Source of the DNA: Hungatella sp.
GTDB taxonomy: Bacteria > Bacillota > Clostridia > Lachnospirales > Lachnospiraceae
Reading direction: 5' to 3'
Length of the DNA stretch: 64,000 nt
NCBI GenBank assembly: GCA_022792815.1
Contig: JAAWBS010000021.1
Span: forward strand, 62,001-126,000
Positions 1-64,000 of this stretch are shown here, one piece after another. Below the pieces are notes generated by a model. It saw nothing but the letters and a program-made list of their open reading frames with translations. It searched no databases and was not told the origin of the DNA. Both the position numbers and the translations under genes were made by a program. Within the stretch, counting starts at the first letter, position 1. Every line of letters starts with the position of its first letter.

Positions 1-1179
1 AAACATGATTGAGAGCGGAATATTCAATAGGGCACTTGTCAGCGCCATGACGCTATACAATTTCACATCTCCAATCCCACATAGAAACGAAGCATAATTT
101 CCAGAAAATAAATATATTATAAAATATACAGCCATTACAAAGAGCATATTGGAGCTGTAATCTATCGCATGACCCAGCCATAGTCTTGATATCGGTTCAA
201 TCAAAATAAACAGCATAAAAATTCCAACAGATAAAACTACTGCAATCCATTGCATTTTATTGAATTTTTCACATATCCATTTATATTCTCCCTGTACCTT
301 CGCATTGGTAAAGGCAGACCACATCGGCATGATGACAACTCCCTGTAATTGTACAAATACCATAAATAATTTATATGCCACAGAATAAGGCGTTACATCC
401 GAGGCAGTGAAAAGCTTTGAAATTAGTATATTGTCGGTTGAATTCATTACAAGCGCACTGATCTGACCACAAAAAAATAAAATTCCCAAGGAGGTAATGG
501 AATGGATAAGTTCCCTATTGAATTTATTTTTTTGTAATCTTAGATATGGATATTTTCTAAAAATATAAATATTTAGAATGCCGTTAACGATCACTGAAGA
601 GCTTCCAAGAGTCAACGAAATCAAAACCATATCTGCAGGTCTGAAAGCTCTGCAAAGCAGAACAAATATGATATTCAATATATGCAAAAAAAGTCCGCAA
701 ACAGAGGCAAGTGCCGGCTGCTGCATGGAATAGGTAATCGTATTTCCGAGTGACAAAACAAAATTTATGCAAATAAATAATACAGTAATCCAGACAGCTA
801 ATCTGACATTTTCACCGGCAATACTTATATTTAGAAAAGTCGGCAGGTCAATCAATAATGATATCACCCAAAAACATCCGAAGATACATACAGAAATTAC
901 TGATATCACCGCATAAGAAGTAGCTACAATCTCGCCGGATTTTTGGTCGTCTCCCGCGGCCAAGCTCTCGGCCAACTTATTACGCATCCCGTTGCCTATA
1001 CCGATATCAAACACGCTGAACCAATTGACAAAGGCCGAAATTGTAGCCCAAACCCCATACTTTTCGTCTCCCAGATAGTCTAATAGTACAGGAATATAGA
1101 TCATTGAGAGAAGCATGGTTAAAGGTTTAAGAATCACATTGATACCGATATTTTTATATAATCTTTTATCATTCATCAT
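1..1179 (-). CDS. Polysaccharide flippase (Wzx/RfbX-like), C-terminus cut by window edge
   Basis: Membrane protein expected to flip lipid-linked repeat units across the cytoplasmic membrane. The frame is open from an ATG at 1179 through base 1 (393 codons seen; the family is usually 420-500 aa). The N-terminus reads MMNDKRLYKNIGINVILKP, followed by IPVLLDYLGDEKYGVW and FDIGIGNGMRNKLAE, the typical start of Wzx/MATE-like polysaccharide exporters, with repeated hydrophobic segments after it. Its ATG overlaps the TGA of the upstream gene (ATGA), so translation is probably coupled. It is the most promoter-distal gene of the locus seen here. Substrate specificity cannot be read from the sequence. 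Confidence 0.88.
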   Translation of the reverse strand, partial: MMNDKRLYKNIGINVILKPLTMLLSMIYIPVLLDYLGDEKYGVWATISAFVNWFSVFDIGIGNGMRNKLAESLAAGDDQKSGEIVATSYAVISVISVCIFGCFWVISLLIDLPTFLNISIAGENVRLAVWITVLFICINFVLSLGNTITYSMQQPALASVCGLFLHILNIIFVLLCRAFRPADMVLISLTLGSSSVIVNGILNIYIFRKYPYLRLQKNKFNRELIHSITSLGILFFCGQISALVMNSTDNILISKLFTASDVTPYSVAYKLFMVFVQLQGVVIMPMWSAFTNAKVQGEYKWICEKFNKMQWIAVVLSVGIFMLFILIEPISRLWLGHAIDYSSNMLFVMAVYFIIYLFSGNYASFLCGIGDVKLYSVMALTSALLNIPLSIMF

Positions 1180-2099
1180 CTTTGTTTCAACACAATCGTT
1201 TTCTTATAATTAAGGTTATTGAACATTACTGCCGCACTGGTCACATTTGATACACCACATATTAAGTAATCACATTTGCTTAATAACAGCGCATCTAATA
1301 ATACTTCTCTTCCCAACAAATAGTGATGATGGGAACGATTAAAATTCTGTTTATGTATCCCGACAGAAGAATGTCCTGATGAGCGATACGCATTTAATGA
1401 AAATACCATATCTCCATATTTCTCTTTAAACCAATTAACCGCATCTATTTCGTCACAGCAGAGAAAAATCCTAAAATTTCTTCTGCCCTCTAGCAATTCA
1501 TCTACTTTATTAGAAATATTTATTATTCTCGGAGGAATGGAATGAAATTTTCTTTTCTCATTCATATCCGTCCCTCGTATATGGACGCCTATGCATTCTT
1601 GATCCGAAATGTATTTTTTATATAGAGAGGAACATTCATCTAAAATTTCTTTATGAACAGGAATCCTTTCCGACTGTAAAAGATATAATTTCCTTACCAT
1701 TTCCTCTGTAATATGTCCTTGATTTATATGATAGACCGGAACTCCTAAATCACCATAGTATTGATTCTTAGATAATACATAATTACCAGAAGCATAAGCT
1801 TCTTCAATATGTATACGATCTGGTTGTTTAAAATAATACTCCCAGCTATTTAATATTCCATGATATTCATTCTCTTCAGAATATAAGGTGGGATAGTTTT
1901 GCATGTCAACTACACTTTTCCAGCCGTGCTGATCCGCATAGATTATATTAGACAACACATAAAAGTAGTTTGAAAAAAAGCCTTCCCACAACGGCTTTCT
2001 TCTAATTATATAATAGATGTCTTTGTTTCGATCTGTTATATGTTTTTTTTCTATATATCGAAAATAATCTAACTTGGCTTCAATCCAGTTGTGTATCAT
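1176..2099 (-). CDS. Fucosyltransferase-like glycosyltransferase (HxRxTD family)
   Basis: 307 aa. The motif GVHIRGTDMNEKRKF near residue 170 is the donor-binding HxRxxD signature shared by GT11/GT23/GT65-type fucosyltransferases. It is followed by a Rossmann-like FRIFLCCDEIDAVNWF and a C-terminal CDYLICGVSNVTSAA, the usual GDP-sugar-binding end of the fold. A second divergent member of the same family lies at 5959-7035 with the same order of motifs. GGAGGAATT precedes the ATG. The role is inferred: transfer of a sugar, perhaps fucose, to the repeat unit. Donor and linkage are unknown. Confidence 0.75.
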   Translation of the reverse strand: MIHNWIEAKLDYFRYIEKKHITDRNKDIYYIIRRKPLWEGFFSNYFYVLSNIIYADQHGWKSVVDMQNYPTLYSEENEYHGILNSWEYYFKQPDRIHIEEAYASGNYVLSKNQYYGDLGVPVYHINQGHITEEMVRKLYLLQSERIPVHKEILDECSSLYKKYISDQECIGVHIRGTDMNEKRKFHSIPPRIINISNKVDELLEGRRNFRIFLCCDEIDAVNWFKEKYGDMVFSLNAYRSSGHSSVGIHKQNFNRSHHHYLLGREVLLDALLLSKCDYLICGVSNVTSAAVMFNNLNYKKTIVLKQR

Positions 2100-2123
2100 A
2101 ATTCCTCCGGCAATAGCATCAAC

Positions 2124-2729
2124 TTATATATGTTTCACGATCCTGGCAGGATTACCTGCCACAACTGTATAGGCAGGGACGTCATGCGTCACTACCGCCC
2201 CGGCGCCGATTACAGCTCCTTCACCAATAGTTACCCCCTTTAATACGATTACATTTCTCCCAATCCATACTTTATCTTTAATGGTGATCGGCGAAGTCTT
2301 CACTACAGACCAGTCTTTATTTTTCAAAGGGTTATGATATTTTATATTATCGTCTATGACCTGAATCACATCATTTTTCCTTTCGCCAAAAAAAATCGAA
2401 TGCGAATCATGATCATAGAGAATCGTTCCTCCGGCGATAATGACATCATCTCCTATCATATCATCTGATCTGCAGATAATGGTCGCTCCGCCGCTTATCT
2501 GAGTTCTGGAACCTATGTTTAAACTGCCTTTTTCTGTCTCAAATATGATATTTCCCCCAATCAAAGAATGTTCACCGACAGTAACGTATATTTTCCCCCT
2601 CTGAGGATTTGATAAACGCAGCGAAAATGTATTTTCAAACATTACATTCTTATCACACTGCAAAAATATTTTTTTCTTTTTTAGTTCTCTCTTTAAATGG
2701 CAAGACTTAATAAAATATTTCAGATTCAT
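2124..2729 (-). CDS. Hexapeptide-repeat O-acetyltransferase
   Basis: 201 aa left-handed beta-helix acyltransferase. Hexad repeats run through most of the protein, ending in [37 protein letters not shown] and a final PARIVKHI, the hallmark C-terminus of the maltose/galactoside acetyltransferase (Xat/NodL) group. It probably O-acetylates a sugar of the surface polysaccharide using acetyl-CoA. Its start overlaps the 3' end of the epimerase gene by 23 nt and is preceded by GAAGGTAAAT. Confidence 0.82.
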
Positions 2730-3621
2730 ATTTACCTTCTTTTAACCAATCACAATATTTTTTTATTCCCTCTTCAAATGATATACTCTGATGATATTGT
2801 AACTCCTTTAATAATGTCACATCTGCCTTCCAGTGATTCGGATCCCCTTCACGTACATACTGATTAAAACAGATAGAAGATTCATCTAAGTGAAACTCTT
2901 TTGCAAAAAGTCTCGCTGCTTCACTTATTTTTATCTCTATCCCGTTTCCCACATTAAATATAGATTCATCGGATTCTGCTGTGGCAATTAAAAAGATAGC
3001 TTTTACCAGATCATCAATATAAATATAGTCTCTGCTTTCATCTCCTGTTCCATACATATCCAAGCGACCTGTCTTTTTCAATTTACAAAACATATCCCAA
3101 AAAATCTGTTTTTGTAATCCAACACCATATGCGGAAAAAATACGTGCAATTTTAATGTCCATACCATAATTTACTTTAAAATAAATACAAATATCTTCAC
3201 ATAATTGTTTATGTAATGCATATGGCGACATCGAATTTAAGGGAGCTCTTTCACTCACTGGCAAAAATGGAGGATTTCCATATACACCTGCGCTGGATAA
3301 AAAAACCAGACGCGATCGCATCTCTAACTTTTTCATCGCAAATATTAAATTATGAGTAGCTTGTACATTATTAATAAAATCTTCATTTGGTCTTTTGATG
3401 GAATCCTGTACATTTGCCGCACCCGCACAGTGAATAATAATATCTGGAGATATGGATTTCAGATTCTCCAAAACCGATGCCCAATCTTCTAACCTGACAG
3501 CCTTTCCTTCTCCTTTATCATTCTTTTTTACCCATCTGATCACATGATGATTTTGTACGAAAAAGTAGTTTGATACTGCATTTCCAATAAATCCGTTAGC
3601 TCCTGTAATTAATATATTCAT
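2707..3621 (-). CDS. NAD-dependent sugar epimerase/dehydratase (SDR family)
   Basis: 304 aa extended short-chain dehydrogenase/reductase. The N-terminal GANGFIG motif (about residues 7-13) binds NAD(P), a Ser-Ser-Ala stretch lies at 109-111, and the catalytic Tyr134-x3-Lys138 sits in [21 protein letters not shown] and the IFNVGNG segment are typical of GalE/RmlB-like nucleotide-sugar enzymes. It likely makes or modifies a nucleotide-sugar precursor. The exact reaction (4-epimerase, 4,6-dehydratase or reductase) is not decidable. Only a weak GGGGGT ribosome site precedes the ATG. Confidence 0.82.
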
Positions 3622-3642
3622 ATATAAGAATCTACCCCCAGA

Positions 3643-4779
3643 CTAATATTCCTCTATTACCCTTTCAAATACCTTAGAATACCTCTCCGCGTAATTGTAC
3701 ATCTTTTTCAATCCATTTCTTATATCGCATTGATGGTCAATTTCATTTTCTTGTTCCAATATCTGTTCCAGTTCATCGGAATTCAATGGGTCAAACAAAA
3801 TACATTTCTCATTTTTCTGCTCCCTGTGAACGGACAGATCTGAAAGTATTATGGTTTTATCTAATACCTTTGCATCTTCTACCACGGTTCCCCAGCCTTC
3901 AAATAAAGAGGGCTGTATGATATATTCGGCATTCTTCATAATAGCGATCTGCTCTTCTCTTGCAATAAATCCTAATAGACATATATGTCCTGAAAGTATT
4001 GAATCATTGAATAAGCTTTTTATCTCTTCAATATATTTTTGATTTCTTTCATCTGACATCCGGCCAGTAAACACATAAATATATTCAGAATGAGGATTTT
4101 TCGTAAAATACTTTTTTAACGCTTCCAAAACAATTTTATGGTTTTTATGCTGCCAAAATTGATTCATAATACAGGCATATTTTTTGCCATTCAAATTAAA
4201 TTTTTCTAATATCCCATATTCATTCTGTTCTATTTTATAAATTATATCTTCAATATAAGACACGAATGGCATAACATATACATTCCTTTTTGTCTGCGAA
4301 TAAAACCTTCTGAAATCATTCATAGAATCATTACTGCTCAAAATCAGAGGAGCACGGTTATTACCCTTATATTCAAATTCAAGCGTCCGGTTTATTAGCT
4401 GTTTTTCAGAAAAGAACTCCGGAAAATAGTTATGCTGAAAATCAGGAATCCACATAATTGGCTTAATTCCAAAACACCTTTTTATGAAATTCGGAATTTT
4501 TTCTAATCTTGGACCTGGATATAAATATCCTCCTTTATGTTTTATAAGATACCTGAGCAGTTCTAAATTATTTTCCCTTTTTCCTCTCCCCTTGCAGGTG
4601 ATAACACAAATTTTTTCTTTCGCGAAATCAAACAAGTGTCTGTTTTCAAAACTTGTAAAAACTACTAATCTATCAGATAAATGTTTATTTTGCATCAACT
4701 GAAACACAATATTTCTGCTATAATAGATTCCACCTATCCAGTTTTTATCACCGAATGCTCGGATAATGATTTTTTCCAT
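3643..4779 (-). CDS. GT4-family glycosyltransferase
   Basis: 378 aa. The C-terminal half carries KYACIMNQFWQHKNHK, IYVFTGRMSD and the E-x7-E region FEGWGTVVEDAKVL, diagnostic of GT-B fold family 4 transferases. The ATG at 4779 (MEKIIIRAFG) was chosen over an in-frame upstream start at 4809: GAGGAAAA lies at the right distance before it, and it begins 12 nt after the stop of the upstream polymerase instead of overlapping it. It presumably adds one sugar of the repeat unit at the cytoplasmic face. The substrate is unknown. Confidence 0.85.
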   Translation of the reverse strand: MEKIIIRAFGDKNWIGGIYYSRNIVFQLMQNKHLSDRLVVFTSFENRHLFDFAKEKICVITCKGRGKRENNLELLRYLIKHKGGYLYPGPRLEKIPNFIKRCFGIKPIMWIPDFQHNYFPEFFSEKQLINRTLEFEYKGNNRAPLILSSNDSMNDFRRFYSQTKRNVYVMPFVSYIEDIIYKIEQNEYGILEKFNLNGKKYACIMNQFWQHKNHKIVLEALKKYFTKNPHSEYIYVFTGRMSDERNQKYIEEIKSLFNDSILSGHICLLGFIAREEQIAIMKNAEYIIQPSLFEGWGTVVEDAKVLDKTIILSDLSVHREQKNEKCILFDPLNSDELEQILEQENEIDHQCDIRNGLKKMYNYAERYSKVFERVIEEY

Positions 4780-4790
4780 ATTTATTTTCC

Positions 4791-5948
4791 TCAAATGATT
4801 TTTGGGCAATTACCTTTAAAATAAGTATATAGACAAAACGCGGTCAGTACAAATAAATTGTAAGTCCCTATAGGCTCATTGCAAAGTGACAGAATCGTCC
4901 ATACTATAACAGCACATTTGACCATTATATCTGTTTTTGCTTTCATTATATTGAAGAACCATCCCGCAACTAAACCCAAACCAAGTAAACCAAAATCATA
5001 TATATACAAGAAAAAACTATTTGTGGTATCAAGATTCCCAATTCCATTTCCCAAAATAGGATGTTCCAGTATGCCTTCTATTAAAATATACATATCACCG
5101 AGTCTTCCGGTAAGGCTCTCTATTCTTGATCTTTTTCGTTCTATCCATATGCTGATTAAAATGCCGCAGACTCCTGCAGAAACAGGCAGAGATTCAACCA
5201 CTCGCATATAGTTTTTACTTCTATATAGGAAGTAGATTCCTAAAATCAAGCACAAAAGTATAGCACCCATAGTTGAAGTTGTTGACACTACGGCTATTCC
5301 AAGTATAATTGCCTTTATATAATTTGTTTTTTTTCGAAAAAAAAGTTCAAAAATCAAAGCGTAATTAATCCAGATCATATATAAACCTGGCTCTAAAAAT
5401 GGGCCATTACAGGAATTAAACTGCATTCCAAATACTTTTCTAAGATCATGCCACCTATAATAGATATTAAAATAATTTGTAAACTTCAAATCATCAATAA
5501 TAATAGATTTTCCGGTATCTACAAAGGGGCCTATATCAAAGAGCAGCCACATAATCAGGTAAAAAATAGTAATGAAAAAGAAAAGAGAGGCTAACTCCTT
5601 AAGTAAATTAATTCTCTTTTTTTGACAATACAGATAAAAAACAAATACACCCAATATCCTCAATGAAGTAGTACAGTATACCTTTATACTTCCTCCTGCC
5701 AAATAGGTTAAAAAAGCAAGTCCTACTCCCCCTGTAAAAAACAGGATAATTTTATAGAAATCTCTTTTTCCAAGCCCCAATAGCCCTATACACAAAAATA
5801 TATTGGTGAATATTTTTGCCAATCCATTAAACGAGCGATAGACAACATTATACATAGAACCAGAGGTGTAAATAAGAAGAATAAGGCAAATGTAAGTATA
5901 GAGAAGCAAAATATTGCATCTCGAGTTCAATTTCAATAGTCTAAACAT
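4791..5948 (-). CDS. O-antigen polymerase/ligase-like membrane protein (Wzy-like)
   Basis: 385 aa and almost entirely hydrophobic, with about ten predicted membrane segments. A longer extracytoplasmic stretch around residues 150-190 contains GPFLEPGLYMIW. The HPILGNGIGN motif near residue 290 resembles the HPLLGxGxGN signature of Wzy/WaaL-type proteins. It probably polymerises flipped repeat units outside the membrane, consistent with a flippase in the same operon. Sequence identity in this family is low, so the call rests on topology, the short motif and context. Confidence 0.75.
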   Translation of the reverse strand: MFRLLKLNSRCNILLLYTYICLILLIYTSGSMYNVVYRSFNGLAKIFTNIFLCIGLLGLGKRDFYKIILFFTGGVGLAFLTYLAGGSIKVYCTTSLRILGVFVFYLYCQKKRINLLKELASLFFFITIFYLIMWLLFDIGPFVDTGKSIIIDDLKFTNYFNIYYRWHDLRKVFGMQFNSCNGPFLEPGLYMIWINYALIFELFFRKKTNYIKAIILGIAVVSTTSTMGAILLCLILGIYFLYRSKNYMRVVESLPVSAGVCGILISIWIERKRSRIESLTGRLGDMYILIEGILEHPILGNGIGNLDTTNSFFLYIYDFGLLGLGLVAGWFFNIMKAKTDIMVKCAVIVWTILSLCNEPIGTYNLFVLTAFCLYTYFKGNCPKII

Positions 5949-5958
5949 ATATATTATC

Positions 5959-7035
5959 CTACAATTTTTTCTTAAGCATATTATGAAACGGAGATCGAAC
6001 CTCTTTCAAATTATGGTGAATTCCTTTATCAATGATCTCAATATAATCATATTTTTCTTCACGAGCTCTTTTTACAATTCTTGCACAAATAGAAACATTT
6101 GAATTGCCCGCAATTAATCCATCACACATCCCCAGTGTATAGAAATCCTTGATAATTTCCAGTCCCAACAAATACTTGTGATGTTCCCTTTCAACCATAT
6201 AATTTCCATAGTGAATCGCATTGCCATCCACAGATCGATAGGTATTCTTATAAAATTCTAATTTATCGCCAAAGCAATCTTGAAATAAATTAACCACACG
6301 CTGATCATCCGTAGCCAAAAAGATCTTTTCATACTTTCTCTCTGTAAAGGCTTTTTTCGCAATATCCAAATATTCCGCTGGTGATACGGCCACGGGATGC
6401 CGATTATAGCCTTGATTAAAATCCGTGGCTCTCACATGTACTCCAAGCGTTTTCCCTCCATTGGCCGCTTCATTTAATTCGAACTCAATCGTCTCCTTTA
6501 CCCTATCATTTAGTTTCATATATTTCTTGAAGATTTTTGCTAAAAAATCAATTTCCTGCTCATCAGGTATCTCGTAAGACCCCATTTTTCCAAAAAGCGT
6601 CGCATCATAAGGTTTTGACCGGGTTACCTTCATATAACGATTTATATCCGTTACTCCTATGTCTGAAACCGTTTTGAAAAAGTATTCAAACACATTATCT
6701 CCCAGCCCTGCGGATTCATCATAATACATAGAATTCGGACCGATCCGAACGACCGGACAAAAACCGAAAAAGTCACTGTACGCCAACAATTGCAATAACG
6801 TTTTGACTAATGAGCTGAATCCATTATAGCGATAGTCATAATCCATATTAATGTAATAAATCCATTTTCCTGTTTCTTCAGCATCTGTTACATTGACATT
6901 AATCATATAGGGGCTGTTTATAGCTTGGATTATTTTTTTACAGTTATCTTCATTCCCAAGATTTTTTATGATTGTCAACACACAGCCCAACCGCGGGTTT
7001 TCTTTTATTTTAAATTTCAATCTGTCCAAATTCAT
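5959..7035 (-). CDS. Fucosyltransferase-like glycosyltransferase (HxRxTD family), second copy
   Basis: 358 aa. GVHVRATDFNQGYNRHP carries the HxRxxD donor-binding signature. KIFLATDDQRVVNLFQ and GMCDGLIAGNSNVSICA match the C-terminal motifs of the protein encoded at 1176-2099, so the two are divergent members of one family. The N-terminal 150 residues are longer than in the partner and probably form the acceptor domain. The ATG overlaps the stop of the upstream cytidylyltransferase gene (ATGA). Family assignment (GT11/GT23-like) is from motifs; donor and acceptor are unknown. Confidence 0.77.
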   Translation of the reverse strand: MNLDRLKFKIKENPRLGCVLTIIKNLGNEDNCKKIIQAINSPYMINVNVTDAEETGKWIYYINMDYDYRYNGFSSLVKTLLQLLAYSDFFGFCPVVRIGPNSMYYDESAGLGDNVFEYFFKTVSDIGVTDINRYMKVTRSKPYDATLFGKMGSYEIPDEQEIDFLAKIFKKYMKLNDRVKETIEFELNEAANGGKTLGVHVRATDFNQGYNRHPVAVSPAEYLDIAKKAFTERKYEKIFLATDDQRVVNLFQDCFGDKLEFYKNTYRSVDGNAIHYGNYMVEREHHKYLLGLEIIKDFYTLGMCDGLIAGNSNVSICARIVKRAREEKYDYIEIIDKGIHHNLKEVRSPFHNMLKKKL

Positions 7036-8216
7036 ATCGTTTCAACCACATTAGAAAGAAGAAAATCAACGATCTCTCTGATTACTCCTCCCCCACCCTT
7101 TGTTTTTGTGACATATTTCGCAACATCCTTTATCTGCTCGACCGCATCCGAAGGACAGCAGCCAAAACCGACCGATTTTATTAAGTCCAGATCATTCATG
7201 TCATCTCCCACATAGGCAACATTGCGCAAATCGATCCCACATTCCTCACATATTCTTGTGACAGCCGTAATCTTATCTATACATCCTTGCTCAAGAAAAT
7301 CTAAATTTAATTTTCCGGCCCGTCTTCGGTTCAGTTCAACATTCTCACTTGTAATAATTCCTGTTAGTATTCCTTGTTTTTTTAGCAATGCAAATCCCAT
7401 TCCATCTCTTGTATTAAATTTCTTCAGCTCATCACCGTTTTCAGAATAATACATCCCTCCATCTGTCAAACAGCCGTCACAGTCTGTTAAAAAGAGTTTA
7501 ATTTCCGGAATCTTTTCAAAATCCGCAACTTCTCTTTTTTTCATTAATCCCTCGATCGTTACCCAATCTTCAGGCTCGTCAATCTCAAAAAAAGTATCTT
7601 CGCTCATCTCTACTGCTTTTATCTTTCCCGATAATCGATTTGCAGAGTTTATTAAGCACACCTTGGAAGTAATATAAAATGCTCCGTTTTCAACAAGATA
7701 TCCATTAAAATCCTGTCTCCGCGGACGCTGTAAAACATCGTAATTCGTTGGGTAGGCATATCCGTTCTCATCCTTCTCCCAGTTAAATCTTTTTTGTGGA
7801 ACAACCGATAAAACACTATCTACATCATCTTCATAAAAAACCTGAAAACCTCGATTCAAATCTGCTGCCTCAAGCAGTGGAGAAGTGGCTTGTATCAAAG
7901 CAATGTTGTCAAATTCAAAGGCGGCAGCAAACTCAAGCATAGCTGATTCAGTGGAAGCCGTATCCGACGCCGATTCGGCAGATCGCCCTATCACCTCAAC
8001 TTTCGCGAAGGTTTCTCCTTGTTCCCTATCTTTTATAGATTCCACTGTTTCTTTGATTGATAGGCTGTCAGTCGCCACATAGACTTTATCGATAAATCTA
8101 CATTCACAGGCTGCTTTTATTGTCCAATATACCAGTGGTTTTCCATTCATAATTTTAATGTTTTTAAGAGGAATAGATTTGCTGCCTCCGCGTACCGGTA
8201 TGAACGCTGCATTCAT
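7032..8216 (-). CDS. neuA: CMP-nonulosonate (sialic acid) cytidylyltransferase fused to KdsC-like HAD phosphatase
   Basis: 394 aa bifunctional protein. Residues 1-230 are an acylneuraminate cytidylyltransferase: IPVRGGSKSIPLKN is the CTP-binding loop, followed by ALIQATSPLL. Residues about 238-394 are a KdsC/YrbI-type HAD phosphatase with catalytic DCDG (Asp245/Asp247), IITSE, the QGCIDK lysine and YVGDDMNDLDL, all intact. The start at 8216 (MNAAFIPV) was chosen because AGGAGAAAA precedes it; an upstream in-frame codon at 8234 lacks this. The phosphatase domain implies a 9-phosphorylated nonulosonate intermediate. It sits directly downstream of the neuB-like gene. Whether the sugar is Neu5Ac, Kdn or another nonulosonate is open. 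Confidence 0.88.
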   Translation of the reverse strand: MNAAFIPVRGGSKSIPLKNIKIMNGKPLVYWTIKAACECRFIDKVYVATDSLSIKETVESIKDREQGETFAKVEVIGRSAESASDTASTESAMLEFAAAFEFDNIALIQATSPLLEAADLNRGFQVFYEDDVDSVLSVVPQKRFNWEKDENGYAYPTNYDVLQRPRRQDFNGYLVENGAFYITSKVCLINSANRLSGKIKAVEMSEDTFFEIDEPEDWVTIEGLMKKREVADFEKIPEIKLFLTDCDGCLTDGGMYYSENGDELKKFNTRDGMGFALLKKQGILTGIITSENVELNRRRAGKLNLDFLEQGCIDKITAVTRICEECGIDLRNVAYVGDDMNDLDLIKSVGFGCCPSDAVEQIKDVAKYVTKTKGGGGVIREIVDFLLSNVVETI

Positions 8217-8234
8217 AGTTTTTCTCCTCGCCAA

Positions 8235-9104
8235 TCAATGGTTTCTATATTTCAATTTCTCTCTTTGAATTTGTTCGATCTTAAGGATTTCATTTTTTTT
8301 ATATGTCAGTGATTCGTAGACTGCATGAAGATTTCTTACAAGCTTCCTTACTCCATCCGGTTCGAGTGAGGCTGCGTGATCGGTACCTTTCCAAGTACGA
8401 TCCAAGGTATAGTGCCGCTCCAAATACGCCGCTCCAAGAGTATAGGCCGCTATATCTACAGCAATTCCCAAATGATGTCCAGAGAATCCGATTGATTTCA
8501 CACGTCCTTCATATTGTTCCTTCATACGGATAATCTCCAGCAGACATACATCCTTAAATGGTACCGGGTAACCGGAAGTACAATTGTAGAGAATCAGATC
8601 CTTCGCCCTTCCTTTTCTTTCAAAAAGTTCGACTATCTGCTCTTCCTCTTCTTTTGTCGTCATACCAAAAGAAAGCTGAATCTCACCTTCATAATGATCG
8701 CAAAGCCATTGAAGCATTTCAAAATGAGTATTACATGCTGATGGGATCTTAATAAACCGTGGGTTAAGATCGGATATTTCTTTTGCGCTGGTCAAATCCC
8801 ATACAGATGTGGAGTAAATAATACCAGCTTCCTCACACCATTTTTTTAACTGCCGATGCTGATCTGCATCAAACTCAAGAAATTCTCGATGGGCCCCGTA
8901 TGTATCTCCATAAGAATTAGCAGGATTCGGATGCGGCGCATCATATTGTTCGGGTGTAAGGAGTTCTCTTGGACAGCGCTTCTGAAATTTGATCGCATCT
9001 GCCTTACAGAAATGGGCGGCTATCTCAATAAGATCCTTTGCTATCTCCATTTGCCCCATATGATTACATCCCGCTTCCACAATAATAAAAGGTTTCTTAT
9101 ACAT
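8235..9104 (-). CDS. neuB: Nonulosonate (N-acetylneuraminate-type) synthase, NeuB family, lacking the SAF domain
   Basis: 289 aa TIM-barrel synthase condensing phosphoenolpyruvate with a hexosamine-type aldose. Visible NeuB motifs are IVEAGCNHMG (residues 8-17), DAIKFQKR (36-43), FIKIPSACNTHFEMLQW, LSFGMTTKEEE and ERHYTLDRTWKGTDH. Usual length is about 340-350 aa because a C-terminal antifreeze-like SAF domain covers the active site. Here the gene stops soon after the barrel, with no sign of a downstream frameshift in the 18 nt before neuA. The partner enzyme is the CMP-sugar synthetase next door. No NeuC-type epimerase is in the window. Confidence 0.87.
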   Translation of the reverse strand: MYKKPFIIVEAGCNHMGQMEIAKDLIEIAAHFCKADAIKFQKRCPRELLTPEQYDAPHPNPANSYGDTYGAHREFLEFDADQHRQLKKWCEEAGIIYSTSVWDLTSAKEISDLNPRFIKIPSACNTHFEMLQWLCDHYEGEIQLSFGMTTKEEEEQIVELFERKGRAKDLILYNCTSGYPVPFKDVCLLEIIRMKEQYEGRVKSIGFSGHHLGIAVDIAAYTLGAAYLERHYTLDRTWKGTDHAASLEPDGVRKLVRNLHAVYESLTYKKNEILKIEQIQREKLKYRNH

Positions 9105-9128
9105 AGTTAAATTCTTCCTTTCCCCCTG

Positions 9129-9965
9129 TTATTCTATAAAGAGGGAATCAAAATCCACTCTTTGGAATACCTCTAATTTTCCGCCCCGCGTTGCATTATA
9201 AATTTGAATTCCATGCTTATCAGCATAGTTTTTTGCCGTCAGATACGCGTTGGTCATGCCTTCAATATTTCCTATTATTTTTGTGGCGCCTGTATCCTTA
9301 AAAAAGTGAGATCGGTTCACCGCATTATTTCTTACTACCTTCCCCGAACTATCGATTTCATACGGAAAGGAGTGATCGATTCCCAACAGATAAATTTCTT
9401 TATATCCCATATATGCGGCAATTTGAAGATTTACAAATGTTACCGTTGCCCCAATATAGATTTCTTTTGCCATATCATCGCTGAAGCCAAAAGATTCCAG
9501 CTTAAGATCCAGTGTCCTGTGACCATAAAATACAAGAGCATTTTTATTGGTAATCTTATGTTTTCTAAAAAAATAATCACCAAAGAAAATATGCGGAATC
9601 TCTAACTGGTTTGCCTCCGCCGAGCTTATTCCATGCCAGTCATCTACTGCATAATAATCTGGACGCCAGCTGGTTTCCGGAAAAATTTTAAAAATACGAT
9701 TGGCAGTAAAACAATCTTCCTCCTTAAGCCTTTCCAAGTCCTGTACCGTCAGACTCGGCCCATTTCCAATAACAAAACATCGTTTTCCCTTCTTACTGTC
9801 TTTTAGTTTTCTGATTTCATCTGTATAGTGAAATTTTTTATCTAATATAGAGTAATACAGCTTCCCATAATCTCTGACAAACATGCAGCAAAGACGATAT
9901 AGCCTTGGAAAATGATGAATTATATTCCTAATCTGTTCCCCTATCCTGATTTTCAGTTCATCCAT
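9129..9965 (-). CDS. DUF115/MptE-like protein, candidate nonulosonate transferase
   Basis: 278 aa. FVIGNGPSL near residue 45 is the nucleotide-binding motif of DUF115 (MptE-like/motility-accessory-factor) proteins. The later MGYKEIYLLGIDHS and NRSHFFKD segments resemble, from memory, the corresponding parts of Campylobacter Cst-type GT42 sialyltransferases, whose fold Maf proteins share. Position next to neuB and neuA supports a role in transferring the CMP-activated sugar. That role is inference; the automatic label for this family is often hydroxymethylpterin pyrophosphokinase. The ATG at 9965 is chosen because AGAGGGTG lies 5' of it; a GTG at 9974 sits inside that site. It overlaps the upstream gene by 8 nt. 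Confidence 0.7.
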   Translation of the reverse strand: MDELKIRIGEQIRNIIHHFPRLYRLCCMFVRDYGKLYYSILDKKFHYTDEIRKLKDSKKGKRCFVIGNGPSLTVQDLERLKEEDCFTANRIFKIFPETSWRPDYYAVDDWHGISSAEANQLEIPHIFFGDYFFRKHKITNKNALVFYGHRTLDLKLESFGFSDDMAKEIYIGATVTFVNLQIAAYMGYKEIYLLGIDHSFPYEIDSSGKVVRNNAVNRSHFFKDTGATKIIGNIEGMTNAYLTAKNYADKHGIQIYNATRGGKLEVFQRVDFDSLFIE

Positions 9966-11154
9966 TTTTTTCACCCTCTATTTGCTGTAAGATATCCTCA
10001 TCAACGATCTCTTCTCCCGTCCTCTCAATCAATTGGGCCTTACTGGTTTCACTCAATCCATCATAAATTTTGGCATTCCTATCGCAGGTACTGCATCGGT
10101 CTAATTGTTCCTTTGTGACTATGCCGTCTCGATAATCGCGACAGATTTTATTTTCATAAATGGAATATGGCTGTTCAAACAGCAGTGATTTTAGCTTATG
10201 CTTTAGCACCCAGGCAGCCGGCTTCCAGATATATTTATGCATGGCAGGACTTACGCTTCCTATCATCCAACATTGACGATCACAATGGCGCACTTTTTCT
10301 CTTATCTTTTCTGCCTCGCCGCTATTCCATAATTCATCCCAACTTTGTCTGTTTAAGTTTCCCATAACCTCTTTATCCTTTGTTCCATTACATGGCATCA
10401 CGTCACCGTAAGGATCGATAAAGAAGGTATCAAATGACATATCGCAGGGGAGCAGACGCGGCTGTCCATAAATATAATTAATCAAACCATGATTAAAATA
10501 TCCTCTGAACCATTTTTTAGGGCTATTGCTCTTTATCAATTCATTAATCAGCTTCTCAAAATTTTTGGCCACCATCTGCCGGTCATGGATGATATTTTTT
10601 GCCTCAACAAAATAAAAGCTGTTATGAAGGCTCGCAGTTGCGAATTCCATTCCCATCTCGTTTGAGATTTTGTAAAGAGGTACGAGATCAGGGGCGTTCT
10701 TATCCTGAACAGTCATACCAAAACCGATATCCCGTATTCCCATCTCATTAAGTTTTTTCAATGTTTGACAGCCCCGCTGATAACCATTCTCAAGGCCTCG
10801 TATCTCGTTATTAACCTTCTCAAGACCTTCAATAGAAATACGGATACCAACATTGGGGAATTCTTTACATAAATCAATAATACGATCCGTAAAAAAACCG
10901 TTTGTGGAAATCACGATCCTGTCAGATTTCTTATATAACTCATAAACAATATCTTTTAAATCTTTCCGAATAAAAGGCTCTCCGCCAGTAATATTTGTAA
11001 AGTACATTTTTGGCAATCTTTGTATTACTTTAATTGAAATTTCTTCTTCTGGTCTCGATGGTGCCTTATAACGATTGCACATGGAACATCTTGCATTACA
11101 GCGGTATGTTACAATTACCGTCCCGTTCAACTTTTTGTCAAAATTACTTTTCAA
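9958..11154 (-). CDS. Radical SAM protein with SPASM/Twitch-like C-terminus
   Basis: 398 aa. The CNARCSMCN motif (residues about 19-26) binds the radical-SAM 4Fe-4S cluster, and TNITGGEPFIRKD supplies the GGE motif for S-adenosylmethionine. Further cysteines (LPCDMS, VMPCNGT, RHCDRQC, CSTCDRN) suggest auxiliary clusters as in SPASM/Twitch enzymes. Start codon is TTG at 11154 behind AGAGGAGAAAAA. It lies between a GT4 gene and the DUF115 gene, so it may modify a sugar or carrier used by the locus. The substrate is unknown. Confidence 0.82.
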   Translation of the reverse strand: MKSNFDKKLNGTVIVTYRCNARCSMCNRYKAPSRPEEEISIKVIQRLPKMYFTNITGGEPFIRKDLKDIVYELYKKSDRIVISTNGFFTDRIIDLCKEFPNVGIRISIEGLEKVNNEIRGLENGYQRGCQTLKKLNEMGIRDIGFGMTVQDKNAPDLVPLYKISNEMGMEFATASLHNSFYFVEAKNIIHDRQMVAKNFEKLINELIKSNSPKKWFRGYFNHGLINYIYGQPRLLPCDMSFDTFFIDPYGDVMPCNGTKDKEVMGNLNRQSWDELWNSGEAEKIREKVRHCDRQCWMIGSVSPAMHKYIWKPAAWVLKHKLKSLLFEQPYSIYENKICRDYRDGIVTKEQLDRCSTCDRNAKIYDGLSETSKAQLIERTGEEIVDEDILQQIEGEKNG

Positions 11155-11167
11155 TTTTTCTCCTCTA

Positions 11168-12313
11168 TCACCTATAATTTATCTCTCTATAAAGTTCTGC
11201 TGTTTTCTCAGCTGTTATGTCCCAGCTATATTTTTTACATATATAATCAGATGCCTTTTCTCTGTATTTCTGAACCAAACTTTTCGTTTCACAGGCTGTC
11301 TTTAGTTTTTCCTTCAAATCTTCCACATCACCTTTTTTGAACACCATCCCATGGTTTTCCACAACAGAGGCACATTCTTCTATGTCCGAGACAAGACAGC
11401 AATTGCCGTAACTCATCGCTTCCAACAAACTTAAAGGCATCCCCTCCAGATCACTTGGAAGAACATATAAATAAGCATTGCTATATAATTCTTCAAGTAT
11501 CTGTCCCTGAATAAATCCTGTAAAAATAATCCTGTCATCTCCCCTTGCCAGCTCTTTTAACTGATCTAAAAAAACATCAGTATCTGAACTTCCGCCAGCG
11601 ATTACCAATTTTTTATCTATATTTATTTCTCGAAACGCATTGATCAGATATTGGATTCCTTTCTCCGGCACCAATCTTCCCAGAAATAAGATATACTGGT
11701 CTTTTTTCAATCCATATTTTTCCGTTATTTTTTCTGCTTTTCTAACTTCTGGTCTACTCACACCATTAGGGATAAATCTGGTCTTCCTTCCATAAGTATT
11801 TTTAAAATAGTTTTGAATCCCTTTACTCAGTACGATGATTTCATCCGCATATTTTACAGCACATTTTTCTCCAAACATGATATATGCAGATGCCAGTTTT
11901 CCCCATTTCGCTCTCTGATGGTCTAAACCATGAATTGTAGCAATGCATCGTTTCCCAAACAGTTTTGGTAACCATAACATAGCACACGGTCCCTCTGCAT
12001 GAAAATGAACAACGTCATAGTTTCCAAAAGCTGTACTTATTGCTCCAAACAGAGATGCCGTCATTGCGGCAAAACCCTTTATATTTACTGTAAATACGGC
12101 TTTCAATCTAACACCTTTATAATTTTTTCTCTTTTTCGTATCATATTCTTTTCCGCAAATGTGATGCCCGTTACGGTTATAGCACGTTACGCAATAACCA
12201 TGCTCAACCAAACGAGTGGCTAATTCCTCCACAACAATCTCTATACCGCCTTCGCGGGATGGAATACGTTTGTGTCCAAGCATTGCAATATTTAGTTTTC
12301 CTTCCCCCGCCAT
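11168..12313 (-). CDS. GT4-family glycosyltransferase
   Basis: 381 aa. N-terminal HKRIPSREGGIEIVVEELA is the acceptor-domain start typical of bacterial rhamnosyl/mannosyl GT4 enzymes. The C-terminal domain has FLGRLVPEKGI, KLVIAGGSSD, and SDLEGMPLSLLEAMSYG with the E-x7-E pair that holds the nucleotide-sugar. The ATG at 12313 (MAGEGKLNIAML) is preferred: AAAGG precedes it by about ten bases, while the upstream TTG at 12322 overlaps that site. It follows the recombinase-like gene by 34 nt in the same operon. Confidence 0.86.
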   Translation of the reverse strand: MAGEGKLNIAMLGHKRIPSREGGIEIVVEELATRLVEHGYCVTCYNRNGHHICGKEYDTKKRKNYKGVRLKAVFTVNIKGFAAMTASLFGAISTAFGNYDVVHFHAEGPCAMLWLPKLFGKRCIATIHGLDHQRAKWGKLASAYIMFGEKCAVKYADEIIVLSKGIQNYFKNTYGRKTRFIPNGVSRPEVRKAEKITEKYGLKKDQYILFLGRLVPEKGIQYLINAFREINIDKKLVIAGGSSDTDVFLDQLKELARGDDRIIFTGFIQGQILEELYSNAYLYVLPSDLEGMPLSLLEAMSYGNCCLVSDIEECASVVENHGMVFKKGDVEDLKEKLKTACETKSLVQKYREKASDYICKKYSWDITAEKTAELYREINYR

Positions 12314-12347
12314 AGAATCCAACCTTTCCTATGCTTTCCGGCTAATA

Positions 12348-13223
12348 TCAACCGCATTCCTCCATCAAAAGTTCTCTTGCGTACTTCCTCATACTGCATT
12401 TCAAATCTTTAGGCGTATATTCTTTTTCAATTCCTGCCAGCACCCGATATTTATCAAAAATTAAAATGATCATCTTCATAGAAAGAGGTTTGCCAATCTT
12501 TGATAAAAACAGGTAATGGTCATATCCATTGTCTTTTTCGAAATACTCATGATCATTTATCCACAATTCCATTTTCCCTTTCAATTCTCTGGAAAACAGA
12601 TTTTCCTGACGTGTTTTTCCTCGTTTGCCATGTATAATCAATAAGCCTGTCTTTTTGTCATAGTCAGAGATCTCCAATCTAAGCAGTTCACTGATCTCGA
12701 TTCCATGAAAAAACAAAAGTTTCATCATAACGATATCTCTCAAGCAAACTCGTCTGCGAAACTCCTGGTCCAGATTTTCATATTCCCGATTCATAGAAGC
12801 AAAAAAAACATCGATCTCTGATTTTGATAATATATGATCATCTTTTGCCTCTTCAATCTTTGCTGCCGGAGGGGTAATCGCCCGATGATCCGCCAACTCA
12901 CCCTGTTTGAACAGATATTCCAGATAATACTGCAAAACTCGGTATTTTCTTATAACCGTAGAGGGCTTTCTCTTCTTTTCATTCATCAGGTAGTTTAGAT
13001 AGTCTTCTGCCACACTTTTTTCTAAGGCCGGTATCTGATGTTCTCCAAGCCACATATACATCTGTTTCAAGTCAAACTCATAAGCTTTCGCCGTTCGTTT
13101 ATCCAAACCTCTCTGAATGACCTGGCTGGTAACAAAATTTTCTATCTTTTCGCTATCTGAGAGGCTTTCTCTTTTTTTCTGTGCTTTTTCCTTCAATATG
13201 GTCTGAGCCGGCAGCGTGTTCAT
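12348..13223 (-). CDS. Degenerate tyrosine-recombinase-like protein (catalytic residues lost)
   Basis: 291 aa. Residues 25-120 form a SAM-like core-binding domain (KAYEFDLKQMYMWL) and residues 135-291 a recombinase fold. Catalytic positions are missing: the box I GxRxSE motif reads GIEISE with Glu176 in place of Arg, the HxLRH box reads PKDLKCSMRKYA, and the protein ends at LLMEECG before the Tyr segment. It is therefore unlikely to cut DNA. It has a good ribosome site (GAGGAGGGG), an intact frame and heads the polysaccharide operon, so a DNA-binding regulatory role is possible. No att-like direct repeats were noticed nearby. Confidence 0.78.
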   Translation of the reverse strand: MNTLPAQTILKEKAQKKRESLSDSEKIENFVTSQVIQRGLDKRTAKAYEFDLKQMYMWLGEHQIPALEKSVAEDYLNYLMNEKKRKPSTVIRKYRVLQYYLEYLFKQGELADHRAITPPAAKIEEAKDDHILSKSEIDVFFASMNREYENLDQEFRRRVCLRDIVMMKLLFFHGIEISELLRLEISDYDKKTGLLIIHGKRGKTRQENLFSRELKGKMELWINDHEYFEKDNGYDHYLFLSKIGKPLSMKMIILIFDKYRVLAGIEKEYTPKDLKCSMRKYARELLMEECG

Positions 13224-13283
13224 GGATTCCCCTCCTCTCTATATCGCCTTTCAAATGACATATACGGCGCATTATTTTTAGTT

Positions 13284-13445
13284 TTATGGCCTGCTTTTAT
13301 CTTTCTTCATGACTTGTTCCCGGTTGATCGTTTCCCGCGTAAAGATCATAGCATTTATAACTGACAAGATATGCTTCTGGGATTCCAGTGGAATTTTCGC
13401 AGCCTCTTTCATAATTTCCTCAGCCACCCACTTATTTCCTGGCAT
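13284..13445 (-). CDS. Small conserved-looking hypothetical protein (53 aa)
   Basis: 53 aa starting MPGNKWVAEEIMKEAAK. The ATG at 13445 sits behind AGAAGGAGGAGT at ideal spacing; a longer frame reaching 13574 would start upstream of the promoter. It has two predicted helices, no membrane segment and a basic Lys-rich C-terminus. It is the first gene after the consensus promoter at 13506-13534, divergent from the Cro/CI regulator, and 60 nt before the recombinase-like gene. The family is not recognised. It could be a partner of the regulator. Confidence 0.6.
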   Translation of the reverse strand: MPGNKWVAEEIMKEAAKIPLESQKHILSVINAMIFTRETINREQVMKKDKSRP

Positions 13446-13505
13446 TTTAGACTCCTCCTTCTGCCCTACTCCAGTTATAAACAAACCGACATGTATTGTA
13501 AAGAC

Positions 13506-13534
13506 ATTATAAACAAGTTTATTTGTGTTGTCAA
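13506..13534 (-). promoter_or_regulatory. Consensus SigA promoter of the polysaccharide operon
   Basis: On the minus strand TTGACA (13534-13529), a 17-bp spacer and TATAAT (13511-13506), both hexamers perfect. It lies 60 bp upstream of the 53-aa gene. Two direct copies of TTATAAACAA (13475-13484, 13507-13516) and two similar stretches containing AAGACATT about 32 bp apart overlap it, which suggests bound repressor or activator sites. Confidence 0.85.
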
Positions 13535-13561
13535 GACATTTCAAAATTGTTCCATTTCTAT

Positions 13562-13596
13562 AATGTATTGACAATACATTTTGGCTATGCTACACT
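13562..13596 (+). promoter_or_regulatory. Divergent promoter with palindromic operator
   Basis: The 19-bp perfect palindrome AATGTATTG-A-CAATACATT (13562-13580) covers the -35 hexamer TTGACA (13568-13573) of a plus-strand promoter whose -10 is TACACT (13591-13596) after 17 bp. It drives the Cro/CI gene at 13691. An operator over the -35 is the classic arrangement for autorepression by a Cro/CI protein. Confidence 0.72.
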
Positions 13597-13690
13597 TCCT
13601 TTACACGACTAGTCTTACGACGATTTCACAACATATCGATAAAAGATCAAATGAAAAAAATACATAGAATCTGATCAGGAGGTGTGTCGA

Positions 13691-14041
13691 TTGAGTATCG
13701 GACAACGTCTTAAGCAAGCCAGAAAATCCTGTAATATGTCTCAAGATGTGCTGGCGGAGAAAATCGGTGCTTCCCGAGGGGTCATCACCAATATTGAGCA
13801 TGATAAGATAGCAAAACCTCAACCTATGGTAATCAATGCTCTTTGTAATGTGTTGGGAATCTACAAAGAATGGCTTTTAGATGGCACCGGCCCTATGAAT
13901 CTTTCAACCGAAAAGGATCAAAGCGCAAAGGTACTTTCAGAAATTTATGAACAGGCCCAGAAATTATCTGAGGAAGAACAGCTGTTTATTTTGGATATGA
14001 TCAAATCTTACACAAAACATATGAAAGAACCATCTGTTTAG
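13691..14041 (+). CDS. Cro/CI-type HTH transcriptional regulator
   Basis: 116 aa. Residues 1-65 are an HTH_3 domain (SIGQRLKQARKSCNMSQ, then GASRGVITNIE as recognition helix region), followed by a helical tail ending in KSYTKHMKEPSV. TTG at 13691 is taken as start because AGGAGG lies 8 nt before it; an in-frame GTG at 13682 overlaps that site. It is divergent from the polysaccharide operon with the shared operator region between, so it probably controls both itself and the operon. Confidence 0.85.
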   Translation: MSIGQRLKQARKSCNMSQDVLAEKIGASRGVITNIEHDKIAKPQPMVINALCNVLGIYKEWLLDGTGPMNLSTEKDQSAKVLSEIYEQAQKLSEEEQLFILDMIKSYTKHMKEPSV

Positions 14042-14065
14042 AATGTAAAATGGCCGTTAAACAAA

Positions 14066-14105
14066 ACTCCCCGAAGGCTTCTTCCCGAGCAGCCTTCTGG
14101 GGAGT
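14066..14105. terminator. Strong hairpin after the Cro/CI gene
   Basis: A 14-bp stem (14066-14079 with 14091-14105, one bulged base) and an 11-nt loop. On the plus strand no T-run follows. On the minus strand the stem is followed by TTTTGTTT. It could end plus-strand transcription inefficiently or protect the left region from readthrough. Confidence 0.55.
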
Positions 14106-14286
14106 GCTCCCACCGCCAGGCTGCTTGCACATTCTCAGATACATGAGCTCTGACAGTAGAAAGGATTTTGGACTTATGATAGAATACCCTCATACTGCCC
14201 GGGGCCCACAGTCATGAATTTTCCGCCGGCGCAGATGAGCATGGCATCGGCCCCGGAAAAACAGGATACGGTCAGGAGGACTTTTT

Positions 14287-14688
14287 ATGAAGCATTTGGG
14301 GAAAAAGAATTCCCGGGTACAGAGTTTTATCTTCAGAACCGCCATGGCGCTGGAACTTCTTGTAGCGCTGATTGTAATCGCCGCCCTCATCGTCATGTTC
14401 GCCCGCATTCCCGTGGACTTAAAGGTGCTGGTGGAAAGCGGAGAATTCAACCAATTCCTGAAAAAGATGTTCGACCTGATCATCGGGATCGAGCTCCTCA
14501 AGATGCTGTGCCGCCATGATCTGGATTCCATCGTGGAGGTTCTTCTGTTCTCCGTAGCGAGAGAAATGATCATCGAGCACATGCCTATTTACCTGGAACT
14601 GGTGGGGATCGTGGCCATCTCCATCCTGTTTCTGGTGAGAAAATATCTCTTCGTCCCGGCGCTGGACAAGGTGGAGGACGAGACCTGA
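14287..14688 (+). CDS. PsiE-like small integral membrane protein
   Basis: 133 aa with about four hydrophobic segments: residues 22-42, a moderately hydrophobic stretch 55-70, 78-90, and ELVGIVAISILFLVRKYLF (103-122). The pattern with IIEHMPIYLELVGIVAIS and the Arg-Lys after the last helix fits the phosphate-starvation-inducible PsiE family. Biochemical function of the family is unknown. AGGAGG precedes the ATG by 8 nt. It stands alone between a regulator and a sensor kinase. Confidence 0.6.
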   Translation: MKHLGKKNSRVQSFIFRTAMALELLVALIVIAALIVMFARIPVDLKVLVESGEFNQFLKKMFDLIIGIELLKMLCRHDLDSIVEVLLFSVAREMIIEHMPIYLELVGIVAISILFLVRKYLFVPALDKVEDET

Positions 14689-14760
14689 TACAAGATGATT
14701 TGGCTGCGTCCCCAAGCCCTTTTCCACGTATGTAAATTTGTCAAAATTCTGCTTCCCATC

Positions 14761-14789
14761 TTGCCATCACCCGGCGTTTGACATATAAT
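14761..14789 (+). promoter_or_regulatory. SigA promoter for the hybrid histidine kinase
   Basis: TTGCCA (14761-14766), 17-bp spacer, TATAAT (14784-14789), about 43 bp before the kinase ATG at 14832. Confidence 0.72.
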
Positions 14790-14831
14790 GTATAGAAGCA
14801 ATCTATTGTTTCAGAGATAAGGGAGCATACC

Positions 14832-16415
14832 ATGGGAGAAAAGAAAGAATTTTTATCCATGTTCAACGAAGGAGACCCGGACTACATTCAGACCTTTTAT
14901 CAGGCCGTCTCCCACAACATTGACACCGCTGTATTCATCGTGGGGAAGACGGGGGACACGGCAGAATATGTCTTTGAGAACACGGACCGGCTTCTGGGGA
15001 TTCCGGCAGAAAAGTTTTATCACCGCGATCCCTCCGATGCCAATGAACTCTACGGGAAGATCATGGAAATTCTTCGCACAGAACGGCCGGAGGAGCGAAA
15101 GCGGTGGGAAATCGAATGTTTTAACAGGACCTTCGGACAAACCATGTGGCTGTCTGTGGTCTGCTGCCCCGTCACCTTCGGAACCAAGGAAAAATATCTG
15201 TTTTCCTTCTCCAATCTCACGGAGGAGCGCCTGATCCGCCGGGCTCTCTCGGAAGCCGCCAACGCCGCTTCCCAGGCCAGTGCGGCCAAAAGCCGATTCC
15301 TCTCCAACATGTCCCACGATATCCGGACGCCCATGAACGCCATCATGGGCTTTGCCGAGTTGGCCGAAAAAAGTCTGGGGGACGGGGAGAAGGTGTTCGG
15401 ATACCTGCAGAAAATTCTCTCCTCGGGCAAGATCCTCTTAGAGCTGATGAAAGATGTTCTGGAGATGAGCCTGTTAGAGAGCGGCAAGATGGTCATCAAG
15501 GAATCCGAGAGCGATCTCTCGGAGATTTTTCGCGAGATACACAGTATGGTGTCGGAGGAGATGGACAAACGATGCCTGGACTTTCACATGGACATCGCTC
15601 ACATCCGTGACCGGCGGGTGTTCTGCGACAGCACCCACCTGAATCAGATCCTCATGAATCTACTGAGCAATTCCATGAAATTTACTCCTGCCGGCGGCGC
15701 CGTGACCCTCACTCTGTCCCAGGCGGACAGTTCGTTAGAAGGATGGGGAAGCTATGAGATCCGTGTGGCAGACACCGGCATCGGCATCAGTGAACAGTTT
15801 CTCCCCCGGGTATTTGATTCCTTCGAGAGGGAGGTCAACTCCACGGTCAACAAGATTCCGGGAACCGGCCTGGGGCTGTCCATCACCAAGGCCGTCGTGG
15901 AGCTGATGAACGGCATGATCGACGTCAAGAGTCAGAAAGGAAAGGGAACCGAATTCACCGTCACGTTCTTCTTTCCCGTCGTCCGGATGCCGTCCCGCCA
16001 GGCAGAGACGGAATCCGAGGGGGCTGTAGACTTTGCGGACATCCGCATCCTTCTGGCAGAGGATAATGAGCTGAACCGGGAGATCGCCACGGAGATTCTC
16101 ACGGGATATGGATTTGCGGTGGAGACAGCCGAGAACGGACAGATCGCCGTAGACAAACTCTCCGGCTCTTCCCCCGGATACTATGATTTGATTCTCATGG
16201 ACATCCAGATGCCTGTCATGAACGGCCACGAGGCCACGAGGGCGATCCGTCAATTGCAGGACTCTGCCTTGTCGGGGATCCCCATCGTGGCCATGACTGC
16301 CAATGCCTTCCATGAAGACGAACAGGCGGCTCTGGACTGCGGCATGGACGCATTTGTCACAAAACCTATTGATGTGGATCTGCTCATAAAGACGCTGACG
16401 CAGATCCTGAGGTGA
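14832..16415 (+). CDS. Soluble hybrid histidine kinase with C-terminal receiver
   Basis: 527 aa. Residues 20-135 look like a PAS-type sensor region. HisKA follows with FLSNMSHDIRTPMNAIMGF and phospho-acceptor His162. The HATPase domain (about 260-385) has the N box LLSNSMKFTP, G1 DTGIGIS and the GTGLGLS box. A receiver domain (about 398-525) has AEDNELN, phospho-acceptor Asp457 in ILMDIQMP, and the KP motif at FVTKPID. No transmembrane segment is seen, so it senses a cytoplasmic signal. No separate output regulator or Hpt protein is adjacent, so its target is unknown. AAGGGAG precedes the ATG. Confidence 0.93.
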   Translation: MGEKKEFLSMFNEGDPDYIQTFYQAVSHNIDTAVFIVGKTGDTAEYVFENTDRLLGIPAEKFYHRDPSDANELYGKIMEILRTERPEERKRWEIECFNRTFGQTMWLSVVCCPVTFGTKEKYLFSFSNLTEERLIRRALSEAANAASQASAAKSRFLSNMSHDIRTPMNAIMGFAELAEKSLGDGEKVFGYLQKILSSGKILLELMKDVLEMSLLESGKMVIKESESDLSEIFREIHSMVSEEMDKRCLDFHMDIAHIRDRRVFCDSTHLNQILMNLLSNSMKFTPAGGAVTLTLSQADSSLEGWGSYEIRVADTGIGISEQFLPRVFDSFEREVNSTVNKIPGTGLGLSITKAVVELMNGMIDVKSQKGKGTEFTVTFFFPVVRMPSRQAETESEGAVDFADIRILLAEDNELNREIATEILTGYGFAVETAENGQIAVDKLSGSSPGYYDLILMDIQMPVMNGHEATRAIRQLQDSALSGIPIVAMTANAFHEDEQAALDCGMDAFVTKPIDVDLLIKTLTQILR

Positions 16416-16530
16416 TGGTCTGTACCGAGAGCAGGGACTCCGGCCTGCCGCTCCTTTTGTCTGCTCTGGCTTCGCGGCAGACAGATCATGTGGTCAATCT
16501 TCTTGCCGAAGTTTATAAAAATTTCACATG

Positions 16531-16570
16531 AAAAGAGCAGGGGACGGATTTCCGGATCCCCTGCTCTTTT
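16531..16570. terminator. Bidirectional rho-independent terminator
   Basis: A 14-bp perfect stem, AAAAGAGCAGGGGA (16531-16544) with its complement (16557-16570). A-tract and T-tract flanks make it act on both strands, ending the kinase gene and the alpha-galactosidase operon that converge here. Confidence 0.88.
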
Positions 16571-16647
16571 AAAAACCATCTTATTTCAATAACATTGTCT
16601 CACGTTTCTATTTCATCAAACCTTTTTCAATTTTTTCAAACTCTTTC

Positions 16648-18846
16648 TCATTCCTCTGCCTCAAACCGGTACACCACAGACTCATAGTCCTCCGACGTCA
16701 CCGGCAGAGCCAGTCCCGCCTTCATGAGCACGGCCCCTGAGAACGCCTCCCTGCTCTCCCGCTCCCGGTATATCAGATCCGGCTTCAGCCCCCTGAACCG
16801 AAGCAGGTTCACCGGCGGGTTCACTTCACTCTTCAACACCACGCCAGCCACCAGCACGTCCCTCTTATCCTTTGACACGAACTCCCAGAACACGGAATTG
16901 CTCCTGTCTCCGGGAGCTGACAGCCGGTAGTAATCCCCCTGCTGAACCAGTTCCTCCGTGCCCTTGAACTGGGCGATCTGCACTCCCGCGACTTCCTTTT
17001 CCTCCTGGTTCATGTGTTCCAGGTCCAGTTCATACCCAAAGGTTCCCGACCCGGCCACGATGCCTCGGGTGCGCAGAGACGTAGTCCGCCCTGTCTGATG
17101 ATTGGGGCACACGCTCACATGAGCCCCGAAGGTGCTGATGGGGTAAAAGAAGGAGGTGCCGTAGTGGATCTCCAGCCGGTCCGCCGCATCGGTGTTGTCA
17201 CTGCACCAGATCTGCGGGGAGTAGTAGAGCATCCCTGCGTCGTAGCGGCCCCCACCGCCTGCGCAGGTCTCAAAAAGCAGGTTGGGATAACGGCTGATCA
17301 GCCGCTCCATCATATCGTACACGCCCAGCATGTGGCGGTGGAAGACCTCCCCCTGTCTTCCCGCCTCCACTCCCTGGGAATACACGTTTCCGAGAGCCCG
17401 GTTCACGTCCCACTTGACATAGTCTGCCTGGCAGCTGTCGATGACCTGGAAGATCTGCTCCATGATGTAGTCCCGGACTTCCCTCTTCGTCACGTCCAGA
17501 TTCAGCTGGGAGCGGCTTCTCACCGGCAGCCGCCCCGGCACTCTCAGACACCAGTCCGGATGCCTGCGGTACAGATCGCTGTCCTCGGACACCATCTCCG
17601 GCTCCAGCCAGATGCCGAACTTCAGTCCCAGCTTCCGGATCTTGTTCACCAGTTTTGGCAGTCCGCCGTGAATCTTTTCCTCGTTGACATACCAGTCCCC
17701 CAAACCGGTATAATCGCTGTCCCGCTTGCCGAACCACCCGTCGTCCAGCACAAACATCTCCAGCCCCACGTCCTTGGCCGCCTTGGCGATGCCGTAGAGC
17801 TTCTGTTCATTAAACTCAAAATAGGTGGCCTCCCAGTTGTTCACCAGAATGGGCCTGGGCTTTTTCACGTAACTGCTGCGGATGAGATGCTCCCGAAACC
17901 CGTCATGGAAATGATGGGAAAGGGTCTCAAGGCCTGTTCCGGAATAGGACATGACCGCCTCCGGCGCCGCAAACGACTCCCCCGGCTTTAGCGTCCAGGC
18001 AAACTGATAAGGGTGAATCCCCATGACCACACGGGTCTGATCCACCTGGTCCAGTTCTGCCTGACAGATAAAATTGCCGCTGTAGACGAACGCAATTCCA
18101 AAACATTCTCCATAATCTTCGGTGGCGGCGTGATCACAGAAGACCACCGCCGGATTGTGATGGTGGCTGGATATTCCCCGCTTGCTCTCCACAGACTGGA
18201 TCCCGTGGTGAAGAGGCTGACGCTCCGTCATCCTCTCCATGGAGTGCCTTCCATAAAAATGGATCATGTCCATGGGACGTTTGGGAAAATCCAGCTCCGC
18301 GGACATGACTCTTCTCAGAGTAATATTGGTCTCCCCCCGGTTGACCACCTCCACGGTTCTGGCAATGATGTCACAGTCCCACAAGACTCCATAAAGCAAT
18401 TTCACACAGAGACCGCTGAGCTGGTCTTTTAAGACAATCTCAAGCGTCTCCGCCTCATCCTCCCCTGCAAACATGGCAGGCATGCCTGCCAGGGCATATT
18501 TTCCTTTTCTGATTTCATGAGAATCATATTTCAGCTGCAGAACATGGCTTCCGTCTTCATGCTCCGCCTCGATTCCCTGGATCCGGTAATCCCCGTTGCC
18601 CTCCGCCGTGTACTCCTGGGGAAGCACGTCAAGGGAGAATTTCCGGTCCCTGTCAGCCTCATAGGGGTTGCCGGAAAATCCCCGGTCCAGATTTACGATG
18701 CTGTGAATAATCTGTGCATCCCCCAAATCAGCGCCGTAGTAGAGATGCAGAAGGGTTCCGTACCTTCCCACCTGCATCTGGTACATACTGGTTTTCGTAT
18801 GCAGTGTAAATACTTTTGTCTCTTCGTGAAAAGAAATATATCTCAT
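16648..18846 (-). CDS. Alpha-galactosidase, GH36 family
   Basis: 732 aa, the usual length of bacterial GH36 enzymes. An N-terminal beta-sandwich (to about 330) precedes the TIM barrel, with LVNNWEATYFEF and FVLDDGWFG. The catalytic nucleophile is Asp480 in YVKWDVNR and the acid/base Asp536 in CAGGGGRYD. No signal peptide, so it acts on imported alpha-galactosides such as melibiose or raffinose, releasing galactose. It is the last gene of the operon binding protein - permease - permease - YesL-like - GH36. A second GH36 gene lies at 25201-27417. Confidence 0.95.
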   Translation of the reverse strand: MRYISFHEETKVFTLHTKTSMYQMQVGRYGTLLHLYYGADLGDAQIIHSIVNLDRGFSGNPYEADRDRKFSLDVLPQEYTAEGNGDYRIQGIEAEHEDGSHVLQLKYDSHEIRKGKYALAGMPAMFAGEDEAETLEIVLKDQLSGLCVKLLYGVLWDCDIIARTVEVVNRGETNITLRRVMSAELDFPKRPMDMIHFYGRHSMERMTERQPLHHGIQSVESKRGISSHHHNPAVVFCDHAATEDYGECFGIAFVYSGNFICQAELDQVDQTRVVMGIHPYQFAWTLKPGESFAAPEAVMSYSGTGLETLSHHFHDGFREHLIRSSYVKKPRPILVNNWEATYFEFNEQKLYGIAKAAKDVGLEMFVLDDGWFGKRDSDYTGLGDWYVNEEKIHGGLPKLVNKIRKLGLKFGIWLEPEMVSEDSDLYRRHPDWCLRVPGRLPVRSRSQLNLDVTKREVRDYIMEQIFQVIDSCQADYVKWDVNRALGNVYSQGVEAGRQGEVFHRHMLGVYDMMERLISRYPNLLFETCAGGGGRYDAGMLYYSPQIWCSDNTDAADRLEIHYGTSFFYPISTFGAHVSVCPNHQTGRTTSLRTRGIVAGSGTFGYELDLEHMNQEEKEVAGVQIAQFKGTEELVQQGDYYRLSAPGDRSNSVFWEFVSKDKRDVLVAGVVLKSEVNPPVNLLRFRGLKPDLIYRERESREAFSGAVLMKAGLALPVTSEDYESVVYRFEAEE

Positions 18847-18936
18847 ATGTTGCCTTTACCCTCCACCGATTATAGTAAGTATGCCCGGAACCAAAAGGAA
18901 GTAAAGGGATGTTCCCATGGCGCCGGGCATTGCTTT

Positions 18937-19611
18937 TTAGAAGACATACTGATCCGTTTCGTTCCCGATCCCCCTAAACTCCCTCTCCTCCACAGAAAAG
19001 TATGGGCGGAACAGCTTCCATAAAAACCATGAATTTCCATAAGCTGTCAATGAAAACCCGCACATCAGCCAGATTAAGAGGTAAAGCGGAAACAACTGCG
19101 CGTCTACCAGAGTAAAATACATGGGCATACAGGTGAGCACTGCCATACACAGGGCGTAACCCGGTTTCCTGGCTGCGAAACACAAAGCGTAGATCACCAG
19201 CCGTCCTGTTTTATTCTCAAAGGATGCGATGATGGGAAACACATACATCGCGGTTATAAGAAGGAGCAGGGCAATTCCCCATACCACATAGAGAAACACC
19301 GCCGACATCACGCCGGGCATGGAAACTACCGCCTTTTTTTCAAACCAGACACATACTCCCGCCGCCGCCAGGCCCAGCCAGACGGCTGTAGCCTGAAAGA
19401 AATTCCCCCGAAAACTTCTCCAGTAACATTTCCAGACGCTGATATCCCTGTCTTTGTGGAGCTTTAAGGTACAATAATACAAAGCCGTAGTGGACGCTCC
19501 TATGGTAATAACAGGAATACTGGTTATGATCCATAACAGGTTCAAACCGATAAAGCCTCCTGCCGACAGGAAAAAATTGTGAAGAAAACTGTCCTCGCTG
19601 AACAGGTTCAT
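18937..19611 (-). CDS. YesL-like (DUF624) membrane protein
   Basis: 224 aa with about five membrane segments. GFIGLNLLWIITSIPVITIGAS and ALYYCTLKLHKDRD are characteristic of the DUF624/YesL family, commonly linked to carbohydrate ABC transporters in Firmicutes. Function is unknown. The ATG at 19611 (MNLFSED) follows AAGGAGAGGGC and is preferred to an upstream in-frame start at 19680. It sits between the transporter permease gene and the alpha-galactosidase. Confidence 0.82.
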   Translation of the reverse strand: MNLFSEDSFLHNFFLSAGGFIGLNLLWIITSIPVITIGASTTALYYCTLKLHKDRDISVWKCYWRSFRGNFFQATAVWLGLAAAGVCVWFEKKAVVSMPGVMSAVFLYVVWGIALLLLITAMYVFPIIASFENKTGRLVIYALCFAARKPGYALCMAVLTCMPMYFTLVDAQLFPLYLLIWLMCGFSLTAYGNSWFLWKLFRPYFSVEEREFRGIGNETDQYVF

Positions 19612-19694
19612 GCCCTCTCCTTCCTTCTGTCTCTTATTTCCCGCTGCTTCACAGTGCTCAGTCGATTCCGCACTGCTCATTGCTTACATGAAGT

Positions 19695-20519
19695 CTATAG
19701 CTTGCCTCCGGAAGTGGCGATGCCTTCGATGAACTGTTTCTGGAAGATCAGATACAGTACAATCATAGGAATACATGCCAGAAGGGAAGCTGCCATCAGC
19801 TGCGGATAATTGTTGGTGTACTGACCCTGCATCTTGGCAAGAGCAGCAGACAAAGGCATCACATCCCTGTTACAGATCAGAGGCCACATCAGGTCTTTAT
19901 AGGCAAACACTGCCGTGAAGATACCGAGGGCTACCATGGAAGACCGGGTCAGAGGGGACATGATGAACAGGAAGGTCTGACCGATGTTGCAGCCGTCCAG
20001 ACGAGCCGCCTCTTCCAGATCCCTGGGAAGACCCATGTATGCCTGACGAAGCAGGAAGGTACCGAAAGCAGTTATTAAGCCCGGGAAAACCAGGGCGAAG
20101 ATGGTGTTTAACATTCCCATCTTGCTGACCATCAGGTACTGGGGAATGATGAAGATCTGGCCCGGCACCATCATCTGGAACAGAATCAGAGAGAACATAA
20201 TGTTCTTTCCCCTGAACTCCAGCCTGCCAAAGGCATAGCCTGCCAGTGTTGCCGTGAGAACCGCCGCGATTACACGGCCTGCGATCAAAAGCAGGGTGTT
20301 TAAGTACAGGTTAAAGAAGTCCATGTTGTTGATAACCGTTGCAAAACTTTCCGTTCTCCACACACTCGGGAAGATGACGAAAGGACTCACGCTGGTTGCC
20401 TCACTCATGCTCTTAAAAGCGGTCAAGATCATCCATAAAAACGGCACTAACATGGTGATGGATACCAAAATCAGGATCACATGGATCAATGCCTGTATCA
20501 TTTTTGCTCTTCGTTCCAT
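19695..20519 (-). CDS. Sugar ABC transporter permease (MalG/MsmG type)
   Basis: 274 aa with six membrane helices. The cytoplasmic EAA loop reads EAARLDGCNIGQTFLFIMSP (about residues 175-195), where the ATPase docks. It is the second permease of a CUT1-family importer, partner of the product at 20535-21422. GGAGAGGAGAAA precedes the ATG. Context with GH36 enzymes suggests an alpha-galactoside substrate. Confidence 0.93.
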   Translation of the reverse strand: MERRAKMIQALIHVILILVSITMLVPFLWMILTAFKSMSEATSVSPFVIFPSVWRTESFATVINNMDFFNLYLNTLLLIAGRVIAAVLTATLAGYAFGRLEFRGKNIMFSLILFQMMVPGQIFIIPQYLMVSKMGMLNTIFALVFPGLITAFGTFLLRQAYMGLPRDLEEAARLDGCNIGQTFLFIMSPLTRSSMVALGIFTAVFAYKDLMWPLICNRDVMPLSAALAKMQGQYTNNYPQLMAASLLACIPMIVLYLIFQKQFIEGIATSGGKL

Positions 20520-20534
20520 AGCGTTTCTCCTCTC

Positions 20535-21422
20535 CTAATTATAGTATACCCACTTCTTCTGGGCAATCATCTGGAATACGGTTATGACCATAATAATGGC
20601 GATCAGCAGCACCACGATGGTGGAACCATAACCCTTGTTGTTCTCCACGAAGGAGTTCTGATAGAACAGATACACGATGGACTGGGTCTTGTAGAGAGCC
20701 GGGTTGTTCTTATCCATTACCATGAAGATCAAGTCAAATACCTGCATGCCTCCGATGACTCTGGTGATGGTTACAAAGAAGATGGTCGGGGACAGCAGAG
20801 GAACCGTAATGTTGAAAAACTGGTTGATTCCCGTGGCGCCGTCGATGCTGGCCGCCTCATAGTAGTCCCTGGGAATCTCCTGAAGGCCTGCCAGAAACAG
20901 TACCATGTTGTAACCGATGATAGACCAGATACCGATCACTGCGATGGCGAACACCGCGATGGCCGGGTCGGAGATCCAGTTGATGCTGGTTCCGAAAAGG
21001 TGGTTCAAAAGACCGAACTCCGAGTTAAACAGCCATCTCCACACCATAGCGATGGCGGCCGGAGCGGCAACCATGGGCAGGAAGAAGATGGTACGGTACG
21101 CAGACACACCGAACATCTTACGGTTTAACAGAACTGCCAGCACCAAAGCGATGGCGATGGAGAAAGGCACTTCCACGATAGCGTACTTAAAGGTGTTGAG
21201 CACAGACTGCCATACCTCGGCATCTCCCATCAGCTTCACATAGTTGTCCAGACCGATAAAGATATTGCCTCTTCCGAAGTCGCCGGTCTTAAAAAAGCTC
21301 TGGTAAATGGTTTGGAAAATCGGAATAATATTCAGTACGATCAAACCGATCATAGTGGGGAGGATGAACAGCCATCCCCACATGAATTCGTTGCGTTCCC
21401 TGCTGGTTCCTTTTTTAATCAC
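20535..21422 (-). CDS. Sugar ABC transporter permease (MalF/MsmF type)
   Basis: 295 aa with six membrane helices. The EAA loop reads YYEAASIDGATGINQFFNIT (about 185-205). Start is GTG at 21422 behind GGGGTGGAG. It lies 15 nt upstream of the second permease and 27 nt downstream of the binding-protein gene, so all three are cotranscribed. No ATP-binding subunit is encoded here; CUT1 systems often share an MsmK/MalK-type ATPase made elsewhere. Confidence 0.93.
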   Translation of the reverse strand: MIKKGTSRERNEFMWGWLFILPTMIGLIVLNIIPIFQTIYQSFFKTGDFGRGNIFIGLDNYVKLMGDAEVWQSVLNTFKYAIVEVPFSIAIALVLAVLLNRKMFGVSAYRTIFFLPMVAAPAAIAMVWRWLFNSEFGLLNHLFGTSINWISDPAIAVFAIAVIGIWSIIGYNMVLFLAGLQEIPRDYYEAASIDGATGINQFFNITVPLLSPTIFFVTITRVIGGMQVFDLIFMVMDKNNPALYKTQSIVYLFYQNSFVENNKGYGSTIVVLLIAIIMVITVFQMIAQKKWVYYN

Positions 21423-21449
21423 AACTCCACCCCTTTTCTTTATTCAGGA

Positions 21450-22733
21450 TTATTTTTCCTCTGCAATCTTCTCGTTCATAATGGCAGTGATGTTAGCGCA
21501 GGCAGTCGCCATATCCTCCTCACCGTTCCACGGTTTCTTAAGCTCTTCCACCATAGGATTCCACCATGCCAGTGTGCTTCTGGTGGCAGGGCGGAATACC
21601 ACGTCATCCATAGCCTCCAGATAGGGAGTCAGGTTAAATTTGTCGGTGTTGTTCACCCACTGATCGGATACACCCTCATAAGCCGCCATGGTCACGCCAA
21701 GTTCTGCCTGCTTCTGCTGCATATCCTTGGTTGCAAACCACTCGATCAGTTTGTAAGCACCCTCGGGATTCTTGGTGTTCTTGGAAGCTGCCCAGCCAAG
21801 TCCATTGTACAGAGAAACGCTTCTTCCGGTTGCGGCATCCTTGGGAAGTCTCGCCACATCTGCATTTGCCGCGATGTACTCGTTATCCTTAAAGCCTGCT
21901 ACCATCCAGGAACCCTGAGTGATCATAGCCACCTTGCCGGAACCGAACAGCACGTCGGTACCTGTCTCGGACATGGTAGAGGCAGGGGGCATCACCGTAT
22001 GTACCATCTTGTCTACGAATTCCATGGCTGCGATGGTCTTGGGATCATCAAATCCGGACATTCCCTGATCGTTGAGAACACATCCGCCCATGGTATAGAC
22101 GATATTCATCCAGGTATCCTGCTCATTGGACGGGTTAGCCGCGAATCCGTACACGCTTCCGTCCTCTTTTGTCAGCTTCTGAGCGATCTCGTAGAACTCA
22201 TCCCAGGTCCAGCTTCCGTCCGGATAGGGAATTCCCGCCTCATCAAACAAGGTCTTGTTGTACCACACTGCGATGGTATCCATATCCTTCGGCAGAGCAT
22301 AGGTCTTGCCGTCCCACTGATACATCTCCTTCAGAGCAGTCGGAAACTTATCCATCTCCAGCACTTCACTCTTGGCTACCTGATCCGTAATGTCCAGGAG
22401 AATATCATTGGACATATACTTCACTGCCTCGTTGGAATGCATCCAGAACACATCAGGCATATCTCCGCCGCTGGCGCCCGCCTCCAGAAGAGTCCAATAA
22501 CTGTTCCACTCAATCACCTGAACCTGTGCCTGGATTCCGGTAGCCTCCGTAAACGCGTTGCAGATCTCCTGGAGACCTTTCTGCTGTCCGTTATCCCAGA
22601 TCGCCACAGTCAAAGCCGCCTTGGGATCCCCTCCCGCACTCTTTCCGCCGCCGGATCCTCCGCACCCTGCCAGACCGGTCACCGTCATCGCCGCCGCCAG
22701 ACTCAGAGCCAACACTTTGTTACGTCTTTTCAT
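21450..22733 (-). CDS. Extracellular sugar-binding lipoprotein of ABC transporter
   Basis: 427 aa. A lipoprotein signal peptide (MKRRNKVLALSL, lipobox LAGC at residues 21-24) is followed by a Gly/Ser linker and an SBP_bac_1 domain with VAIWDNGQQKGLQEI, ALPKDMDTIAVWYNK and a FAANPSNEQD stretch. It captures the sugar outside the membrane and delivers it to the two permeases. GGGAGGTAATGCAAG precedes the ATG. First gene of the operon. Confidence 0.94.
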   Translation of the reverse strand: MKRRNKVLALSLAAAMTVTGLAGCGGSGGGKSAGGDPKAALTVAIWDNGQQKGLQEICNAFTEATGIQAQVQVIEWNSYWTLLEAGASGGDMPDVFWMHSNEAVKYMSNDILLDITDQVAKSEVLEMDKFPTALKEMYQWDGKTYALPKDMDTIAVWYNKTLFDEAGIPYPDGSWTWDEFYEIAQKLTKEDGSVYGFAANPSNEQDTWMNIVYTMGGCVLNDQGMSGFDDPKTIAAMEFVDKMVHTVMPPASTMSETGTDVLFGSGKVAMITQGSWMVAGFKDNEYIAANADVARLPKDAATGRSVSLYNGLGWAASKNTKNPEGAYKLIEWFATKDMQQKQAELGVTMAAYEGVSDQWVNNTDKFNLTPYLEAMDDVVFRPATRSTLAWWNPMVEELKKPWNGEEDMATACANITAIMNEKIAEEK

Positions 22734-22776
22734 CTTGCATTACCTCCCGTTTTCGTCATAATGACTTATTTTTTTA

Positions 22777-22823
22777 GTTATAATGCCTGATTTGACACGA
22801 ACAATCAGAGTCACATGTCAAAT
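22777..22823 (-). promoter_or_regulatory. Promoter and inverted-repeat operator of the sugar-uptake operon
   Basis: On the minus strand TTGTTC (22804-22799), a 16-bp spacer and TATAAC (22782-22777) form a weak promoter 44 bp from the binding-protein ATG. An inverted repeat, ATTTGACA (22790-22797) and TGTCAAAT (22816-22823), flanks the -35 and is a candidate site for one of the adjacent AraC regulators. Confidence 0.5.
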
Positions 22824-22940
22824 TGTTACTTAGATTATAAAAAATATATGGGCATCTTGTACATGGCAAGGTAATTTCTTTTTTTGCATAAACCATATGG
22901 AAAAATGGACTGATGTATGGTAAAATGTTAACAAATAAGC

Positions 22941-23270
22941 AGTGCGAAGGAAAGTTAAAAGGCTGCTGCGTTGTGCTTGCACATAAGCAGATGACTTTTT
23001 ACTTTCCTTCATAGGGCTTATGCCCGACAGCGAGATGAAGCGAAGCGGAATCGAGCGGCACTGCGGACTGGCCCGCAGCCAAGTGCGAAGGAAAGTTAAA
23101 AGGTAGCTGCGTTGTGCTTGCACATAAGCAGATGGCTTTTGACTTTCCTTCATAGGGCTTATGCCCGACAGCGAGATGGCGCGCAGCGCAATCAAGCAGT
23201 GCACTGCGGACCCGCCCCTCGACACACGCCAAGGCAAGCCAAAAGGTTGCTGCGTTGTGCTCACACATAC
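22941..23270. repeat. 141-bp tandem repeat with internal hairpin, 2 full and 1 partial copies
   Basis: Copy 1 is 22941-23081, copy 2 is 23082-about 23222, and a degenerate partial copy runs to about 23270. Each full copy contains a long hairpin: GAAGGAAAGT and the following AAAAG pair with CTTTT and ACTTTCCTTC (in copy 1 22946-22961 with 22995-23010), inner CTGCT/AGCAG, then a small GGGC-TTAT-GCCC stem. It fills most of the 570-bp gap between the binding-protein gene and the AraC gene. Reading frames across it repeat the same GHKPYEGK peptide on the minus strand and lack ribosome sites, so it is treated as non-coding. Confidence 0.8.
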
Positions 23271-23305
23271 CAGTACTTCATAGACCCCCCAAAGGAGATG
23301 ACATC

Positions 23306-24241
23306 ATGAGAAATATCAAGTACACCGATTCCGCACAGTTTCAATGTCTCGAGCACCTGCGGGAAGCCTTCATGGATCTTTATCTGGTCCACTGCGGCCT
23401 CGAGCACTGTCAGCCCTCCCACTCCATCGGCCCGTCCTTCCGGGACGAATACATCATCCACTTTGTTCTGGAAGGCAAAGGAAGCTACACGGTGGGCGGC
23501 ATCACCTATTTTCTGTCCAGCGGCCAGATGTTTCTGATCAATCCGGGGGAGGAAGTCCGTTACGGTGCCGACCCCGATGAGCCGTGGACTTACGCCTGGG
23601 TCGGATTCAACGGCATCCGGGCTGCCTCCACCTTAAAAAACTGCGGATTCTCCAAACAGTCCTATGTCCTTCCTTTCAAGAAGCAGGATGTATTGGTAGA
23701 GCACGTCTCTAATATACTGACTTCCTCCCAGCTTTCCCTGTCCAACGACCTAAAGAGAAACGCCTATCTTCTGCTGCTCTTTTCTTATCTCATGGACAAC
23801 TACAACAGTATTTTCGGACAAACCCACAAAAACGGTGATATCCGGTATGATTACGGAAGCAGCGTCTACGTAGAACAGGCCATAGATTACATCAAATGGA
23901 ACCACAGCCGCGGTATCAACGTGACGGACATCGCGGATTACATAGGCATCAGTCGTACCTATCTCAACCATGTCTTTCAGAAGGAGCTTGGCATCTCCTC
24001 CCAGAAATTTCTCATGGATTTCCGACTGCACAAGGCGGCCAGCCTTCTGATGTCCTCCGACCTTCCTGTGACGGAAGTGTCCGCGGAGGTGGGATACGAC
24101 GATTCCCTGGCTTTCTCCAAGGCATTCAAGAAAAAATTCGGTTTAAGCCCGAAGAATTACCGAAGCCACAAAGAGACCATGGAACATTTTACTGTCAAGC
24201 AGCCATCCACCGATGAACTTCTTCAATTGATGAAACCATAG
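23306..24241 (+). CDS. AraC-family transcriptional regulator 1
   Basis: 311 aa. The N-terminal cupin-like sensor domain (residues about 30-150) has YIIHFVLEGKGSYTVGG and MFLINPGEEVRYG. The C-terminal double HTH (about 200-300) has VTDIADYIGISRTYLNHVF and EVGYDDSLAFSKAFKKKFG. The ATG at 23306 lies 8 nt after AAAGGAG; a longer frame from 23255 runs into the repeat region and was rejected. Divergent from the sugar-uptake operon and 16 nt upstream of a second AraC gene. Likely an MsmR/RafR-type sugar-responsive activator. Confidence 0.92.
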   Translation: MRNIKYTDSAQFQCLEHLREAFMDLYLVHCGLEHCQPSHSIGPSFRDEYIIHFVLEGKGSYTVGGITYFLSSGQMFLINPGEEVRYGADPDEPWTYAWVGFNGIRAASTLKNCGFSKQSYVLPFKKQDVLVEHVSNILTSSQLSLSNDLKRNAYLLLLFSYLMDNYNSIFGQTHKNGDIRYDYGSSVYVEQAIDYIKWNHSRGINVTDIADYIGISRTYLNHVFQKELGISSQKFLMDFRLHKAASLLMSSDLPVTEVSAEVGYDDSLAFSKAFKKKFGLSPKNYRSHKETMEHFTVKQPSTDELLQLMKP

Positions 24242-24257
24242 AAACAGGTGATACATT

Positions 24258-25139
24258 ATGGAACAATCTCTCGTACTCCAGCTTCCCAACCGCCAGATTC
24301 AGGACTTTTACCTGTGTTTCTGCGGTTATGCCAAGTGCGAACCCCTCCACAGTCCGGGCTGGGGGGTACGCCCCAACTATGTGATCCACTACATCCTGGA
24401 CGGAGAGGGAGACTACCAGGTGGACGGCAGAACCTTCCACCTAAGAGCCGGGCAGGGTTTTATCATCGAACCCAATGTCCTGACCTTCTACCAGGCCTGT
24501 CAGGAGCATCCCTGGTCCTACGTGTGGGTGGGGTTCTCCGGCCCCAGAGCACCCCAGTATCTGTCCTATCTGGGTTTTAATCACAACCATCTGATCTTTA
24601 AAAGTTCGGATTCAGGGCAGATCCGATCCCTGGTATTTCAGATGCTCCGCTCCGGCCAGAACAGCCCCAAGAACGAATTCTACCTTCACGGGTTATTTTT
24701 CGAATTTTTCTCCTGCCTGATAGACGAAAATGCTCCCAGCCAGCATGATGATCTGGACCGGGACCGGGAGACCACCAACAGATATCTGCGTGAGGCCATC
24801 TCTTACATTCAGCAGCACTTTGATGAAGGGCTGCGGGTGTCGGACCTGGCGGATCATGTGGCGGTGAGCCGGGGATATCTGTACCAGATCTTCAACGAGA
24901 CTCTGGGCATGTCCCCCAAACAGTATCTGACCAACTTCTGCATGACCCGTGCCACCGAGCTTCTGACCCTGGACAACGAACCGGTGGAGGAGGTGGCCAG
25001 AAAATGCGGCTATCCCAACCCTGTGGCCTTCTCTGCCCTGTTTCGAAAGCGCATGGGCATGTCTCCCACCCAGTACCGAAATCAGCTGTCCGCCGGCTAT
25101 CGGGAGCGGCTTAAAAAAGAGCTGGAGAGTCTGCAGTAG
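24258..25139 (+). CDS. AraC-family transcriptional regulator 2
   Basis: 293 aa with the same architecture as its neighbour: cupin domain with NYVIHYILDGEGDYQVDG and FIIEPNVLTFYQ, and C-terminal HTH with VSDLADHVAVSRGYLYQIF and CGYPNPVAFSALFRKRMG. The two proteins are similar throughout, indicating tandem duplication followed by divergence. They are presumably cotranscribed. One may control the uptake operon, the other the second alpha-galactosidase, which it faces across a terminator. Confidence 0.92.
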   Translation: MEQSLVLQLPNRQIQDFYLCFCGYAKCEPLHSPGWGVRPNYVIHYILDGEGDYQVDGRTFHLRAGQGFIIEPNVLTFYQACQEHPWSYVWVGFSGPRAPQYLSYLGFNHNHLIFKSSDSGQIRSLVFQMLRSGQNSPKNEFYLHGLFFEFFSCLIDENAPSQHDDLDRDRETTNRYLREAISYIQQHFDEGLRVSDLADHVAVSRGYLYQIFNETLGMSPKQYLTNFCMTRATELLTLDNEPVEEVARKCGYPNPVAFSALFRKRMGMSPTQYRNQLSAGYRERLKKELESLQ

Positions 25140-25141
25140 AA

Positions 25142-25181
25142 AAGGGTGTAAAGACCTTCCTAAAAGTCTTTACACCCTTTC
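25142..25181. terminator. Bidirectional rho-independent terminator
   Basis: A 15-bp perfect stem, AAAGGGTGTAAAGAC (25142-25156) with 25167-25181, and a 10-nt loop, between the convergent AraC gene and alpha-galactosidase 2. Confidence 0.88.
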
Positions 25182-25200
25182 TCCTGTTTGCCCTGTGTCA

Positions 25201-27417
25201 TCACTGTGCCTTCAGCACATAGAGCTTGGACCAGAAATCCGTACAGAACTCCTCTCCCGGTGCGGCCTGCCCGGACGAGGCATCCGTGGTAATCAGGCCG
25301 GTGTTCATCAGCTCATCTCCATAGAACCACTCGTCCTTCTCCTCCACCAGATACTTCCTATCCCCGTCAAGCCCTTTCAGTCTCATCCTGCGGAACTCAC
25401 AGTTTACGTCATTTAAGATCTTATAGTACCCCACAATAGCCGTCTTTCGGTCCTCTGACACCACCATCCAGGCCGCGATATTGTGCTCAAAGGGGCTCTG
25501 AAGCCGATAGAACGTTCCGAACTGGATCACCTGCCGGTACTGCTTCATAAAGGCAATCTGCCTCCTCACCGTCTCCCTCTCTCTGTCCGTCAGTTTCTGC
25601 AGGTCCAGCTCATAGCCAAAGGCTCCGAAATACGCCACATTGCCTCTGGTATCAAGAGGAGTATCCCGGAACAGCTGGTGATTAGGGGTCGCAGACACAT
25701 GGGCCCCCATGCTAACCACCGGATATCCAAAGGAAGTACCGTACTGGATCTTGATCCGCTCAACCCCGTCGGAGTCATCGCTGGTCCAGCACTGAGGCGC
25801 ATAGTAAAGCATACCGGCATCAAATCTGGCCCCGCCGCTGGCGCAGGACTCAAAGAGAATCTCCGGAAAATTCTGAATCAGACGCTCATACAGGCTGTAA
25901 ACCCCCAATATGTAGCGGTGAAAAATCTCTCCCTGCCGGTCTGCCGGAAAGGCGGTGGAATAGCACTCCGTGATAGAACGGTTCATATCCCACTTGATAT
26001 AGGAGACCTTGGACTCCGACAAAATATCGGCGATCCTGTCATAGATATAGTCCACCACCTCTTGCCTGGAGAAATCAAGCACCAGCTGATTGCGTCCCTG
26101 GGAGCTGGTCCTTCCGGGGGTCTGAAGCACCCAGTCGGGATGGGCCCGGTACAGATCACTGTCCGGATTCACCATCTCCAGCTCTACCCAGAGGCCAAAC
26201 TTCATCCCCAGGGCCTCGATCTTTTCCGAAAGTCCTTTGATCCCATCCGGAAGCCGTTCCCGGTTTGCATACCAGTCTCCCAATCCGGCAGAATCACTGC
26301 TCCTGGCCCCAAACCACCCGTCGTCCAGGACGAACAGCTCGACTCCGTCCTCCTTGGCGGCGCTGGCGATGCGGACCAGCTTCTCCTCATCAAAATCAAA
26401 ATAGGTGGCCTCCCAGTTGTTTAAGAGCACCGGCCTCACCCGGTCTCTCCATACCCCTCTGGCAAGTCTGGTCCGATAAAGACGGTGGAAGGTCTGGCTC
26501 ATGCCGTTGAGACCCTGATCCGAATAGACCATCACGGCCTCCGGCACCTGGAAGGTCTCTCCCCGATCCAGTTTCCAGGTAAAGGAAAATGGATTGATTC
26601 CCATCATCACCCGAGTCACCTGATACGTGTCCACTTCCGCCTGTGCCAGGAAATTGCCGCTGTACACCAAAGAAAATCCCATGACCTCCCCCTGGAATTC
26701 ATCGGCAGCAGGCCTTTTCAGCACGAGAAACGGGTTGTGGTTATGGCTGGAATGCCCCCTCGCACTGCTAACCGCCTGGATGCCCTGTTCCAGCCGGCGC
26801 ACCTTTACCTGGCGCTCTCTGGACCAGGCCCCGGAAAACTGAATCCACTCATAATCGCTGTCCGGCAGATCCAGGCTCATACTCATAGCTCTGGTAATCT
26901 GCACCGGTCTTTCCGACGGATTCTCGAATCTGGCGCTCCTGGCGATGGCTGACTCCCCGGAGAAAACAGTATACAAAAGAATCAATTTAATATTCAAAAG
27001 CTTGTCCCGTAAGGTAAGCTCCAGAGTATCCGCCTCCTCTTCCTTTTCCGTATAAGTGGCCGGAAGCCCCCAAAGCTTTGGTTTCCCCCCAAAGACCCGG
27101 TAAGATTCATAGGTAAAGTTCGTAAGCCTGCTGCCGTTCTCCTGCAGAAGTTCCAAGGCCGGAAGTCGAAAATCCGTGGTTCCATAAGCCGGATATTCCT
27201 GACGGACATGCTCTAAGGAGAACCTGAAGTCCTGCTGCAGAGCAGACATAGGACGATGAGCGATCTCTAACAGATAACCGAAACTGTCCCTGTCATGGAT
27301 TCGTTTTCCGAAATACAGCTGCCCTAACTGACCGTTTGCCAGAATCTTTATGATATAGCTGATATGATCGTTATACAGATGAAATTCTCTCGATGACTCA
27401 TGAAATTGGATACTCAT
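25201..27417 (-). CDS. Alpha-galactosidase 2, GH36 family
   Basis: 738 aa. Same fold as the enzyme at 16648-18846 and similar over its length. Nucleophile Asp477 in YIKWDMNR, acid/base Asp533 in CASGGARFD, with LLNNWEATYFDF and FVLDDGWFGARS in the barrel. The ATG at 27417 (MSIQFHES) has GGAGGATTTTCCT before it; a frame running to 27522 has no ribosome site. It is monocistronic, with its own promoter region divergent from the YjfB-like gene, so it can be expressed independently of the transporter operon. Confidence 0.94.
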   Translation of the reverse strand: MSIQFHESSREFHLYNDHISYIIKILANGQLGQLYFGKRIHDRDSFGYLLEIAHRPMSALQQDFRFSLEHVRQEYPAYGTTDFRLPALELLQENGSRLTNFTYESYRVFGGKPKLWGLPATYTEKEEEADTLELTLRDKLLNIKLILLYTVFSGESAIARSARFENPSERPVQITRAMSMSLDLPDSDYEWIQFSGAWSRERQVKVRRLEQGIQAVSSARGHSSHNHNPFLVLKRPAADEFQGEVMGFSLVYSGNFLAQAEVDTYQVTRVMMGINPFSFTWKLDRGETFQVPEAVMVYSDQGLNGMSQTFHRLYRTRLARGVWRDRVRPVLLNNWEATYFDFDEEKLVRIASAAKEDGVELFVLDDGWFGARSSDSAGLGDWYANRERLPDGIKGLSEKIEALGMKFGLWVELEMVNPDSDLYRAHPDWVLQTPGRTSSQGRNQLVLDFSRQEVVDYIYDRIADILSESKVSYIKWDMNRSITECYSTAFPADRQGEIFHRYILGVYSLYERLIQNFPEILFESCASGGARFDAGMLYYAPQCWTSDDSDGVERIKIQYGTSFGYPVVSMGAHVSATPNHQLFRDTPLDTRGNVAYFGAFGYELDLQKLTDRERETVRRQIAFMKQYRQVIQFGTFYRLQSPFEHNIAAWMVVSEDRKTAIVGYYKILNDVNCEFRRMRLKGLDGDRKYLVEEKDEWFYGDELMNTGLITTDASSGQAAPGEEFCTDFWSKLYVLKAQ

Positions 27418-27528
27418 AGGAAAATCCTCCATCACAAAAAATTTTATCCTCATTATAATCGATATCTTCAAAAAGGAAAATAGAAAATATGTCGGACAAG
27501 CTATCGAAAATGTTAAAAACATTCCCGG

Positions 27529-27557
27529 TTGATTTTCTTCCTCCTCTTTGCTATACT
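27529..27557 (+). promoter_or_regulatory. SigA promoter of the YjfB-like gene
   Basis: TTGATT (27529-27534), 17-bp spacer, TATACT (27552-27557), 37 bp before the ATG at 27595. Confidence 0.7.
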
Positions 27558-27594
27558 GAAGAAGGAAAATTGTTTTGAAAGCGGAGGTGATCCT

Positions 27595-27771
27595 ATGGAT
27601 ATTGCAGCAATGTCCCTTTCCCTGTCAGCATGTTCTACCAACACCAACATTAGTATCGCCATGATGTCAAAAGTTCTTGACACCGTGGAAGTGGCTGGTG
27701 AGGCCCTGACAGAAATGATAGAGTCCGTTCCCACCCCTGGTCTTGGGGAGCGCATTGACATTCTCGCATAA
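27595..27771 (+). CDS. YjfB-like putative motility protein
   Basis: 58 aa, MDIAAMSLSLSAC at the start, then a helical VLDTVEVAGEALTEMIES and a closing PGLGERIDILA. This matches the YjfB family (small proteins of 55-65 aa in Clostridia and Bacilli, called motility proteins from genomic context). GCGGAGGTGATCCT precedes the ATG, and the gene has its own promoter and terminator. No flagellar gene is nearby. Confidence 0.8.
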   Translation: MDIAAMSLSLSACSTNTNISIAMMSKVLDTVEVAGEALTEMIESVPTPGLGERIDILA

Positions 27772-27796
27772 GAACTGCTCTTTGTCGCAAAGACCG

Positions 27797-27850
27797 AACA
27801 ACAGGGTTGGCCCTCCGCATATCGCGGGGAGTCAACCCTGTTGTTTTTTG
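27797..27850 (+). terminator. Rho-independent terminator
   Basis: Stem AACAACAGGGTTG (27797-27809) with CAACCCTGTTGTT (27833-27845), followed by TTTT. Ends the YjfB-like gene and meets the response-regulator gene on the other strand. Confidence 0.85.
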
Positions 27851-27858
27851 TTTCTCAC

Positions 27859-29382
27859 CTAGCTGGCTGAGGACCGTCCTCTTGGATACTCGGAGGGAGA
27901 AATCCCGGTCACAGCCCGAAAAATCCGGCTGAAATAAAACTGGTCCTTATACCCCACCATGAGAGCCACATCCTTGATAAACATCTCCGGATTTCTCTCC
28001 ATGATCTCTCTGGCCTTTTTTACTCTCACATTCCTCAGATAAGTGTTAAATGATTCCATCCCATGCTTCCGGAAAATCAGATTCAGGTAAGACTGGGAGA
28101 CATGAAATTCCCTGCACATAGAAGATACGGTCAAATCACTGGAGAAATGACTCTCCATATATTCTTTGATGTTGTCTAAAAATTCCGGAGAATCCAGCTT
28201 CACCGGCTCCTTGTTCTCTTTCCAGTAGCGGATAAAAATGCTTTTTAAGCTGTCTGTCAGCTCCTGGGACGTTCCCGCCTCATAAAAGGCATCCTCAAAC
28301 ATCATCTCCTCCTCCAGCACGTCCGGTCTGCTGTGAAAGCTTCGCCGTACCTTGGCAGAAAACTGTCTGATAATCTGTTCCAGGCAGAGCTGAGGACACT
28401 GAATCTCCTCGGCCTTCTTTACAAGGCCGGAAAGCTCTTCCACGATCTGTTTTCTGTCACGCCGCTCTAAGCTCCTCTCCAGCCTCGCCATAATCTCCTC
28501 GCCGTAGAGCTGCCGCTCCCCCAACTCTGCCAGTTTCTCCCGGCATTCCCTGAGATTTTCCGGGTTTTCTTCCTCCACATAGACCGTCTGAGTGACACCG
28601 ATGGACAGATGGCGGTTCAACTCCTCATAGATTCTCTCCACCGCCGTGCCCAGCTGCCCCGTGGGAACTGCGTTCTTAGCCATCACCGTGGTGACAAAAT
28701 TATTCTTTCCTTTCTTTTTTCCGCCCTCCACTTCGATGAATTCCGCAAACTCCTGCTGAGACACCGCCTTCCTCGGGCAGATATATAAAACCTCCCGCTC
28801 GTCTCTTCCATAGACAAACATAACTCCCTCCGGTTCCGAGAGCTGTTCGATCTCGCAGGCATCCGTCAGCCTTCTGGGCAGTCCGTTTTCCCTTAAAACC
28901 GACACATAGTAGGCATCCTCCTTAAAATAGCGGAGGATCTCCTTCTCCTTTCCCTTCTCTCCTATAATCATAAACCTGGCCAGCTTTTTGCGCTTTTCAT
29001 AAACCCTTTGGTGCATAACCAGAATCACCGGTTCCACCGCCTTTTGAAAGCCGGCCGGTGTCACAGGCTTTAAGATATAGTTGGACACACCGTATTGTAA
29101 AGCCGTCCTCACATATTCAAATTCCTGATAACCGCTGACCAATATCACCGAAGTCTCTTCCTCGGTCTCCTTTATGGCCTTTATCATATCCAAACCATCC
29201 ATAACAGGCATCATGACATCGCTGATCACCAGATCCGGTATATACTCACAAAATTTCGAAAGTCCCTCCTCACCGTTTTCTGCTGTTGCGATCACTGACA
29301 ACTCCGGACATCTCATCCTGATGATATCGCACAGATATTCTACTGCACTGGGCTCATCATCTACCACCAAAACCTGAAACAT
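27859..29382 (-). CDS. YesN-type response regulator with AraC output domain
   Basis: 507 aa. Receiver domain (1-120): VVDDEPSAVEYL, phospho-acceptor Asp55 in VISDVMMPVMDG, and LKPVTPAG. A long central region (about 130-390) precedes the C-terminal AraC HTH (about 400-500): VSSMCREFHVSQSYLNLIF and VGYKDQFYFSRIFRAVTG. Such regulators normally pair with a YesM-type membrane kinase and control sugar transport, but no kinase gene adjoins it. GGGAGGTAAAC precedes the ATG. The promoter is about 250 bp upstream, leaving a long leader. Confidence 0.92.
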   Translation of the reverse strand: MFQVLVVDDEPSAVEYLCDIIRMRCPELSVIATAENGEEGLSKFCEYIPDLVISDVMMPVMDGLDMIKAIKETEEETSVILVSGYQEFEYVRTALQYGVSNYILKPVTPAGFQKAVEPVILVMHQRVYEKRKKLARFMIIGEKGKEKEILRYFKEDAYYVSVLRENGLPRRLTDACEIEQLSEPEGVMFVYGRDEREVLYICPRKAVSQQEFAEFIEVEGGKKKGKNNFVTTVMAKNAVPTGQLGTAVERIYEELNRHLSIGVTQTVYVEEENPENLRECREKLAELGERQLYGEEIMARLERSLERRDRKQIVEELSGLVKKAEEIQCPQLCLEQIIRQFSAKVRRSFHSRPDVLEEEMMFEDAFYEAGTSQELTDSLKSIFIRYWKENKEPVKLDSPEFLDNIKEYMESHFSSDLTVSSMCREFHVSQSYLNLIFRKHGMESFNTYLRNVRVKKAREIMERNPEMFIKDVALMVGYKDQFYFSRIFRAVTGISPSEYPRGRSSAS

Positions 29383-29633
29383 GTTTACCTCCCTGTTTCC
29401 TTCGGAAAGGCCTTCAAAGCCCTTACAAACGGTACCCTGACATATTTAAAAGTCCTATTCCGCCTAAGTCCATCTCTATGCTGGCATGATGTCCCCGAAG
29501 ATCTCCCTACACTGGCCATGTATTCTGTTCTCTCCAAAACCTGGTCCGGGCAAATCTTCTCTCTGTTGTCTGTAAAACCTGTCGCCCCCTGTCCTGTCTC
29601 TCTTGGCCGGGCGGCGATCATCTTTATAAACTT

Positions 29634-29662
29634 AGTATAATGAAAAAACTCATTATTGGCAA
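29634..29662 (-). promoter_or_regulatory. SigA promoter of the YesN-type regulator with long leader
   Basis: On the minus strand TTGCCA (29662-29657), 17-bp spacer, TATACT (29639-29634). Transcription would start near 29627, about 245 nt before the ATG at 29382. The leader contains a 78-codon frame (29385-29621) ending 3 nt before the regulator ATG. It lacks a ribosome site and is probably not translated. Confidence 0.7.
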
Positions 29663-29830
29663 GACAATTAAGGTAACACCTTCAAAAAGAACGGTTAACA
29701 ACAACAGGGACGTATCCGCTACGCCCCTGAAGTGTTCTGTCTATGAATCGATCGTATCACTGTTCACAGTACATCTGCTTTGGAATAGCCGGTCAGACCA
29801 CACACTGTCATGACTGCTGCGCCCGGCGCA
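29663..29830. other. Non-coding spacer without recognised features
   Basis: Between the regulator promoter and the GGA-rich stretch I see no gene, terminator or repeat. Short reading frames lack ribosome sites. The sequence ACTGTTCACA at 29759-29768 matches the end sequence of the palindromic element at 49517-49661. Confidence 0.4.
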
Positions 29831-29832
29831 AA

Positions 29833-30081
29833 AGTCCGGAAATCCGGACTCTTGTGCTGCGCCGAACTGTCGTTATGCCTTTGTGTTTCTGTCTCCTTAG
29901 CTGTCCGCTCCGATGTCTGTCTTTTGGTCTCCTTTGGTGTCCCCTGCGCTGTCCGTGATTCAAGTCCCCATGCTGTCTGCCAAGATGTCTGCTTTGATGT
30001 TCCAGAGTCTCCTGTCCATGTCTCCATGGGATCAGAGCACTCCTGCCGGTTTAAAACCGACATCCACATATACTATGTGGC
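29833..30081 (-). ncRNA. Putative GGA-rich small RNA
   Basis: Read on the minus strand, a stretch of about 250 nt has at least 13-15 GGA trinucleotides, many as AGGA or GGAGACA/GGACAG, and is strongly purine-biased. A -10 TATAAT (30093-30088) with ATGTCA (30117-30112, 18-bp spacer) lies upstream. A 7-bp GC stem with an AAAT-type loop (29833-29850) followed by TTTTG could end it. A 101-codon frame (29764-30069) overlaps it but has no ribosome site and a low-complexity Thr/Lys/Glu composition. GGA-rich transcripts of this kind are the form of CsrA-sequestering RNAs; this is inference only. Confidence 0.35.
30065..30079. repeat. Perfect palindrome at the putative RNA start
   Basis: CACATA-TAC-TATGTG (30065-30079), 8 bp downstream of the -10 TATAAT. 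Either an operator or a 5' stem of the transcript. Confidence 0.5.
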
Positions 30082-30127
30082 ATGTATATTATATCATGGC
30101 ATACCAAAAATTGACATGGATAATCCA

Positions 30128-30919
30128 CTAAAATGATATGGAAAAAAATTTTTTTCCATCTTCATACCCCTGGCCAAGTCTTTGTCTGGCTCCCTCGGAG
30201 GAAAAGTCCAGCGTGCCTGTCATAAAGTCCCCCTGATCTTCTGACGGGACGATCTGAACGATGTTCGCACCCGGAAAATCCGCCTCGTCCACATAGCCTT
30301 CCCTGCTCAGGTGTACCACCAGAAAATCCCGGTACCCGGCGTTGTAGAGAGGTCTTACAGGCACGTTGTCTCTGATTCCCCCGTCAAGATAGAGACAATT
30401 GCCGAACCTTACGGGCTCGAAGATGCCGGGCAGAGCCGAGGTAGCCAGGAGTATGGTCTCCACATCCCTCTGGTTCATGCCGGTGAGATTAAAATAATCC
30501 ATTACATTGTCTGTGATATTGTAGCAGGCAGCGTAACAGGGAATCTGTCTCCTTGCGATCCTGGTCACGTCCAATTCTTTCCGTATGATCTGCAAAAGCC
30601 CGTCTCTCGTGAACATTCCCTCCTTCAGCGCACTGACTGCCTGGGAAAGAAGCCCCCTTTCTGCCAGTTCGTCAAGCCCCTGGGCCAAAGTCTTTTTTCC
30701 GGGAGTCAGAATCTTTTCGTCTGACATGGAGAGCCAGATCCGCTCTGCCGCCTCATAATCTCCCTGGGCAAACAAAATCCCGTTAAGTCCTCCCACGGAA
30801 GCCCCGGATACAGCCGTGATCCGGTTGTCCATGTCAAATTCCCTCATGGCTTTCCATACGCCCACCTGATAGGCGCCTTTCCCGCCTCCTCCGGCAAAAA
30901 CCAATGCAATTCCTCTCAT
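30128..30919 (-). CDS. Patatin-like phospholipase (RssA/YchK-like)
   Basis: 263 aa. Oxyanion-hole motif GGGGKGAY (10-17), nucleophile Ser41 in SGASVGG and Asp179 in YLDGGIRDN make the patatin Ser-Asp dyad. No signal peptide or membrane segment, so it acts in the cytoplasm or at the inner membrane face on acyl lipids. Substrate unknown. The last codons contain a 22-bp perfect palindrome (30138-30159). It has its own promoter and is divergent from the SGNH lipoprotein gene. Confidence 0.9.
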   Translation of the reverse strand: MRGIALVFAGGGGKGAYQVGVWKAMREFDMDNRITAVSGASVGGLNGILFAQGDYEAAERIWLSMSDEKILTPGKKTLAQGLDELAERGLLSQAVSALKEGMFTRDGLLQIIRKELDVTRIARRQIPCYAACYNITDNVMDYFNLTGMNQRDVETILLATSALPGIFEPVRFGNCLYLDGGIRDNVPVRPLYNAGYRDFLVVHLSREGYVDEADFPGANIVQIVPSEDQGDFMTGTLDFSSEGARQRLGQGYEDGKKFFSISF

Positions 30920-30949
30920 AACGTTGTCCCTCTCTCTCCTGTTATACCT

Positions 30950-30978
30950 ATACTATGACGGTAGAGAGAAAAGGTCAA
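30950..30978 (-). promoter_or_regulatory. SigA promoter of the patatin gene
   Basis: Minus strand TTGACC (30978-30973), 17-bp spacer, TAGTAT (30955-30950), 31 bp before the ATG. Confidence 0.68.
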
Positions 30979-31002
30979 GGGCACAGGCTAAAAATAATTG
31001 TA

Positions 31003-31031
31003 TTTACAAAATGTTAAAAAGTTGTTAAAAT
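31003..31031 (+). promoter_or_regulatory. SigA promoter of the SGNH lipoprotein gene
   Basis: TTTACA (31003-31008), 17-bp spacer, TAAAAT (31026-31031), 61 bp before the ATG at 31092. It is back to back with the patatin promoter. Confidence 0.68.
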
Positions 31032-31091
31032 AGAAGTATCAGTGGCATCATGCCTTTTCTAAAATTTATCACCCAGAACGGAGGCCTTATC

Positions 31092-31901
31092 ATGAGAAAA
31101 AGCTACCGGATGACAATGATACTTCTCTCTGCCGCATTGCTTTGCGGCTGTTCCTCTTTTGGAAAAGAAAAAGTACCTGTCATGGACTTTCAGGAAAAAG
31201 TGGAATGGAAGGCACCGGATCCCGCCGCAGGTAAAAAGCCTCGAATCCTGTTTGTGGGAAACAGTCACACATTTTATAACAATCTCTCTGGCATGTTTGT
31301 GAACATCATCGATAACCTCGGCCACAAAGGAGATGTCCATGAATTGTCCTCGGGCTACTACTCTCTGAGGCAGTTTGCTGACACCGCCGACCGTGGAGGC
31401 GCCGTGTTGGACCAGACACTGTCAGATCAGAAATGGGATTTTGTGATTCTTCAAGAGAATACCAGCAACGCTCTGTCATCTGTTGCCGAGAAGGAGATGT
31501 TTCCTTTCGCCCGAACCCTGGACGAAAAGATCAAGGCTTCCGGTGCGCAGACTATCTTTTTGATGACCTGGACCCCGAAAGACGGCATCAAAAAGATGAA
31601 GAGAGAGGAGGCTCAGTCCGACATCGCCTCCTGCTATATGACCATCGCCGATGAGCTGGGAAGCCTGCTGATCCCGGCCGGTGCAGGCTTTCTTCGGTGT
31701 TCCCAGCTGTATCCTGAGATCGAACTGTGGAATCAGGATGGGCAGCATCCGTCCCCTGAGGGAAGCTACCTGGCCGCCTGTTTAGCCTACGCCGTCATCT
31801 ATCAGGAATCTCCCGAAGATTGTTCTTATACCGGCGATCTCGATCAAGACGTAGCCCGAAAGCTACAGGGGGTTGCGGCAGATATGATATTCACGGATTA
31901 A
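31092..31901 (+). CDS. SGNH/GDSL-type hydrolase lipoprotein
   Basis: 269 aa. Signal peptide with lipobox LLCGC (Cys at about residue 19). Block I ILFVGNSHTFYNN gives nucleophile Ser58, block V DGQHPSPEGSY gives Asp216 and His219. The central FVILQENTSNAL supplies a block III-like Asn. Probably a membrane-anchored extracellular esterase, perhaps deacetylating a carbohydrate. The ATG at 31092 follows GGAGGCC; an upstream frame start at 31050 lacks a ribosome site. Confidence 0.85.
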   Translation: MRKSYRMTMILLSAALLCGCSSFGKEKVPVMDFQEKVEWKAPDPAAGKKPRILFVGNSHTFYNNLSGMFVNIIDNLGHKGDVHELSSGYYSLRQFADTADRGGAVLDQTLSDQKWDFVILQENTSNALSSVAEKEMFPFARTLDEKIKASGAQTIFLMTWTPKDGIKKMKREEAQSDIASCYMTIADELGSLLIPAGAGFLRCSQLYPEIELWNQDGQHPSPEGSYLAACLAYAVIYQESPEDCSYTGDLDQDVARKLQGVAADMIFTD

Positions 31902-31948
31902 AACCTGTTTTTTTACAGATATCACGAGAGACCGTGCACAGGAAACCG

Positions 31949-31975
31949 TCATAGGCATATGATATACCATACCGT
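31949..31975 (+). promoter_or_regulatory. Possible SigE/SigK-type sporulation promoter
   Basis: CATACCGT at 31968-31975 is close to the SigE -10 consensus CATACAnT, with TCATAGG at 31949-31955 at about the -35. Spacing is 12 nt, slightly short. It would drive the DUF4397 gene at 32008. Confidence 0.35.
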
Positions 31976-32007
31976 TTGCATCAGCAATCAAACAGAAAGG
32001 AATGCCT

Positions 32008-33033
32008 ATGTATATTGATAAAGACGGACTGAGTCTTACCCGCTCTGCCTCAGACAACGCTGAGGGGACACAGACCACCGAAACCACGGATGCCTCTTTC
32101 GGCAGCTCCTCCCCCGGGTTTGCCCCCATCTCTCCGGACACTCCGTCCTGGGGACCGCCTTCTGGCAGCGGCGGCAGCAATGATCCGGGCTTTTTCCCCA
32201 TCTCCCCGGACACCCCGTCCTGGGGACCGCCTTCCGGCAGCGGCGGCAGCAATGATCCGGGCTTTTTCCCCATCTCCCCGGACACTCCGTCCTGGGGACC
32301 GCCTCCAGGCAACAACGGAGGCGGCAACAACAACCGCCCCATCATCATCGTCCCCGGCCAGAACAACTGCTTCAACTGCAGCACCGGATCATCGTCCAAT
32401 GTACGGTTTCTTCACGCTGCGGTAAATCAGCCTGCCGTCAACATTATGCTGGGAAACCGCACGGTGATCAACAACATGCAGTATGGCAATTTCACTCCCT
32501 ACTATCTGAGCGGCAGCCAAAACACCCTTGTGACCGTCACGAACACTCAGACCGGTCAGACCCTGTTCCGCAGATATATCAATTTGGCAGGGCAGACTGC
32601 CTACACCATGTCCATTATCAATAACGGATCAGGCATCTCCGTCTTTACTCTCACCGACACCCCCTGCAGCTACCGCAATGCCGGCTGCCTGCGTGCGGTG
32701 AATCTATCGCCTAACAGCGGCGCCGTGGATCTCTTCCTGTCAGGCTACGGTCGGATCTTCCAGAGGGTGGGACAGTATGACGCCACCGGCTACAACACCA
32801 TCCGACAGGGCACCTACCGCACCTTTGTGTCGGAAGCGCTCCCCTGCTCCAACAACAACGGGGTCATCCTAGGGGACGGATATGTGGAGTGCAGCAATAC
32901 CCGCATCGCCATCATGGACTCCGCCACCATCAATGTGATGAACGGGGTGACTTATACCCTCTATATCATAGGCCTTGCCTATCAATTCCCGTCTCTGCAG
33001 ATTCTTCCTCTGGAAAGTGATTTGATTTATTAA
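32008..33033 (+). CDS. DUF4397 protein with Pro/Gly-rich repeat N-terminus
   Basis: 341 aa without signal peptide. Residues 35-105 are 24-residue repeats (two full, one partial) built on FFPISPDTPSWGPP and SGSGGSNDPG, followed by a Gly/Asn-rich linker. From about residue 130, NVRFLHAAVNQPAVNIMLG starts a DUF4397 region with two related halves (also CLRAVNLSPNSGAVDLFLSG). The ATG at 32008 is 6 nt after AAAGGA; the ATG at 32002 is too close. The lack of a secretion signal, the repeats and the possible SigE-type promoter would fit a spore-surface protein, but that is inference. Confidence 0.75.
   Translation: MYIDKDGLSLTRSASDNAEGTQTTETTDASFGSSSPGFAPISPDTPSWGPPSGSGGSNDPGFFPISPDTPSWGPPSGSGGSNDPGFFPISPDTPSWGPPPGNNGGGNNNRPIIIVPGQNNCFNCSTGSSSNVRFLHAAVNQPAVNIMLGNRTVINNMQYGNFTPYYLSGSQNTLVTVTNTQTGQTLFRRYINLAGQTAYTMSIINNGSGISVFTLTDTPCSYRNAGCLRAVNLSPNSGAVDLFLSGYGRIFQRVGQYDATGYNTIRQGTYRTFVSEALPCSNNNGVILGDGYVECSNTRIAIMDSATINVMNGVTYTLYIIGLAYQFPSLQILPLESDLIY
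32113..32310 (+). repeat. 72-bp in-frame tandem repeat
   Basis: Units 32113-32184, 32185-32256 and a partial 32257-32310, nearly identical at the DNA level. Each encodes 24 residues of Pro/Ser/Gly-rich sequence. Near-identity suggests recent expansion. Confidence 0.9.
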
Positions 33034-33046
33034 GGGAACTCACATG

Positions 33047-33087
33047 AGAGCAGGGAGGATGGTAACCGATACCGTCCTCCCTGCTCT
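33047..33087. terminator. Bidirectional rho-independent terminator
   Basis: Stem AGAGCAGGGAGGA (33047-33059) with 33075-33087 plus an inner GGT/ACC pair. Lies between the convergent DUF4397 and dipeptidase genes. Confidence 0.85.
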
Positions 33088-33113
33088 ATATCTTTCTAAT
33101 AGATCATATCTTC

Positions 33114-34517
33114 TCAGCCGCACAGATCCACGATGACCTGGGCAAAGATCTTGGCGCTGACCAAAAGCTCCTTCAGCACCGCGAATTCGTCTGCCCCGTG
33201 CATGTGATTATCCGTCCCCGGCATGGCGGCTCCGAAGGCGACTCCGTTCTTCAGCGAGTGGACATACGTTCCGCCGCCGGTGTACAGACACTCTCCCTTC
33301 TCTCCGGTATAGGCCTCATACTCCTTCAGCAGAGTCTGCACAAACAGACTGTCGCCATCCACATGATGAGGCGGTTTCATGGCATCATTGTGAAGGGTCA
33401 GACCGATCCTTCCAAGATTCTCCTTTACCACATCCAGAACATTCTCCCGGGTGGCACAGATGGGACAGCGGCTGTCAAAGCTTCCGTCTATGGCATCCTC
33501 CGTCACTCTCAGCATGCTGAAAGCCAGAGTCAATTTCCCCGACACCTCATCTTCCATGGCGATCCCCATGGCTTTTCCCCAGAGATCTTTGTGGGGGATC
33601 AGCTCCGCCAGGCCCCTCACAGCCTCAAGAAGCGGGCAGTCATCCAGAGGAAGCCGGGTGATATAGGTCAGCAGTCCGGTGAGTGCGTTATTGCCCCCCT
33701 CCGGATGGGCCGCATGGGCGTTGTCTCCCACTGCGGTGATCCTGGTCAGAGTCCCATCCTCCTGCAATTCAAACCGGATTCCCGTCTCTTTTTCCACCTG
33801 ACCGGCAGTCTCTCTCAGAAGCTCTGTGCTTATACCCTCCACTGCCCCGTAGGCTTTTCCCGGCACCACATTGATCTTGATCCCCGCATCCACGGACACC
33901 AGCCTGGCGGCGCCTTTTCCCGGTTGGAACTGTCCCGTAAAGTGAGCCGCCAGCCCCCCTTTCTCCACGTTGATCACAGGGAACTCTGCATCCGGGGAGA
34001 ATGTCATGGGAGCCTCTTTTTCCGTATTATAGTAATACTTGATGTCAGAGCTCCCGCACTCCTCATCGGTTCCCAGAATCAGACGCACATTTTTCTTTAA
34101 GGGGATCCCCAGCTCTTTCACCGCTCTCATGGCATAGAGGGCCGCCACGGCAGGCCCTTTGTCGTCCGCAGTGCCTCTGCCGTAGAGACGTCCGTCCCGT
34201 TCCACCGGTTCGAAAGGATCTGTCACCTGCCATCCCTCCCCGGCGGGCACCACATCCAGGTGAGCCAGAATGTCAAGCTGTCTCTCCTTGTCGTTTAAAT
34301 CCGCGGTTCCCACGTAGTTGTCATAGTTTCGGACGGCAAACCCGTAGCCCTCTGCCATCAAAAGAGCCGCTTTCAGCGCCTCCGCCGCGCCGGCACCGTA
34401 AGGTTTTCCTTCCTCGGAAGCCGTCTTCTCGCTGTTGATCCGGCACAGGGTGAAGATGTCCTCCACCATCTCTTTGCTGTGGCTGTCAATGTATGCCTCG
34501 ATCTCTTTTCTGTACAT
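33114..34517 (-). CDS. pepV: M20 dipeptidase (PepV/Sapep family)
   Basis: 467 aa, the usual length for PepV-type dinuclear zinc dipeptidases. Metal-ligand motifs are LAHLDVVPAG (His, about residue 88), GRGTADDKGP (Asp) and GTDEECGSSD (catalytic Glu pair), with a C-terminal PGTDNHMHGADE His. It cleaves dipeptides in the cytoplasm. It is the last gene of a leftward run with yqeY and prfC; gaps of about 20 nt suggest one operon. Confidence 0.92.
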   Translation of the reverse strand: MYRKEIEAYIDSHSKEMVEDIFTLCRINSEKTASEEGKPYGAGAAEALKAALLMAEGYGFAVRNYDNYVGTADLNDKERQLDILAHLDVVPAGEGWQVTDPFEPVERDGRLYGRGTADDKGPAVAALYAMRAVKELGIPLKKNVRLILGTDEECGSSDIKYYYNTEKEAPMTFSPDAEFPVINVEKGGLAAHFTGQFQPGKGAARLVSVDAGIKINVVPGKAYGAVEGISTELLRETAGQVEKETGIRFELQEDGTLTRITAVGDNAHAAHPEGGNNALTGLLTYITRLPLDDCPLLEAVRGLAELIPHKDLWGKAMGIAMEDEVSGKLTLAFSMLRVTEDAIDGSFDSRCPICATRENVLDVVKENLGRIGLTLHNDAMKPPHHVDGDSLFVQTLLKEYEAYTGEKGECLYTGGGTYVHSLKNGVAFGAAMPGTDNHMHGADEFAVLKELLVSAKIFAQVIVDLCG

Positions 34518-34537
34518 ATGTTCCGCCTCTTTCTCTC

Positions 34538-34984
34538 TTATTTTGACATGGCGGCCAGTGTCTCGCTGACCACCTTGCCGTCTGCTTTCCCTTTCACTCT
34601 TGGCATCAGGACCTTCATGATCTTTCCCTTGTCTGCAGGGGACGGCTTTTCGATGCCGAGCTCTGCCAGCACAGAGGCGATCACCTCTTTAATCTGCTCC
34701 GCAGACATGTCCTCCGGGGCAAATTCTCTGTATACGCCGATCCGCAGGGCCGCCTCTTCTCTGATGTCCTTTCGATCCTCCGGAGCCGCGTCCAGGGTCT
34801 CCTGACACTGTCTGATCTCTTTTTTCACCACCGCGTTCTCCTCTTCCTCTGTCAGGGGAGACCTCTTGTCGATCTCTGCGTTCTTTAAGGCGCTCAGCAG
34901 CATGGACAGGGCATCCTTTTTCTCCTTTTCCTTATTCTTCATGGCCTGCACCATGGCGCCTCTCACCACATCAATCTTGCTCAT
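34538..34984 (-). CDS. yqeY: GatB/YqeY-domain protein
   Basis: 148 aa, whole-length YqeY domain: MLLSALKNAEIDKR, EEAALRIGVYREFAPEDM and PADKGKIMKVLMPRVKGKADG. The domain resembles the tRNA-binding tail of GatB; its role is not settled. GAAGGAGGAGT precedes the ATG. Confidence 0.93.
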   Translation of the reverse strand: MSKIDVVRGAMVQAMKNKEKEKKDALSMLLSALKNAEIDKRSPLTEEEENAVVKKEIRQCQETLDAAPEDRKDIREEAALRIGVYREFAPEDMSAEQIKEVIASVLAELGIEKPSPADKGKIMKVLMPRVKGKADGKVVSETLAAMSK

Positions 34985-35009
34985 GATCTTACTCCTCCTT
35001 CTATGACTG

Positions 35010-36602
35010 TCAGTTTCGTCCGAACTCGCTCAGCTTTAAGCCCGGGTTGCGGTCCTCCACCATGCCGATGCTCCAGCTGTTGACAAACAGGAGCAGGGGA
35101 TTGTCCTTCAGATCCTTGATTCTCTTCATGTCGGATGTGCCCTGGATTCTGGCCACGTCCACCTCATCCTTGTTCTCCACCCACCGGATGTACTCATAGG
35201 GCAGTTTCTCCAGTTTCACCTCCACATTGTATTCATTCTCCAGTCGGTAGGTCAGCACCTCAAACTGGAGCTCTCCCACCACGCCTACGATGATCTCCTC
35301 CATACCCGTATTAAATTCCTGGAAGATCTGGATGGCACCCTCCTGAGCGATCTGGTTGACTCCCTTGATAAACTGTTTGCGCTTCATGGTATCCACCTGG
35401 CGGACTCTGGCGAAGTGCTCAGGGGCAAAGGTGGGGATCCCCTCGTACTCAAACTTCCGGCTGGAGGCACATAAGGTATCTCCGATGGAGAAGATGCCCG
35501 GGTCAAAGACACCGATGATATCGCCGGCATAGGCCTCCTCCACGATCTTCCGGTCCTGAGCCATCAGCTGCTGGGGCTGGGAAAGGCGAAGCTTCTTGCC
35601 TCCCTGGACATGGTTCACCTCCATACCCGCCTCAAACTTCCCGGACACTACTCTCATAAAGGCGATCCGGTCTCTGTGGGCCTTATTCATGTTGGCCTGA
35701 ATCTTAAACACAAAGGCGGAAAAGTCCTCCTGAAAGGGATCTGTCACTCCTGTGGTGGTCCTCCGCGGCAGGGGAGAGGTGGTCATCATGAGAAAATGTT
35801 TCAGGAATGTCTCCACTCCGAAATTGGTCAGGGCAGACCCGAAAAATACCGGGGACAAATCGCCTCTCTGCACCCGCTCTAGGTCGAACTCATCGGCAGC
35901 ACCGTCCAAAAGCTCGATCTCCTCCAACAGCTGTTGGTGATAATCCTGGCCGATGACATCGTCCACATCCGTCTCCTCCAGCCCAAACGTCCGGGAAGCC
36001 ACCTCTTTCTGACCTCCCATGGCCGCCGTAAAGGTGGTGATCTGCTTCTCTCCCCGGTCGTAGACTCCCTTAAAATTCTTTCCGCAGCCGATGGGCCAGT
36101 TGATGGGGCAGGTCCGGATTCCGAGAACATTCTCGATATCGTCCATAAGCTCAAAGGGATCCTTGGCCTCCCGGTCCATCTTGTTGATGAAGGTAAAGAT
36201 GGGAATCCCTCTCATGACACACACCTTAAACAGCTTGATGGTCTGAGCCTCCACGCCCTTGGAACCGTCGATGACCATCACCGCGCTGTCCGCCGCCATC
36301 AGGGTCCTGTAGGTGTCCTCCGAGAAATCCTGATGCCCCGGCGTGTCTAAGATGTTGATGCAGTATCCGTCATACTCGAACTGGAGCACCGACGAGGTGA
36401 CGGAAATCCCCCTCTCCTTCTCGATCTCCATCCAGTCCGACACCGCATGTTTGGCCGCCTTTCTGCCCTTCACCGTGCCGGCCAGGTTGATGGCACCTCC
36501 GTAGAGAAGGAATTTCTCCGTCAGAGTAGTCTTTCCCGCATCCGGGTGGGATATGATGGCAAATGTTCTTCGTTTTTTGATTTCTTCTGTTAATGTCGAC
36601 AA
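35010..36602 (-). CDS. prfC: Peptide chain release factor 3
   Basis: 530 aa GTPase that recycles RF1/RF2 after termination. P-loop SHPDAGKTTLTE (about 20-31), DTPGHQDFSEDT (G3), NKMDRE (G4), then the RF3-specific domains (FGSALTNFGVETFL). TTG at 36602 (M-STLTEEIKKR) is taken as start because CGGAGGAAC lies 7 nt before it, and it gives the standard 529-530 aa length. A longer frame from 36665 adds an unrelated leader. Confidence 0.95.
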   Translation of the reverse strand: MSTLTEEIKKRRTFAIISHPDAGKTTLTEKFLLYGGAINLAGTVKGRKAAKHAVSDWMEIEKERGISVTSSVLQFEYDGYCINILDTPGHQDFSEDTYRTLMAADSAVMVIDGSKGVEAQTIKLFKVCVMRGIPIFTFINKMDREAKDPFELMDDIENVLGIRTCPINWPIGCGKNFKGVYDRGEKQITTFTAAMGGQKEVASRTFGLEETDVDDVIGQDYHQQLLEEIELLDGAADEFDLERVQRGDLSPVFFGSALTNFGVETFLKHFLMMTTSPLPRRTTTGVTDPFQEDFSAFVFKIQANMNKAHRDRIAFMRVVSGKFEAGMEVNHVQGGKKLRLSQPQQLMAQDRKIVEEAYAGDIIGVFDPGIFSIGDTLCASSRKFEYEGIPTFAPEHFARVRQVDTMKRKQFIKGVNQIAQEGAIQIFQEFNTGMEEIIVGVVGELQFEVLTYRLENEYNVEVKLEKLPYEYIRWVENKDEVDVARIQGTSDMKRIKDLKDNPLLLFVNSWSIGMVEDRNPGLKLSEFGRN

Positions 36603-36661
36603 AATAGTTCCTCCGATTCCTATAAAATGCCCCACTATTGTAGTATTATTCCGGCCTGTCG

Positions 36662-37876
36662 TCAAGGTTTTCCGGGCAAAACAGTCCTCTTTCGGAAAAA
36701 CAGCTCTGTCAGAATCCTGTGGGCCACCTGCTCCTTGCTCATCTTATCTAAAGACAGCTCCCCATCCCCGGTGATGAGGGTCACCACATTGGTGTCGGTC
36801 CCGAACCCGGCTCCCTCCACCTTTAAGCTGTTGGCTGCCACCATATCCAGATTCTTCTTCACCAGCTTGGCCCTGGAATTCTCCACCAGGTTCTGGGTCT
36901 CCATGGAGAATCCACACAGAAGCTGGCCTTCCCTCTTGTGCTGTCCTAAGTATCCCAGGATGTCATCGGTTCTCTCCATGGCCAAGGTAAGCTCCCCGTC
37001 CTTTTTCTTCATCTTCTCCTGGGCGACGACTGCCGGGCGGTAGTCCGCCACCGCCGCCGCCTTGATGACGGCATCCTGCTCCCAGGCCACGCTGGTCACC
37101 GCCTTAAACATCTCCCTGGCGCTCTCCACCTTCAGCACCTTCATAAACATGGGAAGGGGAAGGTCCGTGGGACCGGACACCAGAGTCACCTCGGCTCCGC
37201 GCCGGGCCGCCGCCTTGGCCAGAGCGTAGCCCATCTTCCCGGTGGAGTGGTTGGTCAGATACCGGACCGGGTCTAAGGCTTCCCTGGTGGGGCCCGCCGT
37301 CACCAGGATCTTCTTTCCCTCCAGGTCCTTCTGATATCCGATCTCGTGGATGATGTACTCGAGAATCACCGACGGTTCCGGCATCTTTCCGGCCCCCGTG
37401 TCGCCGCAGGCCAGATATCCGACAGACGGGTCGACGACATGGATTTTGTAAGCCTCACACCGTTTTAAGTTATCCTGGGTGATAGGGTTCTCATACATCT
37501 GGGTGTTCATGGCCGGGAAGATGTACTTGGGACATCTGCAGGCCAGAAACGTGGTGGTCAGCATGTCGTCCGCCAGTCCGTGGGCCGCCTTTGCGATCAC
37601 ATTGGCCGTGGCCGGCGCCAGCACAAAGATGTCCGCCTTCTTGGCCAGGGCCACATGCTCCACGCTGAACTGAAAGTTCCGGTCAAAGGTGTCTACCATA
37701 CATTTGTTTCCCGTCAGGCTCTCGAAGGTGACCGGCGTGATAAACTCTGTGGCATTTTTCGTCATGATCACCTGCACATCGGCGTGAAGCTTCTTTAAAC
37801 TGCTGGCCAGATACGCGATCTTATAGGCCGCGATACTCCCGCTGACTCCAAGCACTACCGTCTTCCCATTTAACAT
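36662..37876 (-). CDS. coaBC: Bifunctional phosphopantothenoylcysteine decarboxylase / phosphopantothenate-cysteine ligase
   Basis: 404 aa; two steps of coenzyme A synthesis. The N-terminal flavoprotein CoaC domain (1-185) has GVSGSIAAYK, PAMNTQMYENP and CGDTGAGKMPEP. The CoaB domain (190-404) has VTAGPTREALDPVRYLTNHS and AAVADYRP. The ATG at 37876 follows GCGGAGGGAAT. Divergent from coaX, which makes the preceding intermediate, so CoA genes flank one regulatory region. A TATAAT at 37939-37934 probably belongs to the coaBC promoter. Confidence 0.95.
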   Translation of the reverse strand: MLNGKTVVLGVSGSIAAYKIAYLASSLKKLHADVQVIMTKNATEFITPVTFESLTGNKCMVDTFDRNFQFSVEHVALAKKADIFVLAPATANVIAKAAHGLADDMLTTTFLACRCPKYIFPAMNTQMYENPITQDNLKRCEAYKIHVVDPSVGYLACGDTGAGKMPEPSVILEYIIHEIGYQKDLEGKKILVTAGPTREALDPVRYLTNHSTGKMGYALAKAAARRGAEVTLVSGPTDLPLPMFMKVLKVESAREMFKAVTSVAWEQDAVIKAAAVADYRPAVVAQEKMKKKDGELTLAMERTDDILGYLGQHKREGQLLCGFSMETQNLVENSRAKLVKKNLDMVAANSLKVEGAGFGTDTNVVTLITGDGELSLDKMSKEQVAHRILTELFFRKRTVLPGKP

Positions 37877-37973
37877 CGTCACATTCCCTCCGCCTTGTAA
37901 TTTTAGAAAAATTATGTTAGACTTGCGACATCTATTATAACACAACTTTTATGGGAATGGAAAGGAGTCTGCT

Positions 37974-38753
37974 ATGATTTTAGCCATAGATATGGGCAAC
38001 ACCAACATCGTCATCGGCGCCATCGACGACAAAAAGACCTACTTTGTGGAGCGGGTCACCACCAGCCACGGAAAAACCGATCTGGAGTATGCCGTCAACA
38101 TCAAGAGTATCCTGGAGATCCATGACATTCCGGTCTCCGCCATAGAAGGGGGCATCATCTCCTCCGTGGTGCCGCCGTTGAACGCCGCCATCACCTCCGC
38201 CGTAAAGAAGATATGCGGCTTCAAGCCTATGCTGGTGGGATCCGGCATGAAGACAGGGCTCAACATCATCATGGACAACCCAAAGACCGTGGGAAGCGAC
38301 ATGATCGTGGACATGATCGCGGCCCAGAAGTCTTACCCCTGCCCTGTCATCGTCATCGACATGGGCACTGCCACCACCATGTCCGTAGCCGATGCCTCCG
38401 GCAACTACATCGGCGGCGTGATCCTGCCCGGCCTTCGGGTCTCCTTAGACTCCTTGAGCAGCAAGACGGCCCAGCTGCCCCACATCAGCCTGGACATCCC
38501 TGACCACGTCATCGGCAAGAACACCATCGACTGCATGCGCTCCGGCATCATGTACGGCAGCGCCGCCATGATCGACGGGATCATCGACCGCATGGAGGCA
38601 GAACTGGGGGCGCCTGCATCCGTGGTTGCCACCGGCGGTCTGGCCCGTTTCGTCACGCCTCTGTGCAGACACAAAATCTCCTATGAAGATGACCTGCTGT
38701 TAAAGGGACTTTTAATTCTCTACAACAAAAACCGGCGGTCTTCCCTGTCATAA
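37974..38753 (+). CDS. coaX: Type III pantothenate kinase
   Basis: 259 aa. MILAIDMGNTNIVIGAID is the ASKHA phosphate-1 motif, followed by SSVVPPLN, VIDMGTATTMSVAD and VVATGGLARF. It phosphorylates pantothenate in the first CoA step. Usual family length. GGAAAGGAG precedes the ATG. Confidence 0.95.
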   Translation: MILAIDMGNTNIVIGAIDDKKTYFVERVTTSHGKTDLEYAVNIKSILEIHDIPVSAIEGGIISSVVPPLNAAITSAVKKICGFKPMLVGSGMKTGLNIIMDNPKTVGSDMIVDMIAAQKSYPCPVIVIDMGTATTMSVADASGNYIGGVILPGLRVSLDSLSSKTAQLPHISLDIPDHVIGKNTIDCMRSGIMYGSAAMIDGIIDRMEAELGAPASVVATGGLARFVTPLCRHKISYEDDLLLKGLLILYNKNRRSSLS

Positions 38754-38834
38754 GATTTCTGCCCGTCGGATCTCTCCCCCCTGTCAAGGCCGCCCGACAA
38801 AAATCCACAGGAAATTATTTTCATTTTCCGCCCC

Positions 38835-38864
38835 GCATAAATCCATAAAAATCCGTACATCATT
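38835..38864 (+). promoter_or_regulatory. Possible SigF/SigG-type promoter of sigG
   Basis: GCATA (38835-38839), 18-bp spacer, CATCATT (38858-38864). The hexamers approximate the forespore consensus GHATR / CATWMTA. This would fit sigG autoregulation and forespore expression but rests on a short match. Confidence 0.4.
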
Positions 38865-38908
38865 CTTTTATAGCTTATGAATTTCAAAACAATGCGGAGG
38901 TAATGGAT

Positions 38909-39685
38909 ATGTCAATATACAAAGTTGAAATCTGCGGAGTCAATACGGCGAAGCTTCCGTTACTGAACAATGAAGAGAAAGAAGAACTGTTTAAGCGGAT
39001 CAAACAGGGGGATAAAGAGGCAAGGGAACAGTACATCAAAGGCAATCTCAGGCTGGTGCTGAGCGTCATCCAGCGTTTCTCCGGCAGCAATGAAAATGTG
39101 GACGATCTCTTTCAGATCGGCTGTATCGGCCTCATCAAGGCCATCGACAACTTTGACACCTCGCAGAACGTAAAATTTTCCACCTATGCGGTGCCCATGA
39201 TTTTAGGGGAAGTGCGCCGGTATCTCAGAGACAACAATTCCATCCGGGTCAGCCGCTCCCTCCGGGATACGGCCTACAAGGCGATCTATGCCAGGGAAGG
39301 CCTGACACGAAAAAATGCCAAGGAGCCTACTATCATGGAGATCGCCGACGAAATCGGCATCAGCAAGGAAGAGATCACCTACGCCTTGGACGCCATCCAG
39401 ACTCCGGTAAGTCTCTATGAGCCGGTATATACCGACGGCGGCGATCCGCTCTACGTCATGGACCAGATCAGCGACAAGAAAAATCTGGAGGAAAACTGGG
39501 TGGAGGACATCTCCCTGAGTGAAGCCATGAAACGGCTTCCGGAGCGGGAACGCCACATCATTGATATGCGTTTCTTCGAGGGCAAGACCCAGACCGAGGT
39601 AGCTGAGGAGATTCATATCAGTCAGGCCCAGGTATCCCGCCTGGAAAAGAATGCATTAAAGACCATGCGCAGCTATTTAAGCTGA
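38909..39685 (+). CDS. sigG: RNA polymerase sporulation sigma factor SigG
   Basis: 258 aa. KVEICGVNTAKLP at the N-terminus is the SigG-specific leader. Region 2 has NLRLVLSVIQRF, DDLFQIGCIGLIKAIDNFD and FSTYAVPMILGEVRRYLRD; region 4 has RFFEGKTQTEVAEEIHISQAQ. It directs late forespore transcription. The ATG at 38909 (MSIYKVEI) lies 7 nt after GGAGGT; the ATG at 38903 is too close. In many Clostridia and Bacilli sigG directly follows sigE on the same strand. Here it is on the opposite strand with a Sir2-like gene between. Confidence 0.95.
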   Translation: MSIYKVEICGVNTAKLPLLNNEEKEELFKRIKQGDKEAREQYIKGNLRLVLSVIQRFSGSNENVDDLFQIGCIGLIKAIDNFDTSQNVKFSTYAVPMILGEVRRYLRDNNSIRVSRSLRDTAYKAIYAREGLTRKNAKEPTIMEIADEIGISKEEITYALDAIQTPVSLYEPVYTDGGDPLYVMDQISDKKNLEENWVEDISLSEAMKRLPERERHIIDMRFFEGKTQTEVAEEIHISQAQVSRLEKNALKTMRSYLS

Positions 39686-39847
39686 CTTTTTGCCGGTTAT
39701 CTCCCTTATCGCCAGGTCATTTCTATTTACCTCTCTTTTTTTAAATAAACTTCTGATTTTTAGAATTATTTTTTGAAAATTTGTAGATTTTACAGCAAAT
39801 AAATAGTATAATAGACCTATCAACCATATTTGAAAGGGGAATTGGCG

Positions 39848-40579
39848 ATGGATGACAAGATTATCCGGCTACAGCAAATTTTGGACAACAGCCGCTACAC
39901 CGTGGCTCTGTGCGGCTCCGGCATGATGGAGGAGGGCGGGTTCATCGGTATCAAAAAACAGGACAAGGCCTACGACATTGAGCAGAAATACGGTTACTGT
40001 TCTGATGAGATGTATACCACCGCATTTTACAACGCCCGCCCGGAACTTTTTTTTCGGTTTTACCGCAACGAGATCTTAAACTTTCCTCCCGAATTGACAG
40101 CCTCCGGCCCCGCTATGGCAGAGCTCGAAAAAAACGGTCATCTCCACTGCGTCATCACAAGCAACATCTATGATATTCCGCGCCGGGGCGGCTGCGAGCA
40201 TGTGATCAATCTCCATGGAACCATTTATGACAACTTGTGTCCGCGCTGCAAGAAGGAGTACTCCTTAGAGTATGTAAAGAGCTCTAAGACCAAGGTTCCT
40301 CTGTGCGAAAAGTGCAACATCCCCGTCCGCCCTCTGGTCTCCCTGTTCGGGGAGATGGTGGACAGCCAGCGCATGACAAAGACCACCGAGGAGATCGCCA
40401 AGGCTGACGCGCTCCTGCTTCTGGGCACCTCCACGGGTTCCGAGGTGTTCAGCCACTACATAAAGTACTTTACCGGCAGGTGGCTGGTAATCATCCACAA
40501 CAAAAAGCACTATTTAGACAACCAAGCCAGCATGGTGATCCTGGACTATCCGAAAAATGTCCTTCCTCTGCTCCAATAG
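39848..40579 (+). CDS. Divergent Sir2-family (sirtuin-like) protein
   Basis: 243 aa. The C-terminal two thirds look like a sirtuin: CVITSNIYDIPRRGG, VINLHGTIYDNLCPRCK, a second zinc pair CEKCNIPVRP, SLFGEMVD and ALLLLGTSTGSEV. The N-terminal NAD-binding loop is altered: the usual GAGxS...GIPDFR is replaced by CGSGMMEEGGFIGIKK, and TQNxD by TSNIYD. Deacetylase activity is therefore uncertain, although the His and four zinc cysteines are kept. The ATG at 39848 follows AAAGGGGAATTGG. It lies between sigG and sigE but there is no proof of a sporulation role. Confidence 0.8.
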   Translation: MDDKIIRLQQILDNSRYTVALCGSGMMEEGGFIGIKKQDKAYDIEQKYGYCSDEMYTTAFYNARPELFFRFYRNEILNFPPELTASGPAMAELEKNGHLHCVITSNIYDIPRRGGCEHVINLHGTIYDNLCPRCKKEYSLEYVKSSKTKVPLCEKCNIPVRPLVSLFGEMVDSQRMTKTTEEIAKADALLLLGTSTGSEVFSHYIKYFTGRWLVIIHNKKHYLDNQASMVILDYPKNVLPLLQ

Positions 40580-40589
40580 CTCTGATTCC

Positions 40590-40623
40590 ATCAAGAGAGT
40601 CCGGCAGGCCGGACTCTCTTGAT
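40590..40623. terminator. Bidirectional rho-independent terminator
   Basis: CAAGAGAGTCCGGC (40592-40605) pairs with 40608-40621, extended by two A-T pairs. Separates the convergent Sir2-like and sigE genes. Confidence 0.85.
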
Positions 40624-40636
40624 TTATATCCTCTTC

Positions 40637-41377
40637 TCACTCAAATCTGACGATCTCCTTTTTCAGCCTTTTCATGATCTTTTTCTCCAGTCTGGAGATA
40701 TAAGACTGAGAGATTCCCAGCAGATCTGCCACCTCTTTCTGTGTCATCTCGTCTCCGTCTTCATTGGTCAGTCCGTATCGGAGTTCTACGATCTTCCTCT
40801 CCCTGGGGCTTAACCGGCTGATCGCCAGGTTTAACAGATCCTTTTCCGTCTCATACTCCAGATTTCGATAGATCACATCCTCGTCCGTTCCCAGGATATC
40901 TGACAAAAGCAGTTCATTGCCGTCCCAGTCCACGTTGAGAGGCTCGTCGATGGATACCTCCATCTTGGTCTTGTTATTTCTGCGCAGATACATGAGAATC
41001 TCATTTTCGATACATCGGGAGGCATAGGTAGCCAGCTTAATATTCTTCTCCGGATTAAAGGTGTTAATGGCCTTGATGAGGCCGATGGTCCCGATGGAGA
41101 TCAGATCCTCCACCCCCACACTGGTATTGTCAAACTTCTTGGCTATGTACACCACAAGCCGCAGATTGTGTTCGATCAGAGCCGACTTGGCCCCAGCCTC
41201 CTCCTCCGTCCCCAGTTTTCGGATCAGCCTGGCCTCCTCCTCCGTGTCCAAAGGAGCAGGCAGAATGTCCGCTCCGCCGATATAATGTACCTCTCCCTCC
41301 TTCTGAAACAGCATCGTCTTAAAGCTGGGCACTGTTTTAAACTGGAAACGGTTTGGTATCGATACTTTAATCACCAC
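40637..41377 (-). CDS. sigE: RNA polymerase sporulation sigma factor SigE (pro-protein)
   Basis: 246 aa. A hydrophobic/basic pro-sequence of about 30 residues precedes [14 protein letters not shown], where mature SigE begins in Bacillus. Then [48 protein letters not shown] and [14 protein letters not shown] follow the SigE pattern closely. Start is GTG at 41377, 8 nt after GAAGGAGG; the long frame to 41440 is in the spoIIGA coding sequence. It directs early mother-cell transcription after cleavage by SpoIIGA, encoded immediately upstream with an 11-nt overlap. Confidence 0.95.
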
Positions 41378-42251
41378 TGGTAATTCCTCCTTCTCTGTGC
41401 TGGGCTTCCACGACTGTCTGTCCGTGAAGCAGCACCTCATAACTTTTGTCTCCTGTCAGACCATAAGGCGCCTTGGCGATCCATGGATGATGAATCGTGA
41501 TTCTTCCCTCTCTCCCACGAGTTCTGACACCACAGATCTCCATGCGTTCTATTCGGATCCCCGCCATCATCCCATAGGGATTTCCCACCGTATGGTACGG
41601 GATCAGAACCTTCTCCATATCTCCCCCCGCCAACAAATTCCAGATTCTCTCCGCCACAATCTGTACTTCTTCTCCGCTTTCCGGCTCTCTCAGACAGTTT
41701 CCCGTGTCCAGATACCCGGTGGTTTCCACCGTCACGCCTCTTTGTGTCAATGTCACCAGATACCGGAAGCCCCGCTCTCGTTTCATCTCCCTCACAAATT
41801 GACCGGCCCCCATAGCCAGGAGACAGGCCCCTGCCGCCAAAAACAGCCATGTGAGAAGAGGCAGTGCAAATTCTCTCTCCCCTCTCATCACCAGAAGCAC
41901 ATAGAATCCGGCTCTCGTATATCCCCAGAGAAGCTCCATCAGCCCTCCTGCCCCGGCAGCCAGAAGATAAAGGCTTATGGTCTCCTTCACCAGTTCTCTC
42001 ACACCTTCAGGCCTGAATGTGACTCCGGTCATCAGCCCAGCTCCTGCCAGAGAAGCGGTCATCGCTGCCCAGCCGGGAAGACCTAGGAGCAAAACCTGCA
42101 GACACCCTACTAAGCCGCCCAGCCCTCCCCCCAGCACAAGCAGCCTCCGGGAGGCCGGTCTCTTTAAAAATATCTTCAGAAGAGACAGCAAAAGTGTGTC
42201 CATAAAAAAATTCACAAAAAAAATAACATCTATGTACAGGTCAACATCCAC
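41367..42251 (-). CDS. spoIIGA: Sporulation sigma-E factor processing peptidase SpoIIGA
   Basis: 294 aa. Five N-terminal membrane helices (from [17 protein letters not shown]) are followed by an aspartic-protease domain whose DTGN motif has catalytic Asp182. B. subtilis SpoIIGA uses Asp183, to my knowledge, which supports the GTG at 42251 as start. The ATG at 42287 lies inside the -10 of the promoter, so it cannot be used. It cleaves pro-SigE at the septum in response to a forespore signal. Confidence 0.92.
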
Positions 42252-42285
42252 GCCACCGTCTCTCACCTCCCGCCTCACAAATTCC

Positions 42286-42319
42286 ATTATAGAGAATCCC
42301 GAGACGAGAATTTGTCAAA
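42286..42319 (-). promoter_or_regulatory. spoIIG-type promoter with long spacer and Spo0A box
   Basis: Minus strand TTGACA (42318-42313) and TATAAT (42291-42286) are separated by 21 bp, too long for ordinary SigA but like the Spo0A-activated spoIIG promoter of Bacillus (22 bp). A 0A-box-like TTTGTCAAA (42311-42319; consensus TTTGTCGAA) overlaps the -35. Predicted start is near 42279, just before spoIIGA. Confidence 0.75.
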
Positions 42320-42416
42320 AACAGGGACAAATCCAAAAAAATTTTTCGAGAAAATCCGTCAGAAAACGACGGCACAGGAAATAAATGATCCTAGAAACAT
42401 CACAGAAATCTGCGCA

Positions 42417-42457
42417 CAAAAAGGATTCCTATAGCCCCTGGGGGATTAGGAACCCTT
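42417..42457 (-). terminator. Rho-independent terminator after ftsZ
   Basis: On the minus strand AAGGGTTCCTA pairs with TAGGAATCCTT (one G-U), with an inner CCCC/GGGG stem, followed by TTTTTG. It separates the dcw operon from the spoIIGA promoter. Confidence 0.82.
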
Positions 42458-42486
42458 ATAACCGCTTTTTTGTTCATCTGTTTTCC

Positions 42487-43752
42487 CTATCTTTTATTGC
42501 GGAGGAAGTCAGGAATCGTGATGTCTTTCATATTTACGTTAGAGCGATAGGGAGCACCCTGCTGCTGAGGAGCCTGACCCTGCTGAGGAGCACCGCCTGT
42601 CCCCATGACGGGAGCCTGCCCGCCGCCCTGCATGGGACGCACCGGGGCCTGTCCGCCTGTGATGACACCCGGGCGGCCGGGACCATAGCCGGGGGCCTGA
42701 GTCGGCATCGTGGCAGCCGCCTCCGCGGCTCCTGTCTTCTGCCTGTAGGGGGGCGCCGTAAAACCGGCCATAGCATTAGACACCGGCGTATTCCCCGAGG
42801 CACGTCCGTCCAGACCGGTGGCGATGACCGTGATGATGGCCTCATCCTGAGCGCTCTCATCGTACATGGCACCGAAGATAATATTGGCATCCTCTCCTGC
42901 CAGTTCCTGCACATAGCTGGCGGCCTCGTTGGCTTCGATGAGACTGATGTCGCCGGAAATATTGATGATCACATGGGAGGCTCCCTCTATGGTAGTCTCC
43001 AGAAGAGGGCTGGACACGGCCTGCTTCACGGCCTCCACAGCCTTCTCGTCTCCCTTGGCCTTGCCGATGCCGATGTGAGCGATACCCTTGTCCACCATGA
43101 CCGTCTGCACGTCCGCGAAATCTAAGTTGATCAGACCAGGCACGTTGATCAGATCCGTGATGCCCTGGACGGCCTGCTGCAACACCTCATCCGCCTTTTT
43201 CAGCGCATCCGGCATAGTGGTCCTGCGGTCTACGATCTCCAAAAGTTTGTCGTTGGGGATGACGATCAGAGTATCCACACTTTCTTTTAAGCGCTCGATC
43301 CCCTGGAGTGCATTGGTCATACGGGTTCTGGCCTCAAACTTAAAGGGCTTTGTCACCACACCCACGGTCAGGATGCCCATATCCTTTGCAATCTTGGCCA
43401 CCACGGGAGCCGCGCCGGTTCCGGTGCCTCCGCCCATGCCGCAGGTGACAAATACCATGTCCGCACCCTTTAAGGCCTGGGCCAGCTCCTCGGAGCTCTC
43501 CTCTGCCGCCTTCTCCCCGATGTCGGGTCTTGCGCCCGCCCCGAGCCCTTTCGTCAGTTTCTCGCCGATCTGCATGGCTGTAGGTGCCTTACAAAAACCC
43601 AGTGCCTGCTTGTCCGTGTTGACACCGATAAACTCCACACCGGCTATATTCTCATCAATCATGCGGTTCACCGCGTTATTTCCTGCTCCACCTACACCTA
43701 CTACGATAATTCTGGCAGCATTCTCAGCTTCATTTATCTTAATCTCTAACAA
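42487..43752 (-). CDS. ftsZ: Cell division protein FtsZ
   Basis: 421 aa tubulin-like GTPase forming the Z ring. [26 protein letters not shown] (tubulin signature) and the T7 loop [11 protein letters not shown] are intact. After residue about 325 a disordered Gly/Pro/Gln-rich linker leads to the conserved C-terminal peptide [12 protein letters not shown], which binds FtsA/SepF. TTG at 43752 is chosen because GGAGGAAGTATC precedes it; the upstream frame start at 43773 covers that site. Last gene of the dcw run. Confidence 0.97.
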
Positions 43753-43834
43753 GATACTTCCTCCTTCACACAACTGACCTATCTAATACTATATTTTATT
43801 TCCCTTAAAATAGCAACTGTTTTTTTCAAGAAAT

Positions 43835-44563
43835 TTAGGACTTCCGCTTAAAGGTGTACGCCATGTTGTTGTTGGCAGGGTCATAGGTATCCAGGTACAA
43901 GATTCCGCTTAAGCCCTTCAGCTCGGGAAGCATATTGGCCAGTCTCAGGATCTTTCCCGAGATGTTGGAACTGTCTCCCCAAAATACCTCCAGAGTGTCC
44001 ATGTACAGTATGGCATCTCCCCGCCTGTCAAATTCGATCCGGTCCACAGAAAGATCATGGCTGGAGAGCACTTGGGTCAAATCCAGGATTTCGCTGAAGA
44101 TGTGATCGTCTTCCACCGGAAGCGGCTTGTGGAGCACAATCTGTCCGTACTCCAGTCCTACGATCCGGGGAATTCCCTCCACTTCCTCATTGGTACTTTC
44201 CACGATGATCCCGTCTTTATCAAAATACATACAGCTGCTCATGTAGGACACATAGCCCACTACGCTTTTCTCGTGTACAATGACCTCCACATGAAAAGGG
44301 CCATGGAACACCAGCTGATAATCCTCCACAAAAGGAATCTGAATATGCTCTTTCAAACGGTCCTTCCCATAGCAGTAAATCACATTTCGGTCCGCCTTGC
44401 CCGGAAAAATCCGGTCGATGATCTCCTCCTGGGTATACCGATGGTTGCCGCTTACCGTAATCTGCCGCAGATTCATCGACATCCCTCCGATGCCGAGAAT
44501 CAGCGCCAATCCCGCTGTCCAAACAAGAATACTCCAGTACTTTTTTCCGCCAAATTTTATCAT
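43835..44563 (-). CDS. ftsQ: Cell division protein FtsQ/DivIB
   Basis: 242 aa. One N-terminal membrane helix (residues 10-28), then a POTRA domain starting LRQITVSGNHRYTQEEI and a beta domain. It bridges the FtsL-FtsB subcomplex. Overlaps the murA stop by 4 nt (ATGA). Family conservation is low; context and topology carry the call. Confidence 0.88.
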   Translation of the reverse strand: MIKFGGKKYWSILVWTAGLALILGIGGMSMNLRQITVSGNHRYTQEEIIDRIFPGKADRNVIYCYGKDRLKEHIQIPFVEDYQLVFHGPFHVEVIVHEKSVVGYVSYMSSCMYFDKDGIIVESTNEEVEGIPRIVGLEYGQIVLHKPLPVEDDHIFSEILDLTQVLSSHDLSVDRIEFDRRGDAILYMDTLEVFWGDSSNISGKILRLANMLPELKGLSGILYLDTYDPANNNMAYTFKRKS

Positions 44564-45807
44564 GTCTCTCTTCGTATGACTGCCCCCAGACTTTGAAGAT
44601 CCTTACAGATATCCTCGTATCCGCGATCGATGTGGTGACAATCCGTGATACGGGTCTCCCCATCCGCCGCAAGTCCGGCCACCACCAGAGCCGCTCCCCC
44701 CCGCAGATCGCAGGAGCGGACACAGGCTCCTCTCAGCTGTCCGCCGGTGACAAAGGCCTCTTTCCCTTCTATTATAATCGCTGCGCCCATTTTATGCAAT
44801 TCTTTTGCAGTGGCAAATCTTCCCTCAAAAACCGTTTCCTTCAAGTATCCGCCCCCCTCTCCCACCGCAAAGAGAACCATCAATAAGGACTGCAGGTCCG
44901 TGGGAAATCCGGGATAAGGGCCGGTCTCCACTGCCCAAGGCCTCGTCCGCCCTTCCATGGACACCTCCACTCCGTCCTGATCGATGCGGATGGCGGCTCC
45001 CATACTCTTCATGGTGGAAAGGACGCAGCCCAAGTGCCTGGGGCTGCTTCTCCGAAACAGGGCTCTCCCGCCTGCCGCCATCACGGCTGCCGCATAAGTT
45101 CCCGTCACAATCCGATCCCCCGGCACCTCAAAGACACCTCCTCCCAGTGTCTTTTCCCCCTGAATCTCCAAAAGCTCCGTTCCCATGCCCCGAATCCTGA
45201 CTCCCATGGCTCCCAGCATCCGGCACAAAACCTCCACCTCCGGCTCCCTGGCCGCGCCGTGAAGGACGGTGGTTCCATTGGCGCCGGCTGCTGCCAGAAG
45301 GATATTCTCCGTGGCTCCCACACTTGGGTAAGAGAGATGGATCACGGTTCCTGAAAGCCCTGTGGATGCGGCATGGAGTACTCCATCATCCTCCTCGATG
45401 ACAGCCCCCAGCTCCTTTAGGGCCCGAAGATGAAGATCAATGGGCCTGCTTCCGATGGAACATCCCCCCGGATAGTGGGCGAAGGCCTCGTTGCATCGGC
45501 CCAAAAGAGCTCCCAAAAGAATGATGGAGGAGCGCATAGCCTTTCCCCCCTCCTCGGGAATCCGACAGCAGGTGAGCTCCCTGGCATCGATGGACAGGGT
45601 ATGTCCTTCAAGGCGGCAGACGCAGCCTAAAGATTCCAATATCCCCATCATACAGAAGACATCCTGTATTCTGGGGACATGGTGTAGTACGGTAGTGCCC
45701 TTGTGAAGAATCGCCGCTGCCATCATCGGAAGTACCGCATTTTTGGAACCCTGAATCTCCAGTTCCCCTTTTAGCGAATGGTAACCTTGGACTAAAATCA
45801 CAGACAA
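44560..45807 (-). CDS. murA: UDP-N-acetylglucosamine 1-carboxyvinyltransferase
   Basis: 415 aa; first committed step of peptidoglycan synthesis (PEP to UDP-GlcNAc). LEIQGSKNAVLPMMAA at the N-terminus, catalytic Cys116 in PGGCSIGSRPIDLH (the fosfomycin target), and DLQSLLMVLF later. It occupies the place where many clusters have murG. A second murA elsewhere in the genome is common in Firmicutes but not shown here. Confidence 0.94.
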   Translation of the reverse strand: MSVILVQGYHSLKGELEIQGSKNAVLPMMAAAILHKGTTVLHHVPRIQDVFCMMGILESLGCVCRLEGHTLSIDARELTCCRIPEEGGKAMRSSIILLGALLGRCNEAFAHYPGGCSIGSRPIDLHLRALKELGAVIEEDDGVLHAASTGLSGTVIHLSYPSVGATENILLAAAGANGTTVLHGAAREPEVEVLCRMLGAMGVRIRGMGTELLEIQGEKTLGGGVFEVPGDRIVTGTYAAAVMAAGGRALFRRSSPRHLGCVLSTMKSMGAAIRIDQDGVEVSMEGRTRPWAVETGPYPGFPTDLQSLLMVLFAVGEGGGYLKETVFEGRFATAKELHKMGAAIIIEGKEAFVTGGQLRGACVRSCDLRGGAALVVAGLAADGETRITDCHHIDRGYEDICKDLQSLGAVIRRET

Positions 45808-45866
45808 CCTGTTCCCTCCTAAGGCTTCCTATATACTATCCTATGTAAGAGCGCCATGTCCGTTGC

Positions 45867-47003
45867 CTATTTTTCCAGTTTGATCTGGTTGGACACACTG
45901 AGCACCATCCCCATCTCCACCATCAGAAACAGAACCGAGGTTCCCCCGTAGCTGATGAAAGGCAGGGTGATACCGGTGTTGGGGATAGTGTTGGTGACCA
46001 CCGCGATGTTTAACACCACCTGGATGGCAATATGGGCCATGACTCCCACCACGATGAGGGCTCCGAATAAATCCGGTGCATTGCTGGCGATGAGCATGAA
46101 CCGGTAGATCATAAAAACAAAGATATAGATCACCAGGATGGCCCCAAACAGCCCCAGCTCCTCACAGATAATAGAAAAAATCATATCGTTCTGAGCCTCC
46201 GGCACGAATCCCAGTTTCTGGATGCTCTCCCCCAGCCCCTTTCCAAACAGTCCCCCGGAACCGATGGCATAAAGCCCCTGTAGCACCTGAAACCCGCCTG
46301 TATCCGGGTAGGCCTCCGGGTCCAGCCACACATGAATCCGGCTTAACTGATAAGGCTTTAACAGGCCGATAGCCTCTAAGCCGTTGCCGATGGGGCCTGC
46401 AAAAGCCATCACCAGGACGGCTGACAGAACGCACAGGGCATAGGGAAGCTTTCTCTTGCTGGCCACAAACATCATGACAAATCCGATGCCTGCAATGATG
46501 ATGCCGGAGCTTAGATTGTTCATGGCCACGATTCCCGCCAGGGGAAGGGTGATCAGAACCGCCCTGACGATGCCGGCAGGCCGGTCCACGTCCTTTCCGA
46601 TGCGGGTGATCAGCGCGGCCATGGCGATGATCACCGTGATCTTCACCAGCTCGGTAGGCTGAAACTTTACCCCGATCTTCAGCCACCGCTTCTTGCCGTT
46701 TACCTCTTCCCCTATGATGCTCACAGCGATCATAAGGACCCAAGACACCAGGATGGCAAGGCCGGAGAATCTGGCATACCAGTGATAATCCATCTTGGAG
46801 ATGATCACCATGATGACAAATCCTCCCAGAGCGATCATCCCCTGACGGGTCATAAAGTAAGCAGAATTACCTTTAAATTTGATCTGTGCCGTGTAGGAAC
46901 TGGCGCTGTATATCATCACCAGCCCGAATATCGTGAGAAACACGATGACAAACAGAAGGCTGTAATCGTAAAAACGTCTAACTTTCTTTTTGGGTCCCGG
47001 CAA
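45867..47003 (-). CDS. ftsW: Peptidoglycan glycosyltransferase FtsW
   Basis: 378 aa SEDS protein with ten membrane helices. Motifs include LVMIYSASSYTAQ, MNNLSSGIIIAGIG, QVLQGLYAIGSGG, KLGFVPEAQNDMIFSIICEE (catalytic Asp region) and ITLPFISYGGTSV. It polymerises lipid II at the septum with the class B PBPs encoded in the same cluster. RodA is closely related; position in the dcw cluster favours FtsW. Confidence 0.95.
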   Translation of the reverse strand: MPGPKKKVRRFYDYSLLFVIVFLTIFGLVMIYSASSYTAQIKFKGNSAYFMTRQGMIALGGFVIMVIISKMDYHWYARFSGLAILVSWVLMIAVSIIGEEVNGKKRWLKIGVKFQPTELVKITVIIAMAALITRIGKDVDRPAGIVRAVLITLPLAGIVAMNNLSSGIIIAGIGFVMMFVASKRKLPYALCVLSAVLVMAFAGPIGNGLEAIGLLKPYQLSRIHVWLDPEAYPDTGGFQVLQGLYAIGSGGLFGKGLGESIQKLGFVPEAQNDMIFSIICEELGLFGAILVIYIFVFMIYRFMLIASNAPDLFGALIVVGVMAHIAIQVVLNIAVVTNTIPNTGITLPFISYGGTSVLFLMVEMGMVLSVSNQIKLEK

Positions 47004-47033
47004 AACAGCCTCCTTCCTTTGGCTGCCGCACTG

Positions 47034-48398
47034 TTACAGATTTCTGACACATTCCTTAAAGATGCGGCCCCGTTCTTCATAATTCTTGAACATCCCCCAG
47101 CTGGCGCAGGCAGGGGAAAGAAGGACATTGTCTCCCATATTGGCGTAGGAGGCGCATACCTGCACTGCCTCAGACATATCCTCCGCATACATGATCTCCG
47201 TAAAGCCGTGGGCTTTCGCGCATTCTGCGATCTTGTCTCTGGTCTGTCCGATAAGTACCAGGTACTTTACCTTATCCTCAAAGGCCTCGATCCACTCGTC
47301 ATACTCCGACTCCTTGTCATATCCGCCGGCGATGAGAAGGGTGGGACCCGGCATGGCTCTGATAGCCTGGATGGCCGCATCCGGATTGGTCCCTTTGGAG
47401 TCATTGTAATACTTGACTCCGGATCTCTCAAGGACGAACTCTATCCGATGCTCCACCGCCTGAAACTCTTTTACCACTCTGCGGATCCGGTCGATGGAAA
47501 CTCCCATGGCAGAGCTGATGGCGATGGCGGCCATCACGTTCTCGTAGTTGTGACGGCCTAAAAGATTCAGGTCTCTGGTATCTACGATGGGGCTTACCCG
47601 TCCGTTGTGTGCAAAACAGATCATGGTACCGTCCAGATAATACCCCTCGGCCAGCTGACTGCGGCTGCTGAAGAAGATGACTCTGCATCTTCGCTCCTCA
47701 TGGTCCTCCCGGCCGAACTCTCTTAACACCGGATCGTCATAGTTGAGTACACAGATGTCCTCCTCCGTCTGATTCACCGTGATACTCTCCTTGACGGAGA
47801 TATAGTTCTCCATAGTATGATGCCTGTTTAAATGATCCGGGGTAATATTCAGGATGGCGCTGACATTGGGCCTGAAATCCATGATGGTCTCCAGCTGAAA
47901 GCTTGAGACCTCCGCCACCGTCACACTGCTCTCCTCTGTCTGGAGGGCCACCTGGGTGTAAGGAATACCGATGTTGCCCACCACATACACGTCCTCATAC
48001 TTGGATTTCATGATCTCCCCGGTCAGGGCTGTGGTTGTGGTCTTTCCGTTTGTCCCCGTAATGGCCGCAAGACGCCCTTTCGCACACTGGAAAGCCAACT
48101 GGATCTCTCCCCATATGGGGATCCTCAGCTGATCTAAGAGAGCTACAAAAGGTGCTTCCAGGGAGATGCCCGGACTGATGACACACAGCTCCACTCCTCT
48201 TAAATCTTCCCTTGTCAGTTCTCCGAGAACGATGGTAATCTTTGCATCGCCTTCAAACTCACTCCTCAGTTTCTCCTCGTCAAGCCCTTTGTTCCCGTCA
48301 TAGAGAATCACCCGGCCCCCTTTATCAAGAAGCAGCTTCGCGGAAGAAATCCCGCTGATTCCGCTGCCTGCCACCAAAACTTTCTGACTCTGGCTCAT
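47034..48398 (-). CDS. murD: UDP-N-acetylmuramoyl-L-alanine-D-glutamate ligase
   Basis: 454 aa. KVLVAGSGISGISSAKLLL binds the UMA substrate, AAITGTNGKTTTTALTG is the ATP P-loop, SSFQLETI and NITPDHLNRH follow, and ILNITPDH/YNDSKGTNPDA is the MurD-specific box. ATG at 48398 (MSQSQKVL) behind AGGAGGGAGAGAC. It begins 11 nt after mraY. Confidence 0.95.
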   Translation of the reverse strand: MSQSQKVLVAGSGISGISSAKLLLDKGGRVILYDGNKGLDEEKLRSEFEGDAKITIVLGELTREDLRGVELCVISPGISLEAPFVALLDQLRIPIWGEIQLAFQCAKGRLAAITGTNGKTTTTALTGEIMKSKYEDVYVVGNIGIPYTQVALQTEESSVTVAEVSSFQLETIMDFRPNVSAILNITPDHLNRHHTMENYISVKESITVNQTEEDICVLNYDDPVLREFGREDHEERRCRVIFFSSRSQLAEGYYLDGTMICFAHNGRVSPIVDTRDLNLLGRHNYENVMAAIAISSAMGVSIDRIRRVVKEFQAVEHRIEFVLERSGVKYYNDSKGTNPDAAIQAIRAMPGPTLLIAGGYDKESEYDEWIEAFEDKVKYLVLIGQTRDKIAECAKAHGFTEIMYAEDMSEAVQVCASYANMGDNVLLSPACASWGMFKNYEERGRIFKECVRNL

Positions 48399-48409
48399 GT
48401 CTCTCCCTC

Positions 48410-49378
48410 CTATAATCCTAAGTATGCTACCAAACAGAGGATGGCCGTGATAATGGAAAATACTGCCACCACCCGGGTCTCCGACCACCCGCACAGCTCA
48501 AAATGGTGATGGATGGGGGCCATCTTAAAGATCCGCTTTCCTCCGGTCTTTTTAAAATACGTGACCTGAATCATCACCGACAGCACCTCCACCAGGTAAA
48601 TCAGCCCTATGATGGGGATAAACAGCGGCAGCTGCATCATGCAGGCGCTGGCCGCTACAAAACCTCCCAGGGCCAGAGACCCGGTATCGCCCATGAACAC
48701 CTTGGCCGGGTAGACATTAAAGAGAAGAAATCCAAGAAGGCTTCCCACCACGGCTCCGGTGATGGGGCTGATGCCGCTTTTCTCTCCCAATGAGATGATG
48801 GTGAGAAACGTAGCCACCAATATGGTCACACTGGTACAAAGACCGTCCAGTCCGTCGGTAAAATTCACCCCATTGTCCGTCCCCAGCATCACCACAAACA
48901 CAAACGGCACATAAAGAATTCCGAAATCCAGGTAATAGCCGTCTGTAAACCCGCCGGTAAAAGGAATCAGAGCAGATGTCCCCACCTCGCCGGAGTTGAG
49001 CAGATAGTAGGTGAAAATTCCGGTGATCACGATCTGTCCGGCCAGCTTCTGCTTCGGATTCAGGCCTTCGGACCGTTTCATCACAATCTTAATATAGTCA
49101 TCCAGAAAACCGATAATGCCAAATCCCACCGTCACAAACAGCACCGGTATCATCTTTGGATAATCCCTCAGATAAAACATGGAAGTAATGATGATACTTC
49201 CCAGGATAATCAAGCCGCCCATAGTAGGTGTTCCCGCCTTCTTCAGATGGGCCTGAGGACCGTCCTCCCGAACCTGCTGGCCGAACTTCAGCTTGTGGAG
49301 GAAAGGAATCACGATGGGACACAGAATCGCGCTGATTGCAAAAGCGATGATAATCGCCAGTATGGTTTCATTAATCAT
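48410..49378 (-). CDS. mraY: Phospho-N-acetylmuramoyl-pentapeptide transferase
   Basis: 322 aa, ten membrane helices; makes lipid I on undecaprenyl phosphate. KAGTPTMGGLIIL, the aspartates of FLDDYIK and NFTDGLDGL, and the metal/substrate loop PIHHHFELCGWSE are intact. ATG at 49378 follows GAGGTGCAAT; a frame start at 49441 lacks a site. Confidence 0.96.
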   Translation of the reverse strand: MINETILAIIIAFAISAILCPIVIPFLHKLKFGQQVREDGPQAHLKKAGTPTMGGLIILGSIIITSMFYLRDYPKMIPVLFVTVGFGIIGFLDDYIKIVMKRSEGLNPKQKLAGQIVITGIFTYYLLNSGEVGTSALIPFTGGFTDGYYLDFGILYVPFVFVVMLGTDNGVNFTDGLDGLCTSVTILVATFLTIISLGEKSGISPITGAVVGSLLGFLLFNVYPAKVFMGDTGSLALGGFVAASACMMQLPLFIPIIGLIYLVEVLSVMIQVTYFKKTGGKRIFKMAPIHHHFELCGWSETRVVAVFSIITAILCLVAYLGL

Positions 49379-49516
49379 ATTGCACCTCAAATTCTTATGT
49401 ATACCCTTTTCACCCTTAAGGGTACCGTTTTCAACATACATACTTCCATAGTATACGTCTTTTTCCCGGAATAATCAACCACAAAAACCTTGGCTCACTC
49501 CTCTCCTTCCTTCTCT

Positions 49517-49661
49517 GGTTACTGTTCACAGGTGCCCTGTGAACGCAACCGCATATGCCCATTTAAAATCGCCTGTGGCGATGGGGCATATGCTTTGGCC
49601 CTATAACGGTACTGGCTCATGGCTAATCAGCGGAGTGATTAGCCATGGTGTGAACAGTACC
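49517..49661. mobile_element. 145-bp palindromic MITE-like element
   Basis: Ends are inverted: GGTTACTGTTCACA (49517-49530) and TGTGAACAGTACC (49649-49661). Inside are three hairpins: GTTCACAGG-tgc-CCTGTGAAC (49524-49544); GCATATGCCC pairing across 49551-49593 with an inner ATCGCC/GGCGAT; and CATGGCTAATCA/TGATTAGCCATG (49618-49647) enclosed by GGTACTG/CAGTACC. It overlaps the last 39 bp of the upstream PBP gene and supplies its final codons. No transposase. Confidence 0.6.
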
Positions 49662-51383
49662 CTTCTCCGCCTCTATCCCCATATAAGGCAGAATCGTCGC
49701 GAACAGATCGGCGATGACCGGGGCTGCTATGGTTCCTCCATAGTAGATTCCCACTGGCTCGTCGATGGTGATCAGGGCGATGACCTCAGGGTCATCAGCA
49801 GGGGCGAAGCCGAGAAAGCTGGATATGTACTTCTTTAAGCTTCTGGGAAGCTTCTCCGAAGTAGCCGTCTTGCCCCCGATCCGGTACCCGTCAAGGGAAG
49901 CCTTCTTTCCGCTTCCCTCCGCCACCACATGTTCCAGGATCCCTCTCATGGTACTGCTGGTCTCCTCCGAGACGATTCCCTCCCTCACCGGGTAGGAAAA
50001 CTTATGGATGGCAGTCTCGTCGGCGCTGACGGCCTGGATCCCAAAGTGGGGCGTCACCCTGTTTCCTCCGTTTACGATGGAGGAGGCTGTGGTGATCAGC
50101 TGAAGAGGAGTGATCTGGAAGGACTGGCCGAAGGACACGGTGGCCAATTCCACCAGCCCCATATTCTCCTTTTTGTGCATGATCGTGGACGCCTCGCCGG
50201 GAAGGTCGATGCCCGTCTTTCCAAGAAGACCGAACTGAGAAAAGTAGTGATAATACCGGTCCACCCCCAGCCTCTGCCCCACATCGATGAACACCGGGTT
50301 GCAGGAATTCATGGCTCCCTGGAGGAAAGTTTCGCTGCCGTGTCCCCCCACCTTGTGACAGCGGATCTTCCGGTCCTCCACGATGCGAAACCCGGGGCAG
50401 GAAAAGGTATCCTCCAGTCTCACCACTCCCTCCTCCAGCCCTGCCGCCGCGGTGATGATCTTAAAGGTGGAACCCGGCTCATAAGTGTCGTTGATACTGG
50501 GATTTCTCCACATCTGGTTCAGCAGATCCTGCCTGGTAGCCGCAGCGCCCTCCTCCGGCTCCACGTTGAGATCAAAGGGGTGATTTAAGTCAAACTCCGG
50601 TACGTTGACCATAGCCAAGATCTGTCCGTCCTGTGGATTCATCACGATGACAGAGACCCTTTTAGCCCCCTTCTCCTCCATGACCTTTAAGGCCGCTTGC
50701 TGGGCATAGGTCTGGATATTCACGTCCAGACTGATGGTCAGATCTGCCCCGGCCACAGGCTCCACCCGATCTTCGAAGGCATTGTCAATCTCCACCCCGG
50801 CCGCATCGGCCTGAGTGAGAATCAGGCCGTTTTGGCCTTTCAGCCAGGATTCATACTTTACCTCCAGGCCGATGATTCCCTGATTGTCTCCGCCGGTAAA
50901 TCCCAGGACCTTGGAAGCCAGACTTCCGTAGGGGTAATACCGCTTGTAATCCTCGTCTACCTTCACACCGTTCAGCCGGTAATTTCTCACCTGGTCTCCC
51001 AGCTCTTTATCCACATTGGTTGCCACGATCTCTCTGGCACTGTATTTTTCTACCTTTTTTCTCACATTCTCCTGGGATAGTCCCAGAGCCTCCGACAAAA
51101 CCCGGATCACCTGCTCTTTGTCGGTGATCTGATTGTGGATCACAGAGATGGTGCAGACCGTGCGGTTGTCGGCAATCACCGTGCCATTGCGGTCCAGGAT
51201 TCGTCCTCTGGCAGCTTTGATGGTCCTCTCCCTCTGGTGGAGCGCTTCTGCCATCTGACTGTAGTGCTCTGAGCGAAAGATCATGAGATAGCCGAGGCGC
51301 CCGGTAAGCCCTGTCATCAAAAGGCCGGAGATCAGACATACGATTCCGATTCTTCCTCTGTGATATGACTGATTGCGATTCAT
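49623..51383 (-). CDS. Class B penicillin-binding protein (SpoVD/PBP2B-like)
   Basis: 586 aa. An N-terminal membrane helix (about 12-35), a dimerisation/pedestal domain, then a transpeptidase domain. Active-site Ser305 in YEPGSTFK, SxN motif MNSCNP, and KTA in GGKTATSEK where KTG is nearly universal. No PASTA domains. The gene ends inside a palindromic element that provides the last dozen residues (TVHTMANHSAD). ATG at 51383 is preferred by homology of the N-terminus; the ribosome site GGGGTGGAG is close to it. It crosslinks septal or spore-cortex peptidoglycan with FtsW. Confidence 0.88.
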   Translation of the reverse strand: MNRNQSYHRGRIGIVCLISGLLMTGLTGRLGYLMIFRSEHYSQMAEALHQRERTIKAARGRILDRNGTVIADNRTVCTISVIHNQITDKEQVIRVLSEALGLSQENVRKKVEKYSAREIVATNVDKELGDQVRNYRLNGVKVDEDYKRYYPYGSLASKVLGFTGGDNQGIIGLEVKYESWLKGQNGLILTQADAAGVEIDNAFEDRVEPVAGADLTISLDVNIQTYAQQAALKVMEEKGAKRVSVIVMNPQDGQILAMVNVPEFDLNHPFDLNVEPEEGAAATRQDLLNQMWRNPSINDTYEPGSTFKIITAAAGLEEGVVRLEDTFSCPGFRIVEDRKIRCHKVGGHGSETFLQGAMNSCNPVFIDVGQRLGVDRYYHYFSQFGLLGKTGIDLPGEASTIMHKKENMGLVELATVSFGQSFQITPLQLITTASSIVNGGNRVTPHFGIQAVSADETAIHKFSYPVREGIVSEETSSTMRGILEHVVAEGSGKKASLDGYRIGGKTATSEKLPRSLKKYISSFLGFAPADDPEVIALITIDEPVGIYYGGTIAAPVIADLFATILPYMGIEAEKGTVHTMANHSAD

Positions 51384-51433
51384 CTCCACCCCACCACTGA
51401 GCCATTGGTACAATATATGAAAGTTCTCCCAAA

Positions 51434-53599
51434 TTATGTCCCTGTCTCACTGGTGGTCTCTGCGGTCTCCCCTGACTGGCTGCTCTCACTCTCCGGCGGG
51501 CCTCCCCCGGACTCGCTCTCACTCTCTGTTCCGCTCTCCTCCTCCCTCAAAAGGAGGTCCGGAAGATTAGAGGGGACGGGATCACCGTTCTCATCGGTCT
51601 CCTCCGGGACATACTCTTCCGTCTCGTACACTTTCGTCTCTGGCTCAGACGGTTCCGTATCCTGACTGATCCCCTCCTGCTCCGGCGGCTGTTGGGGCAT
51701 CTCGTCTTCTCCTGCTTCATCGGTCTCCGGAAATACATTTAAATAAGGAAGAATGTCACTCATCACCTGGGAAAATACTTTGCTGGCATAGGAACTGCTG
51801 GCCTGTCTCTCTACGTCCGGCTCGTCGATGACCACATAGACCAACACCTTGGGATGGTCTATAGGGGCAAAACCGCAGAAGGAGACCACATAATCCTTCT
51901 TGTTCCGTCCCACCTTCTCCGCAGTACCCGTCTTGCCTCCCACCTCATAGCCCTCCACTTGGGCCGCCTTTCCGGTGCCCTCCGCCACGGTCCGCCTTAA
52001 AGCCTCCCGGATAAACCTGCTGGTGGAATCGGATACCGTCTCCCTCACGAGAACTCCGTCGTTTTTCTTAATGACAGCGCCGTTTTCGTTGAGAATCTGC
52101 TTGATCACATGGGGCTCATAGTAGGATCCGCCGTTGATGACAGAAGAAAATGCCGCTGCCATCTGGACCATGGTGCAGTTAAAATTCTGTCCGAAACCGT
52201 TGGTGGCAAGGCTGGTCGCATCCATGTTGTCCACCCGATAGATGATGGAAGCCGCATCCGCCTCTCCCGGAAGATCGATGCCGGTTCTGGCGCCGAAATT
52301 AAACATATCCTGATATTTTTTGAAAATAACCTTGCCCTCCATGGCTGCCATGGCCATCATGGCATCGTTGCAGGACACGATCAGAGTCTCCTCCACCGTC
52401 AGTTCTCCGTGACCGCCTTTTAAGTAAGCGGTACACTGAATATCAAAACCGCCGATGGACTCGACCCCATCGCAGAAAAAAAGAGTGCTTGTCTGAAAGG
52501 CATTCTCCTCCAGACCGGTAGCCACAGTAAAGATCTTGGCCGGGGAACCGGGCTCATAGGTATCGCTGACACAGAAGTTTCGCCACATACGGCTTAAGGC
52601 ATCCACCTTTTCCTGATCGGTCATGGCTTCGATCTCTTCTTCTGTATAGAGTCCGCTTAAATCTCTGGGATTATTCAGATCGTATTTGGAATTGTCTGCC
52701 ATAGCCAGGATCTCCCCGTTGTTGGGGTCCATAACAAGAATTCCGATGTTTTTGCTTCCTGTCTCCTCCTTCCACTGGTCGATTCGTTTTTCTACCAGCT
52801 GCTGAATATACACATCGATGGTGGACACGATCGTAGAGCCGTTTTTAGCCGGTTTGATCACCGCCTCGACGTTGGAATCATCGTTGAGATATCCATATTC
52901 CCGCCCGTTGATGCCTCGGAGAGTACTGTCATAGTACTGCTCTAAGCCGCTGTTGCCCTCGCTTCCGTCGCTGGAGGTAAAGCCGATGATGCTGCAGGCC
53001 AGGGAATTGTAAGGGTAGATTCTCTTATATTCATCTTCAAACCAGACTCCCTTGATCCGCTCCTTGCTGCCGTTCTCATAGTTTGCCTGATTGACACTGG
53101 TCTGCCAGGCCTCAAAGGCCTCTTTTCTGTCGTAAGTCATCCTCCTCTCATACCGGACATAGGCAGATTCCCGGTTGTCGTGAAGGGTCTCCAACAGCTC
53201 ATTTCGGTCATAGCCGAAGATGTCTGACAGAGCGCTGACCGTAGGATTTAAGTAATATTCTTCTTTTTCATAGATCTGACGCGGATCCAGGATCAGGTTG
53301 TACACTTTGTCGCTGGTGGCCAGAGTGGTGCCGTTTCGGTCCACAATGTCCCCTCTCCGGTAGGGAATCACCCGGCTGTCATAGGTGGAATGCTGAGACA
53401 GTACCACTCTGGTGTACTCCTCATTGTTCTCCCGGACGATCCGGTATAGGACCAGGGTCAATGCAAATAAAGCCAGCATAATCACAAAAACCGTGATTGC
53501 CAGCTTCTCCTGCATATGCACCGGAAATGTCTTCTTGTGGGGCGGCTGCACACGCCGCCCCTCCTCTGATCTGCGATTAGTAGGTTGGGATGTCTTCAT
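51434..53599 (-). CDS. Class B penicillin-binding protein (FtsI/PBP2B-like) with long acidic tail
   Basis: 721 aa. Membrane helix about 30-55, pedestal domain with VIPYRRGDIVDRNG, transpeptidase domain with Ser352 in YEPGSPAK, SCN in IVSCNDAMM, and KTGT in GGKTGTAEK. The last about 90 residues form an extracellular tail rich in Glu, Ser, Pro and Thr, absent from typical homologues. Its start overlaps ftsL by 23 nt. Together with the next PBP gene it forms the usual clostridial pair. Confidence 0.92.
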   Translation of the reverse strand: MKTSQPTNRRSEEGRRVQPPHKKTFPVHMQEKLAITVFVIMLALFALTLVLYRIVRENNEEYTRVVLSQHSTYDSRVIPYRRGDIVDRNGTTLATSDKVYNLILDPRQIYEKEEYYLNPTVSALSDIFGYDRNELLETLHDNRESAYVRYERRMTYDRKEAFEAWQTSVNQANYENGSKERIKGVWFEDEYKRIYPYNSLACSIIGFTSSDGSEGNSGLEQYYDSTLRGINGREYGYLNDDSNVEAVIKPAKNGSTIVSTIDVYIQQLVEKRIDQWKEETGSKNIGILVMDPNNGEILAMADNSKYDLNNPRDLSGLYTEEEIEAMTDQEKVDALSRMWRNFCVSDTYEPGSPAKIFTVATGLEENAFQTSTLFFCDGVESIGGFDIQCTAYLKGGHGELTVEETLIVSCNDAMMAMAAMEGKVIFKKYQDMFNFGARTGIDLPGEADAASIIYRVDNMDATSLATNGFGQNFNCTMVQMAAAFSSVINGGSYYEPHVIKQILNENGAVIKKNDGVLVRETVSDSTSRFIREALRRTVAEGTGKAAQVEGYEVGGKTGTAEKVGRNKKDYVVSFCGFAPIDHPKVLVYVVIDEPDVERQASSSYASKVFSQVMSDILPYLNVFPETDEAGEDEMPQQPPEQEGISQDTEPSEPETKVYETEEYVPEETDENGDPVPSNLPDLLLREEESGTESESESGGGPPESESSQSGETAETTSETGT

Positions 53600-54050
53600 A
53601 CTGTCTCACATACTCACTTTCTGTCTGATGATACATGCGAACCTGGTCTTTTCCGGCATAGACCATACCAAGCTCCTCTGTGGCCACCTGATAGACATAC
53701 TCCAGATCCACGGATGTGTTGATCCTGGTCTGAAGAGCGTCATTTTCCGACTTCAGGGCATCGATATCTTGTTCCAGCTTCTTGATGTTCTCCATCCGCC
53801 TTGTCATGGCCGATCGGACCTGGATGTAGCTGATACAGATAAACAGCGTGCAGCAGGAAGCAGCCAGCAGGACTACCAGATAAGGCAGATCCATCCGAAG
53901 CGCCTTCTCCTGATTTTTTCTCACTCTGCTGCTCACTTTGTGGGTTTTCTTCTGTCTCTTCTCTTCCGATAATCTTCTCTCCGGTTCTATCTTCCGCACG
54001 ACACTGCCATGGATATATGCCTGTTTTGCAGTTGTCTTCTTTTCTGCCAT
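53577..54050 (-). CDS. ftsL: FtsL-like division protein
   Basis: 157 aa. A basic cytoplasmic N-terminus (about 55 residues), one membrane helix PYLVVLLAASCCTLFICISY, then a coiled coil (MENIKKLEQDIDALKSENDAL) and a short extracytoplasmic tail. Topology and position between rsmH and the PBP genes identify it; sequence conservation is weak. Confidence 0.82.
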   Translation of the reverse strand: MAEKKTTAKQAYIHGSVVRKIEPERRLSEEKRQKKTHKVSSRVRKNQEKALRMDLPYLVVLLAASCCTLFICISYIQVRSAMTRRMENIKKLEQDIDALKSENDALQTRINTSVDLEYVYQVATEELGMVYAGKDQVRMYHQTESEYVRQYEDIPTY

Positions 54051-54102
54051 ATCTGCCTCCCCTTTCCGTCACCATCACCGTCATCCTCATCGTCCCGATG
54101 AT

Positions 54103-55044
54103 CTAATCCCTGCCCCTCTCAAACACTCTCAGCTTTGCGCTTTTGGATCTTGTATTCTCTTCCTGTTCCTCTCGAGAGGGCAGAATGGGTTTTCTGGTCA
54201 CCACTCTCCCACGGCTCTTCCTGCCGCAGACACACACTGGAAAATCCTTGGGACAGATACAGGGATTCTCGCTTTCCCGAAACTTGTTCTTCACGATTCT
54301 GTCCTCCAGGGAATGGAAGGTGATGACACACAGCCTTCCCCCCGGATTTAACAGCTCCGTCATAGCATCGATCGAGCGCTCCAGCACCTCCAGTTCACGA
54401 TTGACCTCGATCCGAATGGCCTGGAATGTGCGTTTGGCCGGATGACCGCCTGTGGCTCTCATCTTCATGGGAATGGAAGCCCTGATGATCTCGGTCAGTT
54501 CCCCTGTCGTCGTGATGGGCTTTTCCTGCCTGGCCTTGACGATGTGTCTCGCGATGTTTTTGGCAAACCGCTCTTCCCCGTAATCCCGGATCACCCGGTA
54601 CAGCTGTGACTCCTCGTAGTGATTCACCACAAAGGCCGCGTCAAGATCCCTGTCGCGATCCATACGCATGTCCAGCGGTCCGTCCTCCCGATAGGTGAAC
54701 CCACGCTCCTTCGTATCCAGCTGGTAGGAAGAAACTCCCAGGTCCAGGCAGATGCCGTCTGCCCCTGTGACTCCCAGATCCTCCAACACAGATTTCATAT
54801 TCTCATAGTTGCTTTTTACCACAGTAACTTTCTCTTTATAGTCTCTAAGCCGCAGGATCGCCGCGTCGATGGCATCCTGGTCCTGATCGATCCCGATCAG
54901 TCTTCCGCCTTCTCCCAGACGCTTTGCCACCTCAAGGGCATGTCCGCCGCCGCCTAAGGTCCCGTCTACATACACTCCGTCCGGTCTGATCCTCAGACCG
55001 TCTATGGTCTCCCTCAGCAGCACTGATTTATGTTCAAATGTCAT
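54103..55044 (-). CDS. rsmH: 16S rRNA (cytosine1402-N4)-methyltransferase
   Basis: 313 aa. [13 protein letters not shown] at the N-terminus, SAM-binding [12 protein letters not shown] and [20 protein letters not shown], and the C-terminal [15 protein letters not shown]. It methylates C1402 in the ribosomal P site. Overlaps the mraZ stop by 4 nt. Confidence 0.96.
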
Positions 55045-55466
55045 ATTCCAAGACCTTCCATACTTTCGGCTATGTCGTCCATATCGTCATATACGTTGGC
55101 TGACGCCCAGGACTCTTTACTCCAGATTTCAATTCGGTTTCCCACTCCAACCATCACGGCATCTTTCTCGATCCCTGCGAATTCTCTCAGCACAGCAGGG
55201 AGCAGAATCCTCCCCTGCTTATCCACCTCGCAGAGTGTGGCCCCCGCCAGAAAAAAACGGGTGATCTTACGGGCATTGGTGTTGGTCAGGGGCAGGGCTT
55301 TTAGCTTTTCTTCCAGGATCTTCCACTCGGTGTTTTCATACACGAAAAGACAGCCATCCAGACCCTTCGTAACCACGAATTCATCTCCCAGCTGCTCCCG
55401 GAACTTGGACGGAACGATCAGACGTCCTTTTGCGTCCACTGTATGATTGTATTCGCCCATGAACAT
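55041..55466 (-). CDS. mraZ: Transcriptional regulator MraZ
   Basis: 141 aa with two SpoVT/AbrB-like halves: [22 protein letters not shown] and [20 protein letters not shown]. It autoregulates the dcw operon by binding repeated GTGG boxes in its leader. ATG at 55466 follows AGGTGAT; a TTG at 55472 is less likely because Bacillus MraZ begins MFMGEY. Confidence 0.96.
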
Positions 55467-55492
55467 ATGCAATCACCTGCTGCCTATTCGCA

Positions 55493-55540
55493 CCACTTTC
55501 CAACCACTTTGCGCCACTTTATACCACTTTTCTCCACTTG
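55493..55540 (-). promoter_or_regulatory. MraZ-box array
   Basis: Five copies of AAAGTGG-type boxes (CCACTTT on the plus strand, 55493, 55504, 55514, 55524, 55534) at 10-11 bp spacing between the mraZ promoter and its ATG. This is the direct-repeat operator form described for MraZ in several phyla. Confidence 0.85.
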
Positions 55541-55548
55541 GTATCTTA

Positions 55549-55577
55549 ATTTTAGTACAAACCGGAGGAAATAGCAA
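55549..55577 (-). promoter_or_regulatory. SigA promoter of the mraZ/dcw operon
   Basis: Minus strand TTGCTA (55577-55572), 17-bp spacer, TAAAAT (55554-55549). The MraZ boxes begin 9 bp downstream. Confidence 0.7.
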
Positions 55578-55590
55578 GGAAAAAATACAA

Positions 55591-55635
55591 AAAAATAAGA
55601 GAACAGCTGTCAGATCCTTTGACAGTTGTTCTCTT
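55591..55635 (-). terminator. Rho-independent terminator of the Spo0E-like gene
   Basis: A 16-bp stem, AAGAGAACAGCTGTCA (55597-55612) with 55620-55635 (one G-U), followed on the minus strand by TTATTTTTTTG. It isolates the 51-aa gene from mraZ. Confidence 0.87.
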
Positions 55636-55672
55636 GCCTGCTTTTTACCTCTCTTTCGATGTTCTGATTCGA

Positions 55673-55828
55673 TTAATATCCTGCTTCAATGTACTGCTCG
55701 ATGAGTGAGTCCAGATCTACGCTGTTCTTGTAAATCTCTTCATATCTGCGTTTTTCGTCAATGCTTTTGTTTAATACGACTCTTGCTGACTCAATTTTTT
55801 TCACTAATTCTTCTTTCGCGTTCTCCAT
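55673..55828 (-). CDS. Spo0E-like aspartyl-phosphate phosphatase
   Basis: 51 aa. Two helices: MENAKEELVKKIESARVVLN and EEIYKNSVDLDSLIEQYIEA. The second carries NSVDLDSLIEQY, which corresponds to the SxxLDxLIxxY signature (SQELD in Bacillus) of Spo0E proteins, which dephosphorylate Spo0A~P. AAAGGAGAATCAG precedes the ATG. It has its own promoter, terminator and Spo0A-box-like upstream sites. The gene is short and the match is to a short motif. Confidence 0.75.
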   Translation of the reverse strand: MENAKEELVKKIESARVVLNKSIDEKRRYEEIYKNSVDLDSLIEQYIEAGY

Positions 55829-55864
55829 CTGATTCTCCTTTGCCTGTCCTTCCGAGTTTTCTCC

Positions 55865-55971
55865 ATTTTACCCCCAAATAATCTAAAAAGCAATGAAATT
55901 CGACCGACATATTCCGCCAAAATTCGACATTTCGTCCTATATAGACGTAAATCTCGTCATATCTTGTCGAA
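55865..55971 (-). promoter_or_regulatory. Promoter of the Spo0E-like gene with Spo0A-box-like sites
   Basis: Minus strand TTGCTT (55893-55888), 17-bp spacer, TAAAAT (55870-55865). Upstream are 0A-box cores TTCGACA (55923-55929), TGTCGAA (55965-55971) and an imperfect TTCGACC (55899-55905); consensus core is TGTCGAA. They could also act on ychF, which starts at 56066. Confidence 0.6.
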
Positions 55972-56065
55972 ACTCTGGGGTTTTTACAAGGTTTTCCCCT
56001 TTTATTTCTCTCGCTTCTATGATATGATACCAGGGGCAAAAGGAAAGAAAAGGAAGGTAAACAGT

Positions 56066-57163
56066 ATGAAATTAGGTATCGTGGGCCTGCCCAACGTAGG
56101 CAAAAGCACACTATTCAATTCCCTGACAAAGGCCGGAGCGGAGTCCGCCAACTATCCGTTCTGTACCATTGACCCTAACATCGGCGTGGTGCCGGTTCCC
56201 GATCTTCGCTTAAAGCTTCTGGGGGATTTTTATCACTCGAAAAAGGTGACTCCAGCAGTCATCGAGTTTGTGGATATCGCAGGTCTCGTCAAGGGAGCCT
56301 CCAAGGGTGAAGGCCTGGGCAACCAGTTTCTCTCCAACATCCGCGAGGTGGATGCCATCGTCCATGTGGTCCGCTGTTTTGAGGATTCCAATGTGATCCA
56401 TGTAGACGGCACTGTCGATCCCTTGCGGGATATCGAGACCATCAATCTGGAACTGATTTTTTCCGACATGGAGATTTTGGAGCGCCGCATCGCCAAGACC
56501 TCCAAAAGCGCGTTCAACGACAAGACCCTGGCCAAGGAGGTAGAGACCTTAAAGGCCGTGAAGGCTCACTTAGAGGAGGGGAAACTGGCCAGAACCTTTG
56601 CCTGCTCCGATGAGGACCAGGAAGCCTTTGTAAACAGCTTAAATCTCCTCACCTGGAAGCCGGTGATCTTTGCCGCCAATGTGGGGGAGGAAGATCTGGC
56701 CGACGACGGAGTCTCCAACTCCCATGTAGGTGCGGTTCGAGAGTTTGCCGCCCATACCGGTTCTCAGGTGTTTGTCATCTGCGCTCAGATCGAGCAGGAG
56801 ATCGCAGAGCTAGATGAGGAGGAGAAGGCCATGTTCCTGGAGGACTTAGGCCTCAAAGAGTCCGGCTTAGAAAAGCTTATCGCAGCCAGCTACAGTCTGC
56901 TGGGGCTCTTAAGCTTCCTCACCTCCGGGGAGGACGAGACCAGAGCCTGGACCATCAAGGTGGGCACCAAGGCGCCACAGGCCGCAGGAAAGATCCACTC
57001 CGACTTTGAGAGAGGGTTTATCCGGGCAGAGGTGGTCAACTATCAGGATCTCTTAGACTGCGGAGCCTACTCTGCGGCCAGGGAGAAGGGGCTGATCCGC
57101 CTGGAGGGGAAAGACTACGTGGTTCAGGACGGGGACGTGATCCTGTTCCGGTTTAATGTGTAA
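56066..57163 (+). CDS. ychF: Redox-regulated ATPase YchF
   Basis: 365 aa, the family length. P-loop [14 protein letters not shown], switch [31 protein letters not shown], and the C-terminal TGS domain ending [21 protein letters not shown]. An Obg-related NTPase that prefers ATP and associates with ribosomes. The ATG at 56066 follows AAGGAAGGTAAA; a frame start at 55964 lacks support. Confidence 0.96.
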
Positions 57164-57183
57164 TCCATGCCGTAAGACATAAC

Positions 57184-57221
57184 AGGCCGCCGGCCCGGGT
57201 GTTCCCCCGAACCGGCGGCCT
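57184..57221. terminator. Bidirectional terminator between ychF and addA
   Basis: GC-rich 10-bp stem AGGCCGCCGG (57184-57193) with CCGGCGGCCT (57212-57221). Confidence 0.8.
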
Positions 57222-57244
57222 ATTATGTTTCTGCATACAACCCA

Positions 57245-60200
57245 TCACAGCTTCAGGCAGATCTGCTCCTGCAGAGTCAGAGAATAGATGATGCACTCTC
57301 TCACCGGTTTCTTCTTCATCTGCTCTAAGGCCCTGCGGTAGTAATCCAGCTGGGCCCGGTAGCGGTTTACCAGAATCTCCTCCTGTCCCCGCCCGATGCG
57401 GTCGGTCTTGTAATCGATGAGGACGATCCCCTCCCCCTCCTCCATCCAGGCATCGATGATTCCCTGGATCAGCACCAACTCGTCGGAATCCCCCAGCCCC
57501 ATCTCTCTGGCCGGAATCCCCATGACAAACTGCTGCTCTCTGTGAAGCCTGTTTCCCTCCTGTGCTTTTCGCATCCGCTGTCCCAGAGGAGTCCTCACGA
57601 ATCTCCAGATCTTTTCTGATTTCACCATGGCTCTTGTCTCCTGAAGGATCCGTCCTTCACGGACTGCCTCCTCCAGCCAGCGCCGGACATCCCTCTCCTC
57701 CTCCACGGATGTAAAATCCAGAAGCTCCAGAACACGGTGGTAGGCGCTTCCCCCCACAGCCCCTCCCGGCTTCTGTCTCTCCCCCTCTTCCCCCGGCTCT
57801 TCCCTTAAAAATTCCGGGATCACCGGCTGAAAGAGGCTGTTCTTGTCATCCGCATCCTGTCCGGCCTTCTTGAGCTGAGACACGGACATCTTGGTGTAGA
57901 GATCAATATCAGCCCCGTATGGATACTCATAGGACAACTGTCGGACAAGCTTCTCTTCCAGGTCCGGGTCAAAGGCCTCGGACAGATCCGGATTCCTTAA
58001 CTCTTCCCCGGTTACGGTCCTCTGAATCGACCTCTCCACCGCCTCCCCCACCAACTCCTCCACCCTGATCTCCCTCACGGCAAACAGGTCACGGCCTTCC
58101 AGGCCGGCCATGAGGAGCCAGTCCAGAAAGCAGCCGGCCGTCGCCAGGACAGTGTAAGGAATCTGGTGGGAAGTCCACGTCTTGTGCCGCCACTTCTCCA
58201 GCTTTTTCTCCAGATACCGGTCCGTAGCTGTCAGGATCAGCTTCTCCTTGGCCCTGGTCATGGCTACATACAGGACTCTCAGCTCCTCTCCCAAGTTGTC
58301 CAGGTCCATCTTCCGCTTCAGCACATGTTTCTTGACCGTGGGAGTCCTGACTCTGGTCTCCACATTGAAATAATCGGCGGCAAGTCCCAAGTCTGAGTCG
58401 ATCAGCAGCCTGCTCCTCACATCCTGCCGGTTAAAAGGCTTGCCCATGCCGGCCAGAAACACGATGGGAAATTCCAACCCCTTGCTCTTGTGAATACTCA
58501 TGATCCGCACCATCTCCTGGGACTTTCCCGCCGCCGTGGCCTCACCGAAATCCGTATCATACTTCTTCAGTTTTTCGATATAGCGGATGAAGTGGAACAA
58601 CCCCTTATAGCTGGTTTTCTCGTAGGCCCAGGCCTTCTCGATGAGCATGTTTAAGTTGGCCTTTCTCACCTCCCCCGCCGGCATGGCGGACACATAGTCA
58701 TAGTATCCGGTCTCCAGGTACATCCGATGAATCAGCTCATGGATGGGCACATAGGAGGCTTCCCTCCGAAGCCTTCCCAGAAGTTCCCAGAATCGGCCCA
58801 CCTTTTCCCGAATCTCCCCGGCTGCGGCCTCGGGCACTCCCGCAGCGGCTGCCAGGCTCTTCCAGCCTTTGCTCTCCGCCGCCTCAGTCTGGTCGGTCTC
58901 TGCTTCCTCTTGTGCCTCCCCGCTCCCCGGCCGTTCCTCCTCCGACAGCACCAGCCTGACGGCCCCGTACAGGCCTCTGTCCTGGCCCTTCTTCGGGTTC
59001 TTCTTCTCCACCGCTGCCATCCAGGCCAGCTCCTCCTCGCTCATGGACACGACAGGGGACTTGAGCACCACTGCCAGGGGAATGTCCTGCATGGGATTGT
59101 CGATGACTGCCAGCATGGAGAGCACTGTCTCCACCTCCATAGTGTCAAAATAACCGGTCCCAGTGTCGGCAAAGGCCGGGATATCCTCCCTGGTCAGCAC
59201 ATTCAGGAAAGACTCCGTCCACCCGCTCAACGTCCGCAGCAGGATGACGATGTCCCCGTATCCCGCCCTGCGAAGGCAGTTCTTTTCTTTATTCCACAGG
59301 AGAAAACCGGTCTCGGGATCGGTCAGCTGCCGGATCCGGGCCGCGATCATCCGGGCCTCCATCTCCCTGCTGGTGTACTCCTCCAGCTCCTCATCGGCCG
59401 GCCCTGCTGCTTTTGTACCCGTATCTGTCATCAGCAGCTCGGTGAACCCCTCCTCCCCCGCAGGCCCCTGCTCGAATACGGCTCCCGGGTGCAGAGCCAC
59501 CCGGTCCGTGTATCCGATATTGCCCAGATTTTTCGTCATGATCTGAAAAAACACATGGTTGATTCCCTCCAGGACCGTCGGCCGGCTTCTGAAATTCTGC
59601 CTCAGCTCGATCTTCCTTCCCGGCGCTTTGTCTCCCCCCGAAGATTCATAGTCCTCATAGCTCCCGTATTTCTTCATAAACAGCTCCGGGCGGGCCAGCC
59701 GGAATTTGTAGATGCTCTGCTTCACATCCCCCACCATAAACACGTTGGGCCGGCCAAACCGCTCCGAGGACAGACTCTGTATCAAAGTCTCCTGGACGTC
59801 GTTGCTGTCCTGGTACTCATCCACCAGAATCTCCGCAAACTGCCCGGCGATCTGGTCGGCCACGGAGGTGTACACGTTCTCCCCCTCTTCTCTCCTGACC
59901 AGAATCTTTAAGGCCTCGTGTTCCAGATCATTAAAATCCACAATATTTTTTTCCCTCTTTGCCTCCTGATACCGACTGTGAAAGGTTTCCGCCAGCTCCA
60001 GCAGTTTCAGCACCACATTGCGGCTGCCCAGCATGTCGGCTGCGGCCTCCTCCATGGTCTGCCTCCCGTACAGCTCCTTTAATTCTGTCAGTGCCTTCTT
60101 CACCCGCTTTCTGCACTGGCTGGCATACTCCTTCTTCTCCGGGTCCAGATCCTTTCCCCGGGCCGCCGGAATCCTGGCAAAGGAGACAGCCTTAAGTCCC

Positions 60201-61012
60201 TCCTGCAGGCTGTCATAGTCCTTTGTGCCAAGAAGCTTTCGGATCATCTCCAGCTCTTCATTCAAGGTAGGCAGATACTTCTCAGGCCCTCCCTTCTCCC
60301 GGCACACCTCCATGGCAGACTCCATCTGCTCCGAAAGCTCCGAAAGCTGTGTCTTCACGTCCCTGATCAGAAAGTCGATCCAGGGCGAGGCCTGCCACTC
60401 CCCCTCCTCCAGCCCAAGAAGCTCCTCTCTGCACCGGTTCAGCCACTCTCCGGGAAAGGGGTTGCTCTGGGAAAAGGTATCTACCTGCAGAATGTAATCC
60501 TCGATGCCCCCGTCCGACTTGCCGGTGGCATAGGTCTCCACAAATTCCTGAAACACCGGGTCCTCTGCCTGATAATATTCTTCCAGCATATCCTCCATCA
60601 CATCGGCTCTCAGAAGCTTTAACTCGCCCTCGTCCCCGATGCGAAATCCCGGGTCCAGATCCAGAAGATTAAAATGATCCCGAATCAGGCTGAGGCAGAA
60701 GCTGTCGATGGTGGTGATCTTAGCCCTGTGCACCAGGGCCGCCTGAATCTGCAGATGCTCCCGCTCCGGTTCCTCCTCCAGCTTCCTCTCGACAGCCAGG
60801 GCGATCCGCTCTCTCATCTCCGCCGCCGCCGCGTTGGTAAAGGTCATCACCAGCAGATGGTCGATGTCAACAGGATGGGCCTCGTCACAGATCAGCTGAA
60901 TGATTCGCTCCACCAACACCGCCGTCTTCCCGCTTCCCGCTGCCGCCGACACCAAAAGATTGGAGCCTCTGGCATCAATCACGTCTCTCTGGCTCTGTGT
61001 CCACTTCATCAT
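57245..61012 (-). CDS. addA: ATP-dependent helicase/nuclease subunit AddA
   Basis: 1255 aa. UvrD-type helicase: Walker A SAAAGSGKTAVL (about 18-29), Walker B ILVDEYQDSND, motif IV LRQNFRSRP, motif V IHKSKGLEFPIVF, motif VI LYVAMTRAKEKLI. The C-terminal RecB-like nuclease has IVLIDYKTDR with the catalytic D and K. With AddB it resects double-strand breaks up to a Chi site. GGAGGAGAAG precedes the ATG; the following ATG is equally usable. Overlaps addB by 38 nt. Confidence 0.96.
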   Translation of the reverse strand: MMKWTQSQRDVIDARGSNLLVSAAAGSGKTAVLVERIIQLICDEAHPVDIDHLLVMTFTNAAAAEMRERIALAVERKLEEEPEREHLQIQAALVHRAKITTIDSFCLSLIRDHFNLLDLDPGFRIGDEGELKLLRADVMEDMLEEYYQAEDPVFQEFVETYATGKSDGGIEDYILQVDTFSQSNPFPGEWLNRCREELLGLEEGEWQASPWIDFLIRDVKTQLSELSEQMESAMEVCREKGGPEKYLPTLNEELEMIRKLLGTKDYDSLQEGLKAVSFARIPAARGKDLDPEKKEYASQCRKRVKKALTELKELYGRQTMEEAAADMLGSRNVVLKLLELAETFHSRYQEAKREKNIVDFNDLEHEALKILVRREEGENVYTSVADQIAGQFAEILVDEYQDSNDVQETLIQSLSSERFGRPNVFMVGDVKQSIYKFRLARPELFMKKYGSYEDYESSGGDKAPGRKIELRQNFRSRPTVLEGINHVFFQIMTKNLGNIGYTDRVALHPGAVFEQGPAGEEGFTELLMTDTGTKAAGPADEELEEYTSREMEARMIAARIRQLTDPETGFLLWNKEKNCLRRAGYGDIVILLRTLSGWTESFLNVLTREDIPAFADTGTGYFDTMEVETVLSMLAVIDNPMQDIPLAVVLKSPVVSMSEEELAWMAAVEKKNPKKGQDRGLYGAVRLVLSEEERPGSGEAQEEAETDQTEAAESKGWKSLAAAAGVPEAAAGEIREKVGRFWELLGRLRREASYVPIHELIHRMYLETGYYDYVSAMPAGEVRKANLNMLIEKAWAYEKTSYKGLFHFIRYIEKLKKYDTDFGEATAAGKSQEMVRIMSIHKSKGLEFPIVFLAGMGKPFNRQDVRSRLLIDSDLGLAADYFNVETRVRTPTVKKHVLKRKMDLDNLGEELRVLYVAMTRAKEKLILTATDRYLEKKLEKWRHKTWTSHQIPYTVLATAGCFLDWLLMAGLEGRDLFAVREIRVEELVGEAVERSIQRTVTGEELRNPDLSEAFDPDLEEKLVRQLSYEYPYGADIDLYTKMSVSQLKKAGQDADDKNSLFQPVIPEFLREEPGEEGERQKPGGAVGGSAYHRVLELLDFTSVEEERDVRRWLEEAVREGRILQETRAMVKSEKIWRFVRTPLGQRMRKAQEGNRLHREQQFVMGIPAREMGLGDSDELVLIQGIIDAWMEEGEGIVLIDYKTDRIGRGQEEILVNRYRAQLDYYRRALEQMKKKPVRECIIYSLTLQEQICLKL

Positions 61013-64000
61013 CTTCTCCTCCCTCCAGAATTTCTTCCCACACCTGCTGGGGTTTCATGGCCGGAAACCGCCGAAACCGGTATCCGGGAATCTTTTGGTC
61101 AAATCCGCAGACCCCGTGATAGGGACAGTAATCGCAGGCCGTACGGTTTCCCTGTTTATAGGGTCTTGCCGCCACATTGCCCGACAAAATCTCCCTTCCG
61201 TCCTCCCTCACCTTGTCCCTCACATACAACTTCAGAGCTTCAAAATGTCTGCCGCTGGCCACTGAGGACCGATGCTCCTCCAGGAGTCCGTCCTTGACGG
61301 ACACGGGGATCACGTCGGACTTTGACCGGATCTCCCGGTCCATATGCCCGATCACCTCCAGGTCGCTGTTGACCAGGCCGTTCATCCGAAGCTGCTCTAA
61401 GATCAGACGGTCAATATCCTCCTCCTCGTCCAGATCCTCCCTCTCCACCACCGGGTCCTTGATGTTGTAGTAAAAGATCCCTGCGGGGACCACCTCCTTG
61501 TGAGGAAACCGCCGCTTCTCCAGCTCGGTCACCGCATCCATATACACCACCAGCTGCAGCTGCAGGCCATAATACACGGCGGCCAGGTCAAACCGGGTGC
61601 CCCCTGACTTGTAGTCGATGATCTTCACGTACACATGCCTCTCGTCTTCACACAGGTCCAGCCGGTCGATCCGCCCCCTCAGATGCACCTCTTCCTCCTC
61701 GGAAAGCCGGATTTTCATGGCTTTCAGATTATCGATGGCAGAGAAGGACACCTCAAACCCTGCCGGGACAAAATCTCCCTTCTTCAGCTGTTCGCCAAGG
61801 GCCCACATAGTCCTGTCCGTCATCCGCTCGATCCTTGCTGCCAAATACTGGTTTCTGGCAGTGCTTTTTAGGATCGTGTTTCCGTACTCCCCGGTCACCT
61901 CGGCCACACAAGATCTCACCAGGCTCTTTCTCTCCTCCTCGCTCAGACCGGTCAGATTGGTCCGACTCTCCTCAAGCCGGCGAAAGCACAGGTCGATGGA
62001 GCTGTGGAACAGATTGCCCATGTCCACCGCTCCGATCTGGTACTCCTGGCGCTCCATCAGCTCCAGACCATAGGTGAGAAAATGGGCATAAGCGCAGGAA
62101 GCATACTGCTCCAGCCTGGTGACACTGCCCTGTAAGACGGTTCCGTACAGAGCCCTGGCAGCAGCCCGGCTGATGCCGCGCTCCTCGTAGGTGTAGGTAG
62201 CTGCCTGAGTGAGCTTCTTCACCTGCTCTCTGTAATCCTCATGACCGGCAAAATATCGGTACAGCTCCCAGAATCCAGGATCCTTCCTGCTGTTCTCATA
62301 GTCCCTCAGACCCTCGATGAGGCGTTCCAGCCCCTCCGCGGGGGAGCTTAAGGCGCTCTCCTCCTCCCCCATATCTCTCACCCTAAGCCGGGGAAACATC
62401 TTTTTCAGCTCTCCGATGAGAGGGGACGGCCTCTGGGACTTTCCTGCCTGGCTGAAGGAGGACCAGGAGATCACCAGCCGGAAGGAGGGCTTGGTCATCA
62501 TCAGATACAGGTAAAACCTCTGCCGGAAGCTGTCCTCCCTGGCGGTGGGTGCCAGTTCCATGGACATCTCCTTTAAAAACTCCCGCTCCGTATCCGTCAG
62601 AATCCCTCCCGCCTCTTTTCTGGCCGGCACGATGCCCTCATTGACCCCCACAAAAAACAACACCTTGATCTGGTCCAGACGGGTCCTGGTGAGATCTCCC
62701 ACCACCACCCGGTCCACGGTGGCCGGGATGACTCCCACCGTGATCTCCCCGAAGCCTGCGTCCAGAATCTGGGCATACTCCTTGAGACTCATCTTCTCCT
62801 CCCCCAGAAGGTGGACCAATCGGTCAAACATCCGGATCACCAGCTCATAGACCTGCTGGTATTCTTTTGCCAGGCTGTACTCTCCGATCTGCTCAAAATA
62901 CTCCCGATACGCCTCAAGCCGGCTCTCCACCTCACAGTCCCCCAGGCACGCCACCACCGCTGCCGTCATGGTCCGAACCGTCCTCTCCGGATCTCCCATG
63001 GCCCTCTTCAGATTCTCCAGCTTTGACAGAATCTTCTGGCGGAATTCGTTCATTTCTTTTAAATTGAGATCCTTCCCCCCCCGGCATACCCCCTCCCAGT
63101 TTTGACTCCACCGCTTATACCCCCGGATTCCCATGGCCACCACATAATTTTCCAGCCGGTCGATCTTCTCCTGCTCATCGGATACCAGACCGGTCTTCAA
63201 GAACCGGAAGACGCTTTCATAGTCAAAATCCTTTCGGATGATCTCAAGGGCTCCCCGGATAAACTCCACCATGACATTCTCCAGGATACTCTTTTTGTTG
63301 TCCATAAAATATGGGATCTTCTCTGCCTGAAACCGGTTGGCGATCTCATACCCATATCCGGACAGATCCCCGGTAATCACCGCGATCTCCCGGTAGCGAA
63401 TCCCCTCCTTCTGAATCAGCCTGTGGATCCTGGCTGCCACCCCGTCCATCTCCTGGCCCGGTGTGGCGGCATAAAACAGTTCGATCTCCCCCGGCTTCTC
63501 CGAAAAACTTGCCGTCGGAAACCGGTAGAGGTGCTTCTCGATAAAGGCGATGGACGGACTGTGGGCAAAACGGCCTCCCGCCTCCTCCCCAAGGACCACG
63601 TCCCGGTCTCTCCTCACATTTCCTCTCTCGGCCAGTCTCTGCAGCCGGTACACCATCTGCCTGCTCATGTGGAACAGGTTCTGAATCTTTCCCGGCTTGT
63701 AGGGGTCTTCCCCGGGGTCTGCGGTGACGGTCACCACCACCTTTCTGCTGTGGACCATGAGAAGCTCCAAGAGACGGTACTGAACCGGGGTAAAACCGGT
63801 GTATCCGTCCAGCGTCACCACGCTGTTTTTGATCCACTTGGAGTCCGGAAGCACCCGGCACAGCACCTCCAAAATCTCCTCCGCCGTTATGTACCTCTTG
63901 GAGATCTCCTCCTGAAAGGCCTGACAGATCACCGTCAGATCTCTTAACTTTTCCCGGAGCAACGGATTTCTCGTCTCCTCCATAGCCCCTCTTAAGTTGT
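60975..64000 (-). CDS. addB: ATP-dependent nuclease subunit AddB (5' end beyond window)
   Basis: At least 1007 codons; the frame is open to the right edge, so the N-terminal P-loop region is missing. The ATG at 63983 is internal. The C-terminal nuclease motif KIIDYKSGGTRFDL is intact, and the iron-sulphur cluster cysteines of AddB are visible (SCAYAHFLTYGLE and CDYCPYHGVCGFD). It partners AddA in break resection. Confidence 0.95.
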   Translation of the reverse strand, partial: NLRGAMEETRNPLLREKLRDLTVICQAFQEEISKRYITAEEILEVLCRVLPDSKWIKNSVVTLDGYTGFTPVQYRLLELLMVHSRKVVVTVTADPGEDPYKPGKIQNLFHMSRQMVYRLQRLAERGNVRRDRDVVLGEEAGGRFAHSPSIAFIEKHLYRFPTASFSEKPGEIELFYAATPGQEMDGVAARIHRLIQKEGIRYREIAVITGDLSGYGYEIANRFQAEKIPYFMDNKKSILENVMVEFIRGALEIIRKDFDYESVFRFLKTGLVSDEQEKIDRLENYVVAMGIRGYKRWSQNWEGVCRGGKDLNLKEMNEFRQKILSKLENLKRAMGDPERTVRTMTAAVVACLGDCEVESRLEAYREYFEQIGEYSLAKEYQQVYELVIRMFDRLVHLLGEEKMSLKEYAQILDAGFGEITVGVIPATVDRVVVGDLTRTRLDQIKVLFFVGVNEGIVPARKEAGGILTDTEREFLKEMSMELAPTAREDSFRQRFYLYLMMTKPSFRLVISWSSFSQAGKSQRPSPLIGELKKMFPRLRVRDMGEEESALSSPAEGLERLIEGLRDYENSRKDPGFWELYRYFAGHEDYREQVKKLTQAATYTYEERGISRAAARALYGTVLQGSVTRLEQYASCAYAHFLTYGLELMERQEYQIGAVDMGNLFHSSIDLCFRRLEESRTNLTGLSEEERKSLVRSCVAEVTGEYGNTILKSTARNQYLAARIERMTDRTMWALGEQLKKGDFVPAGFEVSFSAIDNLKAMKIRLSEEEEVHLRGRIDRLDLCEDERHVYVKIIDYKSGGTRFDLAAVYYGLQLQLVVYMDAVTELEKRRFPHKEVVPAGIFYYNIKDPVVEREDLDEEEDIDRLILEQLRMNGLVNSDLEVIGHMDREIRSKSDVIPVSVKDGLLEEHRSSVASGRHFEALKLYVRDKVREDGREILSGNVAARPYKQGNRTACDYCPYHGVCGFDQKIPGYRFRRFPAMKPQQVWEEILEGGEDDEVDTEPERRD

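Follow-up and report, generated by a model that had tools for sequence, protein, structure and literature searches.

A probable Kdn synthesis and transfer module in a surface polysaccharide locus of a Bacillota genome

Introduction

The closest described routes to Kdn are those of Bacteroides thetaiotaomicron and Prymnesium parvum, which are reported to employ a synthase using PEP and mannose 6-phosphate, a Kdn-9-phosphate phosphatase and a CMP-Kdn synthetase (PMC6200933). The P. parvum Kdn-9-phosphate synthetase is described as accepting mannose 6-phosphate and not ManNAc-6-phosphate, with BT1714 of B. thetaiotaomicron as its bacterial counterpart (PMC6200933). Kdn production has also been reported for B. 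thetaiotaomicron (PMC12413058), and Kdn is described from Gram-positive walls, in the teichulosonic acid of Streptomyces (PMC11481543).

Two groups of transferases are relevant for comparison. The three-domain Maf flagellin glycosyltransferases (PF01973; PDB 5mu5) are characterized by the fold of their central domain, a GxGPS loop and gene linkage to CMP-nonulosonate synthesis (PMC11339370, PMC13317340). ORF4 of the E. coli K15 capsule locus, a Maf/Cst-II-type protein, has been predicted from its fold to be an α-Kdo transferase and seems, in that account, to be unassigned by CDD, Pfam, dbCAN and InterPro (PMC7387560). Our literature search for DUF115, MptE-like or Maf transferases in polysaccharide loci turned up the K15 prediction only. 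We know of no characterized bacterial Kdn transferase.

Here we analyze three adjacent genes in a 64,000-nucleotide stretch of DNA (the window), which probably form a module for Kdn, a sialic-acid-like sugar, within a wzx/wzy-type surface polysaccharide locus. NeuB would convert mannose 6-phosphate and PEP to Kdn-9-phosphate, the HAD domain of a NeuA-HAD fusion would dephosphorylate this product, and the NeuA domain would activate Kdn to CMP-Kdn. A single-domain DUF115 protein, acting as a stand-alone Maf central domain, would then use CMP-Kdn to add Kdn to the lipid-linked repeat unit as it grows; Wzx would flip this unit and Wzy would polymerize it. The predicted activities are those of B. 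thetaiotaomicron and P. parvum, but here the phosphatase is fused to the synthetase and the genes lie in a Bacillota wzx/wzy-type locus together with a candidate transferase. The first-pass annotation had suggested that the three genes could form a make-activate-transfer unit. This reading is supported by what was seen directly: the gene content, the domain matches, the predicted fold, the residues that are conserved and the neighboring genes. From these we infer all catalytic steps, as well as which sugar is made, what accepts it and how it is linked.

Organization of the locus

The three-gene block is hosted by a Bacillota genome, whose assembly is 89% complete and consists of 73 contigs. 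The features of the locus are collected in Table 1.

Table 1. Predicted genes of the polysaccharide locus (window coordinates)
Coordinates	Strand	Predicted product	Basis
1..1179	-	Wzx-like flippase, 433 aa, ends outside the window	By eye from sequence; ORF L170:17879-19180
1176..2099	-	NodZ/FUT8-like fucosyltransferase family protein	PF05830 30.4 bits, PF19745 29.1 bits, both above cut-off
2124..2729	-	Hexapeptide acyltransferase	PF00132 44.7 bits
2707..3621	-	NAD-dependent sugar epimerase/dehydratase	PF01370 164 bits
3643..4809	-	GT4 glycosyltransferase	PF00534 49.8 bits
4791..5948	-	Polytopic membrane protein, probable Wzy polymerase	Hydrophobic stretches
5959..7035	-	FUT8/NodZ-like protein (weak); possible GDP-sugar transferase	PF19745 19.7 bits, below cut-off 27.6
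7032..8216	-	NeuA-HAD fusion, 394 aa from ATG 8216: CMP-nonulosonate synthetase (N-terminal) and Kdn-9-phosphate-phosphatase-type HAD (C-terminal)	
8235..9104	-	SAF-less NeuB, 289 aa; predicted Kdn-9-phosphate synthase	PF03102
9129..9965	-	Single-domain DUF115 protein, 278 aa from ATG 9965; predicted CMP-Kdn transferase	PF01973
9958..11154	-	Radical SAM/SPASM protein	PF04055, PF13186
11168..12322	-	GT4 glycosyltransferase (Cps2T-like)	PF00534; NF046071 125.9 bits, below cut-off 500

All three genes of the block are on the minus strand with intact frames and, judged by eye, plausible ribosome-binding sites. The mechanically called NeuA-HAD frame (7032-8234) runs to a TTG at 8234, whereas by eye translation more likely begins at the ATG at 8216, which follows GAGGAG. 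For the DUF115 gene, the start proposed earlier, the ATG at 9965 behind GAGGGTG, is preferable to the mechanically called GTG at 9974. Residue numbers below refer to the longer forms of both proteins (400 aa from TTG and 281 aa from GTG, respectively). A decayed or silent module that produces no Kdn polysaccharide is very improbable given the intact frames, the alignment of the HAD and NeuA domains to solved homologues and that of NeuB to its orthologues over conserved blocks; the draft state of the assembly and the failure to recognize an initiating phosphoglycosyltransferase among the scanned locus proteins speak for it.

The 4791-5948 product matched no Pfam or NCBIfam family and no PDB chain at E ≤ 1; it was considered as a rival sialyltransferase and set aside because it is a polytopic membrane protein. 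The products of 5959-7035 and 1176-2099 share 29% identity over 263 residues. No scanned locus protein besides the DUF115 protein matched a CMP-sugar transferase family.

Enzymes of the predicted donor pathway

NeuB belongs to PF03102 (E 2.4e-67, 227.3 bits, cut-off 22.1), and its closest solved chain is 6ncs (290 aa). The C-terminal SAF/antifreeze domain of canonical NeuB was not matched at E ≤ 0.001, which bears out the earlier description of the protein as SAF-less. All 15 aligned orthologues likewise lack SAF and end at a common point, a KLKY-type tail; thus the group as a whole is without this domain, and the window protein is not truncated.

The fusion of NeuA to a KdsC-type phosphatase, also recognized earlier, was confirmed by a PF02348 match at residues 9-139, a Kdn-9-phosphate-phosphatase/KdsC-type HAD at residues 245-394, and an alignment of residues 243-394 end to end with residues 2-153 of PDB 3e81, which we take to be BT1713. 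The HAD domain scored higher against the Kdn-9-phosphate phosphatase model NF058599 (174.2 bits, 6 bits short of the cut-off of 180) than against the broader KdsC-type model TIGR01670 (136.4 bits, above the cut-off of 106.95). A Glu56/Lys67 pair sets the specificity of the B. thetaiotaomicron phosphatase, and E297 and K308 align with these positions of 3e81. The pair is present in 12/12 distinct NeuA-HAD fusions (L064/L139 and L027/L140 each counted as one place), whereas the 15 stand-alone HADs of DUF115 loci carry R/E (14 proteins) or K/E (one protein). PDB 4hgq, another HAD match, has Ala at position 56, and this position was therefore changed by the depositors.

The same enzymes might instead produce CMP-Neu5Ac, or another nonulosonate, through a 9-phosphate route from ManNAc-6-phosphate supplied by NanE, as in vertebrates, with the DUF115 protein as a sialyltransferase. 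This reading is unlikely, but it draws on a NanE gene elsewhere in the genome (219.7 bits), on the best equivalog model of NeuB being N-acetylneuraminate synthase (TIGR03569, 184.4 bits, well below the cut-off of 399.65), and on the presence among the HAD matches of 3ewi, a HAD domain named N-acylneuraminate cytidylyltransferase and presumably from a vertebrate enzyme. No NanE or NeuC family was found among the scanned locus proteins, in keeping with the first-pass annotation, which had found neither NeuC nor a phosphosugar supply gene. The SAF domain of NeuB contacts the N-acetyl group, and its absence in 15/15 orthologues counts against the Neu5Ac route. Kdn is favored because NF058599 outscored TIGR01670, the E/K pair is invariant in the fusions, a type I phosphomannose isomerase (PMI) domain is encoded elsewhere in the genome, and there is the P. 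parvum precedent. In addition, a CBS plus ManC-type PMI cupin gene lies between neuB and neuA-HAD in 3/15 cassettes (L003, L128 and L136), with matches to PF01050 (2e-33, L128) or GMP_PMI (110 bits in L003, 103 bits in L136). We counted the NF058599 near miss and the genomic NanE, as a possible source of ManNAc-6-phosphate, against Kdn.

The DUF115 protein as a candidate transferase

The DUF115 protein matched PF01973 with 56.3 bits (cut-off 34.6), which was its only Pfam family at E ≤ 0.001; no GT42 family was matched. The motifs reported earlier are present at residues 70-74 (GNGPS), 190-200 (GYKEIYLLGID) and 220-223 (NRSH). A single-sequence PDB search returned one chance match (E 1.2), and a profile was therefore required. 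Comparison of the predicted structure with Cst-II and Maf, named beforehand as a check, gave a Maf/GT42-type fold, and not HPPK alone; the profile search likewise matched Maf and Cst-II. In the model, residues 33-281 align with residues 244-512 of 5mu5 (632 residues), and the predicted fold resembles those of the Maf central domain, GT42 and HPPK (MptE), HPPK being the best match by Foldseek and the second by VIA-align.

Among 50 aligned sequences, G72, S74, N260 and T262 are invariant, and D112 (48/50), N92 (47/50) and H223 (39/50) are conserved. In Cst-II, His188 is the catalytic base and Asn31 and Asn51 bind CMP. Asn31 aligns with N92 and Glu57 with D112, whereas no conserved residue stands opposite Asn51 in the alignments and His188 aligns not with H223 but with a variable position four residues further (D in 16/50). 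These two mismatches, like the HPPK fold matches, count against transfer by this protein. The fold, profile matches and conserved residues favor a transferase role.

Compared to Maf, the DUF115 protein shares the predicted central-domain fold, the GxGPS loop and the linkage to CMP-nonulosonate genes, but it consists of the central domain only, its locus has no flagellin gene (the flagellins of this genome are on contigs C62 and C32), and in the tree the Maf-sized proteins branch apart as a clade of their own. K15 ORF4 is comparable in that a protein of Maf/Cst-II type encoded in a capsule locus was assigned to ulosonate transfer by its fold, although K15 concerns Kdo in an E. coli capsule rather than Kdn (PMC7387560).

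Another reading, somewhat less probable than the Neu5Ac route, is that one of the GT4 or FUT8-like proteins moves Kdn and that the DUF115 protein has a different nucleotide-binding role, for example one resembling a pyrophosphokinase. As far as we know, the GT4 and FUT8/NodZ families use sugar nucleotides other than CMP-Kdn. Despite the fold similarity to archaeal HPPK/MptE (8sd5), the profile match to HPPK covers only residues 20-91 of 260, Maf and Cst-II are matched more strongly, and the gene context is CMP-sugar synthesis. Transfer by the DUF115 protein is further favored by its linkage to NeuA-like genes, by the exchange of transferases next to the donor cassette (both described below), and by the lack of another CMP-sugar transferase match among the scanned locus proteins.

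Distribution and gene neighborhoods

A phylum-wide search for the DUF115 protein (398 genomes, E ≤ 1e-10) returned its own genome alone. Within the family of the window, the protein was found in 41/397 genomes, and relatives are also present on five named contigs, including one from Bacillus pinisoli. The neighborhood analysis covered 53 DUF115 loci, three of 56 (L020, L079 and L088) having been excluded because they were without a called DUF115 ORF; two weak matches (G789 and G820) stand outside this set. IspD was matched by 7/52 of the NeuA set, taken as the seven hits below 125 bits, which were removed before counting. A NeuA-like gene was present within 7 kb in 42/53 DUF115 loci (41/52 without the window) versus 0/19 control loci centered on the GT4 of the window's own polysaccharide locus (Fisher p 6e-10), with three of the controls (L150, L151 and L159) weakened since they are short contig ends.

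The suggested survey of co-occurrence upheld linkage of NeuA-like genes to DUF115, but not an association with NeuB: at the genome level, among the 397 family genomes, DUF115 occurs in 3/13 genomes carrying the NeuB group (1.3 expected, P 0.14), which does not exceed chance. This result was counted against the preferred reading, as were the six of 15 cassettes without a recognized transferase and the three (L130, L134 and L135) in which NeuA-HAD was not seen, both within the stretch examined.

The donor cassette adjoins DUF115 proteins of different tree clades (the window and L003 versus L064/L139, both in starred sets; the placement of L140 and L068 is less sure). It also adjoins Maf-sized PF01973 proteins in L137 and L138, the latter next to a flagellin gene, and a PF07388 polysialyltransferase in L128. 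This exchange of partners counts for the transferase reading. If this reading is correct, it defines a small candidate Kdn transferase with its donor enzymes, open to a clean in vitro test. Kdn would then be a likely surface sugar of these Bacillota, and one reported to resist removal by most bacterial and viral sialidases (PMC7845648).

On a wider scale, the chances are about even that, in polysaccharide loci of Bacillota, DUF115 proteins with or without an N-terminal extension represent a family of CMP-ulosonate transferases serving several donor routes. These would include Kdn via SAF-less NeuB and NeuA-HAD, other sugars via HAD-GmhA fusions and NeuB, and an unrecognized ulosonate via an HMGL-like aldolase, a NeuA-like cytidylyltransferase and a KdsC-like phosphatase, for which a literature search returned nothing relevant. 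If the transferase reading holds, DUF115 proteins in polysaccharide loci, now filed as a pterin-kinase family, would merit the name ulosonate transferases.

The radical SAM/SPASM protein was considered as a member of the Kdn block and dropped because its strong homologues (466-665 bits) accompany GT4, in 9/19 of the control loci. A radical SAM profile match was found within 7 kb in 15/53 DUF115 loci, most of these matches being weak, and the gene apparently belongs with the GT4 gene, not with the Kdn block.

Organization of the locus and of the donor cassette

The genome containing the window (3.8 Mb, 89% complete; contig C27) carries a minus-strand run of genes from a Wzx-like flippase to a GT4 gene; together with the integrase-like gene lying upstream, they make up a small polysaccharide locus of the wzx/wzy type. 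The DUF115, NeuB and NeuA-HAD genes occupy its middle, as the first-pass annotation had correctly observed in describing a three-gene nonulosonate unit. Downstream of the flippase, a single further 204-aa ORF is followed by genes that by eye appear unrelated. The integrase-family gene might help to switch or mobilise the locus. The radical SAM/SPASM and GT4 genes recur together in 9 of 19 GT4 loci of other family genomes.

Features of the polysaccharide locus (window positions) and of loci fetched from relatives or the same genome (L-numbers)
Feature	Location	Strand	Remark
Wzx-like flippase	1-1179	minus	Identified by eye from sequence; ends outside the window, entire in L170
NeuA-HAD	7032-8216	minus	Start ATG 8216 favoured by ribosome-binding site
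NeuB, SAF-less	8235-9104	minus	
DUF115 protein	9129-9965	minus	Start ATG 9965 favoured by ribosome-binding site
Radical SAM/SPASM	9958-11154		
GT4	11168-12322	minus	End of the run opposite the flippase
Phage-integrase-family gene	12348-13223		Upstream end of the locus
CBS (KpsF/GutQ-like) + ManC-type phosphomannose isomerase cupin fusion	L003:8968-9726, L128:8415-9173, L136:10323-11078		Inside Kdn cassette
DUF115 locus with HMGL-like aldolase (PF00682)	L019:8878-12093		Same genome, contig C14
Further DUF115 loci with ~529-aa HMGL-like protein	L006, L026, L059, L063, L066, L069, L072, L077, L079, L083, L084, L087, L088, L090-L095, L097		
HAD + GmhA-like sugar isomerase fusion	L024:9845-12452, L080:5884-8542		Adjoins short NeuB, NeuA, DUF115 protein
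NeuA-like + HAD fusion	L137:1280-3214		644 aa
NeuA-like + RraA-like fusion	L076:4649-5944		
NeuA-like + GFO/IDH/MocA oxidoreductase fusion	L021:1801-3648		
NeuA-like + GT28 C-terminal domain fusion	L061:7112-8710		

The absence of the SAF domain from NeuB, also claimed in that annotation, is borne out by 14 orthologues (66-87% identical to the window protein), and all 15 proteins terminate at the same point; the solved relative 6ncs has 290 aa. Of the 397 family genomes, 13 have a member of this group, which is clearly set apart from the next matches (66% vs 38% identity). These 13 genomes, the locus L003 and the same-genus genome G003 provided 15 cassettes, 12 of which contain NeuA-HAD within the stretch examined around each.

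Predicted sugar

The HAD domain scored 174 bits against the NCBI Kdn-9-phosphate phosphatase model, 6 bits below its cut-off, and 136 bits against the broader KdsC subfamily model, above the cut-off of 107. Aligned with 3e81 (BT1713 of B. thetaiotaomicron), it carries E and K in place of Glu56 and Lys67, the pair that sets specificity. Among the HAD proteins of the fetched loci, E/K is found in all 12 distinct NeuA-HAD fusions and in a stand-alone HAD (L142) whose neighbour is a short NeuB from a different group. In DUF115 loci, the 15 stand-alone HADs have R/E (14) or K/E (one), and six longer HAD proteins pair E with M or R.

Three of the 15 cassettes contain a CBS-phosphomannose isomerase gene between neuB and neuA-HAD, which points to mannose 6-phosphate as the substrate of the predicted synthase. 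The window lacks this gene; a type I phosphomannose isomerase domain is encoded elsewhere in the genome. The conversion of mannose 6-phosphate and PEP to Kdn-9-phosphate is established for B. thetaiotaomicron and P. parvum, and ManNAc-6-phosphate is not converted by the P. parvum enzyme (PMC6200933). A route through Neu5Ac-9-phosphate instead is possible, given a NanE gene in the genome. The Kdn reading would gain from the nearest solved NeuA (PDB 9t4z, called PpNeuA; 4.3e-48), if this is the Prymnesium parvum CMP-Kdn synthetase. Streptomyces wall polymers contain Kdn (PMC11481543).

Linkage of DUF115 proteins to CMP-sugar genes

DUF115 homologues were matched in 6 of 61 relatives and 41 of 397 family genomes; at E ≤ 1e-10, the 398 phylum genomes gave none except in the window's own genome. 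The 56 loci examined comprised the window and sets of 5, 10 (including L020, fetched for a NeuB-like match) and 40, with two weak family matches left out, and yielded a DUF115 ORF in 53. A NeuA-like gene (local profile, at least 125 bits) lies within 7 kb of DUF115 in 42 of the 53 and within 3 kb in 34; five further loci have NeuB or an HMGL-like aldolase, giving some CMP-ulosonate-type gene in 47. As a control, 19 loci were taken from 120 family genomes around relatives of the GT4 encoded in this locus, and none had a NeuA-like gene within 7 kb (Fisher p = 6e-10, window excluded). This link is not built in, because DUF115, rather than NeuA, served to find the loci. The DUF115 proteins range from 212 to 872 aa, many with an N-terminal extension, so the window's single-domain protein represents one form among several.

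PF01973 forms the central domain of Maf proteins and is similar to Cst-II (PMC11339370). Mafs are described as glycosyltransferases placing nonulosonates on flagellin (PMC13317340), and by the same reasoning from fold an E. coli K15 capsule protein was predicted to be an α-Kdo transferase (PMC7387560). Among the papers found on DUF115, MptE-like or Maf transferases in polysaccharide loci, in a collection with few subscription papers, none reported testing a DUF115 transferase of the single-domain kind.

Candidate transferase partners of the cassette

Non-Maf DUF115 proteins directly adjoin neuB in four cassettes (window, 278 aa; L003, 285 aa; L139, 431 aa; L140, 266 aa) and one lies 6 kb away in L130. 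Maf-sized PF01973 proteins (618-675 aa) stand beside neuB in L137 and L138, in the latter next to a flagellin gene, and another is located some kb off on the opposite strand in L133, while a PF07388 polysialyltransferase adjoins neuB in L128. In the remaining six cassettes (L129, L131, L132, L134, L135, L136) no recognised transferase was found by Pfam scans of 11 neighbours and, for the others, the local DUF115 profile. Phylogenetically, the window and L003 DUF115 proteins pair as sisters within a starred set of four, and L064/L139 belongs to a second starred set. The proteins of L068/L130 and of L140 branch elsewhere with weaker support, and those of Maf size lie far off in a clade of their own. 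Bootstrap values in this tree were not settled, and L140 is on a long branch. A single type of donor cassette has thus acquired partners from several transferase lineages that share one fold and, in one case, a known sialyltransferase of another type. That such pairings recur is the best argument for DUF115 using the CMP-sugar.

Counted by genome, though, DUF115 accompanies NeuB in only 3 of the 13 (1.3 expected, P = 0.14).

The proposed make-activate-transfer interpretation stands for the most part. The description that suits the unit best is probably that of a Kdn donor cassette whose candidate transferase, here a stand-alone Maf-type domain, is exchangeable, and each half of this statement, taken alone, is more secure than the whole.

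Other possible donor genes beside DUF115

Within 7 kb of DUF115, an HMGL-like protein resembling 4-hydroxy-2-oxovalerate aldolase is encoded in 19 of the 53 loci and NeuB in 16, never both. Most of the aldolase loci have a NeuA-like cytidylyltransferase and about half a KdsC-like HAD, and they possibly represent another route to a CMP-ulosonate. The two loci with a HAD-GmhA fusion possibly produce a heptose-derived, longer ulosonate.
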